From positions 1 to 41,652 of the forward strand of contig PLZV01000021.1 of the NCBI GenBank assembly GCA_003152315.1: DNA of 41,652 nucleotides. The letters are read 5' to 3'. Positions 1-41,652 of the stretch are shown here, piece after piece; position 1 is the stretch's first letter; the number at the start of each line of letters is the position of its first letter. Under the pieces are notes generated by a model. The model saw only the letters and a list, made by a program, of their open reading frames with translations, ran no database searches and had not been told where the DNA came from. This DNA is from Verrucomicrobiota bacterium (GTDB lineage: Bacteria > Verrucomicrobiota > Verrucomicrobiia > Palsa-1439). The translations under genes were made by a program, and so were the position numbers.

Positions 1-563
1 CGCGTCAGTTGTTCGCGCCCGCGTTCGGCCGTGATGACGGCGGTCACGCCCTTGTCCTTGAGCCAGCGGAAGAGCCGGCGCAACTCGGCGCGCAGGATGG
101 CCTCGTTGCGCAGGCCGGCGAACAGCGCTTCAATCGTATCCAGGACCACGCGCTTGGCGCCGATGGAATCAATCGCATGATTGAGCCGGACGAACAACCC
201 TTCCAGGTCATACTCGCCGCTCTCGTGGATTTCACTGGGCTCGACGTGGACGTAGTCGAGCATGATTTTTTTGCGCCGGACCAGGCCCGCCAAATCAAAT
301 CCGAGCGACGCGACGTTGGCCTTCAACTCCGCTTCCGTCTCCTCGAAGGTCATGAACACGCCCGGCTCGCCGAACTGCACCGCGCCGCGCACGAGGAATT
401 CCGCGGCCAACAGCGTCTTGCCGCACCCCGCGCCGCCGCAGACCAGCGTGGGCCGCCCCCGCGGCAACCCGCCGTCGGTAATTTCGTCGAGACCCTGGAT
501 GCCCGTCGGACACTTGGGCAAACGAGCCGTTGGAGAGGTGGATTTGGAGCCGTCTGTTTTCAT
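1..563 (-). CDS. KaiC-type RecA-like ATPase, N-terminal 187 residues (runs off left edge)
   Basis: Reading minus from an ATG at 563, the frame is open to the window edge. It opens MKTDGSKSTSPTARLPKCPT and continues GIQGLDEITDGGLPRG, the usual N-terminus of a KaiC/RadA-type P-loop domain. The Walker A is GGAGCGKT (about residues 43-50), the acidic pair after the second strand is FMTFEET, and the Walker B strand is RVVLDTIEALF. KaiC-family proteins are ATP-driven hexameric switches that pair with kinases or phosphatases. Whether one or two ATPase domains exist cannot be seen. The start lies 44 bp after the upstream kinase stop, and a 13-codon ORF (MKRITALLKDALE) ends over the ATG, which suggests translational coupling. 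It is the third gene of the minus-strand operon from 2471. Confidence 0.88.
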   Translation of the reverse strand, partial: MKTDGSKSTSPTARLPKCPTGIQGLDEITDGGLPRGRPTLVCGGAGCGKTLLAAEFLVRGAVQFGEPGVFMTFEETEAELKANVASLGFDLAGLVRRKKIMLDYVHVEPSEIHESGEYDLEGLFVRLNHAIDSIGAKRVVLDTIEALFAGLRNEAILRAELRRLFRWLKDKGVTAVITAERGREQLT

Positions 564-606
564 TCAAGAGCATCCTTCAGCAGGGCAGTGATGCGTTTCA
601 TAAATA

Positions 607-1740
607 CTAGGTCCCCTTGCCGTTCGTGAACGGAATCTGCGCCCGGATGGTCGTGCCTTTGCCGGGCGCGGATTCGACCCGAAAGCTGCCCCCGACCATC
701 TCCACACGTTCGCGCATGCCAAGCAACCCCAATCGCTTGTTTTTCCTGGCATTCAACATTCGATCCACCTGAAAGGACTTGCCGTCGTCCTTGATCTTCA
801 TGCAAATACTGTGCGGAAGTTTCTCGATGCTCACGTCCACCAGGCTGGCTTGCGCGTGGCGGGCGACATTGGTGAGCGCTTCCTGGGCGACGCGATACAG
901 CACCGTGCGCTTGTCGCCAGCCAGTTTTTCAACCGCCGCAAATACCGTCAAATGAATGTGGATGCCGGTCCGTTTCGCAAGGCTTTTCACGAAGGAATGA
1001 AGGGCGGGAATCAGTCCCAGGTCGTCCAATACTGTCGGACGCAATTCCCGCGCAAACCGATGCACAATGTCCACCGACTTTTCGACCATCCGTTGCGTGC
1101 GGGCGATCTTTTTCTGGAGGCCTTTGACATTGGTCGTGGCCTCCGTTTTAAGTGTCGCCAGTTGGACATTGATGCCGGTCAAGGTCTGCGCGATTTCATC
1201 ATGCAGCTCGCGGCTGATCTTCTTGCGTTCTTCCTCCTGCGCCAACAGGAGCTGGCGGGTCAGGTACCGCAATTGTTCCTGCATGTCCCACGACTGCACC
1301 AACAACTGGTTGTAGTGTCGCTCGCTTTTCCGGAGGGATTCCTCCACGTCCTTCCGCTGGAGGATTTCCCGTTTCAACTGCCGGTTCGAGACTGTCAGAT
1401 CCTCGCTGCGCTGGCATAACCTCTGGTTGAGTCGACCGAAGTGGGCGTTGGCTTCCCGTGCGGTGCGATGAGTTTTCTCGATCGGGGTGATGGCCTCGGC
1501 AAAAAAATTCCCCGCCCGCCGAACCATCGAATCCCGGGTGCCGGGGGAATCGCTCGGCAACACCAGGGCAATCAACGCTTGCTCGTGAATCCGGGCCAGG
1601 TCCAGCGTCTCCAGCCCGTAAGTCATGGCCCGCCGTCCCAGCCCCTGCGCCGGTTGCAAGCTCGCTCGCGGACCTTTCTTCAAGTAGCTCCGCAACGCCG
1701 CCACATAGCGTCGCGACAACCCGGTCAATGTACGTGTCAT
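607..1740 (-). CDS. Sensor histidine kinase, HisKA_3/HATPase type, with RsbU_N-like N-terminus
   Basis: This is a 377-residue cytoplasmic kinase with no membrane segment. Residues 1-110 are helical (LGRRAMTYGLETLDLARIHE, then FFAEAITPIEKTHRTAREAN) and resemble the N-terminal module of RsbU-type phosphatases and similar KaiC-linked kinases. A coiled coil follows. The DHp segment has the NarL-partner H-box KISRELHDEIAQTLTGIN (His near residue 195). The ATPase domain has the N-box VAQEALTNVARHA, DDG, and GLLGMRERVEMVGG. The expected partner is a NarL/FixJ-type regulator, but none is encoded in the window. It lies 11 bp after its kinase-less paralogue and 44 bp before kaiC, so it probably works with both. 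Confidence 0.92.
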   Translation of the reverse strand: MTRTLTGLSRRYVAALRSYLKKGPRASLQPAQGLGRRAMTYGLETLDLARIHEQALIALVLPSDSPGTRDSMVRRAGNFFAEAITPIEKTHRTAREANAHFGRLNQRLCQRSEDLTVSNRQLKREILQRKDVEESLRKSERHYNQLLVQSWDMQEQLRYLTRQLLLAQEEERKKISRELHDEIAQTLTGINVQLATLKTEATTNVKGLQKKIARTQRMVEKSVDIVHRFARELRPTVLDDLGLIPALHSFVKSLAKRTGIHIHLTVFAAVEKLAGDKRTVLYRVAQEALTNVARHAQASLVDVSIEKLPHSICMKIKDDGKSFQVDRMLNARKNKRLGLLGMRERVEMVGGSFRVESAPGKGTTIRAQIPFTNGKGT

Positions 1741-1751
1741 GCTATTCGCCG

Positions 1752-2471
1752 TTACGTGTCATGCTCTTTGCCGAGTTCATCAACGAACCGACCCAAAGTT
1801 TTCTTGGATTTTTCCACAAGGCGTTGCGTGTTGGCGATCTCTTTCTTGAGGCCTTTGCTATCGACCGTGCCCTCCTGTTTCAACGCCAACAGTCGCACAT
1901 TGATTCCCAACAATGTCTGGGCGATTTCATCATGCAACTCGCGGCTGATCTTCTTGCGCGTATCCTCCTGCGCCAACAGATTCTGATGGGTCAGTTCTCG
2001 TAAATGCTCCTGCACGAGACGCGATTGCTTCAGCAAATTGGTACGATGTTTCTTGCTTTTCTTAAGGGCCTCCTCCGCGGCCTTGCGCTGGACGATTCCC
2101 CGTTTCAAGTGGCGGCCAGAGGCGGCCAGTTCCACCGTGCGTCGGCCCAGTGTCTTCGTTAGTCGACTCAGGTCACCGCTGGTCTCCCGCGCGGCACGAT
2201 GAGTCGTTTCGATCGGGGTGACGGCCTCTACAAAAAAGATTCCCGCCCGCTTGATCGTCCCATTCTTGGTACTGGAGGAATGGCTTGGCAACAACAGTCT
2301 TGCGAGGGCGATCTCGTGAATCCGGGCCAGGTCCAGCGTCTCCAGCCCGAGGTCCATGGCTTTGCGTCCCAGGCCGCGCGCCGGCTGCAGGCTGGCTCGA
2401 CGCCCTAGCTTTAAATGTTTACGCAGGGCCGTCACATACTCTCGCGACAATCTGGTCAACTTGGTTTCCAT
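1752..2471 (-). CDS. Histidine-kinase-like protein lacking the ATPase domain (paralogue of the next gene)
   Basis: This 239-residue protein aligns along its whole length with the first ~240 residues of the kinase at 607-1740. Shared parts are the RsbU_N-like module (LGRKAMDLGLETLDLARIHE, FFVEAVTPIETTHRAARE), the coiled coil and the H-box KISRELHDEIAQTLLGIN with its histidine. It stops just after the second DHp helix (QRLVEKSKKTLGRFVDELGK) and has no N, G1 or G2 boxes, so it cannot bind ATP as a classical kinase. The stop falls inside a 13-bp direct repeat shared with the start of the next gene. It could heterodimerise with the full kinase or be trans-phosphorylated. It is the first gene of the operon and has the 22-bp upstream element about 60 bp before its ATG. 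Confidence 0.85.
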   Translation of the reverse strand: METKLTRLSREYVTALRKHLKLGRRASLQPARGLGRKAMDLGLETLDLARIHEIALARLLLPSHSSSTKNGTIKRAGIFFVEAVTPIETTHRAARETSGDLSRLTKTLGRRTVELAASGRHLKRGIVQRKAAEEALKKSKKHRTNLLKQSRLVQEHLRELTHQNLLAQEDTRKKISRELHDEIAQTLLGINVRLLALKQEGTVDSKGLKKEIANTQRLVEKSKKTLGRFVDELGKEHDT

Positions 2472-2530
2472 AGTCTATGCCGAATCCGTTGACATTAACC
2501 TGTGTAACCATCTGATAATTGCTGCAAGCC

Positions 2531-2552
2531 GTCTATGGGGTAATACCCTACC
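2531..2552 (-). promoter_or_regulatory. 22-bp shared upstream element, copy 3 (before the kinase/KaiC operon)
   Basis: On the minus strand it reads GGTAGGGT, then ATTACC, then CCATAGAC, and contains the near-palindrome GGGTATTACCC. It matches copies at 3631-3652 and 5834-5855 at 19 of 22 positions or slightly fewer. It ends about 60 bp before the ATG at 2471. It could be an activator site (for example for a NarL-type regulator) or an alternative sigma factor promoter. The role is inferred. Confidence 0.5.
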
Positions 2553-2595
2553 CAATTGCCCGGTTCATCCACTCCCGGCGGCTGGGTCATGGCCG

Positions 2596-3495
2596 TCAGC
2601 GCAAACGGAGTGTCGGGGTGCCATCGAGGCGTTTGGATAAATCGATGGGATCACCAACGGAAACTTCCTCGGGATTCACCTGATAAGCCCAGATTTCAAA
2701 GTGCGTGAGCTTGGCCTCGCCGTAGATGGTCCCAAACGCGCCATCCACGGCATCCAAACCGTGGGCCACCTTGACGCGCCCGATGCGCGGGACATTGTAG
2801 CGTGGGTCAAACGTGAACCACTCCTGCCCCAGGTAGACTTCACAATAGCCATGGAAATCCATCGGCACGCCCGAATCGACGTACGCAATGTCCGGCAAGT
2901 GGCCCGTCACGTAGCGGGCGGGCAGATTAAAGGCGCGGCACAAAGCAATGGCCACATGCGCGAAGTCGCGACAGACGCCGTAACGCCGTTCGATCACTTC
3001 CGACGCCGAAAGGTCCGTGCGCCCGGGACCGAAGCGGTATTCGATGTTGGTGTGGATCCAATCGCAGATGGCCTGCACCCGCGGGAGACCGTGGGGGATC
3101 GGCCCGAAAATATTCCAGGCGAAATTCAGCAGTTTATCGGAATCGCAATAGCGGCTGGGTAACGTGTAGCGCAATAACTCCGTAGGCAGTTGTGCCACCG
3201 GCACGGCGTCCACCGCTCCCTCGCGGTTATCGGACAAAGAAGAAACGGCGCCCAGGGCGTCATGACGAATGTCGTTGCGCCCTGGCATGAGCATTGAGCG
3301 ACAGGTGATGTTGCCGTAAGAATCCTGGAATTCGTAGGACGGGAGACCGATCCCGAACGAGAGTTTCTCCTGGTACACGAGAACCTTGCCTTCGAGTCGC
3401 GGTTTCAGCACGAAAAACGCCGGGGTCGGCACCGAGGTTTCATAGGTTATATGGCAGCCGACTCGGACGGTAAGATTCAGGGGGGCCCAGTTCAT
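2596..3495 (-). CDS. Transglutaminase-like (papain-fold) protein
   Basis: A 299-residue protein with an N-terminal beta-rich region (about 1-140) and a transglutaminase core. The catalytic cysteine is in ERRYGVCRDFAHVAIALCRA. The histidine is in MDFHGYCEVYLGQEWFTFDPR, whose terminal Asp completes the Cys-His-Asp triad. It ends in a short tail with the motif GDPIDLSKRLDGTP. Proteins of this family act as cysteine peptidases or transamidases on unknown substrates. There is no signal peptide, so it is probably cytoplasmic. It has its own start at 3495 and lies upstream of the kinase operon on the same strand, with 124 bp between them. The specific substrate cannot be told. Confidence 0.88.
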   Translation of the reverse strand: MNWAPLNLTVRVGCHITYETSVPTPAFFVLKPRLEGKVLVYQEKLSFGIGLPSYEFQDSYGNITCRSMLMPGRNDIRHDALGAVSSLSDNREGAVDAVPVAQLPTELLRYTLPSRYCDSDKLLNFAWNIFGPIPHGLPRVQAICDWIHTNIEYRFGPGRTDLSASEVIERRYGVCRDFAHVAIALCRAFNLPARYVTGHLPDIAYVDSGVPMDFHGYCEVYLGQEWFTFDPRYNVPRIGRVKVAHGLDAVDGAFGTIYGEAKLTHFEIWAYQVNPEEVSVGDPIDLSKRLDGTPTLRLR

Positions 3496-3630
3496 GAGTC
3501 GTTGTTTGGGTCAATTCTTCAGAATCGCCCCGCTGTCATTTGGTCAACGTCCGCTTCATCATTACATTGTATGACAAATCTTCGCGCTCACAACAAGGCG
3601 TTCAACGTTGTTGTACCGGCCAGAATCCCT

Positions 3631-3652
3631 GGTAGGGTTTTGCCCCATAGCC
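3631..3652 (+). promoter_or_regulatory. 22-bp shared upstream element, copy 1 (before the DUF948/YtxH operon)
   Basis: It reads GGTAGGGT, TTTGCC, CCATAGCC. It lies 120 bp before the ATG at 3773 and matches copy 2 at 19 of 22 positions. It sits in the 277-bp gap between the divergent transglutaminase-like gene and the DUF948 gene. Confidence 0.5.
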
Positions 3653-3772
3653 GCGAACCAACCCAGGCCGTACCGTGCTGGCAATGATGGACATAAGAGT
3701 GGTCTCTGCGGTAAAGAGCCATAATTCGTTGCGGCGTGAGGGCCGAAGGTTTAAATTTACGCGAGGAGCTAT

Positions 3773-4207
3773 ATGATAATGTCTACTGCATTACAAGTGG
3801 CCTTGTTCGTCGCATCCGTCGCTTTCACCGTCCTGGTTATCTGCCTCATTCCCATCGTCTTTCAGGCGCGGCGCAAGGTGGAGCAACTGGTGATCACCGC
3901 CGGTGAATTGAAGGAAAAACTTCAGGCTCTCGTGGAGGACAGCCATGAGATGGTGCGGAACGTAACCGAACTCTCGACGCGGGCCAACCAGCAACTGGAC
4001 GAAGTGAGCCGCGTGGTACAGACCACGCGCCAATGGGCCGAGCGGGCCGACCGGCTCGTGAACGAGGTCGGATCGGCCATTGAGCCGCCGGTGCATTCGT
4101 TGGTTCGGAACATGAACCTCTTCCGCACCGGGATCGCCACCTTTCTGCAGTTTTTATCACACCGAAATCAGCACAACCAAACAACGAAGGAGTCAGATCA
4201 TGTCTGA
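3773..4207 (+). CDS. DUF948-like membrane-anchored coiled-coil protein
   Basis: A 144-residue protein with one N-terminal membrane helix (about residues 6-29, ALQVALFVASVAFTVLVICL). A long amphipathic coiled coil (VEQLVITAGELKEKLQALVE through RADRLVNEVG) follows, as in DUF948 general-stress proteins. GAGGAG lies 5 bases before the chosen ATG. The last 8 bases overlap the start of the YtxH gene, so the two are translationally coupled. The pair probably forms an envelope-associated stress complex, which is inferred from the family only. Copy 1 of the 22-bp element lies upstream. Confidence 0.82.
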   Translation: MIMSTALQVALFVASVAFTVLVICLIPIVFQARRKVEQLVITAGELKEKLQALVEDSHEMVRNVTELSTRANQQLDEVSRVVQTTRQWAERADRLVNEVGSAIEPPVHSLVRNMNLFRTGIATFLQFLSHRNQHNQTTKESDHV

Positions 4208-4481
4208 AAACAATTCATGCCCGGTAGGTGGTTTATTGACGGCGTTTGCCGTGGGTGCTCTCGCCGGGGCGACAATTGCCCTGCTTTACGCGCCGCGATC
4301 GGGCGAGGAGACACGAAAGTTGATCGCCGCCAAAGGCAAGGAACTTAAGGGCAAAGCGCACGACGCCATCGAGGATGCCAAGGACTTCATTGACGGGAAG
4401 AAAGCGGAAATCGCCGCCGCTGTCGAAGCCGGCAAAGAAGCCATGCGCGAAGAGCGGGCCAAACATCAGAAGAACGCGTAG
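4200..4481 (+). CDS. YtxH-like general stress protein
   Basis: A 93-residue protein with a glycine-rich hydrophobic N-terminal segment (GGLLTAFAVGALAGATIALLYAPRSGEETR). This is the hallmark of the YtxH family, including the LLYAPRSG(E)ET motif. A charged Lys/Ala/Glu-rich helix follows (KGKELKGKAHDAIEDAKDFI). AAGGAG lies 7 bases before the ATG, within the end of the DUF948 gene. In Bacillus, YtxH is part of the general stress regulon. DUF948 and YtxH commonly travel together, so the pairing supports both calls. Confidence 0.9.
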   Translation: MSENNSCPVGGLLTAFAVGALAGATIALLYAPRSGEETRKLIAAKGKELKGKAHDAIEDAKDFIDGKKAEIAAAVEAGKEAMREERAKHQKNA

Positions 4482-4557
4482 TCGTTTCGCCGTTGGTTGC
4501 GAGTCGACGGATTGTACTGCGTCAGGCTGACCAACCGCCAGCCTTAAAGGGGCCCAA

Positions 4558-5367
4558 ATGCAAATGACCGTGAACAATGTCACCATTGGTTACACGGACG
4601 AAGGGCGCGGTGTGCCGTTGCTCTTCGTGCATGGGTTTCCACTCAGTCGGGGCGCCTGGCAGAAGCAAATCGATACGCTCCGTTCATCCTATCGGGTCAT
4701 CGCACCCGATCTGCGTGGATTCGGTGAAAGCGAGACCGGGACGGGTCCGGTCACGATGGCGCAGTACGCCGACGATCTTCACGTATTGCTCCCACAACTC
4801 AAGACGGGACCCGTAGTGTTGATCGGCCATTCCATGGGTGGTTACGTGTCGTTCGCCTTCCTGCGTCAATATCCCGAGATGGTCCGCGGCCTCATATTGG
4901 TCAGCACCAAGGCGGGCAAGGACACCCCCGAAGCCGCCGCCGGGCGGCGCGCGACGGCTGAGAAAGTGCAAGCGATGGGTGTCCCGGTCGTTATTGAGAC
5001 GATGGCGCCCAAGATGCTCGCGGCGGACAATCACGATCGGGCCATGGCGGAAGAGGTGCGCGGATTCATGGCGCCATCCAAACCCGCGGGAGTGATCGGC
5101 GCCTTGCTCGGGATGGCGGAACGACCCGATGCGACGGCAGAATTGGCCCGGATTTCCGTGCCGACCCTGGTCATCACCGGCGCGGACGATACGCTGATTT
5201 CACCGACGGAATCGGAAAAACTGGCGCAGGCGATTCCAGGCAGCCAGTTGAATATCATCCCGCAAGCAGGTCATCTCGTCGCCTTCGAACAGCCGGACAA
5301 ATTCAATCACGTGCTCGAAGGGTGGTTGGATCGTGCGGCCTTTGCCGTCCCCGTCAGCGACTTGTGA
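4558..5367 (+). CDS. Alpha/beta-fold hydrolase
   Basis: A 269-residue hydrolase with the complete fold and catalytic set. The oxyanion strand is PLLFVHGFPLSRGAW, the nucleophile elbow is LIGHSMGGY (Ser about residue 93), the acid is in VITGADDTLI, and the base is His in IPQAGHLVAFEQP. It resembles the 3-oxoadipate enol-lactonase/carboxylesterase branch, but substrate cannot be assigned. AAAGGGG lies 5-6 bases before the first ATG; a second ATG two codons later is possible. It follows the YtxH gene by 76 bp and may be co-transcribed. There is no signal peptide, so it is cytoplasmic. Confidence 0.9.
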   Translation: MQMTVNNVTIGYTDEGRGVPLLFVHGFPLSRGAWQKQIDTLRSSYRVIAPDLRGFGESETGTGPVTMAQYADDLHVLLPQLKTGPVVLIGHSMGGYVSFAFLRQYPEMVRGLILVSTKAGKDTPEAAAGRRATAEKVQAMGVPVVIETMAPKMLAADNHDRAMAEEVRGFMAPSKPAGVIGALLGMAERPDATAELARISVPTLVITGADDTLISPTESEKLAQAIPGSQLNIIPQAGHLVAFEQPDKFNHVLEGWLDRAAFAVPVSDL

Positions 5368-5504
5368 TGGCCGGACCCTCGGCTGTCGAACTCGCTCCGC
5401 CCTGCTGCGTTGACCACGCTTTCGAAGTGCGCCTTCAATCATTCAAGGCAGGATTTTGTCTATACAAAGGGGACGGCACACGGCTCACACTCAGGTGAGC
5501 AAAT

Positions 5505-5744
5505 TTGCGGACAAACCATCTCAGATTCAAAAAATCGCATTTCTCACAGATTACCAAGCCGCGCAAGTGGGGCATCGGCGAGAAATCGGGCGCCCTGGTG
5601 TGGCGGGGTGATTTCGTTGCCGCACCGATGTTGGCCTTTGCCAGGGGAGTTGACCGGATCGTGTACGGCTCGATCCTGCTTCAGGAGGTCAAGAAAGTGG
5701 TCCGCTGCTTTCAAGATGACTTGAAGGCGAAACCGCTCCGCTAA
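5505..5744 (+). CDS. Unrecognised short ORF or gene remnant in a 553-bp gap
   Basis: The gap 5368-5920 between the hydrolase and the BON gene holds one frame with coding-like third-position GC from about 5560: KWGIGEKSGALVWRGDFVAA through IVYGSILLQEVKKVVRCFQD, ending at 5744. The only start in frame is TTG at 5505, without a clear ribosome binding site. The first 20 codons look non-coding. I do not recognise the product. It may be the 3' end of a decayed gene. The rest of the gap shows only the 22-bp element at 5834. Confidence 0.3.
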   Translation: MRTNHLRFKKSHFSQITKPRKWGIGEKSGALVWRGDFVAAPMLAFARGVDRIVYGSILLQEVKKVVRCFQDDLKAKPLR

Positions 5745-5833
5745 GACACAAGCCTCTGCGCGCTCGCCCGCCCGTCTGGCTGAATTGACCTGCTGGCGCG
5801 GGCACCTTTCAGCAACCCTTTCCAGCCACACAC

Positions 5834-5855
5834 GGTAGGGTTCTGCCTTATAGCC
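5834..5855 (+). promoter_or_regulatory. 22-bp shared upstream element, copy 2 (before the BON gene)
   Basis: It reads GGTAGGGT, TCTGCC, TTATAGCC. It ends 65 bp before the ATG at 5921, a distance close to that of copy 3 to its gene. Only three positions differ from copy 1. Confidence 0.5.
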
Positions 5856-5920
5856 CGTGGCTCGCTAACCGCGTAGCTTGCCTTCAACGAAAAGACGTAC
5901 CAACAGAAAGGTGTTTAAGT

Positions 5921-6730
5921 ATGAGGAAAGTTATTAAGACAAACTACTCACTGGCGCTTGTTATGGCTGCGGGGGTTCTGGCATTCACCGCCGTGCTGGT
6001 GTTCACCAGTGGGCCCGTGCGCGCGTCCCAGACGGATGACCGCATCGAATCATCGTTCAAGAAGACCTACATGTATAAGACGTATCTGAAGGACGAACAT
6101 ATCAAAATCAGCGCCAAGGATGGAGTCGTCACCTTGTCGGGCGCCGTGGCCGATGAAACCCACAAGCCGATGGCCCAGAACGTCGCCGAAGCATTGCCTG
6201 GCGTTACGAGCGTGGACAATCAGATCACCGTCAAAGGCGAACAGCCCGCCGAGAGCTCAGATACGTGGATTAGCATGAAAGTGAAATCCGCGCTCTTGTT
6301 CCATCGCAATGTGAGCGCCTCTGCCACGGAAGTTTACCTGAAAGACGGTAATGTCACGTTGAAAGGCGAAGCCGCCACTGACGCCCAAAAGGAACTCACC
6401 ACCGAGTACGCCAAGGATGTCGACGGCGTTAAAAGCGTGAAGAACGAGATGACGGTGGCGACGACTCCGGCGAAGCCCGATGAAACATTCGGCAAAAAAA
6501 TCGATGACGCGTCCATCACGGCCGAGGTCAAAGGATCGTTGCTGTCGCACCATTCAACCAGTGTACTCAATACCAAGGTCTCGACGACCGAAGGCATAGT
6601 CACGTTGGGTGGCACGGCCAAGAACGACGCCGAGAAGGCCCTGGTAACCAAGCTCGTCACGGACATTAACGGTGTGAAGAGCGTGGTCAACAACATGACC
6701 ATTGAAGCAACCGTATCCAATAACAAGTAG
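5921..6730 (+). CDS. Exported protein with three BON domains
   Basis: A 269-residue protein with a signal peptide or anchor (about residues 8-36, hydrophobic, ending VRASQ) and three successive BON domains at roughly 38-105, 113-178 and 195-262. Each has the pattern of an amphipathic helix, V-x-G-x-V-T-L-G/K-G, and a closing G-V-x-S-V-x-N-x-(M/I)-T: VVTLSGAV...GVTSVDNQITV, NVTLKGEA...GVKSVKNEMTV and IVTLGGTA...GVKSVVNNMTI. BON proteins (OsmY-like) sit in the periplasm, bind phospholipid and protect the envelope under stress. AAAGG lies 7 bases upstream. Copy 2 of the shared element suggests control in common with the KaiC and DUF948 operons. Confidence 0.93.
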   Translation: MRKVIKTNYSLALVMAAGVLAFTAVLVFTSGPVRASQTDDRIESSFKKTYMYKTYLKDEHIKISAKDGVVTLSGAVADETHKPMAQNVAEALPGVTSVDNQITVKGEQPAESSDTWISMKVKSALLFHRNVSASATEVYLKDGNVTLKGEAATDAQKELTTEYAKDVDGVKSVKNEMTVATTPAKPDETFGKKIDDASITAEVKGSLLSHHSTSVLNTKVSTTEGIVTLGGTAKNDAEKALVTKLVTDINGVKSVVNNMTIEATVSNNK

Positions 6731-6817
6731 GTATCAACTCATTGCCGGCTGGCGCGGAGGCATGTGGGGACTGCGCCAGTCGGTAGTGAATCCAAATCAA
6801 ACCCAAAGGAGAATCCC

Positions 6818-6967
6818 ATGTTGTACACAATCGCGGTAGTACTCGTTGTCCTATGGCTGCTGGGACTGGTGACCAGTTACACGATGGGCGGGTTTATTCA
6901 CGTCCTGTTGGTGATTGCCGTCATCATGATCCTGGTCAACATCATTCAGGGTCGACGACCGGTGTAA
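6818..6967 (+). CDS. Short hydrophobic protein, lmo0937-like
   Basis: A 49-residue protein, almost entirely two membrane helices (TIAVVLVVLWLLGLVTSYTM and FIHVLLVIAVIMILVNIIQG) with a short basic tail GRRPV. The ATG at 6818 has AAAGGAGA 6 bases upstream, so it was chosen over the longer frame starting at 6764. Size and pattern match the lmo0937 family of small stress-associated membrane proteins, which often sit beside BON, YtxH and CsbD genes. It lies 87 bp after the BON gene and 38 bp before the next small membrane protein, probably in one transcript. Confidence 0.8.
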   Translation: MLYTIAVVLVVLWLLGLVTSYTMGGFIHVLLVIAVIMILVNIIQGRRPV

Positions 6968-7005
6968 GAGGCAGTTAACCGAAGAACGGAAACTGGAGGT
7001 TCGAA

Positions 7006-7218
7006 ATGAATTCAAAAACGATTGCAGCCATACTGATCGCACTGGGCATTGTAGTGCTCGCCTACTCGGGCATCACTTACAAGACCCCGGGAAAACCCGT
7101 CGATTTCTTCGGAGTGCACATCGAGACCACCCGCAGCCACTTCATCCCCCCGGTCGCCGGTGCGCTCGCGCTGGCCGGCGGGCTCGTGTTGCTTGTCGCC
7201 GGTCCCAAAAACGCCTGA
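7006..7218 (+). CDS. Small two-helix membrane protein, DUF3185-like
   Basis: A 70-residue protein. The N-terminal helix TIAAILIALGIVVLAYSGIT is followed by a short extracytoplasmic loop (YKTPGKPVDFFGVHIETTRS) and a second helix (PVAGALALAGGLVLLVAGPK). The pattern matches DUF3185-like small membrane proteins. GGAGG lies 6-8 bases before the ATG. It is probably the last gene of the BON transcript. No function is known. Confidence 0.78.
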   Translation: MNSKTIAAILIALGIVVLAYSGITYKTPGKPVDFFGVHIETTRSHFIPPVAGALALAGGLVLLVAGPKNA

Positions 7219-7522
7219 GTCAGTTTCGCGATGGCCGATTGGGCGGACGTCATCAACCGCACTACTGCGGTTGTGGCGTTCGCCCCGATCCGCGGCGGAT
7301 CCTGCCTTCTACCATCTGAAACTTGGGCGGCGAACGGTCAAGCAGCCCTGCCGTGACGGGCGACAGAAGAAATTCTTTGCGAAACAATTAGGTTATTTCT
7401 TAACCAGGCGTATGATTATGTTGGTCTCAGCGAGCTGCTTCTCTCCGACCAAACCTCGCGGCACTGCGGCGCAGCAAGGCAGCACAGTGAAATATCAACC
7501 AGTGCTGTCACGGGAGATTTCT
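7219..7522. other. 304-bp gap without a convincing gene
   Basis: A frame running from 7160 through this gap into the next gene is an artefact of the late start at 7523. The only visible structure is a short inverted repeat GGTTA-N5-TAACC near 7390. No terminator or promoter is clear. Confidence 0.4.
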
Positions 7523-7918
7523 ATGACAATGAACAAGTTCAGCGGAGAGAAATTCGGCCAGTTCTGCAGCAAACAGTATGAACTCGCCTGTGCGTTGTTG
7601 GATTGCGAGGCCTTCCAGTCCTGGCACACGCCGTCACGGGATGAGTGGAATGCGGTGCTCGCCTCGATAAAGAAGATGGTGAAACAGTACGATTGGCCGT
7701 TGTATGAAGTCACCCGCGATGGCGACGACGCGTCATCCACCTCCACCATGAATACTGGTCTCCTGTTGAATGCCATTCATAAACTGCTGGGTGTATTTGA
7801 TGGTTACGATGTGAGATCCTTGCCGTCCCCGGGTCAGTGGGGTGACATCATGCGGGTTGTGGATGAAACCACCGAGCGTCGCGCCGTGGTTGACCAGGCG
7901 GCGAAACCCCAACTCTGA
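7523..7918 (+). CDS. Unrecognised 131-residue cytoplasmic protein
   Basis: The ATG at 7523 has CGGGAGA upstream at good spacing and opens MTMNKFSGEKFGQFCSKQYE. The protein is soluble, mixed alpha-helical, with two Cys near the N-terminus (FGQFCSKQYELACALLDCEA, third Cys included) and a Trp-rich middle (WHTPSRDEWNAVLA, YDWPLYEV). No family is recognised. It follows the stress-type genes and precedes another small unknown by 56 bp, so the two may be co-transcribed. Confidence 0.65.
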   Translation: MTMNKFSGEKFGQFCSKQYELACALLDCEAFQSWHTPSRDEWNAVLASIKKMVKQYDWPLYEVTRDGDDASSTSTMNTGLLLNAIHKLLGVFDGYDVRSLPSPGQWGDIMRVVDETTERRAVVDQAAKPQL

Positions 7919-7974
7919 CGACTTATCCGAACCAGACCGACCCGAGAGGAAAAGGCCCGACCGAAAGGAATCGA

Positions 7975-8175
7975 ATGATCAAAGAACCCAATGTCACCGA
8001 AACCACGTTCCGTTTCACCACCATCGGCGGAAGCTTCCTCATTCAGCGAATTGCTGAGATCGAAAAACTGGCACTGAACAATCTGCAAAGCGGGAAATCA
8101 CTCGACCGCGTAGTCACCGAAGCATTGGTGTCGATGAAAGATGCCTGTCGGGATGCACGGGCCAGCGTAGCGTAG
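7975..8175 (+). CDS. Unrecognised 66-residue small protein
   Basis: The ATG at 7975 is preceded by AAAGGAATCG, a good ribosome binding site. The protein is MIKEPNVTETTFRFTTIGGS..., soluble, with a C-terminal helix (LDRVVTEALVSMKDACRDAR). Codon use matches the neighbours. The C-terminal part loosely resembles the IDRAIAKRKTIDEVFLEIG segment of the small ORF at 11361 (hydrophobic pattern only). No function can be given. Confidence 0.6.
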   Translation: MIKEPNVTETTFRFTTIGGSFLIQRIAEIEKLALNNLQSGKSLDRVVTEALVSMKDACRDARASVA

Positions 8176-8224
8176 GTATCGGCGCGCTTCGCCGTCCCAA
8201 ACCGACATCCCATGCCTTGGTAGC

Positions 8225-8265
8225 GAATGCTGGCTGCCTCACCAGCCGTCGGCAAGCCGGCATCC
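8225..8265. repeat. Imperfect inverted repeat between convergent genes (possible bidirectional terminator or REP-like unit)
   Basis: GAATGCTGGCTGCC (8225-8238) and GGCAAGCCGGCATCC (8251-8265) pair over about 13 of 15 positions around a 12-base loop. It lies between the plus-strand gene ending at 8175 and the minus-strand methyltransferase ending at 8276. No T-run follows on either side, so a REP-like dispersed repeat is as likely as a terminator. Confidence 0.4.
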
Positions 8266-8275
8266 CGATAGAGTT

Positions 8276-9334
8276 TCAGTGACCGCCGACATCCACGAGC
8301 TTCCGCCCCCAAAGAATCAAAATATCATCCAACAATCTGTCCCTCTTGGGTCGGGTGAGCACCTCGAAGCCTGTTTGCTCAAGATATCGACCGAGGGTCT
8401 CGCCCGTGTACAAAAAGGTATGATATCCATGACGGAATCCATTCCAGCCCGATTTGTGCCGGCGATAGGCCGGGCCGCCGAACTTGGGAGTTTTCATGAC
8501 GACCACGCCACCGGGTCGCAGAATGTGATTTACCTTCTTAAGAAATGCCAGGGGACTCTGAACGTGTTCGATAACGGAATCCATCAGTACCATATCGAAA
8601 GACTGAGGCTCGATCGGTGCCTCTTCGAACGAGGACTCGATGACCTCAAACCCCTTTTCCCGGGCTTCCGCTGCGGCAATCGGAGAGGGCTCGAGCCCCA
8701 CGCACTGGTAAAAGCGCGACGCCAAGGTCAGCAACGTTCCGGTGCCACAGCCGACGTCCAGATAACGCCCGGAAGGGACGACTTTATGGGTGTCTCGGAC
8801 AAGACGGGACGCGGTACTGCCCAGGGTGCGGCGGATCATCTTCGTGCGGATTCGCTTGAACCACATGTTGCGTCGGGGTCGCTTCCGCTTGGTGGACCAC
8901 CACTCACCCTGATCCGGTAACTGGTCTCGGGTCGGAACGGGACGCAAAAAAATGAGTCCGCATTCGCACTTCCAGATGGTAAGAGGAATCGTAGCCGGAT
9001 TCCAACTGTCTCCCACTTCCCAGGTGTGGAGCAGCGAAAATGACCGGCTACCGCACAGGTCACATCCACCTTCATCACTGGCAGGGCCACTGACGAGCCG
9101 GTCCTGTGGCCTCAAAATGGTTTTCCCGAAATCCCCAGGTCGCTTCAAGTTCTGGTAATCTCCATCAGCTGGTTGGGGGCGAGTATAGACTCGTCGGGTC
9201 GGCTTTGCACCGGCAAACGCCAATAAAATTCGATCCTGACAGTTTGCCGCTTCGCAAAGCCAATGGCGAAGGCCCTGCCGCACTTGCAATCCTTGCATCA
9301 AGGCGTATGTTGCAAGTGAGAGTCGAGCAACCAT
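8276..9334 (-). CDS. Zn-ribbon class I SAM-dependent methyltransferase
   Basis: The clear core runs from a four-Cys ribbon (GCDLCGSRSF ... WKCECGLIFLRP) to the methyltransferase fold. Motif I is RYLDVGCGTGTLLTLA, the acidic strand 2 end is CVGLEPSP, motif IV is FDMVLMDSVIEHV, and motif VI is LRPGGVVVMKTPKFGG. This is the class that methylates small molecules or sugars in surface polysaccharide and secondary-metabolite loci; the substrate is unknown. The start is uncertain. The frame stays open to a TTG at 9442, ATG at 9334 is used here, and a TTG at 9148 with GGAG upstream would also keep all domains. A start beyond about 9318 would overlap the putative RNA on the other strand. Confidence 0.82.
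   Translation of the reverse strand: MVARLSLATYALMQGLQVRQGLRHWLCEAANCQDRILLAFAGAKPTRRVYTRPQPADGDYQNLKRPGDFGKTILRPQDRLVSGPASDEGGCDLCGSRSFSLLHTWEVGDSWNPATIPLTIWKCECGLIFLRPVPTRDQLPDQGEWWSTKRKRPRRNMWFKRIRTKMIRRTLGSTASRLVRDTHKVVPSGRYLDVGCGTGTLLTLASRFYQCVGLEPSPIAAAEAREKGFEVIESSFEEAPIEPQSFDMVLMDSVIEHVQSPLAFLKKVNHILRPGGVVVMKTPKFGGPAYRRHKSGWNGFRHGYHTFLYTGETLGRYLEQTGFEVLTRPKRDRLLDDILILWGRKLVDVGGH
9284..9311 (+). promoter_or_regulatory. Sigma-70-like promoter of the repeated leader element, copy A
   Basis: TTGCAA (9284-9289), a 16-base spacer and TATGTT (9306-9311), followed after 6 bases by GAGAGTCGAG. Copies B (9996) and C (11306) have the same boxes, the same 16-base spacing and the same leader word. 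Confidence 0.5.
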
Positions 9335-9431
9335 CTCGTCAAATAAGATAAATCTGGAGCTAGAGACCCCCCTCCGGGATCGGCTCGGAGGATTTGGAAA
9401 TTGGAGAGTTGAGCCTCGACTCTCCTTTATT
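9318..9431 (+). ncRNA. Putative small structured RNA, copy A
   Basis: The predicted transcript starts near 9318 with GAGAGTCGAG. It contains an internal hairpin CCTCCG-N9-CGGAGG and ends in GGAGAGTTGAG/CTCGACTCTCC followed by TTTATTTTC. The 5' word is itself complementary to the 3' CTCGACTCTC (9415-9424). Two mutually exclusive helices are therefore possible: a closing stem that would disarm the terminator, or the terminator hairpin. No known RNA family is recognised. Confidence 0.4.
9403..9431 (+). terminator. Rho-independent terminator of putative RNA A
   Basis: GGAGAGTTGAG (9403-9413) pairs with CTCGACTCTCC (9415-9425) over 11 positions with one G-U pair, followed by TTTATTTT. The innermost pairs must open to make a loop. 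Confidence 0.55.
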
Positions 9432-9474
9432 TTCTCCGCCAAATCCCGCTGCCGGTTTTCAATTGCAAATGAAA

Positions 9475-9500
9475 GCGGCGCACTCAGTTGAATGCGCCGC
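9475..9500. repeat. GC-rich perfect hairpin
   Basis: GCGGCGCA (9475-9482) and TGCGCCGC (9493-9500) are perfect complements around a 10-base loop. An outer GAAAGC/GCTTTC pair (9471-9476, 9506-9511) brackets it with a 5-base bulge. It may be a terminator for the minus or plus strand, or part of an RNA. The neighbouring stretch 9512-9698 shows nothing else I can support. Confidence 0.4.
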
Positions 9501-9698
9501 CCTCAGCTTTCTACTCTTTAGTCTCTGAATCGACGGGGTTAATGGTTTGTGGGCTCGACCACTGGAACCCTTGTTCCTCTAACCCGCCCGCCGAATCTCA
9601 AAGACCAAGAAACTGTATCTAAGACAGTACATCGGCAATCCTGTTCAAATCCTGTAGCCGCGCAACGGCGGAGTGCTCGAATATTTGGAAAGCAGGCA

Positions 9699-9899
9699 TC
9701 AAGGCAGACCTGTTCTATCGAAGTTACGCCGATCAGGATGGTAACAAGAGACGCCGGAAGCAAAACGCACCGCATACGGGCAACCGTCGGGGTTTTCCAC
9801 CAGGCATTTCGTGAAACCCAGGGACTCCCCCAGATACCTGGTCCGACAGTTTTCTGGACTCGGAAGACGCCGTTGATTGCTGACCGTGTCGTCGGTCAT
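9699..9899 (-). CDS. Small Cys-rich protein, unknown
   Basis: A 66-residue ORF with four cysteines in a regular layout: ENCRTRYLGE, GFTKCLVENPDGCPYAV, GVSCYHPDRRNF. The ordered C...KCL-x5-GCPY...CYHP pattern looks like a metal-binding mini-domain and resembles short Cys-rich conserved proteins I have seen, but I cannot name a family. No strong ribosome binding site precedes ATG 9899, and the frame stays open upstream to 10001. Its codon use is less biased than that of the neighbours. Confidence 0.45.
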   Translation of the reverse strand: MTDDTVSNQRRLPSPENCRTRYLGESLGFTKCLVENPDGCPYAVRFASGVSCYHPDRRNFDRTGLP

Positions 9900-9995
9900 G
9901 TTTCGAGCAATAGCATTCCACCGATGCCATGTCGAGCTTTTCCGCCCACCCGTATCCAGCCCGGTCCCGCCGCCATTTCTGCCACCGAAGCACAG

Positions 9996-10023
9996 TTGCA
10001 ATTCCTACAACTGGGGTTAGGTT
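9996..10023 (+). promoter_or_regulatory. Sigma-70-like promoter of the repeated leader element, copy B
   Basis: TTGCAA (9996-10001), a 16-base spacer and TAGGTT (10018-10023), followed by GCTGTGGAGAGTCGAGG. The spacer shares TTCCT with copy C. Confidence 0.45.
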
Positions 10024-10028
10024 GCTGT

Positions 10029-10082
10029 GGAGAGTCGAGGATGGGGTAGTAGCAGGGATCGGTAGGCAAGTCTCGACTCTCC
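10029..10082 (+). ncRNA. Putative hairpin RNA or leader, copy B
   Basis: GGAGAGTCGAG (10029-10039) is perfectly complementary over 11 bases to CTCGACTCTCC (10072-10082), with 32 bases between. The same two words form the ends of RNA A. No T-run follows, so the transcript end is unknown and it could read on. Confidence 0.4.
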
Positions 10083-10210
10083 ATTGCTATTGCCGTCCGC
10101 CGATCGCTCCCAGTCCCGAAAACTCTCGATCCGGTTTTCGGGGATTCCTTGCGCAACCAGAGCGGGGCATTGGTTCAAGATGCGAAATTCCAATGATGGC
10201 CCGGTTGCGA

Positions 10211-10633
10211 TCAGGCAGGCGATTGTGGCGCCGAACAAGCAAGGCCAGGATCATCGATGGCGTCCCGAACCTTCTGAGTCAGGTCTGGCAAGCTGAACGG
10301 TTTTTGAAGGTAGCCCCGGAGGCCTCTCTTGAACATCTTATCGGCCACCGTTTCTTCGCACCCCGTCAACAAGACGACCCGCACGTCCGGATTGAGACTT
10401 TGCAGGTTCTCGAAAACCAATTCGCCCGACATTTCGGGAAGCAAGTAATCCAACAAGACCATGCCAATGTCTCGGTGATAATCCCGATACAACGTGATGG
10501 CTTCCTTCGGACTGGAAGCCGTATGCACGCTGAAGCCATAGCATTCCAACGCCGCCTTGAGCATACTGAGAAATCCTGCCTCGTCGTCGACAGCGAGAAT
10601 ACATTCTTTTTTACGGGAATTATTGGAAGTCAT
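10211..10633 (-). CDS. Stand-alone receiver-domain response regulator
   Basis: A receiver domain with little else: acidic pocket ILAVDDEAGF, phospho-acceptor Asp in GMVLLDYLLPEMSG, Thr in VVLLTGCEE and Lys in YLQKPFSLPD. There is no output domain. It is close to the regulator at 33317 (shared patterns LLD-x-L-x-P-(E/D)-M-(S/T)-G, NPDVRV(V/I)LLTGCE, KMF-x2-GLRG-x-(L/I)QKPF), so the two are recent paralogues. The ATG at 10633 opens MTSNNSRKKE. GGAGG touches this ATG, so an upstream ATG at 10651 or 10687 is also possible. It is divergent from the regulator at 10734. Confidence 0.88.
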   Translation of the reverse strand: MTSNNSRKKECILAVDDEAGFLSMLKAALECYGFSVHTASSPKEAITLYRDYHRDIGMVLLDYLLPEMSGELVFENLQSLNPDVRVVLLTGCEETVADKMFKRGLRGYLQKPFSLPDLTQKVRDAIDDPGLACSAPQSPA

Positions 10634-10681
10634 CCTCCAATGGATGAGCATTCGGCTTGCCAATCCGGCACGAAACATGCC

Positions 10682-10723
10682 CATCAATTACCGTTTGCCA
10701 CTTGGACTGATAGTTAATTGATG
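10682..10723. promoter_or_regulatory. 9-bp perfect inverted repeat in a divergent regulator promoter
   Basis: CATCAATTA (10682-10690) and TAATTGATG (10715-10723) are perfect complements 24 bases apart, placed between the two divergent receiver genes. The layout suits a dimeric repressor or activator acting on both. Confidence 0.4.
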
Positions 10724-10733
10724 AGGAAAAACT

Positions 10734-11225
10734 ATGGGCATTTTGAGCGCAGCAATCGGGTTATTTAGCGACGGTGGCGTTGGTCAACAGGAAGGACTCC
10801 CGGAATGCGCTTCCAATGACGGGAGCGAACCGAAAGCCACCATTCTGGTGATCGATGACGACCCCCTGCTGCTCCTAACCGTCAAAACCCTGCTGGGCAA
10901 GAGTGGCTTCAATGTGCTGGCTACGCCATCGTCGCCAAAAGGATTGGACATGCTCCGCTATGCCGGGAGTGACATCCGCGTCGTGCTACTCGATTACAAC
11001 ATGCCGCGACTTAATGGTGACCAGGCGCTTACGTTCGTGAGGCAACTTAACCCGAACGTGAAGGTCATTGGACTCACGGCTATGAACCTCGACTCGTTGC
11101 CCAAGGCGTATCTCGTTGGGGTTGACAAGTTACTCACGAAACCGGTAGTCGCCACCGCTTTGCTGCGTGCCGTAAACGAGCTACTTGGCGAGGGACAGAC
11201 CGCTTCGTCGGGGATTCAGTCGTAA
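10734..11225 (+). CDS. Stand-alone receiver-domain response regulator
   Basis: A 163-residue protein with about 35 unstructured residues, then a receiver domain: ILVIDDDPLLLLTV, phospho-acceptor Asp in VVLLDYNMPRLNGD, Thr in VIGLTAMN, Lys in LLTKPVVA. It has no output domain, so it must act by protein contact. GAGG lies about 9 bases before the ATG. It is less similar to the other receivers in the window than 10211 and 33317 are to each other. Confidence 0.88.
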   Translation: MGILSAAIGLFSDGGVGQQEGLPECASNDGSEPKATILVIDDDPLLLLTVKTLLGKSGFNVLATPSSPKGLDMLRYAGSDIRVVLLDYNMPRLNGDQALTFVRQLNPNVKVIGLTAMNLDSLPKAYLVGVDKLLTKPVVATALLRAVNELLGEGQTASSGIQS

Positions 11226-11305
11226 ACACTCCGGCTCCCGAATCTTATCCGTGTTCCAACCGGCAGCGCTGACTTCCCACCCCCATCTCTCAGCGGATCT
11301 GTCAG

Positions 11306-11350
11306 TTGCAATTCCTGCGATCAGGCTTATCTTGCTATGGAGAGTCGAGG
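11306..11350 (+). promoter_or_regulatory. Repeated promoter-plus-leader element, copy C
   Basis: TTGCAA (11306-11311), a 16-base spacer and TATCTT (11328-11333), then GCTATGGAGAGTCGAGG ending at 11350. Unlike copies A and B, no downstream CTCGACTCTCC partner is seen. Instead an ATG follows at 11361, so here the leader would carry the small ORF. Confidence 0.45.
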
Positions 11351-11360
11351 GTCGGGTCGC

Positions 11361-11615
11361 ATGAATAGGCACGTGCTGGAAATCTCCACTCATGTCTTTC
11401 GCCTACTTCGAAGGCGGGCACTGCTCTATATACCCTGCTCTGACGAAAAAGCCGGTCCCGTGCAACACGTCGTGGTCGATGATGATGTTTACAGCGAAAT
11501 AATCGACCGCGCCATTGCCAAGCGAAAAACCATCGACGAAGTCTTCCTCGAAATCGGCAGGCGGATGTGTTCCGCGCATCGACGGTCGCGTTGCCTCAAG
11601 CGGTGGAGCCATTAG
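11361..11615 (+). CDS. Unrecognised 84-residue ORF behind leader copy C
   Basis: MNRHVLEISTHVFRLLRRRA..., ending at 11615. The middle (VQHVVVDDDVYSEIIDRAIA, KRKTIDEVFLEIGRRM) has the hydrophobic spacing of a real helical protein, while the Arg-rich tail looks less natural. GAGG of the leader word lies 10 bases before the ATG. No family is recognised. The gap 11226-11305 shows nothing. Confidence 0.4.
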   Translation: MNRHVLEISTHVFRLLRRRALLYIPCSDEKAGPVQHVVVDDDVYSEIIDRAIAKRKTIDEVFLEIGRRMCSAHRRSRCLKRWSH

Positions 11616-11659
11616 CGGCGGCGTAACTGCCAGTTCCCAGTCGCTTGTGTCCGAAAAAG

Positions 11660-11733
11660 TGGAGCGGGCGATGGGAATCGAACCCACCTAGCTGGCTTGG
11701 GAAGCCAGTGCATTACCACTATGCTACGCCCGC
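11660..11733 (-). tRNA. tRNA-Gly(CCC)
   Basis: The minus strand gives a complete cloverleaf: acceptor GCGGGCG/CGCCCGC, a D-arm GCATAGTGGTAATGC, anticodon stem CTGGC/GCCAG with loop TTCCCAA (anticodon CCC), and a T-arm around GGTTCGATTCC. Discriminator T and an encoded CCA fill 11663-11660. U73 is the usual bacterial tRNA-Gly discriminator. Confidence 0.96.
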
Positions 11734-11819
11734 TTGAACCCCCGACATTCTCGCCGTTTCTTCTTTCAAATCAAGCCAAAGTTGGTAAAGACGGGCGGGT
11801 TTGGTATGGTACCGTGAAT

Positions 11820-12128
11820 ATGACGCCTTCGAACGCCACGGGACAACCCGGTGTCATTCACCTTGACGAGACCGCGACGAAGGAGGAGCTGGCCACGCCG
11901 TGGAACGTCATCGTCCACAATGATCCCATCAACTTGATGAACTATGTCACGATGGTGCTGATGCGGGTGTTCGGTTACCCGCGTCCCAAGGCGAAGAAAA
12001 TGATGTTGGAGGTGCATACCCAGGGGCGCTCGCTGGTGTGGTCGGGTGGCCGCGAGCAAGCGGAGCATTACGTCCACCAGCTTCACGGCTATCAATTGCT
12101 CGCCACGATGGAGAAATCGGAAACGTGA
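11820..12128 (+). CDS. clpS: ATP-dependent Clp protease adaptor ClpS
   Basis: A 102-residue protein starting at ATG 11820 (MTPSNATGQPGVIHLDETAT). The ClpS core is WNVIVHNDPINLMNYVTMVL, where NDP..L..YV forms the N-degron pocket, followed by VFGYPRPKAKKMMLEVHTQG and REQAEHYVHQLHGYQLLATME. ClpS delivers N-end-rule substrates to ClpAP/ClpCP and alters ClpA or ClpC substrate choice. The last bases overlap the GTG of the next gene. The longer upstream frame from 11697 overlaps the tRNA and is not used. Confidence 0.96.
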   Translation: MTPSNATGQPGVIHLDETATKEELATPWNVIVHNDPINLMNYVTMVLMRVFGYPRPKAKKMMLEVHTQGRSLVWSGGREQAEHYVHQLHGYQLLATMEKSET

Positions 12129-12643
12129 CCGAGTTGCGCGTCGAACGGTTGGATGAAAAGCATATCCGCATCAGCGGCCTGACGGCCATGCTGGCCGCGA
12201 TGCTTCGCGAGATGCCCGAAATCCTGGAATTACGCGATGGTCCGGACGCGTCCGCCCGGCTCTTTCCCGATCCCACCGCGATCGACGACAAGATCAACCG
12301 GGAATGGCAGCAGATGACCACCCCCGAATTGCGCCACCTGTTCGTCTCGGCGGCGGAAACCGTGACGCGCGACCTGATCTTGCTGGCAGGTAGCAAGGGG
12401 GCTCCCGAAGCATACGAAGTTACGTTTCCCGTCGAGCATCTCACCGCGTGGATGAGCGCCCTCAACCAGACGCGTTTGATCCTCGCCGAGGTCCACAAGA
12501 TCGACGAAGCGGACATGGAACGCCGGGATTTCGACCCGCAGAATCCGAAGCATTTGGCTGTCTTGCGGATCCAACTGCTCGGGTATCTCCTGCATCTCTT
12601 CGTGGAATTGGAGAATGGCGATGAGTCAACGGACCGTATTTGA
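12125..12643 (+). CDS. DUF2017 family protein
   Basis: A 172-residue protein beginning at GTG 12125, overlapping the clpS stop by three bases (VTELRVERLDEKHIRISGLT). It is an alpha-helical soluble protein containing LAAMLREMPEILELRDGPDA and VTFPVEHLTAWMSALNQTRLILAE. DUF2017 proteins follow clpS in several phyla. The coupling suggests a role tied to ClpS-dependent proteolysis, which is inferred from context. The 3' end overlaps the next gene. Confidence 0.85.
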   Translation: MTELRVERLDEKHIRISGLTAMLAAMLREMPEILELRDGPDASARLFPDPTAIDDKINREWQQMTTPELRHLFVSAAETVTRDLILLAGSKGAPEAYEVTFPVEHLTAWMSALNQTRLILAEVHKIDEADMERRDFDPQNPKHLAVLRIQLLGYLLHLFVELENGDESTDRI

Positions 12644-12842
12644 AGGCCAGGCCATCAAATCCGAGATGGTGGTCCTGGTGCTCGAGAAGTGGGACCTCCA
12701 TCCGCAGATGGAAGAAAAGGACGCCAAACCAAACCTTGACGACCTTGCCCGCGACACGCGCGTGCTGGTCCCGGAAGCCGAATTTGAACGAGCGCGAGAG
12801 ATCCTCTTCGGTGAAAGCGAGATTGAGCGCGCCGGGTTCTAA
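12621..12842 (+). CDS. DUF2007-like small protein
   Basis: A 73-residue protein. The ATG at 12621 is preferred because TTGGAG lies 7 bases upstream, while the ATG at 12615 is too close to it. The protein (MSQRTVFEGQAIKSEMVVLV...) ends RDTRVLVPEAEFERAREIL, the typical C-terminus of DUF2007 putative signal-transducing proteins. It overlaps the DUF2017 gene by 23 bp and ends 4 bp into the convergent kinase gene. Function is unknown. A second DUF2007-like protein is at 33769. Confidence 0.75.
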   Translation: MSQRTVFEGQAIKSEMVVLVLEKWDLHPQMEEKDAKPNLDDLARDTRVLVPEAEFERAREILFGESEIERAGF

Positions 12843-13747
12843 ACCACGTCGAAATGACTCATCGACTTGAACAGGCTGTAGCGCTCGTTGATTTGCGCTT
12901 CGGTCAATGACTGCAGGCGGGTGAGGCTGAAATCTTCCACGCAATACGAGGCAATGACACTCCCGTAGATGACCGCTTTGCGCAGCGACTCGTGGTCGAT
13001 GCGATCGGCGCGAGTGAGGTAGCCTGTGAACGCGCCCGCGAAGCAATCGCCCGCGCCGGTCGGATCGTGAATATCTTCGAGCGGATATGCCGGCGCACTA
13101 AAGAAGAAGTCATTCCCAAAGAGCATGGAACCGTGCTCCCCTTTTTTGATGACCACGTATTTCGGGCCCATCTTCAGGAGCAAGCGGCCCGCCTTGATAA
13201 GGCTGGTCTCCTTCGTAAACTCGCGCGCCTCGCTCTCATTCAGCACGAGGCAGTCAATCTTGCGCAGCAAATCGGTCAGCGCGTCGCGTTGCGTCTCGAT
13301 CCACAAATCCATCGTATCAGCCACGATGAACTTCGGCGCTGTGACCTGCGCCAGCACGTGCATCTGCAATTGCGGCGAAATGTTTGCGAGAAAGACATAC
13401 GGGGTGCTCTTGTAGGCCTCGGGTAGTGCAGGCTTGAATATCTCAAAGACGTTGAGCTCAACCGACAGAGTGCGCCGCTTGTTCAAGTCCCATTCATACT
13501 CGCCGCTCCAGCGGAATGTCTTGCCGTCGGCAATCTGCAAGCCGTCGAGATCGATACCGTGCTTGCGGTAGAGAGCGAGATATTTTTCGGGGAAGTCCGT
13601 GCCGACAATCGCGAGCATCTGGACGGGCCCAAAAAAACTCGCAGCCACCGCGGCATAGCTGGCCGAACCGCCGAGTAGGTCGTGATGTTCCTGGAGCGGC
13701 GTCTTGACGCTATCCAGCGCGACAGAACCTGTAATGAGAAGACTCAT
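12839..13747 (-). CDS. PfkB-family carbohydrate/nucleoside kinase
   Basis: A 302-residue ribokinase-fold protein. The N-terminal glycine motif LLGGSASYAAVAASFFG begins the substrate lid. The C-terminal signature DIHDPTGAGDCFAGAFTGYL carries the catalytic Asp and anion hole. The middle has KFIVADTMDLWIE and CLVLNESEAREFTKE, the N-x-x-E region. It phosphorylates a sugar or nucleoside with ATP; the exact substrate is not evident. It lies 35 bp after thiE on the same strand, the last gene of a possible pfk-thiE-pfkB operon. Confidence 0.92.
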   Translation of the reverse strand: MSLLITGSVALDSVKTPLQEHHDLLGGSASYAAVAASFFGPVQMLAIVGTDFPEKYLALYRKHGIDLDGLQIADGKTFRWSGEYEWDLNKRRTLSVELNVFEIFKPALPEAYKSTPYVFLANISPQLQMHVLAQVTAPKFIVADTMDLWIETQRDALTDLLRKIDCLVLNESEAREFTKETSLIKAGRLLLKMGPKYVVIKKGEHGSMLFGNDFFFSAPAYPLEDIHDPTGAGDCFAGAFTGYLTRADRIDHESLRKAVIYGSVIASYCVEDFSLTRLQSLTEAQINERYSLFKSMSHFDVV

Positions 13748-13782
13748 GTTGATTTCCTTGGCAGTCCTGAATCCATTCGCGG

Positions 13783-14427
13783 CTACAATTTCTCCAGTCG
13801 TTTCTTGAATGCTGTCGCGGCTTCTGTCTTGTCGGAGGCTTTCAGGATTGCGGAGACGACTGCCACGCGTGTCGCGCCCGCCTCCAGGACCTCGCCGATG
13901 TTGTCCAGGCTGATACCGCCGATGGCGAAGAATGGCGTTTTTACGCGTGCGGCAACTTCCCGCACCAGTTCGACGCCCACGGGTTTCACGCCGGGTTTTG
14001 TGGCCGTCGGAAAGACGGGCCCAACCCCGATGTAGTCAGCGCCATCGCGTTCGGCCGCGAGCGCCTGTTCCAACGAGTGTGTGCTGAGGCCGACGATGCG
14101 CATATTTGCCAGCCGTTCGGCCCGTCCTTCGCGTGGAATCGCGGCCCAATCCTCCTGTCCAAGATGCACGCCATCGGCGCCCGCCTCAAACGCCGCCTCG
14201 ATGTCGTCGTTGATGATGACGGGCACCTTGTATTGAAACGCCGCGGAGACGACCTTCAGGGCGAGAGCGACACGATCGGGATGTGACCTGTCCTTGGCGC
14301 GCACCTGGATGATGTCCACGCCGCCGGCGATCAAGACTCGCGCCACTTCACCCGGGTCAAGCTCCTCGATATACGCCATATCGATGAACCCGTACAAATG
14401 GCACCGGGCGAGACGCGTCTTTGACAT
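13783..14427 (-). CDS. thiE: Thiamine-phosphate synthase
   Basis: A 214-residue TIM barrel starting at ATG 14427 (MSKTRLARCHLYGFID), which overlaps the upstream stop by one base. It has the ThiE set: VDIIQVRAKD (diphosphate side), VIINDDIEAAFEAGADGVHL with GQED, IVGLSTHS, ADYIGVGPVFPTATKPG, and PFFAIGGISLDNIGEVLEAG. It joins HMP-diphosphate and thiazole phosphate to make thiamine phosphate. No other thi gene is in the window. Overlap with pfk means the pair is co-translated. Confidence 0.95.
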   Translation of the reverse strand: MSKTRLARCHLYGFIDMAYIEELDPGEVARVLIAGGVDIIQVRAKDRSHPDRVALALKVVSAAFQYKVPVIINDDIEAAFEAGADGVHLGQEDWAAIPREGRAERLANMRIVGLSTHSLEQALAAERDGADYIGVGPVFPTATKPGVKPVGVELVREVAARVKTPFFAIGGISLDNIGEVLEAGATRVAVVSAILKASDKTEAATAFKKRLEKL

Positions 14428-15488
14428 CAACCAAAAAAGACCTTCGCGACGTCGTAGAGTTCTTGCGGCACGCAACGGTTGCGCACACGCAGTTTCGGCT
14501 TACCGGTCTTCGTATCGATCACCTCCGTGAGGATCGAATCGATATCGATGCCGACAATCTCTGTACCGCGCAGGGCGACCATCTTGCCGAACTCGCCTTT
14601 CAGCGCGAGATCGACCGCCTTCACGCCGTAACGCGTCCCGAGTACGCGGTCAAAGGCGCTGGGCGTTCCGCCACGTTGAATGTGACCCAGCACCACGCCG
14701 CGGCTCTCGATGCCCGTGGTTTTCTCGATCTCGCGGCAAAGCACCTCGCCAATACCACCGAGCCGGACATGACCGAATGCATCGAGCTCCTTGGTAGCCA
14801 TGATCTCTACGCCGCCGAGTTTGAAACCCTCAGCGACGGCAACAATCGAGAAATTCTTTCCACCCGCCTGGCGCTGCTTGATGATTTTACAGATCTCGGC
14901 CAGCGACATGGGGAATTCGGGTAACAAAATCATGTCCGCGCCCCCGGCCATGCCCGCGCCGAGCGCGATCCAGCCGGCCTGGCGACCCATCAACTCCACC
15001 ACCAGCACGCGGCTGTGCGATTCAGCGGTACTGTGAAGGCGGTCGATCGCCTCGGTTGCAATGTTGATCGCCGTGTCGTACCCGAAAGTCTGGTCCGTGC
15101 CGTCAATATCGTTGTCGATGGTTTTGGGTACGCCGATAACCGGTACGCCCCGCTTGTGCAAGCGTGAGGCGACACTAAGCGTGTCGTCGCCGCCAATAGC
15201 CACGAGCGCGGTGAGATCCATGCTCTTAAGGTGCTTGACGAGCGTATCGAGCTGCTCGTCGGTCGGATTGGTACGCGAGGTGCCAAGGATCGTACCGCCG
15301 AGGTGCAGGATGCCCGACACGCGCTCGCGCGTGAGGGGGAAATAGTCGCCTTTGAGCACGCCGGCCCAACCATTGCGAAAACCAAACACCTCGCAGCCTT
15401 CCACGAGCGCCTTGCGCGCCACACCGCGAATCACCGCATTCAATCCGGGGCAGTCGCCACCTCCCGTCAGCATTGCAATCTTTTTCAT
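14427..15488 (-). CDS. Phosphofructokinase with PPi-type signature
   Basis: A 353-residue PfkA-family enzyme: MLTGGGDCPGLNAVIRG (phosphate loop), VAIGGDDTLSVA, VPKTIDNDIDGTD with the catalytic TIDND, LMGRQAGWIALGAG, VLGHIQRGGTPSAFDRVLG. Asp in GGDD and Lys in PKTIDND are the residues that mark PPi-dependent enzymes. ATP-dependent enzymes have Gly at both positions. It probably makes fructose-1,6-bisphosphate reversibly from pyrophosphate, though mixed donor use is possible. The next gene, thiE, begins in its stop codon. It follows accC by 24 bp on the same strand. Confidence 0.93.
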   Translation of the reverse strand: MKKIAMLTGGGDCPGLNAVIRGVARKALVEGCEVFGFRNGWAGVLKGDYFPLTRERVSGILHLGGTILGTSRTNPTDEQLDTLVKHLKSMDLTALVAIGGDDTLSVASRLHKRGVPVIGVPKTIDNDIDGTDQTFGYDTAINIATEAIDRLHSTAESHSRVLVVELMGRQAGWIALGAGMAGGADMILLPEFPMSLAEICKIIKQRQAGGKNFSIVAVAEGFKLGGVEIMATKELDAFGHVRLGGIGEVLCREIEKTTGIESRGVVLGHIQRGGTPSAFDRVLGTRYGVKAVDLALKGEFGKMVALRGTEIVGIDIDSILTEVIDTKTGKPKLRVRNRCVPQELYDVAKVFFG

Positions 15489-15512
15489 AATGTCCTGGTC
15501 AAGCTCCTTCGA

Positions 15513-16919
15513 TCATTCCGGGGTGCCCGCGCGCGCGGGTTTTGGTTCTTCCGGTTTCGGCGGCACCAACGGCTGACTGGCCGCCAAAAGCCGTTCCACG
15601 AAGCTCGTGGAATAACGCCCCCGACGGAAATTCGGGTCCTTCAAAATCAGTTTGTGCAAGGGGATCGTCGTCTTGACCCCACGAATAATGAACTCATCCA
15701 ACGCCCGCGCCATGCGGTCCAGCGCCACCCGGCGGTCGCGACCATAGCAAATCAGCTTGGCAATCATCGAGTCATAATACGGCGGGATAACGTAGCCGGC
15801 ATAGACATGCGTATCCACGCGCACCCCGTGGCCACCGGGCACGTGGAGAAACTCGATGCGGCCGGGGCAGGGCTGGAAGTTGTTGAAGGGATCCTCCGCA
15901 TTGATGCGGCATTCGACGGCGTGTTTTTGAAACTGGATGTCCTTCTGGTCATAACCCAGTTCCTCGCCGGCCGCGATGCGGATTTGTTCCTTCACAATGT
16001 CGATGCCCGTAACCTCCTCGGTAACGGGATGCTCGACCTGAATGCGGGTGTTCATCTCAATGAAGTAGAACATGCCGCTGGCATCGATCAGGAATTCAAT
16101 GGTGCCCGCGTTGATATAGTCGACGGCCTGCGCCGCCTTGATGGCCGCCTTGCCGATCCTCTTGCGAAGGTCGCTGGTGAGAGCGGGCGAAGGGGATTCC
16201 TCGAGGAGTTTCTGGTGGCGGCGCTGCAAACTGCAGTCGCGCTCGCCGAGATGGACGGTCCGGCCCTTGCGGTCGGCCAGAATCTGAAACTCGATGTGGC
16301 GCGGATTCTCGATGTACTTTTCGATGTAGACGGCCGAGTTGGAAAACGCGTGTTCAGCCTCGGAACGGGCCGTATGATAGCCTTTGACAAGGGCCGGGTC
16401 ATTGTGGGCCACGCGCATGCCGCGGCCGCCACCGCCGCCAGCCGCCTTCACGATGACGGGGTAGCCAATCCGGCGGGCGAGCTTCAGCGCGTCCTGCTCG
16501 TTCTCGACGGGGCCGTCGCTTCCGGGCACAACGGGTACGCCGGCTTTGCGCATCGTTTCACGGGCCGCGACCTTATCGCCCATCGAGCGGATGGAAGGAC
16601 TGGCGGGGCCAATGAACTTGATGTTGCAGTTCTCACAGACCTCGGCGAAGTGTGCATTCTCGGACAGGAACCCGTAGCCTGGGTGAATGGCCTCGACGTC
16701 ACCAACCTCTGCGGCACTGATGATCCGGTCGATCTTGAGATAGCTTTCCTTGCTGGGCGCATCGCCAATGCAAATCGCCTCGTCCGCCAACTGCACGTGC
16801 AATGAGTCGGCGTCTGCTTTCGAGTAGACGGCCAGCGTACGGATGCCCAGCTCCTTGCAGGCACGGATGATACGCACGGCGATTTCACCGCGATTGGCTA
16901 TCAGGATTTTGTCGAACAT
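15513..16919 (-). CDS. accC: Acetyl-CoA carboxylase, biotin carboxylase subunit
   Basis: A 468-residue protein from ATG 16919 ([20 protein letters not shown]). It has the full biotin carboxylase: [19 protein letters not shown], the ATP-grasp glycine loop [50 protein letters not shown] and the C-terminal domain [19 protein letters not shown]. It carboxylates biotin on AccB with ATP and bicarbonate in the first step of fatty acid synthesis. The tail after about residue 445 ([16 protein letters not shown]) is a Pro-rich extension. It is transcribed 43 bp after accB. Confidence 0.97.
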
Positions 16920-16962
16920 AGCGACGTAAACTCGCTGGGACCAGGACGATAAGGCGGGCGCG

Positions 16963-17436
16963 CTATTTGACGCGCACCGCGAACAGCTTTTGACCAAATT
17001 CCACTGGTTTGGCGTTTTCCGCCACGATTTCGGTGATCACGCCCTTCACTTCGGCTTTGATCTCGTTCATCACCTTCATCGCCTCAATGATGCAAACGAC
17101 CGTCTCGGGGTCAACTTCCTGGCCGACCTCGACATACGGCGGCGCGTCCGGTGACGGGGAGAGGTAAAACGTGCCGACCATCGGCGAGGTGATGTGATTG
17201 ATATCGGTCGGGGGTGGAACCGTCGCGGGCACGGCGGCAGCAGGCACGGCCGGTTGAACCGGTGCGGGAGCAGCCGTCGATTGGGCCGGAGCAGGCGGCG
17301 GTAGGGTTACCGTCTGTTGAAATTCCTCGGGGCCGCGTTTGATGCGGAGCTTCAACCCGTCCTGTTCCATCGAGAACTCGGAAAGGTCATTGTCCTTCAT
17401 CATGGCGACTATCGCCTTTATTTGTTCCAGTTCCAT
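16963..17436 (-). CDS. accB: Biotin carboxyl carrier protein of acetyl-CoA carboxylase
   Basis: A 157-residue protein starting at ATG 17436 ([20 protein letters not shown]), with GAGG 8 bases upstream. An N-terminal dimerisation helix is followed by a Pro/Ala linker (about 45-80). The biotinyl domain has [20 protein letters not shown] and the biotin-accepting Lys in [11 protein letters not shown]. It carries carboxybiotin between AccC and the transferase. It is the promoter-proximal gene of accB-accC-pfk-thiE-pfkB. Confidence 0.97.
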
Positions 17437-17548
17437 GGTTCCATCCTCTTTCAGACCGAAAAGGGGCGACGTTTTACCAACTCGGTATCCGCTTGTCAAA
17501 CCAGCGCCTCGGCACAACGCCTAGTCTGCCATCGCCAAGGTACATCTA

Positions 17549-19348
17549 TTACTTGGAGGATCCTGCTTCCTTGGCGGGTTTGGACTCTAGCAAAGCGGGA
17601 CGAGATTGTCTAACGCTTTCCTCGGCCGCGGCAAGTGCCCGATTGTAGCGCGTATTCGTCGGGTTAAGTTCGACCGCTTTGCGCAGAAGTCGAAGCACTT
17701 CCGCATCAATCCCATGCGTCGCATTTTCTGCCTCTGCCAGCCGCCACCAGCCTGAGGCTCGGTACGGATCGCCCTGAATTGCATCGCGGTAAGCCGCGAT
17801 GGCCACATCTGGTTTGCCAGCCAGGAACGCCATGTCGCCGACGCCTGACCTTAAACGTGAATTCCAAGGCGCTAGGTCTGCCGCCTGTTTGGCGGCGTCG
17901 AGGGCTTCCAGCGGACTGACAGCTGCCAATTCCTGGGCTTGCCCATGCAGATAATCCGCAGTCAGAGCTCGGCCCTCGGTCCACAGCACCGCCACCAGCA
18001 CGACGACGCAGGTTGCGCCAACGAGCCAATTCTCCCGCCGTCGCGGGGTGACCGAGTCGGTTCTGGGCAATTCCTTCAATCCCTGCACGGTGCCAAGGAG
18101 TATAAATGCGGGAAGCGCCACGCCGGGCGCGTACAAATCAAAGTCCACCAGGGCGTGCACCGTCCAACCCGCCAGAGCCCCGCAGACCGCCATCGCCGCG
18201 GCATCACCGACGCGCTGCCGTGCCAGCCGGAACGAGTTCCACACCGCGACGATCCACAACAAGGCAAAAGCGACAAACGCCAGCACGCCCGAGTCCGACC
18301 ACATCTGTAAGAAACTATTGTGGACGGCCTGCGCCTCTTCGGTCGGCGCGGTCTTATACTTCGGGTAAATTGATCCAAATGTGCCGGGACCAGTCCCCAC
18401 CCACGGATGATCCCTGGCGATAGCAATCGCACCGCGCCAATAATCCATCCGCGACTCCAAACTGGTCGTGCCAAATTGGAGAAACCCAGCGCGTTGCCCG
18501 ACCAGGAAGACCACTACCAGCGCCACGACCAGCCCGACGACCAACAGTGTCGTCCGCCGCCCATTCTCCGGAAACCAGCAGAGGAAAACGGCCAGAGACA
18601 TGACGCCGAACGCCACAAATCCGCCCCGCGATCCGGTCAGCACGAGGCAAAACAGCATGACCCCACCGGCAAATGCCAGTGCGATCCATTTCACCCGCGC
18701 ATCCCAGCCGCGGGCCCGCACCCAAATCCACACCAGTGTCGGAGCGAAGGCCACAACGAGGAATCCGGCCAGTGCGTTCGGGTACACGAGCGACCCGAAG
18801 ACCCGGTTGCTGGTCATGCGTAACAAGAAATCCCTGGGCACGTGCGCCGTATCGACGTACAGCGCCGCGTATGCGCGCGAGTCCGCCAGGCCGCCAAAAT
18901 GTTGCCGCATCGCCAGCAGGCACACAAACAACGTCGCCAGCGCCAACCCTCCGAAAATCTGTGCGGTCGCAGCCCCGTCACGCACGTACCACGCACCGAC
19001 ATAAAACAGGAGCACCCCGGCCGCAAACAACATCAGGGTGTTAATTGTCGTTTGCGGACAGATGGTGTCCGGCACCGCCAGCGCCTGCGTCAGCAGGAAA
19101 AACAGCGGGAGTGTGAACAGCAAATCCACGCGGGCCAGCATGCGATCGCGATCGAGCACGAGCCAGATGAAGTCCGCAAAGATGAAGAGGATGACCAATT
19201 CGTTCGGCCACGAGAAATGGAGCCACTCAAAGCTGTCCCGGGGCATCACGGCTGACGCCTGGATGATCACCGGCGTGCCAAATTTCAGCGGCGCCAGAAA
19301 CGCCACTGTCGCCAGTCCAAACACAAACCAGTTCTTGAGCCGTTTCAT
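17549..19348 (-). CDS. O-antigen-ligase-like multi-pass membrane protein with C-terminal TPR
   Basis: A 599-residue protein with about ten hydrophobic helices in the first 440 residues and a large periplasmic loop. SRMDYWRGAIAIARDHPWVG with TGPGTFGSIYPKYK and EEAQAVHNSFLQMWSDSGVL is the conserved O-antigen ligase/Wzy-C motif region. The C-terminal 150 residues form TPR-like helices (LEALDAAKQAADLAPWNSRL, AYRDAIQGDPYRASGWWRLA). Such proteins transfer or polymerise lipid-linked glycans at the periplasmic face. The ATG at 19348 is chosen; an in-frame TTG at 19369 would add seven residues. It follows holB closely. Confidence 0.85.
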   Translation of the reverse strand: MKRLKNWFVFGLATVAFLAPLKFGTPVIIQASAVMPRDSFEWLHFSWPNELVILFIFADFIWLVLDRDRMLARVDLLFTLPLFFLLTQALAVPDTICPQTTINTLMLFAAGVLLFYVGAWYVRDGAATAQIFGGLALATLFVCLLAMRQHFGGLADSRAYAALYVDTAHVPRDFLLRMTSNRVFGSLVYPNALAGFLVVAFAPTLVWIWVRARGWDARVKWIALAFAGGVMLFCLVLTGSRGGFVAFGVMSLAVFLCWFPENGRRTTLLVVGLVVALVVVFLVGQRAGFLQFGTTSLESRMDYWRGAIAIARDHPWVGTGPGTFGSIYPKYKTAPTEEAQAVHNSFLQMWSDSGVLAFVAFALLWIVAVWNSFRLARQRVGDAAAMAVCGALAGWTVHALVDFDLYAPGVALPAFILLGTVQGLKELPRTDSVTPRRRENWLVGATCVVVLVAVLWTEGRALTADYLHGQAQELAAVSPLEALDAAKQAADLAPWNSRLRSGVGDMAFLAGKPDVAIAAYRDAIQGDPYRASGWWRLAEAENATHGIDAEVLRLLRKAVELNPTNTRYNRALAAAEESVRQSRPALLESKPAKEAGSSK

Positions 19349-19371
19349 TCCGTCGATCCGAACTTTCAACG

Positions 19372-20382
19372 CTACTGGGCCAGCTTCAGCAGACCCACCT
19401 CAAACGCGAGCGTCTCCGAGATGTTACGGGAGAGCGAGTCGCGGATTTGCTCGATGGCCTCGAGGTCATGGCACGCTTGCGGATAGGTCAACCCCGTCGC
19501 CACGCGTCGCACCGCAGGAGCCTGGTCGGGATGCGCCAGGAGCTTGTCGTCCGCACCCTCGGCACACAGCAGCAAGTCGCCAAACCAACTGTACATCTCC
19601 TCCAGCAACCGCTCCCGGGCGGCCCGGTATTCGCCCTCAACGCGCGCTTCCAATTGTTCTTCCAGCCGCTCACGCACTTTCGGCTCCAATTCCTCATATC
19701 GATCCAGGTTCATCTCCGCCTCAATGCTGGTACGCGTTTCCTTGCGAATTTCCTGCAGCAGCGCCGTCAGCTCCGCCAGCAATTGATAGCTGTTGGCAAC
19801 TTTTCCCTCGCCGGTCGCGGAAAACTTTGCCAGAAGCGGCAGGAGTTGTGCACGGTAGGGTGATACGGCGCGGTCGACCGTTGGGCCAAACGAAATCCTC
19901 AGGCAGCGCGACAGGATCGTTGGCAACAGGCGTTGCGGATCGGCGGTCAGCAACACAATCACCGTCTGCGCGGGCGGTTCTTCAAGGGTTTTCAGGAACG
20001 CGTTGCTGGCTTCCTCACCCAGGCAATCGGCGTCCACCACAATCCCGACCTTCACTCCACCCATCGAAGAACGCAGATTTACGGCCTTCATGAACTCACG
20101 CATTTGCTCGACCTGAATGCGTCGGCTCTTCGACTCGGGCCGCACCCAATACACATCGGGATGCGCGCCTTCATCGATGCGCCGGCACGAATCGCAGCGG
20201 TCGCAACTATCGTGATCTTTTTCCGAGCAATTCAGCGCCTTCGCCAGTGTCCGCGCGACGGCTTCCTTGCCGCTGCCGCGCGGCCCGGTGAACAAGTAAG
20301 CGTGGGCCAGGCGTCCGCGCTGCAAGCTGCGGTGCAGTTGCTCGGCCACGGCCCTCTGTTCCTGGAGATCGCTAAAGGACAC
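19372..20382 (-). CDS. holB: DNA polymerase III subunit delta'
   Basis: A 336-residue clamp-loader AAA+ protein: Walker-A-like GPRGSGKEAVARTLA, the four-cysteine zinc module CSEKDHDSCDRCDSCRR, VGIVVDADCLGEEASNAFLK with TLEEPP, and sensor-1/SRC region LPTILSRCLRISF. The C-terminal part is helical. Delta' is the stator of the beta-clamp loader. It overlaps the end of tmk by 11 bp, a very common bacterial gene pair. Confidence 0.94.
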   Translation of the reverse strand: MSFSDLQEQRAVAEQLHRSLQRGRLAHAYLFTGPRGSGKEAVARTLAKALNCSEKDHDSCDRCDSCRRIDEGAHPDVYWVRPESKSRRIQVEQMREFMKAVNLRSSMGGVKVGIVVDADCLGEEASNAFLKTLEEPPAQTVIVLLTADPQRLLPTILSRCLRISFGPTVDRAVSPYRAQLLPLLAKFSATGEGKVANSYQLLAELTALLQEIRKETRTSIEAEMNLDRYEELEPKVRERLEEQLEARVEGEYRAARERLLEEMYSWFGDLLLCAEGADDKLLAHPDQAPAVRRVATGLTYPQACHDLEAIEQIRDSLSRNISETLAFEVGLLKLAQ

Positions 20383-20998
20383 TCTTCACCAAATCCCAAA
20401 TCTGTTTCTCAATTGCTTCGATGGACCGGTTGCCATCGATCACCTTGACGCGGTGCGCCTCGCGCTTGGCCAGGTCGAGGTACCCTTGCCGGACGCGGTC
20501 GTAGAATTCCAACGACTGGTTCTCCATGCGGTCGAACAACTCACGGCCGCGCGCCCGTTCCAAACCAACGCGCGGGTCGAGATCGATGACCAGCGTGAGG
20601 TCGGGGAGGTTTGAACTGATCGCAAAGTTGTTGATCGCCGTAACCGCTTGCGGCGTGATTTTCCGCCCGACGCCCTGGTAGACGGTCGTGGAGTCGAAAT
20701 AGCGATCGCAGATGACGACGCGGCCGTCGTTCAAGGCGGGCTCGATTACCTCATGGACAAGCTGTGCGCGACTGGCGCAGAAGAGAAGTAGTTCCGTTTC
20801 GGGAACCATGGCGGCAGACTGCTTGCTGTATTGAAGAATGTGACGAATTTGTTCGCCCACATCCGTACCACCCGGCTCGCGGGCGATGAGGACCTGGTAA
20901 CCGTCCTGGCGCAGGCGAGTCACCAAACGGTCGATATGGGTGGACTTTCCACAGCCCTCCCCCCCCTCAAAAGTGATGAATGTACCTTTTTTGGCCAT
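20372..20998 (-). CDS. tmk: Thymidylate kinase
   Basis: A 208-residue P-loop kinase: ITFEGGEGCGKSTHIDRLV (Walker A), LIAREPGGTDVGEQIRHIL (the REPGGT motif binding dTMP), VICDRYFDSTTVYQGVGR (DR-Y motif) and DLTLVIDLDPRVGLERARGR with a LID region. It phosphorylates dTMP to dTDP. It overlaps holB downstream. The upstream gap to the divergent regulator at 21134 holds a sigma-54-like promoter for that gene. Confidence 0.96.
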   Translation of the reverse strand: MAKKGTFITFEGGEGCGKSTHIDRLVTRLRQDGYQVLIAREPGGTDVGEQIRHILQYSKQSAAMVPETELLLFCASRAQLVHEVIEPALNDGRVVICDRYFDSTTVYQGVGRKITPQAVTAINNFAISSNLPDLTLVIDLDPRVGLERARGRELFDRMENQSLEFYDRVRQGYLDLAKREAHRVKVIDGNRSIEAIEKQIWDLVKSVL

Positions 20999-21051
20999 TT
21001 CTGTATGAATTTCTCAGGATGATAGTGGGCGGTACTGCGGCGGTCAAGATT

Positions 21052-21067
21052 TGGCACCAACCCTGCT
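21052..21067 (+). promoter_or_regulatory. Sigma-54-type (-24/-12) promoter motif
   Basis: TGGCACCAACCCTGCT has the invariant GG, ten bases, GC spacing. It differs from the consensus TGGCACG-N4-TTGCW at two positions. It lies 66 bp before the regulator ATG at 21134 and reads towards it. No sigma-54 activator protein is encoded in the window. Confidence 0.45.
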
Positions 21068-21133
21068 TATTTTGACCGTAGGATTGTCCAAAATATCGGG
21101 CAAGGGGACAAAAAGAGAGGACGGGTTACAGAA

Positions 21134-21613
21134 ATGCCGGTAACAACCGACAATACAGGTCAGGTGGAAACGACCAAAGCCAACGGGAACGACACGGTCC
21201 AGCCGCTCGCGGCGGACAGTTCGCGCATCCGTGTGCTGGCGATCGATGACAACGAGGAGTTTCGCAACCTTATCACGGAGTTGCTGGAACCTTTCGGCTT
21301 CGAGGTGCACGCGGTGGCCAACCCGGTCAAGGCCCTCGAAAGCTTCACCCGCGAGAAGGACAGATTCCAGTTGGTGCTGCTCGACTACTACATGCCGCAA
21401 CTGGATGGCGCCAAGACTTTCGAATGGCTGAAGAAGCTCAACCCGGACGTGAAGGTCATCATCGTCTCGGGCGCCGAGGAACTGCGGTTGCGCCAGATTC
21501 TGGCCCAGCATCAGATTGACGGCTATATTCGCAAACCGTTCCGCGTCCAGGAAGCCCTGCACATCATCCGCCATGTGATGGGCAAGCCGGCGGGAAAATC
21601 CGTCGCCAGCTAA
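21134..21613 (+). CDS. Stand-alone receiver-domain response regulator
   Basis: A 159-residue protein: about 30 flexible residues, then a receiver domain with VLAIDDNEEFRNLI, phospho-acceptor Asp in LVLLDYYMPQLDGA, Ser/Thr-switch position in VIIVSGAEEL and Lys in YIRKPFRVQE. There is no output domain, so it acts by protein contact. It is the only receiver in the window with Ser rather than Thr at the switch. The upstream sigma-54 motif suggests conditional expression. Confidence 0.9.
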   Translation: MPVTTDNTGQVETTKANGNDTVQPLAADSSRIRVLAIDDNEEFRNLITELLEPFGFEVHAVANPVKALESFTREKDRFQLVLLDYYMPQLDGAKTFEWLKKLNPDVKVIIVSGAEELRLRQILAQHQIDGYIRKPFRVQEALHIIRHVMGKPAGKSVAS

Positions 21614-21673
21614 GCGCGTCCATCCGCACATTTCACCGGGGCAGACCCATGCGTCTGCCCCTTTTGCTTTTCT

Positions 21674-24600
21674 TCACGAACGCCGCCACGCCAGCGCACC
21701 GGCCACGAGCAGCCATAGCGCCGCAAAACCCACCACACTGAGACTGACCCGCACTGGCCAACTCGTCGAGCCGGTGTTGGTGGCCTCGAAGCTCACTTTC
21801 ATCGGCACCTTCACCTCGGTTTGCAGTACTTGTGTGAAAACGTGGCGTACGCCGTGGGTGGGCAGATTCACCCGCAACGGCAACACCTTCGCCACCGCCA
21901 ACTCCTGCGCCTGTTGCAGCTTGTCCCACTGCTTCGCCGCCGTCTCCTCATCGAACTGCGGCCCCAGCTGGCTGGTGGACTGTGCCTGAACGCCGCCAAG
22001 CCCCGACGCCTGCTCCGGTAGCGATGATTTCCAGTTAGCGTGCCCATCATTCATCAGGATGTTCCCCCCTTGAGCAACATTGCTCGCCTGTGCGCGCCGC
22101 AGATCCAACTCCAATTGCTGATACTCTTGTTGTCCGCTTTGGGGGGTCTCATTTCTATTCTGCACGGCACTGTTGTAGTACGAAAGCGCCTCCTTCACGT
22201 TGCCTCCGGCCAGCTTCTTCCTCGCAACACTTAGAAAGCTTAGCGATTGCACCACGGCTTCCGTCTTCCGTACCTGCTCGTCCCGCGTATAGTCACTCAA
22301 GGTAAAGACCTGTTGGACCGGTGCTCCTCCAATCTCGTGCATCATCGTGCCGGCAAAGCCCCGGTAGTCGTAGTCCGTCGGCAGATACAATTCCCACTGC
22401 GCGTTCTTCAACGGCACGTCCACGGCGGGTGATTCCAGAGTAATGCGACCGCTGCGGGCGGGAAATTTCTGGGAACTGACGTAGGTCACCTGCACGGGGA
22501 TCGCCGCCTCGTCTGCACCCGCGCGTTCCAGCGGCAACAACAGCCTTCCTTCCCGCACGCTCGGCCGCACGGCGCCGCCCGCCACGAACGCCGACCACAC
22601 TTCCGCGCCCTGCGGCAACGTAATCTCAAGGTACTGCCGCCCGTTGTTGCGCACGGCAAATGCGACTTCCGTCATCATCTGACCGTCTTCCGCAACCACC
22701 GTTGTCAGACGTACGTTGTCCACCAGCGCTTGCAGCACTTCCGCCTCATCAAACCGCCGGCCCGTCAACGCCAGCTTATAGCCGGGCCGCAAATACCGAT
22801 ACGCCAGCACGGTCGCCTCGTCCGCCCGTCCCGCCCAGTCCGGCAACTCGCGGGCATCGATCCGAATCAAATCACCGCTGGTTGTTTTCTCGTTCACCTG
22901 CAATGGCGGATGCGCAATCACCGCCAGCGCGCCCGTCTCACGCTCGACAGCGACGGCTTCCACACCCGCGAAATCAAAATCGCCGTGCTTCGGGTCCCAC
23001 GGCCGCTCCCAGGTTATTGTCAACGTGTACGTCCCCCGCACCTTGTTCTGTAGTTCCACCTGCCAAGTCTCACCGTTCTGGTCGCGCCGGCGAATATTCT
23101 CGCCCAGTACCTCGACATTCTTGAACGCCGACGGCACGCGCAAGCGGAGTTCCTTGACCGGTGCGTTCTGGATGTCATACCGCACGACCGTCCGTCCGCT
23201 CACGAGCGTCTCACCCACAGTCATCCAGCTAACGATCTCCGCGCGCAACCAGGGATCGACCGCTTCCGTCGTCACACCCAACTTCCAGGCACGCTGCGCG
23301 GAGACGGTCTCGGTGGGCATGAACTTGAACGCCAGCAACCCGGCCGCATTTTCTCCCGGACGCGGCGCGATCTCCGCAACCGTCGCCGCCGGAACCTCGG
23401 TCAGCCCCTCAAAAGTGTCCGTCTTCACCTGCATGCCCACTTCCGACGATACGGTCGCGAAGCCGGACAGTTTCTGGACATCCAACGGTTGCACGCCCGC
23501 CACCTCGACCTTTTGCGGGAGTTCCTTCAGCAGTTTGGCCAGCCCAAGCTGCAACTCGTACGCGCCCATCGTTCGCTCCTTCAGCGCCACTTCCAGCACG
23601 CGTTCGGCACCGCTGCCCTTCTCGACCCACTGGGAAACGTTTTGGCCGGTGACCGTCTCCAGGCGATAATCCGGCGGCAACGCCACGCGAAGCGTGAAAA
23701 CCCCTGCGCGTTTGATCGTGTAGTTGATGTGGGCCGTCAAGTTGAGTTGGTCCGTGCCGATCAGTAGGTGATTGCGGACGACCGCCTCGATCTGCGGCTG
23801 CAACGTCTCCACCCGCACGCGCAGGTCGAACTCCGGTTTCAAGAAACGATAGGCGGTGGTGATTCCGGCTCCGTCAAAGCGGGAGGTCCTCATAAACTCC
23901 TCCACATCCACGCGCTGAGTTTCCTGTGAGGTCTCCACCGTCAGTCCCAATTCCTCACTACCGGCCAGCGCCACCAGCCCGGTCTCACGCTTGACGTCCA
24001 ACGCATGGGCCGTCTCCACGCGCACCGTGGCGGGCAAAGCATCAATCACTTTCTCCGCCTCAACCGTCAACCGGTAATTTGGTGACACGCCCTTGAGTAA
24101 CTCGACATGCAACACCTGCTCGCCGGGGTCGCCTTTCATTTCCCACGTCCGAATCAACTCGCCTTGTACGCGCAGGACGCGTTGATCCGCGGGGACACGC
24201 ACCCGCATCTGCCGCAATTCGCCCTGCGTCACCTGATAATCGAGTACCACTCGCGTGCTCATCACGCCGTGCGCGAAGCTGACCAGCGTCGCGTTCTGGC
24301 AGAGCACCGTCGCCGCGATCTCTTCCGCCCGCTTCACGCGCGGCGTCCAGCGCAACTCCAGGCGGTCGCCCGCGCCCATCACCGCCTCGACGCGCGTCTG
24401 CTGCTTGCCCACCGCGGTCTTGAACGACACGGCGGTTGGGACTTCCACCGCCGCCTCCGTTTCGTCGATGGTCACGACGAACTGGCTGGACAGCGCGGAT
24501 GGAATACCGAACGCGAGTTGGCGTTTAGCCACGTCTCCACCGAGTTTCACCAGGAACTTCACACGCAATGTCGCCGTCCCCCGTCGCGGCAGGAGCGCGG

Positions 24601-27600
24601 CGACCGTGCTGCCGTCGCGCACGAGCTTCACTTCACTCGGCGTCGCCGTGAACTGTTGCACCGCCGCGTCACCGCCGAACAGTTTCACGCGCTGATTCGG
24701 TTCCGCGGCGTTCACTTGAATAACAGCGTCCATTTGCGCGATGCGTTCATGCACCGCGCCCGAATAGGTCGCCGAGAGGATGGAAACATCGTCGGCCCTG
24801 GCGCCAACCGCAAAGAACATCAGCGCAATCAAGGCAACCACCGGCGGCACGCCGCTGGGCGCCGGCGAGGTGCCGGCCAAGCTGTTCTCAGCCGCATTTG
24901 CCCCACCCTGCGCGGCCCAGTACCGGCGCACCAGCCGGACAATGATCGCCAGCACCAGCGCCGGCGGGGCCAGAATCAGCGCCACGTGCAGCAAGCGCCA
25001 CGCAATGAGCATGTGCGTGATGCTGGCAAGCACAAGCGCGAGCCCGATCGTCAAGACTAGACTCTTTGGAAACGCGCTCCGCCACTGCCACCACAGAAGC
25101 CCCAGCCCGATTAGCAACGCGCCGAGTTCCAGTGCGCTACGGATCGTGTTCCGCACACCGCCCGTCATCACCAGGGCCCGGGCCGAAAGTGGTTCATCGC
25201 GCACGTTAAGCACTTTGGTAAACACGAACCGCAACCCTGTTTTTGGAATCTCGATACGAATCGGTCGAATACCGGCAACAGCCGGTTTCGGCGCGCCATT
25301 AACACTCCCAACGCCTCCGCTCAGGGTAGCCGTAACTGCTGGTGGTGGTGGTGGGGTTCCTGCGCTGGACGCAGACGCGGCGAGCGCGTTAACCATGAGT
25401 GTGTCAGCCGCTCCTTCACCAGCAAGCCCCGCTGGCTGCACAGCGCCCCGGGGCAAAGCCTGTGGTTGATTTGCAACTTGCGCCATCGTCCGCTGGACGA
25501 CTTCATTGAAGCCCGCTTCGCTCATAAACGCGACGTGACCATCTGTGAATAATACGTTTCGGCCGTTTCCATTATGATCGGTCGGAGAGTGGGCCAGCAC
25601 CAAATCGGCACCCTCTGACTGCCACCTTCGACCTGCGCCAAGGTACGCAAGCCGCTGTCCGGACGATGGATCGATAAAGACCCTGTCGCTTGTGATAACG
25701 CTGCCGAGCATGTCGTCCAGTGAATTCGGTAGTTGTCCCTGATGTGCCTCCGCGAACATGGCCATCCCGAGCCCGACTTGCTTCAGGTTGCTCAACTCAT
25801 TAGCGCGCCGCGCCTTCTCGCGTGATTGGTTCAACGCAGGCAGCAGCATCGCTGCCATCACAAACGCGATGGCGATAACTGTCAGCACCGCCAGCGCGCC
25901 ACGCCAGCCACGCCGCACCGCCGTGACGACAAACCACAGGATACCTCCCATGATGATAAACCCCAGGAGCATGCCCCGCGTGCTCTGGTAGAGGTAGTCA
26001 TAGAACCGTTCGAATCCGACCCAGGCGTCGTGCAACCGGTACGTCGTGCCCTGCGCGACGGTCATGTTGCCGCCGAAGTTTGCGAGGCGGTGCGTCTCGG
26101 GGACGAACACTTCCCACTCGGCGTAGGTGGTCTGGATGTCGGTCTGCGGCGCGACGAGCACGAGGTCGCGTGGCAGTAGGGTTTTCAGGGTGCCCATCTT
26201 TTGCGCGTAGACGATTTCGACGGCGACGGCCTGGTCGCGATTGGCGCCGCGCGGCAATGGGACGAGGACCTTGTTGCCGTCGCGCTCGGCTTTCACCGCC
26301 TAGCCGCCGACGTAGCACGCCCAGAAGTCCGCGCCGGATGGCAATGTGAAGGTTTGGAATTGCTTCGCATTGTTCTTCACCATGAACGACGCCTGTGTGA
26401 GCATCTCGCCCGCATCGGTCACGACGGTCGTGAGCTGGGTATGGTCGGCCACAGCCTGCAGCACGGGCAATTCTTCAAAGCGCGTCACGTCGACCGCGAG
26501 TTCGTACGCCGGTCCCTCGTACCGATAGGCCAACAACACGGGCCGCGTGATCAGCGCGCGGTCGTTGTCCGCGAGTTCGGATTCGTCGATCCGCCGCAAT
26601 GGCTCCTTGGCCATTTTTTCGGGAAATTGCAGGCTGGCGGCACTGGTAATGGCGATCGAGCCCGTCTCGCGCTCGACATCGAGTGCGTGAACACCCGCGG
26701 CGGGCAACGTGGCATTGTGCGGGTCGAACTGGTAGTCGTAGGTGACGACGAGTGTGTACGCGCCCCACGCCTTGTCCTGCAGCCCAATCGTCCAGGTGTT
26801 GCCCTGTTGTTCCTTGCGGCGGATGTTCGGTCCCGTGAACTCGACGTTCTTGCACTGCGCGGGCAACGTGACGTGGAATTCCTGCACACCCTGGTTGATG
26901 ATCGCATACCGGATCGTCGCGCTGCCGCCCACGAGCCCGTCGCCGACCGTCACGAGGTTGAAAATATCAGCCAGGACGCGCGGCGCGAGCCGTTCCGTTG
27001 CCAGGCTCAGTTTCCACCCGGGTTGATCGACCTGGTACGCGAACAGTTCGTCCGTGCGCGCCGTCAGCGACGTGATGGGAACTTCGCGCAATCCGACCAG
27101 CTCCGCCGTTTTCTACCCGCAATCCAGCCGCGGCCACCGCGCCAATCTGCGCCGTTTCCTTCGCCGCGCCGCTCACGCGCAGCGGTTCCACCACGATCTG
27201 CTCGGGGAAAGTCTTTAGCGGTCTTTCGAGTTGCACCTGCAGATTGCGCGTGCCCAGCACGCGGCTGCCGAAACTGACCTGCAGCTTGCCGTCCGCGACC
27301 TTCCAATCTTCCACACCGTCGCCGCGCACGTCGGCCACCGTGAAATCGCGCAGTGGCGCCAATTCAATCGCATAGATGCCGGCTTTCTCCACACTGAGGG
27401 CGACCGCGTGCGTGGCCAGCAGCCGCGTTTCTTCCAGGCGCACCGTGACGCGATTGGCGACGTTGAGCACGGGCTGGATACGCTGCAGTTTCAGCCCGAG
27501 CACGAACGGGCGGCCATAAAACTGATAGGACGCGAGCGCGCCGCCAAGGGCGTTGATCTGGCGTAAACCCGTCGTCGATTCGAACTCCACGAGCGTGTCT

Positions 27601-28523
27601 TCGCTGGACACGGTGATACCGCCCGATTCGCGCGTGACCTCGAGCGGCTTTGGGGCCGTCAACTGCACCGACAGCGATGCGGTTTCAACCGATTGTTCTG
27701 ACTGCAGCGTGAGACTGTACGATTTCTCGACGGGCTTGATGAACTCGATGGTCAACACTTGATGGTCGCCTTCCGGTTTCACCTGCCAGTCGTGGATTTG
27801 TGCGCCGTCCACGCGCGTGAGGGACTGCGAGCCGGGAATCTCCACGCTGAGCCGCGGCAGGTTGCCCTGGACGATTTCATAACGCAATTGGGTGCTGAAT
27901 TTGATTACAGTCGGCGTAATTTGCACCGCGGCGGTGGTCTCGCTCGTCACCATCGCCTTGCGTGTGAGTTCCGCCGCCTTGCTCTGCCAGCGCAACGACA
28001 CGGTCCGGTCGTCGCCAAGAAACCCGCGGATGTGGGCGTCGGCGCCTTTTTGTTCGGATTCGAGCAGCGTCCCCGTGAGCAGTTGCAATTCGATACCCGG
28101 GCCTGCGGCCTGCGCGCCAACCGAGGCAATGGAAGCGGCCGGGCCGTTGAAGGAGATCTGGTTCCACGGCTCGGCGCGCGTGATCTTCGCGACCACATCG
28201 ACCCGGAACTTGTAGCGGCCAGCTTTCGAAGCGATCAGGCGATACTGGCTGCCGTCGCGCACCAGGCGCAGGGCGGTCGGCAGTTTCGACGCAAAGACCG
28301 CCACGTCGCCTTCGAACAGCGGCGCGGCAACCTCACCGCGGCCGGTCGCTTCGGCATCGATGTCCACGGCAAACCTTGCCTCGATGTCGGAGAGTTTCCC
28401 ATTGTAACGCACTTCACGAAAGACCAGTTCGGCGGCAGGCACGGCGGGCTGGGTGGACTGTTCACCAGCGAAGAGGGTGATCGGGAGTAGTAGAGAAATT
28501 AGCATCGTGGCAACTGGGCGCAT
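21674..28523 (-). pseudogene. Very large tandem-duplicated envelope protein gene, broken by one frameshift and one amber codon
   Basis: Read minus from ATG 28523 (GGAGG 5 bases upstream), the frame encodes a signal peptide (MLISLLLPITLFAGE) and a beta-rich protein. At 27109-27112 a run of four A shifts the frame; three A would restore GLRVETAELVGLREVP, which aligns without gap to GMQVKTDTFEGLTEVP of the second unit. At 26298-26300 the frame meets TAG after DFWACYVGG. It is then open for 1,540 codons to 21674. Unit 1 (28523 to about 24845) and unit 2 (about 24845-21674) are paralogous throughout: LVRDGS near the start, NIRR, ALDVERETGS/AVAVERETGA, LTTVV, and ends GLRFVFTKVL/GVRHVFTQVL. Unit 2 begins with a signal-like hydrophobic stretch (VVALIALMFFAVGARAD) and ends in a membrane helix plus WRRS. 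Unit 1 contains membrane helices and a prepilin-like segment. Function is unknown; a large cell-surface or periplasmic protein is inferred. Confidence 0.75.
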
Positions 28524-29192
28524 AGCTACCTCCATTCACAACGGGTGGGACACTGAGTTTGAAGCTTTGTTCCGTCTGCGTGAAGCCGTGGTACAGAAAG
28601 TTCTCGCTACGTCACGTAAGAATCCCTTCGATCAGGGCCGCGCGCGACGCGCTGCCAGGCGGTAAAGTTCCTGCGAGCAAGATCCGGGGAATCAAGGCCA
28701 GAGTTTTCATGGCTTCCGCCGCAGGTCAAAAAACGGTAAACCTTCCCCGACGCCCGCCCAATGAAAAAGGAGGTCCATCACAGTACACGGGAATTGACAT
28801 CAGACAACCTCACAACGTTGAACGTGGACGCGATTGAGAAAGCAGCCAACAAGCACTTCGGACACGGCGGCGGCGCAGGGCTGGCTGGTTTCTTCCCCGC
28901 GATCCCAGGAAGGTCTTGCGACTGAACCTCAGGCTCCGCCCTGGCTCTCAATTATGGATGGGTGTGACACCATGAGCATTGTTTATGTTCCGTTTCGACG
29001 TGTGGGCACACATTCCAAACGGCCCACGGTGTCACCCCCAAATTCCTTCGGCCAAGCGCGGGAACTGGAAGCGGTGAGCTCCAGCTTCAACGATACCCGC
29101 GGTTCGAACCCCCCTACGCCACGATAAAATGAAAGCTTCTCGACAATGGAGCCACCTGACAACCTTGTATGGGTCCTTTTGTACACGAGACA
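28524..29192. other. Long upstream region without a convincing gene
   Basis: The stretch between the large gene and the regulatory site has a 54-codon plus-strand ORF (28761-28925, MKKEVHHSTRELTSDN...) with no ribosome binding site. Overlapping frames on both strands look like chance. The complementary words GGGTGTGACACC (near 28960) and GGTGTCACCCC (near 29027) could form a long-range hairpin. If the large gene is transcribed from the site at 29193-29237, this is a ~650-nt leader. Confidence 0.35.
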
Positions 29193-29237
29193 AGTGTAAG
29201 GCCATTCGGCAATCTGCAAAGTAAAAGGCGTGTAAAA
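29193..29237 (-). promoter_or_regulatory. Direct-repeat regulator site with downstream -10-like box, copy 1
   Basis: GTAAAA occurs at 29221 and 29232, an 11-base period, preceded by GCAAA. Read on minus this is TTTTAC-N5-TTTTAC, then 22 bases, then TACACT (29198-29193). The same layout occurs at 31782-31827. The 11-bp period is typical of OmpR/PhoB-type binding. It lies 11 bp past the kinase stop and points towards the large gene. Confidence 0.5.
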
Positions 29238-29247
29238 CTCTGCCGTG

Positions 29248-31101
29248 CTATCGCGGGAGAAAAACCATGAAGACGCTGCCGCCGTCTGATCTGGCTTCGT
29301 AGCTAACAGCACCCCGGTGGGCCTCCGCCAGGGCTTTCACCAACGCCAGGCCGAGACCGAGTCCTGCCGGCGCATCGTCGCGACTGCCGCGCGCAAACGG
29401 ACGAAAGAGCCGTCGCCGCATGTCTGCCGGAATGCCGGGACCACGGTCGCAAACAGAGATCATGGCGCCCGACCCGACCAATCGCCCATCTTCGTGTCCT
29501 TCGTGCCGGCAACTCAACGAAACCTGAATACTCCGATCCTTCGCGGAGCGGCTGTACTTTTCAGCATTATCAATAAGGTTTTGGAGGATCTCCGCGACGG
29601 CATCATGGTCAAACCTCACCGCCGGTAGATCATCGGCAACCGAGAGCTCGATGGGCGCGCCGGCGGCCTCCAACGCAGGGCGCTGGCGGTCGACGCAGTC
29701 GCGTACGACTGCCGCCAGGTCGCCGGACTCGGGGCGCACGTGCAGCGCGCCGCGTTCGAGACGGGTAAAGCCGAGCACGTTGGAAACGACACGGCCCAGC
29801 CGCGCGGCTTCTTCGGCCGCTCGGTGGGCGTAGTCTTTCGTGCGCGACGGATCACCCAATCCCTCGGCCAGCATCTCGCTGTACATACGAAGGCCGGCGA
29901 GCGGTGTGCGCAGTTCGTGGGCGGCAGACGCCGCAAATTGCGAACGCTGACGGGCGAGCTGCTCCGTTTGCCACACCAGCACTACCACGCACAGCCCCGC
30001 AATACCTGCCGCCCCGACGCCGGCCAGAAAAAACTCAAGAAAACTGGCTTCCGAACGATACACCCGCAGGTGGGCGGCATCGAATTCCTTCGCCGCACTG
30101 ACGACGATGTACCAACCGGCGCTCTCAAGACGGGCGGCGACCACGTAGGCTCCAGAGCTTGCGACGGGCAAGAAGCGGGCGGGTAACGCGGCGTTCTTGA
30201 GAGATTCAGTAACGGCTTCATTGGAGATGACAAAACCCTGGACAAGAATGCCTTCGGGTGTGGTGACGTCGCGCAAGGCAACGAGGCTCTGGCCATAGGA
30301 CATTTGCATCGAGCACCACTGGAATCCGCCGACGGCGATGGCGACTTTTTTCTGCTTCTCGTCCTTCGGCGGTGTCGCTCTCCGGACAAGGTTGCTGCCG
30401 CTTTTAAGGTCGGAATAGATTTGGGTGGCTTGCGCATTTTGCTGGTACGCATCGGATTCCATCACTTCGTAGCGCGGCTGCTGCGCCGGTGACTGCACGG
30501 ACGATGGTCCCGAAGACTGGGCCGCGGATTGCTGCGATGGAACCGCCAAAGCCAACAGTGGGGCGGGAACAGACTTTGTCCGGGGTTGTTCCAGGCCTTG
30601 TTGGAGGGATGCCACGCAGGTCGAAGCGCGCGCAGCCAATTGCAAGTCCTTCTGAATACGATGTTCCGCGACGGCCCGCTGCCGATCTGCGGCGTCCAGA
30701 TCTCCTTCGGGCAACGTGGGAAGCGTGACCCGACCGGCGGGATCAATTTGGAAGTAAGCGCGGATAAGCGGATCGGTCGGTCCTTGCGCCAGTGGCGAGG
30801 GGACGACGGAGGCGCCTTCGGACACTCCTTTCGGGTCGTGATAGAGGGATTGATAGTGGTAGAAGGGGCGATTCGATTCCGCTTCGAGCAGCGCGTCGAG
30901 ACGCTCTTGCAGACGCCCCGCAAGTTGCGCGGCGGTGTCCTTCGCAAACCGATGCGGGCCGGCCTCGATCTGCGCCGCGAAGCGCTGCACCTCACGCATA
31001 CCGAGGACGTACCACGCCGCGCACGGCACGACGAGCGCCGCAATCGTCAGCACCAGCGCCAGGGCCGTGCGGCTGTGCAGAAACTTTATGGTTCGCCCCA
31101 T
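29248..31101 (-). CDS. Membrane sensor histidine kinase
   Basis: A 617-residue kinase with a first membrane helix (about 13-33, ALALVLTIAALVVPCAAWYV), a ~330-residue extracytoplasmic sensor region of unrecognised type with a Pro/Ser/Gln-rich stretch, and a second helix (FLAGVGAAGIAGLCVVVLVW). HisKA follows with FAASAAHELRTPLAGLRMYS, and HATPase has NLIDNAEKYSRSAK, ISVCDRGPGIPADMR and APAGLGLGLALVKALAEAHR. It autophosphorylates and passes phosphate to the OmpR-type regulator. Its ATG lies 16 bases inside the regulator gene, so the two are coupled. The signal sensed is unknown. Confidence 0.95.
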   Translation of the reverse strand: MGRTIKFLHSRTALALVLTIAALVVPCAAWYVLGMREVQRFAAQIEAGPHRFAKDTAAQLAGRLQERLDALLEAESNRPFYHYQSLYHDPKGVSEGASVVPSPLAQGPTDPLIRAYFQIDPAGRVTLPTLPEGDLDAADRQRAVAEHRIQKDLQLAARASTCVASLQQGLEQPRTKSVPAPLLALAVPSQQSAAQSSGPSSVQSPAQQPRYEVMESDAYQQNAQATQIYSDLKSGSNLVRRATPPKDEKQKKVAIAVGGFQWCSMQMSYGQSLVALRDVTTPEGILVQGFVISNEAVTESLKNAALPARFLPVASSGAYVVAARLESAGWYIVVSAAKEFDAAHLRVYRSEASFLEFFLAGVGAAGIAGLCVVVLVWQTEQLARQRSQFAASAAHELRTPLAGLRMYSEMLAEGLGDPSRTKDYAHRAAEEAARLGRVVSNVLGFTRLERGALHVRPESGDLAAVVRDCVDRQRPALEAAGAPIELSVADDLPAVRFDHDAVAEILQNLIDNAEKYSRSAKDRSIQVSLSCRHEGHEDGRLVGSGAMISVCDRGPGIPADMRRRLFRPFARGSRDDAPAGLGLGLALVKALAEAHRGAVSYEARSDGGSVFMVFLPR

Positions 31102-31766
31102 GCGTAGCCGATGCCTTTGACGGAAAAAACGATTTTCGGGTCGGAATGATCGCGTTCAATCTTCTGGCGGAGATTGGCAATGGTCACGTCAACGGTGCGC
31201 GTTTCCATGTTCGCATTTGCGCCCCAGACCTGTTCGAGCAATTCGCTGCGCGAAACCGCCCGCGCTTTGTGCCGATGCAACCAACGCAGGATGCCAACCT
31301 CGCGCGGGGTGAGCGGAATAATCCTGGAATCGCGGCGCGCCTCGCAATGCCCAAGGTCAAGGCGACAGCCGTCAACCTCGATGATTTCAGGTTCCGCAGG
31401 CGCGGATTTCGCGCGGCGTCCGAGCGCCGCAATGCGGGCGAGAAGTTCGCGCGTACCGAACGGCTTGGTCACATAGTCGTCCGCGCCGATGCTTAAGCCG
31501 CGCACTTTGTCCTCCTCTGCGCCTTTGGCAGTTAACATGAGAATCGGCAGGTCGGGGCGAACTTTGCGGAGCCGGTGGCAGACCTCGACGCCGTCAAGCT
31601 TGGGCAACATGATGTCGAGCAGGACAAGGTCAAGGTCGGGATCCATGCCGCGTTTGGTTGCCGCGAGACCGTCGGACACCATATCAACCGTGTGGCCTGC
31701 CCCCTTGAGCAAGTCCACCAGCCCGTCCCGCAACAGCAGGTCATCTTCAACGACGAGGATCTTCAT
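31086..31766 (-). CDS. OmpR/PhoB-family response regulator
   Basis: A 226-residue protein. The receiver has ILVVEDDLLLRDGL, phospho-acceptor Asp in DLVLLDIMLPKLDGVE, Thr in ILMLTAKGAE and Lys in YVTKPFGTRELL. The winged-helix DNA-binding domain has IPLTPREVGILRWLHRHKAR, VSRSELLEQVWG, TVDVTIANLRQKIE and VKGIGYAWGE. It binds direct repeats, and the GTAAAA repeat 45 bp upstream of its own ATG is the obvious candidate site, so autoregulation is likely. A near copy of the site lies beyond the end of the partner kinase. Confidence 0.96.
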   Translation of the reverse strand: MKILVVEDDLLLRDGLVDLLKGAGHTVDMVSDGLAATKRGMDPDLDLVLLDIMLPKLDGVEVCHRLRKVRPDLPILMLTAKGAEEDKVRGLSIGADDYVTKPFGTRELLARIAALGRRAKSAPAEPEIIEVDGCRLDLGHCEARRDSRIIPLTPREVGILRWLHRHKARAVSRSELLEQVWGANANMETRTVDVTIANLRQKIERDHSDPKIVFSVKGIGYAWGEP

Positions 31767-31781
31767 GGTGTTCCCAGCGGG

Positions 31782-31827
31782 AGTGTAATCCGCCGCGCCA
31801 GCAGGGCAAAGTAAAACGTATGTAAAA
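31782..31827 (-). promoter_or_regulatory. Direct-repeat regulator site with downstream -10-like box, copy 2
   Basis: GTAAAA at 31811 and 31822 (11-base period), preceded by GCAAA. On minus this gives TTTTAC repeats, 23 bases, then TACACT (31787-31782), giving a predicted start about 9 bases before the regulator ATG at 31766. It matches copy 1 at 19 of 22 positions across the repeat. Confidence 0.55.
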
Positions 31828-31916
31828 ACCGGCTATAAGCGGCAGCTGGCGGTAGAACGGAGCAGCATCGTTTTCATAATCCTCTCGACGCTGTGTTGTG
31901 GTAAAGGTTCCCTCCG

Positions 31917-32459
31917 ATGAAGAAAAGCATTGGCAAGGCGACGCTGGAAATCGTGCAGGGCGACATTACAACCTTGCCAGTGGACGCGATTGTGAACGCG
32001 GCGAACGAATACCTAAAGCACGGTGGCGGCGTGGCAGCCACTATCTCACGCAAGGGTGGGCCAACCATCCAGCAGGAATCCAATGCGCTCATTGAAAAAC
32101 TCGGGCCGCTGTCAACCGGCGAGGTGGTGATTACGAGTGGCGGGAAGCTGCCGGCAAGGTTTGTCATCCACGCTGTCGGCCCAGTCTGGAGCGAGCACAG
32201 CCCGGCGGAAGCCGACGATTTATTGGGCCGAGCGGTGCGGAACTGTTTGGCGCTCGCTGAAGAGAATGGTTTGAAATCAATCGCGTTTCCCGCGATCAGC
32301 ACCGGTATCTATGGGTTCCCCATCGAACGCGCCGCGCCGCTGCTGTTGGGGGAGGCAGCGGATTACCTGCGTGGGCAAACCAAACTCGAGCGGGTGTTGT
32401 TCTGCCTCTACGATGACGCGAGCTATCAGGTCTTCGATTCCGCTTTCGCGGCCCTCTGA
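31917..32459 (+). CDS. Macro-domain protein (ADP-ribose binding or hydrolysing)
   Basis: A 180-residue single macro domain: LEIVQGDITTLPVDAIVNAANEYLKHGGGV (the D-I-T and N-A-A-N loops holding ADP-ribose), LPARFVIHAVGPVW, LAEENGLKSIAFPAISTGIYGFP (the G-I-Y-G-(F/Y)-P loop). This pattern matches the bacterial O-acetyl-ADP-ribose/ADP-ribosyl-protein hydrolase group (YmdB/TTHA0132-like). It is cytoplasmic. The 3' end overlaps the convergent SDR gene by 34 bp. No ADP-ribosyltransferase or sirtuin is nearby. Confidence 0.94.
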   Translation: MKKSIGKATLEIVQGDITTLPVDAIVNAANEYLKHGGGVAATISRKGGPTIQQESNALIEKLGPLSTGEVVITSGGKLPARFVIHAVGPVWSEHSPAEADDLLGRAVRNCLALAEENGLKSIAFPAISTGIYGFPIERAAPLLLGEAADYLRGQTKLERVLFCLYDDASYQVFDSAFAAL

Positions 32460-33238
32460 CCTGTCTGGCGCACGATAAAGTCGAGCAGGCTCGGGGAGAA
32501 CCGTCGCAAGACGATGGCGATTCGTGAGGACAACGTCAACACGACCTGCCGCTTGTGCCGGGCGCAGCCGCGCAGAATGGCGCGGGCGACTTTGGCGGGG
32601 TGCTGGCCTTGGAACGGGCTCATGCGCGCCACGTTGCCGTAGCGGTACATGTTGTCGAAGAACGGCGTGTCCGTGTAGGCCGGCAGAACGGAGATGATTT
32701 CGATTCCCGTGCCGTGCAATTCCATGCGCAACGTGTCGCTCATCGCCAGCAGGGCAAACTTGCTGGCGCAGTAAACGCCATTGCGCGCCGCCACCACGAC
32801 GCTCAGGATGCTGCCGACGTTGACGATTTGGCCAGCCCCCTGTTGCCGCATCTGCGGCAGGACGGCCTGAATGCAACGAAGCGGCCCGAAAAAATTCACT
32901 TCCATCAGAGAACGCGCGTCGTCCGGTGGCGTTTCTGCGATGGAGGCGCGCATGCCGATGCCGGCGTTGTTGACCAGGATATCCACGCGGCCAAGCTGCG
33001 CGATGGTGGTGGCGATGAGCCGGCGCACATCTTCGTCCTTCGTCACGTCGGCAGGGACGACTCGCAGGCGCTCGTGCAGGTCAGGATGCGCGTCCACAAC
33101 CTCCTGCAACTTTGCCTGGGTGCGCGCGGCGAGAACGACGCGGGCGCCTTCCCTGGCAAAAGCGAGGGCAGTCTCCAAGCCGATGCCGCTGGAGGCACCG
33201 GTGACGATGACGACCTTGTCTTGAAAACGCGCGCTCAT
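32426..33238 (-). CDS. Short-chain dehydrogenase/reductase
   Basis: A 270-residue Rossmann protein starting at ATG 33238 (MSARFQDKVVIVTGASSGIG). The cofactor loop is TGASSGIG, NNAG is in VDILVNNAGIGMRASI, the catalytic Ser is in VNVGSILSVVV and the Tyr-Lys pair is in GVYCASKFALLAMSDTLRM. Arg in the second strand (VVLAARTQAKL) favours NADPH. The C-terminal region (HKRQVVLTLSSRIAIVLRRF SPSL) is typical of the DltE/SDR family with an amphipathic tail. Substrate is unknown. The longer frame up to 33751 overlaps the divergent regulator and is not used. Confidence 0.93.
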   Translation of the reverse strand: MSARFQDKVVIVTGASSGIGLETALAFAREGARVVLAARTQAKLQEVVDAHPDLHERLRVVPADVTKDEDVRRLIATTIAQLGRVDILVNNAGIGMRASIAETPPDDARSLMEVNFFGPLRCIQAVLPQMRQQGAGQIVNVGSILSVVVAARNGVYCASKFALLAMSDTLRMELHGTGIEIISVLPAYTDTPFFDNMYRYGNVARMSPFQGQHPAKVARAILRGCARHKRQVVLTLSSRIAIVLRRFSPSLLDFIVRQTGQRAAKAESKT

Positions 33239-33270
33239 CTCTAAATCGATTTCTCTTCTCGGCGGAGTCG

Positions 33271-33287
33271 CGCCATGGTACATGGCG
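33271..33287. promoter_or_regulatory. 7-bp perfect inverted repeat in a divergent promoter
   Basis: CGCCATG (33271-33277), GTA, CATGGCG (33281-33287), between the divergent SDR (start 33238) and regulator (start 33317) genes. GCGCCATG occurs again at the regulator start (33312-33319). It may be a small operator or chance. Confidence 0.3.
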
Positions 33288-33316
33288 GGTGGTCGGATTG
33301 GCAATACTGACGCGCC

Positions 33317-33706
33317 ATGGATGCACACCCCATCAACCCCCCGAAATTGATCCTGGCCATCGACGACGAACCGGAGATCCTCGCGATCATCAAGGAGTGT
33401 CTCGAAATGGAAGGATTTCGGGTACTCACCGCGCCGGGCCCGAAGGAAGGGCTCAAGCTCTACGAAGAACGCGGGCCGGAGATCGGCGTGGTCCTGCTGG
33501 ATTTTCTCATGCCGGACATGACGGGCGATCTGGTCTTCGAATGTCTCCATCAGAAAAATCCCGACGTACGGGTGATTCTCCTGACTGGCTGCGAAGATGC
33601 CGTGGCCCGCAAGATGTTTGAGACCGGGCTGCGCGGCCTCATCCAGAAGCCGTTTTATATCGATGACCTTGTGAACCGCGTTCGCGAGGAACTCAGCCAG
33701 GATTGA
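33317..33706 (+). CDS. Stand-alone receiver-domain response regulator
   Basis: A 129-residue receiver-only protein: LILAIDDEPEILAIIK, phospho-acceptor Asp in VVLLDFLMPDMTGD, Thr in VILLTGCEDA, Lys in LIQKPFYIDD. It is a close paralogue of the regulator at 10211, sharing the (L/V)VFE-x-L and KMF-x2-GLRG blocks. No strong ribosome binding site is seen before ATG 33317, which is followed by a second ATG-like triplet out of frame. It acts by protein contact, partner unknown. Confidence 0.9.
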   Translation: MDAHPINPPKLILAIDDEPEILAIIKECLEMEGFRVLTAPGPKEGLKLYEERGPEIGVVLLDFLMPDMTGDLVFECLHQKNPDVRVILLTGCEDAVARKMFETGLRGLIQKPFYIDDLVNRVREELSQD

Positions 33707-33768
33707 CCGCGGCGGTCGGGGAGCGCGAAACCGTTGGAAAGACCGTGGCAATGCGACTAGAGTAAGTC

Positions 33769-34299
33769 ATGAACAAGCCGGAAAGTTCCAAGGACCTCGT
33801 CCTCGTGCACCACGCGCGCGACGAGTGGGCTGGTAACATCATCGTTGGCTACCTGCGCGACAATGGCGTGGAAGCGACGTTGCGGAGTCCGCCCTCGATG
33901 GCGCCACTGGATACCGCCGAGAACCTGAGCGGCAGTGACAAGGTCAACGGCATTTTCGTGCTCGATCACGAAGCCGATCGTGCGCGTGAACTGGTGAAGG
34001 AATTCGTGAACACGGTGACCGATGACCAGGTGCTGGAGGAGGCCGCCGCGCAGAAGCTGAAGCTCGACAAGGAAACCGTCAAGCAATTGCGCGGCGCGTT
34101 GAAGGAAGAGCGGCAGACCTTTGAGTTTCTCGGGTGGATTGGCGCGGCGTTCCTTGGCGCGGTTGCGTTGCTGTGGGCGATTTGGCCCGCGTGGTTGAAG
34201 ATCGGCCCACCCGCGGCGGGATTCCGCTGGCTCGGTGTGATTTTGCTGCTGTTGGCGGCACTCTTCGCTGGGAGTTGGACCAGCCGGCGTCTCAAATGA
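33769..34299 (+). CDS. DUF2007-like domain protein with two C-terminal membrane helices
   Basis: A 176-residue protein. The N-terminal 85 residues (DLVLVHHARDEWAGNIIVGY, LRDNGVEATLRSPP, GIFVLDHEADRARELVKEFV) match the DUF2007 putative signal-transducing domain. A charged helical linker (QKLKLDKETVKQLRGALKEE) and two membrane helices (LGWIGAAFLGAVALLWAIWP and FRWLGVILLLLAALFAGSW) follow. Its stop overlaps the ATG of the next membrane protein in ATGA. The soluble relative is at 12621. Confidence 0.8.
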   Translation: MNKPESSKDLVLVHHARDEWAGNIIVGYLRDNGVEATLRSPPSMAPLDTAENLSGSDKVNGIFVLDHEADRARELVKEFVNTVTDDQVLEEAAAQKLKLDKETVKQLRGALKEERQTFEFLGWIGAAFLGAVALLWAIWPAWLKIGPPAAGFRWLGVILLLLAALFAGSWTSRRLK

Positions 34300-34523
34300 A
34301 ACTCACCCCGAACATTGACGACCTCGGGCGAAAGTCACGGTTGATTTGCGGCATCATCGCGAGCCTGTGCGCCATTGGCTTGATTATCGCGTGGGCGTTT
34401 ACGGGTTCGCGAACCATGCTCATTGTTGGGATTATCCTCGGCATCACCGGCCCGTTTATGATCTTCGAGGCGGCCCACGGCTGGTGCGCGCTCCGCGCCA
34501 TGGGCATCAAGACGCCGAGGTGA
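34296..34523 (+). CDS. DUF2892/YgaP-like small membrane protein
   Basis: A 75-residue protein starting in the stop codon of the upstream gene (MKLTPNIDDLGRKSRLICGI). The N-x-x-D-x-x-x-R opening, two helices (ICGIIASLCAIGLIIAWAF, MLIVGIILGITGPFMIFEAA) and the ending HGWCALRAMGIKT correspond to the DUF2892 (YgaP-like) pattern in which GWCPLY-x-LGI-x-T follows the second helix. Function is unknown; in YgaP the domain anchors a rhodanese. It is translationally coupled to 33769. Confidence 0.78.
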   Translation: MKLTPNIDDLGRKSRLICGIIASLCAIGLIIAWAFTGSRTMLIVGIILGITGPFMIFEAAHGWCALRAMGIKTPR

Positions 34524-34526
34524 AAG

Positions 34527-34874
34527 ATGAGCATTCTCGACCGATTTCGTCCACCGCATCGCCCAGGACTTAGATACTCGGACGAAGCGCGCCATTGGGC
34601 CACTACCCACTTTCCTGAGTCGCACAGCCAGATTGCAGCGGTTGCAGCAGGCATTTTATGTGAGCAAACCGGTGCACCCCTTTCGAAGCTTTGCGCTTCC
34701 ACTCGTTTCATTCAGGACATTGGTTTTTACGATTACTTCGACACCGTTGACTATTCCAAAGCAGTGCAGCAGGAGTTCCAGCTTGTCATTCCGGATTGCG
34801 ATCTAGCCAAAATTCACTGCATCTCGGATTTAGTTAAGTACTTGCACGAAAGAATTGCAGAGCGAGCGACCTAA
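34527..34874 (+). CDS. Acyl-carrier-protein-like protein lacking the phosphopantetheine serine
   Basis: A 115-residue protein. Residues ~35-110 follow the ACP fold pattern: STRFIQDIGFYDYFDTVDYS, AVQQEFQLVIPDCDLAKI and HCISDLVKYLHERIAE, compared with the ACP consensus F-(V/I)-x-D-(L/I)-G-x-DSL-D-x-V-E and EEEF-x-(I/V)-x-IPD-x-(D/E)-x-x-x-I. The modified serine of DSL is replaced (D-Y-F), with one extra residue before it, so it should not carry a prosthetic group. The first 35 residues (MSILDRFRPPHRPGLRYSDE) are an unusual extension. GC is lower than in the neighbours. It starts 3 bases after the previous stop. Confidence 0.65.
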   Translation: MSILDRFRPPHRPGLRYSDEARHWATTHFPESHSQIAAVAAGILCEQTGAPLSKLCASTRFIQDIGFYDYFDTVDYSKAVQQEFQLVIPDCDLAKIHCISDLVKYLHERIAERAT

Positions 34875-34899
34875 CAACTTCAGTCGTTCTTGTGCCGCC

Positions 34900-35850
34900 T
34901 CACACCTTGTCGCGGAAGTATTCGATGGCCTGATGGAGACCGGTTTCCAGATCAACCTTCGGTTCCCAGCCGAGCAATTCCTTCGCGCGGGCGATGTTGG
35001 GGCGGCGTTGTTTGGGGTCGTCGACGGGGAGAGGTTCGTGGATGATTGTACTTTTGCTGCCGGTAAGTTTGATGATGAGTTTCGCGAAGTCGAGGATGGT
35101 GAACTCGGTCGGGTTGCCGATATTGACCGGCTCGTGGAAGTCGCAGCGTGAGAGGCGATAGATGCCGTCGATGAGGTCGCTGCAGTAGCAGAAGCTGCGG
35201 GTCTGCTGGCCTTCGCCGAAAACGGTGAGCGGTTCGCCGCGCAGAGCCTGGCCGACGAAGGCGGGCACGACGCGGCCGTCCTTGAGGCGCATGCGCGGGC
35301 CGTAGGTATTGAAGATGCGGACGATGTGGGTATCGATTTTGTGATAGCGATGGTAGGCCATCGTCATGGCCTCGGCGAAGCGCTTGGCTTCGTCGTAAAC
35401 GCCGCGCGGGCCGATGGGGTTGACGTTGCCCCAGTAGGACTCGGACTGCGGATGTTCCAGCGGATCACCGTAGCATTCGGAAGTGGAGGCCAGGAGGAAC
35501 CGCGCGCCTTTGGCCTTGGCGAGGCCGAGGGCGTTGTGCGTGCCGAGCGAACCGACCTTGAGCGTCTGGATCGGGAGCTGGAGATAATCAATCGGGCTGG
35601 CCGGCGAGGCGAAATGGAAAACGTTGTCCACCACACCGGGAAGATCGATGAATTGCGTCACGTCATGACGGATGAATTGGAACTTCGGGTTGCTGGCGAG
35701 ATGGGCGATGTTGTCGGTGTTGCCCGTGATGAGGTTGTCGATGGCGATAACGCGATGGCCCTCAGCAAGGAGGCGGTCGGAAAGATGCGAGCCCAGGAAG
35801 CCCGCGCCACCGGTGACGACGGAGACAGGAACGGATGAAGGTGCAGTCAT
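34900..35850 (-). CDS. UDP-glucuronate decarboxylase (UDP-xylose synthase type)
   Basis: A 316-residue extended SDR starting at ATG 35850 ([20 protein letters not shown]). The cofactor motif is [10 protein letters not shown], then [38 protein letters not shown] (the ASPASP block typical of UXS), [19 protein letters not shown], the YxxxK motif in [14 protein letters not shown], and [20 protein letters not shown]. It oxidises and decarboxylates UDP-glucuronate to UDP-xylose for surface glycans. Alternative ATGs further upstream (frame open to 35892) lack support. The 182-bp gap to the divergent gene at 36033 holds nothing certain. Confidence 0.93.
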
Positions 35851-36032
35851 GGCTGCAGTGTGATTCGCAGAATTTGTGCCACCGGGCAACAAAAAAAGCG
35901 CGAAAATCCGGTTAACAGGTAAAATCGTTGCTCGCGCCGAACAGAATGGGTCGCCGGTCAGGCGAAAGAGTGAACTATGCGTAATACCCCGGTAATGTCG
36001 CTTCTGGCAAAAGCGGGCAACGAGAAGGAGAA

Positions 36033-36752
36033 ATGAAAATGCTCAGAAGATTGATTTGTGCGTCCATGGGGATCGGACTTTTGTGGTTGCCGACGGCCAA
36101 CGCCGGTGAGCCAGGGGCAAAGTGGCTGGACTCCTTCGGCGTCAATGAGAAGGGCCTCTCGTCGACGGGCCGAAACGACTACTTCATTTTCGAACCGGGT
36201 TATCAACTCGTGTTCGAGGGAAAGGAGTATAGCGCGCCGGTGCAGTTGACCATCACCGTGCTCAACACGACGAAACAGGTCGATGGCGTGGAGGCGCGCG
36301 TGGTGGAGGAACGGGAAACGGTCAGCGGAAAGCTCGCGGAAGTTTCGCGGAACTATTTTGCTTTGGATCCAACCACGCACGACATCTATTATTTCGGCGA
36401 GGACGTCGACATGTACAAGGACGGCAAGGTCGTCAATCACGATGGCAGTTGGCTCTCGGGCGTCAACGGCGCGAAATATGGGCGGGCGATGTCGCGTAGT
36501 CCGCGAGTGGGTGAACGGTATTCCCAGGAAGTCGCGCCGGGGATCGCAATGGATCGGGCGGAAACCGTCAGCACGAATGAAATCATCCGTACGCCGGCGG
36601 GGGTTTTCGGCCACTGTGTGAAGATTGAAGAAACGACGCCGTTGGAGCCGAAGTCCAAGGAATACAAATACTACGCCCCACAGGTTGGGCTGATCCAGGA
36701 TGGCGATTTGAAGCTGGTGAAGCACGGCCACCTGGCATACGAGCCGCGATGA
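36033..36752 (+). CDS. Unrecognised exported protein
   Basis: A 239-residue protein with a classical signal peptide ([24 protein letters not shown]). The mature part is beta-rich, with [40 protein letters not shown], and [20 protein letters not shown]. The opening FIFEPGYQ and the closing YYAPGVGLV-like motif match a group of secreted proteins found near extracytoplasmic enzymes, but I cannot name a function. AGAAGGAG lies 7 bases before the ATG. It is probably a single-gene transcript. Confidence 0.8.
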
Positions 36753-36944
36753 GCAGCGATGCCATAACATTGTTTCTTACCTATGGTCGTGCGCTCCGTC
36801 TGCGTCAAGACAGCGGTGCACTGCCCAAACAGCATGGCGATAGAGTGGCCTTTGCGTTACGCGCGCTTGCGTCAATCAAATGCAGAATGAAGAAATGCGA
36901 CCTCTCACTCTACAGCTTCGGCTGGAATCGGGATCGAAGGCCGC

Positions 36945-39900
36945 CTAGGGCACCAGCCGCACGCGGTAGAAGCGGGCGGGGATATTGGTCGCGCCGCCGT
37001 CATCGAGGTAGTTGGTGACCGGGCCGACAGTATTCGTAATGGTGAAAATATCAGCAAAACCGTTGGTGTTGTAGCCGCCGCTCCCATCTCCCGCCGTTGC
37101 CTGCAACGCATTTGTCCTGCCGCTGCCCATCATCCACGTCACACGCAAACTGTTGCCGGTCTCTGTGACCGAGATGACTCGGAACGACGACGTGCTGTTC
37201 GTCGGGTCGGTGCCGGTAAGGAATTCAGCGAGGTTATTTTGGCCGTCGCCATCGGGGTCGGAATTGGCGCCGGCCGGACTGTTGGTGGTGCCGAAGTATT
37301 GAATCTGCCAACCCTGGAACGCGGTGAGGGCGGTGATGTAATTCGCCTGGATGTTGGTGCTGATACCCCCCTGACCGGTGACCACCAGCATCACGGGATA
37401 GGTGCCGGCGGCGTAAACGTGTGTCACGCTGTTGGTCGTGATATTGGTGGTGCTGCCATCGCCAAAATCCCAGAAGCGATTTGTGATCGTGCCGGTTGAG
37501 GTATCGGTGAAGCTCACGTTGAGAGGTTCCGCGCCGATGGTCGGAGTGCCGGTAAACATGGCGACCGGTGGGTTGGCGCCAGTGAGAAAGTTGTAGACAC
37601 TCGCGAAGTCACTTGCCGCGCAGACCTTACCAATTCCCGCGCCTCCGGTGGGGAGAGAGCCGTTCTTGCTTTGGGTCAGAAGAATCGATCCAAGGATCGT
37701 GGCCGGGGTAATGCCCGCGCCACCAGCGGCGGTCAAGTACGGCGTCTGGGCACCGAGGACGTTGCTCGTCGGATTGACATACAGGATCATGTTGGTGCCA
37801 GCGGGGTCGGTCTGGATAATCACACGATACGAGGTGCCGTAGGTGAGTCCGGCCGAGCCATAGACGAACGGAGCGCCGGTCTCGCCAGTGGTACGACCTC
37901 CGAAGACGTAGTTCGTATTGGCTACGTTCGCAGCCTTCGCCGTCAACTGATAGTCGGCCACGGAACTGTCCCCGACGCCGCCATTGGCGCTGGCCAGGGC
38001 TGCGAAGAACGACGGCGTCCCGCTGTTCGCCGGCGCTGCGTTGGTGACGTTCACCACCATGCCCGCAAACACGGTCACGTTCGTCGTCGAGATAAAATCC
38101 TTCGAGGCATCAGGCTTGACACTCGTCTGACCGCCCGGAATCCAGGCGGTGCCTCCACTGATTTGGATCGGAGTGACGGTGGCCCGCGCGACCAGGAAAT
38201 TGTCCACGCGACCCGTACCAGTGGTGCCAACGGTTCCACCATTGATACTGGTGGTCGAATTATCAACCAGGCGGAAATATACGGATGATACATTGTCCAG
38301 TGCGGTAACACTGCTCAGATTGGCGGTGAAATGACAGGCAGCGTCAAAAGTAGAATTGCTCCAAGTGTGCACGGGAGATGGCAGACTGTATGCCGACCCA
38401 AACTGGGTGAAGTTCGTCCCGTTGGTGCTGTACTGGAGCACAAAGTCACGTGGGCCCGTAGCACTGCCGTTTTGATCCCAGGCGATTTGGATGCCGGCTA
38501 CTCCTAGTGTGCTGACTTGGAATTGGAAGTAATCGCCAACGGCCCAGTGATTAACACTCCAAGAGTCCGGAGAACCATTCCCCGACGGCGCGCTCCACGC
38601 GGAAGAAGCGCTGACATGAACTCCTGTCGCGACACCCGAGCCGATGTCAGCCGCAATGTTTCCCACCGTGGTACCCGTAATGCCGGCGAAAGCATTGGTG
38701 TTGTCGCTTTCAAAGTTCCAGAGGTCATTCGTCGTGCCGCGCTCCTGCCAGCCCGCCTGGCCGACGAGGTCGCCGGAGATGAAGGTGCCAAAGTCGTCGA
38801 AGAAACCGAAGCTGATGACATTGAGAGCGACGGCGCGAGTGGTATCGCCAGCGTGATTGGTCGCGTTGGTGAATCCGATCTCATCGCTGTAGTTGCCCTG
38901 GGGCACGTTGACGGAGTTGCTATTGATGCTGACGGTCACCACGGCGCTGGAACCGCCGGCCAATGTTCCGCTGGCCGCCGACAAATTCAACCAAGATGCC
39001 GTCGCGCTCGCTGTCCAGTTTAGCGAGATGCTGCCGGTGTTGCTCAGTGTGTAGTCCTGGGAAGACGGACTGAACGGTCCGCCGACTTCTTCCATCACAC
39101 TGTAAGTGCTTACCGGGCTGACCACCAGTTGTGCAGGTGTCAGCACGGTCAGGTTGACGCCGCGCGCCACCCACCCGCCCGTTACCGAGTTACTGAATGT
39201 GACTGCGGCAGAATAGGCCCCGGCCGCGAGTGAGTTAGCCGCGACATTGACGGTCACCGTAATGTCCGTGCTCCCGCCGCCGGCGAGCGTGCCGCTGGAG
39301 GCTGAAAGGTCAAGCCACGCGACGCTCTTGTCGGCAGCCCAATTCAGCGAGGTCGCGTTGGTGTTGTTCAGCGTGTAGATCTGGGTGGACGGGCTGAAGG
39401 ACCCGCCTTGGACCCCGCTACTGGCAAAGATACTGGTCGGCGTAATGATGAAATCGGGGACAACCGGCGGGAAGACAGTAAAGCTGCCGGCGCTGGTCGC
39501 ACTGCCGCCAAGTCCCCACACGGTGATCTGGCCGGAAGAAGCGCCGATGGGAACGAGAGCGATGATTTGGTTGGTGGCCGTTATGGTGTAGGGCGCCGCG
39601 ATGCCGTTAAAGCTAACATTGGTGATCGTGTCCAGAGTCGCGCCAGTAATGGTGACGCTGTTGCTTTGCGAACCACTGGACGGGGCGAAGCTGGCAAAGG
39701 ACGGTGCGGCGGCAGCCTGGCCATCGACCTTGCTGCGGAGCACCCACGCGAGGTTGTTCGGCAGCGCATTGAAGAATGTAAAACCGGTCAACTGTTGGAT
39801 CTGTTTCGCGGAGGTAACGAAGCTCTGCCAGGGGTTGGTCTGGGGGGCGTTGGGAATATCGACGGCAATTACGCGAATGGAGGCGGCGGTCGCGTTAGTA

Positions 39901-40553
39901 AGTCGACTGTATGCGGTCCCGCTCCCCAAAGGAACGCAGACGGCTATCTTCCAAGTATTGGAAGCAATGTAAACATGACCCCCGGCAATTGTAGCAGTGC
40001 CAAAATTCCTCGGCCCACAAGTAATCAACAATTCCTGGGTGGAAATAAGCCCGCGGCAGTAGTCCTCAAAGTTTCCCCATATACCCTGATTTTCGTTCGG
40101 ATCCTGAGGGATGATGTTGGACATTAAAAAAACCAGGTTATTGTCCGTCGTATTATCTGTGCGGTCAGCCGAGGGGCACATGTGACCACGATCCCAGCCG
40201 GTATTGGAGTACGAGTTCGGCGATACCACGTAAAAGCCTGCGGGCAGACTTGTGTCGGGGAAGAACTTGGAGGAACGCGGGCCGTTAACCACATAGTCGC
40301 CGGCAGTCAAATCCCAACTCGCCCAATTGGGTTCGCCTAGATTATCGCTATAATCAATGGCCTCGACAGTTCGCTGAATCAGATAATGGCTATGGTTATT
40401 GGTGTCGATGGTAGCCCCGGTGGGGTTTCCGAGCTGCATCTGCAGGGTGGCGTCGATGAGGGCGAAAGCTTGAAAGACGGGTAGCAATAGCGCCGCCGCG
40501 CAGATAGCCAATAGCAAACACTCCCGCGCGCAAGACTTGCGAATGGATCTCAT
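36945..40553 (-). CDS. Secreted multi-domain DNA/RNA non-specific endonuclease
   Basis: About 1,202 residues from ATG 40553 (MRSIRKSCARECLLLAICAA), with a signal peptide to about residue 32. Residues ~33-285 are a NUC beta-beta-alpha-metal nuclease with the DRGH motif in GWDRGHMCPSADRTDN and the metal-site Asn helix in NENQGIWGNFEDYCR. Next come an IPT/TIG domain, two BACON-like repeats (each with SLNW-x-A, W-x-(D/N)-LSA-x-SGTLAGG), a concanavalin-like/choice-of-anchor region, and a PKD domain (FTDTSTGTITNRFWDFGDGS). A Ca-binding DPDGDGQNNLAEFLTGTDP tail closes it. It would degrade extracellular nucleic acid. A GTG seven codons upstream is an alternative start. The IPT, PKD and DPDGDG parts suit carbohydrate or surface attachment. 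Confidence 0.9.
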   Translation of the reverse strand: MRSIRKSCARECLLLAICAAALLLPVFQAFALIDATLQMQLGNPTGATIDTNNHSHYLIQRTVEAIDYSDNLGEPNWASWDLTAGDYVVNGPRSSKFFPDTSLPAGFYVVSPNSYSNTGWDRGHMCPSADRTDNTTDNNLVFLMSNIIPQDPNENQGIWGNFEDYCRGLISTQELLITCGPRNFGTATIAGGHVYIASNTWKIAVCVPLGSGTAYSRLTNATAASIRVIAVDIPNAPQTNPWQSFVTSAKQIQQLTGFTFFNALPNNLAWVLRSKVDGQAAAAPSFASFAPSSGSQSNSVTITGATLDTITNVSFNGIAAPYTITATNQIIALVPIGASSGQITVWGLGGSATSAGSFTVFPPVVPDFIITPTSIFASSGVQGGSFSPSTQIYTLNNTNATSLNWAADKSVAWLDLSASSGTLAGGGSTDITVTVNVAANSLAAGAYSAAVTFSNSVTGGWVARGVNLTVLTPAQLVVSPVSTYSVMEEVGGPFSPSSQDYTLSNTGSISLNWTASATASWLNLSAASGTLAGGSSAVVTVSINSNSVNVPQGNYSDEIGFTNATNHAGDTTRAVALNVISFGFFDDFGTFISGDLVGQAGWQERGTTNDLWNFESDNTNAFAGITGTTVGNIAADIGSGVATGVHVSASSAWSAPSGNGSPDSWSVNHWAVGDYFQFQVSTLGVAGIQIAWDQNGSATGPRDFVLQYSTNGTNFTQFGSAYSLPSPVHTWSNSTFDAACHFTANLSSVTALDNVSSVYFRLVDNSTTSINGGTVGTTGTGRVDNFLVARATVTPIQISGGTAWIPGGQTSVKPDASKDFISTTNVTVFAGMVVNVTNAAPANSGTPSFFAALASANGGVGDSSVADYQLTAKAANVANTNYVFGGRTTGETGAPFVYGSAGLTYGTSYRVIIQTDPAGTNMILYVNPTSNVLGAQTPYLTAAGGAGITPATILGSILLTQSKNGSLPTGGAGIGKVCAASDFASVYNFLTGANPPVAMFTGTPTIGAEPLNVSFTDTSTGTITNRFWDFGDGSTTNITTNSVTHVYAAGTYPVMLVVTGQGGISTNIQANYITALTAFQGWQIQYFGTTNSPAGANSDPDGDGQNNLAEFLTGTDPTNSTSSFRVISVTETGNSLRVTWMMGSGRTNALQATAGDGSGGYNTNGFADIFTITNTVGPVTNYLDDGGATNIPARFYRVRLVP

Positions 40554-40916
40554 AGTATTAATACCCTGTAGCACAAACCCTTAGGGGGCGCGCGAAGTGT
40601 CTGGCGTGCCCAGCCAACCGGCATAGTACGTCCCTTTCAGGGCACCAACTAAACTTGACTTTATAATAGCAGAATCCATGCTTAAACACAAGGGGAAAGA
40701 GGTGACTTCTGGGAAAGGACAGGGACATCGTGACCCCCCCCCCAATAGTATGCAAAAACTCAGACGCTCCGAATTGGGATAAGCTTCGTGTTTTTGGAAC
40801 CTAAAATTCCAGCCAACAGACGACAATCCGTGCCAATCTGAGACTAAGTCTTGTGAGCGCAGTTGTAGACATGATCGTATTTCTCCGCAAATTCCTTGGG
40901 AAAATCGCAAAACACT

Positions 40917-40944
40917 ACGGGTTCGAGCCCCGTCACCCCCGCCA
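40917..40944 (+). other. Isolated tRNA/tmRNA-like 3' end (T-arm, acceptor strand, CCA)
   Basis: ACGGG-TTCGAGC-CCCGT is a perfect five-pair T-arm. It is followed by seven bases CACCCCC, G and CCA, the exact spacing of a tRNA 3' end. No GGGGGTG partner strand or anticodon arm is found upstream. It looks like the fragment left by an integrated element at a tRNA or tmRNA attachment site. Confidence 0.5.
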
Positions 40945-41002
40945 GTTTCCCCATCGCAATGCGCCGGAAAGGCCCTTAACGTGCCTAAAACACCCCGAAT
41001 TT

Positions 41003-41027
41003 GGGTTCGTTTTCCTAAAACGAACCC
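41003..41027. repeat. 11-bp perfect inverted repeat with 3-base loop
   Basis: GGGTTCGTTTT (41003-41013), CCT, AAAACGAACCC (41017-41027). A third GGGTTCGTTT half lies at 41105-41114. No T-run follows, so an operator or cruciform is more likely than a terminator. Confidence 0.5.
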
Positions 41028-41368
41028 ATTTGCAAACGGCCCTGCAAGCAGCGTAAGTTTCTGCACCCCAAACACAACCATCGAAACACATCTCAGACTA
41101 AAACGGGTTCGTTTCGCAGAATGTATTTTTTCCGCCTCAGCTCCCGACGGTGATCTCCGCAGGTCGCTGTCTCCTGAATTCCATGTCGTTTGTCAAAGAA
41201 CTGTGCTGACTATACAACGCTCCACATCCCGCGTCCAGCAAGAATATCGTATTACGATATTTTGGCAAATGGATCGCGCGAAGACGGCTGGGAATTGCAC
41301 AATGAATGGGTCCGACCCCCGAGTCGTTCCAAACCATCTTGGTGTGCTCATGGTTAATTCAATCGGCA

Positions 41369-41652
41369 TTATTTCGTTGGCAAGAGATTTCGGACGAAGA
41401 ACTCCTCGAGCCGCTGCGCGCCGTAAGGCGTTCGAGCCACGCCGTGGCCGGCGCCCGGCATAACCAGCAACTCGAAATCCTTGTCAGCCTTGATGAGGGC
41501 GTTGACGACCTGCATGGTGCTGGATGGGTCAACGTTGCGGTCCATTTCACCGACCATCAAGAGGAGTCTGCCCTGCAACTTGTGCACGTCTTTGACGTTT
41601 GAACTCCGCGCATAGCTCTCGTCCACGGGCCAGCCCATCCACTGTTCGTTCC
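41369..41652 (-). CDS. S9-family peptidase (DPP-IV/prolyl oligopeptidase type), C-terminal end; runs off right edge
   Basis: The frame is open from the right edge to a stop at 41369 and reads [61 protein letters not shown]. The catalytic Asp lies in EMDRNVDP and the catalytic His in GAGHGVAR, the usual last two members of the Ser-Asp-His triad of S9 peptidases. The nucleophile serine lies outside the window. The ending [12 protein letters not shown] is a typical C-terminal helix. The upstream part and any signal peptide are not visible. Confidence 0.88.

Follow-up and report, generated by a model that had tools for sequence, protein, structure and literature searches.

We found that a short palindromic element, present in three copies in a Verrucomicrobiota contig, recurs throughout the genome and is conserved in related bacteria, stands at a fixed spacing from −10 boxes, lies upstream of stress genes, and is tied by its presence as well as by its location to a response regulator (RR) of the NarL/FixJ family. 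At a rough probability of 0.8, the sequence evidence points to the element being the operator of a general stress regulon, driven by the operon-encoded RR through class II activation. The literature that we searched contained no description of this regulon, and to our knowledge no general stress response has been described for Verrucomicrobiota and their relatives; the system looks like a stress regulon that is widely conserved in the PVC group and has so far gone undescribed. Its parts are of known kinds; the novelty lies in their combination, which joins RsbU_N kinases and a NarL-type regulator to a class II operator and general-stress targets. The regulator, the operator sequence, the promoter layout and the list of targets are all open to direct testing. 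For a largely uncultured group the system also supplies a stress marker that can be read from genomes, and its operon puts a KaiC/KaiB module alongside a stress regulator outside cyanobacteria.

The window analysed here is the whole 41,652-nt stretch, positions 1–41652 of contig C3 of genome G000 (4.89 Mb, 62 contigs). It contains the following features:

1–563 (−), N-terminal part of a KaiC-like ATPase, cut by the contig end; family assigned from a full-length relative in L099
607–1740 (−), K1, histidine kinase with the domain order RsbU_N, HisKA_3, HATPase_c
1752–2471 (−), K2, HisKA_3 and RsbU_N-like, opens the signalling operon; a HATPase domain was not found
2507–2512, GATGGT, weak −10 candidate of copy 1
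2535–2551 (−), operator copy 1, GTAGGGTATTACCCCAT, 63 bp before the start of kinase K2
3632–3648 (+), operator copy 2, GTAGGGTTTTGCCCCAT, 124 bp before DUF948
3671–3676 (+), TACCGT, −10-like box of copy 2, 20 nt after CATAG
3773–4207 (+), DUF948 protein, target of copy 2
4200–4481 (+), YtxH protein, one transcription unit with DUF948, judged by position
5835–5851 (+), operator copy 3, GTAGGGTTCTGCCTTAT, 69 bp before BON
5874–5879 (+), TAGCTT, −10-like box of copy 3, 20 nt after TATAG
5921–6730 (+), triple-BON protein (OsmY-like), target of copy 3

The first-pass annotation had placed three near-identical elements 60–120 bp before the starts of a kinase/KaiC operon, a DUF948–YtxH unit and a BON gene, each oriented towards its gene. 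This was borne out by three exact matches of the pattern GGTAGGGTNNTNCCNNATAG in the window, at 2533–2552 (−), 3631–3650 (+) and 5834–5853 (+), and no further window site was found at one to three mismatches. All three copies point at the genes named, the measured distances from operator end to start codon being 63, 124 and 69 bp, and a Pfam domain scan confirmed the HisKA_3 kinases, DUF948, YtxH and BON. Shuffled versions of the window gave a mean of 0.39 matches, even with three mismatches allowed; since the pattern was written from the three window sites, this comparison is not independent evidence, which comes from outside the window. The partial palindrome GGGT-N3-ACCC is real, and the core proposed with it was kept as an element and refined in its wording, being better written GTAGGGTTWYACCCCATRG. 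A 17-bp operator, GTAGGGT-N4-CCCCAT, is common to all three copies; it is an imperfect palindrome (TnGGGT-N3-ACCCnA) and is followed by RG in most copies outside the window; the right half of copy 3, GCCTTAT, is a degenerate member of the motif. The copy 1 operator is conserved before the equivalent operon in genomes G001 and G002, the copy 2 operator before DUF948–YtxH in G002 (L088), and the variant seen in copy 3 also precedes BON in G002.

A genome-wide motif scan, proposed with the original observation, showed that the element recurs across G000 and is nearly absent in the reversed control. At up to one mismatch, 25 operator copies were found compared with 0 for the reversed pattern, a count that may include near-duplicates or contamination (3.29%), since the genome has a number of regulator paralogues and some short contigs that resemble each other in content; with the −10 box included in the pattern and up to two mismatches, the scan gave 24 sites compared with 1. 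The two grounds named beforehand for rejecting shared control, random placement within genes and start sites unrelated to the element, found no support: the element precedes genes and keeps a fixed distance to the −10 box. The three copies are thus a real element, recurrent genome-wide and conserved. Operator copies were present in at least 13 families of the class to which the window genome belongs, as well as in other Verrucomicrobiota, Kiritimatiellae, Lentisphaerae and some Planctomycetes. An exact scan of GTDB species genomes for the operator together with the −10 box returned at least 109 matching stretches. Among the matches listed, nearly all were from Verrucomicrobiota, Kiritimatiellae, Lentisphaerae or other PVC records, the record names of some metagenome bins (e.g. 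'Akkermansia muciniphila') being unreliable; a few were from Planctomycetota, and single matches in other phyla may be due to chance or misbinning. No Rfam match indicating an RNA element was found in window positions 1–9000, and a sigma54 promoter was rejected on the GG–GC spacing read from the sequence, which is N9 in the copies where N10 is required. Two overlapping operators, 15 bp apart, were observed before BON in G020 (L099, ~6572–6603) and G013 (L383, 176–207).

The signalling operon carries the operator in front in G001, G002, G277 and G280. In G001 and G002 this operon ends in a gene for a NarL-type RR, in line with the suggestion that a NarL-type regulator would carry the element at its own promoter; the ECF sigma factor proposed as the other candidate is not needed, given a sigma70-like −10 box and an operator placed where activators bind. 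The gene order in G013 is K2–K1–KaiC–KaiB–KaiB–PAS kinase–RR, and G020 has the identical order split over two contigs. Contig C3 of G000 breaks off within KaiC, and the end of C49 carries the remaining KaiC, KaiB, KaiB, PAS kinase and RR; we infer that the two contigs join, with ~60 residues missing between them. The likeness to Kai systems lies in KaiC and two KaiB-like genes, which are located inside the operon in several genomes and absent from many kinase–RR carriers. Because they are missing from many operons, KaiC/KaiB are predicted to be accessory to the kinase–RR pair, not essential. The likeness to the RsbT/RsbU partner switch and to RsbU_N histidine kinases lies in the RsbU_N domain of K1, which scored 28.6 bits, above the Pfam cut-off of 25.5, K2 falling below it at 21.7. 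Unlike in the RsbT/RsbU stressosome, signalling here ends in a NarL-type regulator that has a defined regulon, and of 14 carrier genomes searched, 13, including G000, yielded no RsbR scaffold (RsbRD_N, PF14361). A stressosome input was rejected on this absence.

The RR orthologues match GerE (PF00196), combining a receiver with a GerE-type helix-turn-helix (HTH), and the closest solved structures over both domains are VraR (5hev), DesR (4ldz) and NarL (1a04). K1 is a HisKA_3 kinase, as a partner of such a regulator would be, and its relatives precede the RR gene in most genomes examined. A receiver with a LuxR-type HTH is likewise found in the NarL/FixJ regulators VraR, DesR, NarL, DevR/DosR and RcsB. 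Regulators of this family bind inverted repeats, and we know of no NarL/FixJ-family operator that GTAGGGT-N4-CCCCAT matches. Unlike those systems, the one described here has broad general-stress targets and shares its operon with RsbU_N kinases and KaiC/KaiB.

To relate the operator to the RR, nine RR orthologues were aligned and the profile was searched against 286 genomes of the class. Two groups of scores emerged, a high one and a lower one made up of paralogues. With an RR+ threshold chosen after the scores were seen, and with counts and E-values copied by hand, the mean number of operators per genome was 3.67 in RR+ and 0.38 in RR− genomes, and four or more operators were present in 17 of 52 RR+ compared with 4 of 234 RR− genomes (p = 8e-11). 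As related genomes are not independent, the labels were permuted within families, with two genomes of family f28 that have partial RR matches omitted; this gave P = 1e-5, and the difference had the expected direction in every one of the 13 families that include both states (13/13). Linkage was examined in 41 neighbourhoods (507 kb) chosen by the RR gene regardless of the motif, in which 29 operators were observed compared with 0.41 expected and 0 for the reversed pattern. Conversely, an RR orthologue was found in 12 of the 109 loci chosen by motif, among the matches listed. The first-pass annotation had proposed shared control of the KaiC operon and the envelope-stress genes; this is supported, as RR presence tracks the element and the RR gene stands at the end of the kinase operon. 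Nine RR− genomes contained at least three operators. One RR− carrier (G179) has a partial RR match, and the operator-bearing G026 has just two LuxR-type proteins, neither of them the RR orthologue; incomplete assemblies account for at most part of the RR− carriers. Eighteen of the 52 RR+ genomes had no operator at one mismatch, and in family f12 the operator sequence looks diverged. Paralogues of the RR are present in G000 on contigs C4, C11, C45, C49 and C53 (L137, L143, L139, L142 and L138, respectively), one of which is an open frame of 98 residues with the HTH end only, reflecting either paralogue expansion or assembly contamination.

The targets and the RR come and go together, so any other protein of the package would correlate with the operator as well, and the element could then be the activator operator of another transcription factor that co-occurs with the RR. 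The operator-bearing genomes lacking an RR orthologue would suit such a factor, as would a second HK/RR pair and a protein with only a LuxR-type HTH that lie near sites in some genomes. We nevertheless regard it as unlikely: the RR orthologue is the DNA-binding protein repeatedly found beside operators, its C-terminal DNA-binding domain is, like the operator, strongly conserved across families, and the second HK/RR pair has close relatives in operator-free genomes. This conserved pair, located near sites in G001 and G020, was rejected as the regulator since its close relatives also occur in operator-poor genomes. A second conserved HK with a NarL-type partner was seen near the stress cluster in two families (L089:1039–3064 and L093:12501–14527), with a weak operator before the G020 pair. 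The LuxR-type HTH protein without a receiver is encoded at L091:9466–9906, in an operator cluster of G029, ~900 bp after an operator.

The promoter architecture was examined using 76 distinct exact operators, chosen by the operator alone. A TAnnnT hexamer started exactly 20 nt past the 19-bp motif in 36 of the 76 and at 21 nt in another 8, compared with a mean of 0.27 per position at other offsets. With the hexamer placed at −12 to −7, the centre of the dyad falls at about −43. The expected place of the −35 element is occupied by the right half of the operator, and the promoter profile contains no good match to TTGACA. Class II activators bind around −42, with a constant distance to the −10 box, and the predicted layout is that of a class II activator-dependent promoter used by the housekeeping (sigma70-type) sigma factor, the geometry pointing to activation. 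The only −10 candidate of the kinase operon, GATGGT at copy 1, is poor. The median distance from operator to start codon was 87 bp. A weakly conserved GGSCCRGCCC-like stretch was observed between operator and −10 at many sites (profile positions 25–33).

The targets resemble sigma-controlled general stress regulons, and many sites have in common part of the spacer and a GCGTAGCGT-like −10 region, as would be expected if the promoters were read by an alternative sigma factor, ECF-like or of the general stress type, whose −35 element was GTAGGGT or CCCCAT. The spacing makes this quite unlikely. The −35 and −10 elements of a promoter are ~16–18 nt apart, whereas CCCCAT lies 22 nt and GTAGGGT more than 30 nt from the −10 box, too far for a −35/−10 pair. 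In addition, the −10 box fits the housekeeping TAnnnT, and the element is palindromic and tracks a DNA-binding response regulator; both the spacing and the −10 box fit an operator plus a sigma70 −10. A repressor could act where the operator overlaps the −35 region, but the fixed 20–21 nt to the −10 box and the lack of a good −35 hexamer fit required activation, and we hold a repressor site to be very improbable. Chance or repeat-derived similarity of the three copies, which the resemblance among some site-bearing G000 contigs might suggest, is refuted by conservation across many families with unrelated flanks, the near-zero reversed-pattern counts and the fixed −10 spacing, and its probability is negligible.

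For activation by the operon-encoded RR, we infer RR binding, the activation itself, the pairing of K1 with the RR, the input signal and any role of KaiC/KaiB. The HisKA_3 kinases of the K2–K1–(KaiC–KaiB–KaiB–PAS kinase)–RR operon, probably K1, would phosphorylate the RR, a dimer of which would bind GTAGGGT-N4-CCCCAT centred at about −43, as dyad symmetry, co-occurrence and linkage suggest. The bound RR would activate RNA polymerase containing the housekeeping sigma factor at −10 promoters without a good −35 element, as in class II activation, and stress-protection genes would be switched on as its targets. Since the signalling operon that includes the RR gene itself bears the identical operator, the system would be autoregulated. 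More tentatively, much of the PVC group might possess a general stress response without a dedicated sigma factor, in which RsbU_N kinases feed one NarL-type regulator that turns on tens of stress genes through the class II operator and amplifies its own operon, with a KaiC/KaiB module tuning or timing the signal in many lineages.

The predicted targets were collected by taking, for each site, the best open reading frame that lay no more than 300 bp downstream, and 141 of these genes were scanned against Pfam, revealing BON (26), ice-binding (7), CsbD (6), HisKA_3 (5), dodecin (4), ferritin/Dps (4), PRC-barrel (4), OsmC (3), DUF3309 (3) and DUF5670 (3) families, with YtxH also among the downstream stress genes. 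In the opposite direction (107 proteins), BON, CsbD, dodecin, ferritin, PRC, OsmC, DUF3309 and DUF5670 were absent from the 25 of 66 families listed, many of them single-member, single matches to the missing families being possible beyond those 25. HisKA_3 (6) and ice-binding (3) were present among the families listed on that side, because kinase operons and some targets lie divergently. The downstream genes form a general-stress set of the kind controlled in sigma B, RpoS and EcfG responses. CsbD, YtxH, OsmC, OsmY/BON and Dps, by which the targets overlap with those of sigma B (Bacillus), RpoS (enterobacteria) and PhyR–EcfG (alphaproteobacteria), are established members of these regulons; the known systems act through an alternative sigma factor, whereas an RR at sigma70-type promoters is predicted here. 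The BON orthologue has an operator close upstream in most RR+ copies, and the single BON orthologue of one RR− genome (G007) is without one. Among the RR+ genomes tested, 10 contained the triple-BON target, as did 1 RR− genome. The CsbD genes of the RR+ genomes G046 and G170 have no operator nearby. Three operators on G000 contigs C19, C24 and C38 (L008, L009 and L014) precede similar short frames resembling the start of an OsmC-like gene, which are possibly decayed copies with retained promoters. In Akkermansiaceae bins (L236, L262), a very large gene resembling those for polyketide or fatty-acid synthases follows the element. Secreted proteins of the ice-binding-like type recur among the targets and are sometimes arranged as divergent pairs (L098, L228, L260, L283).
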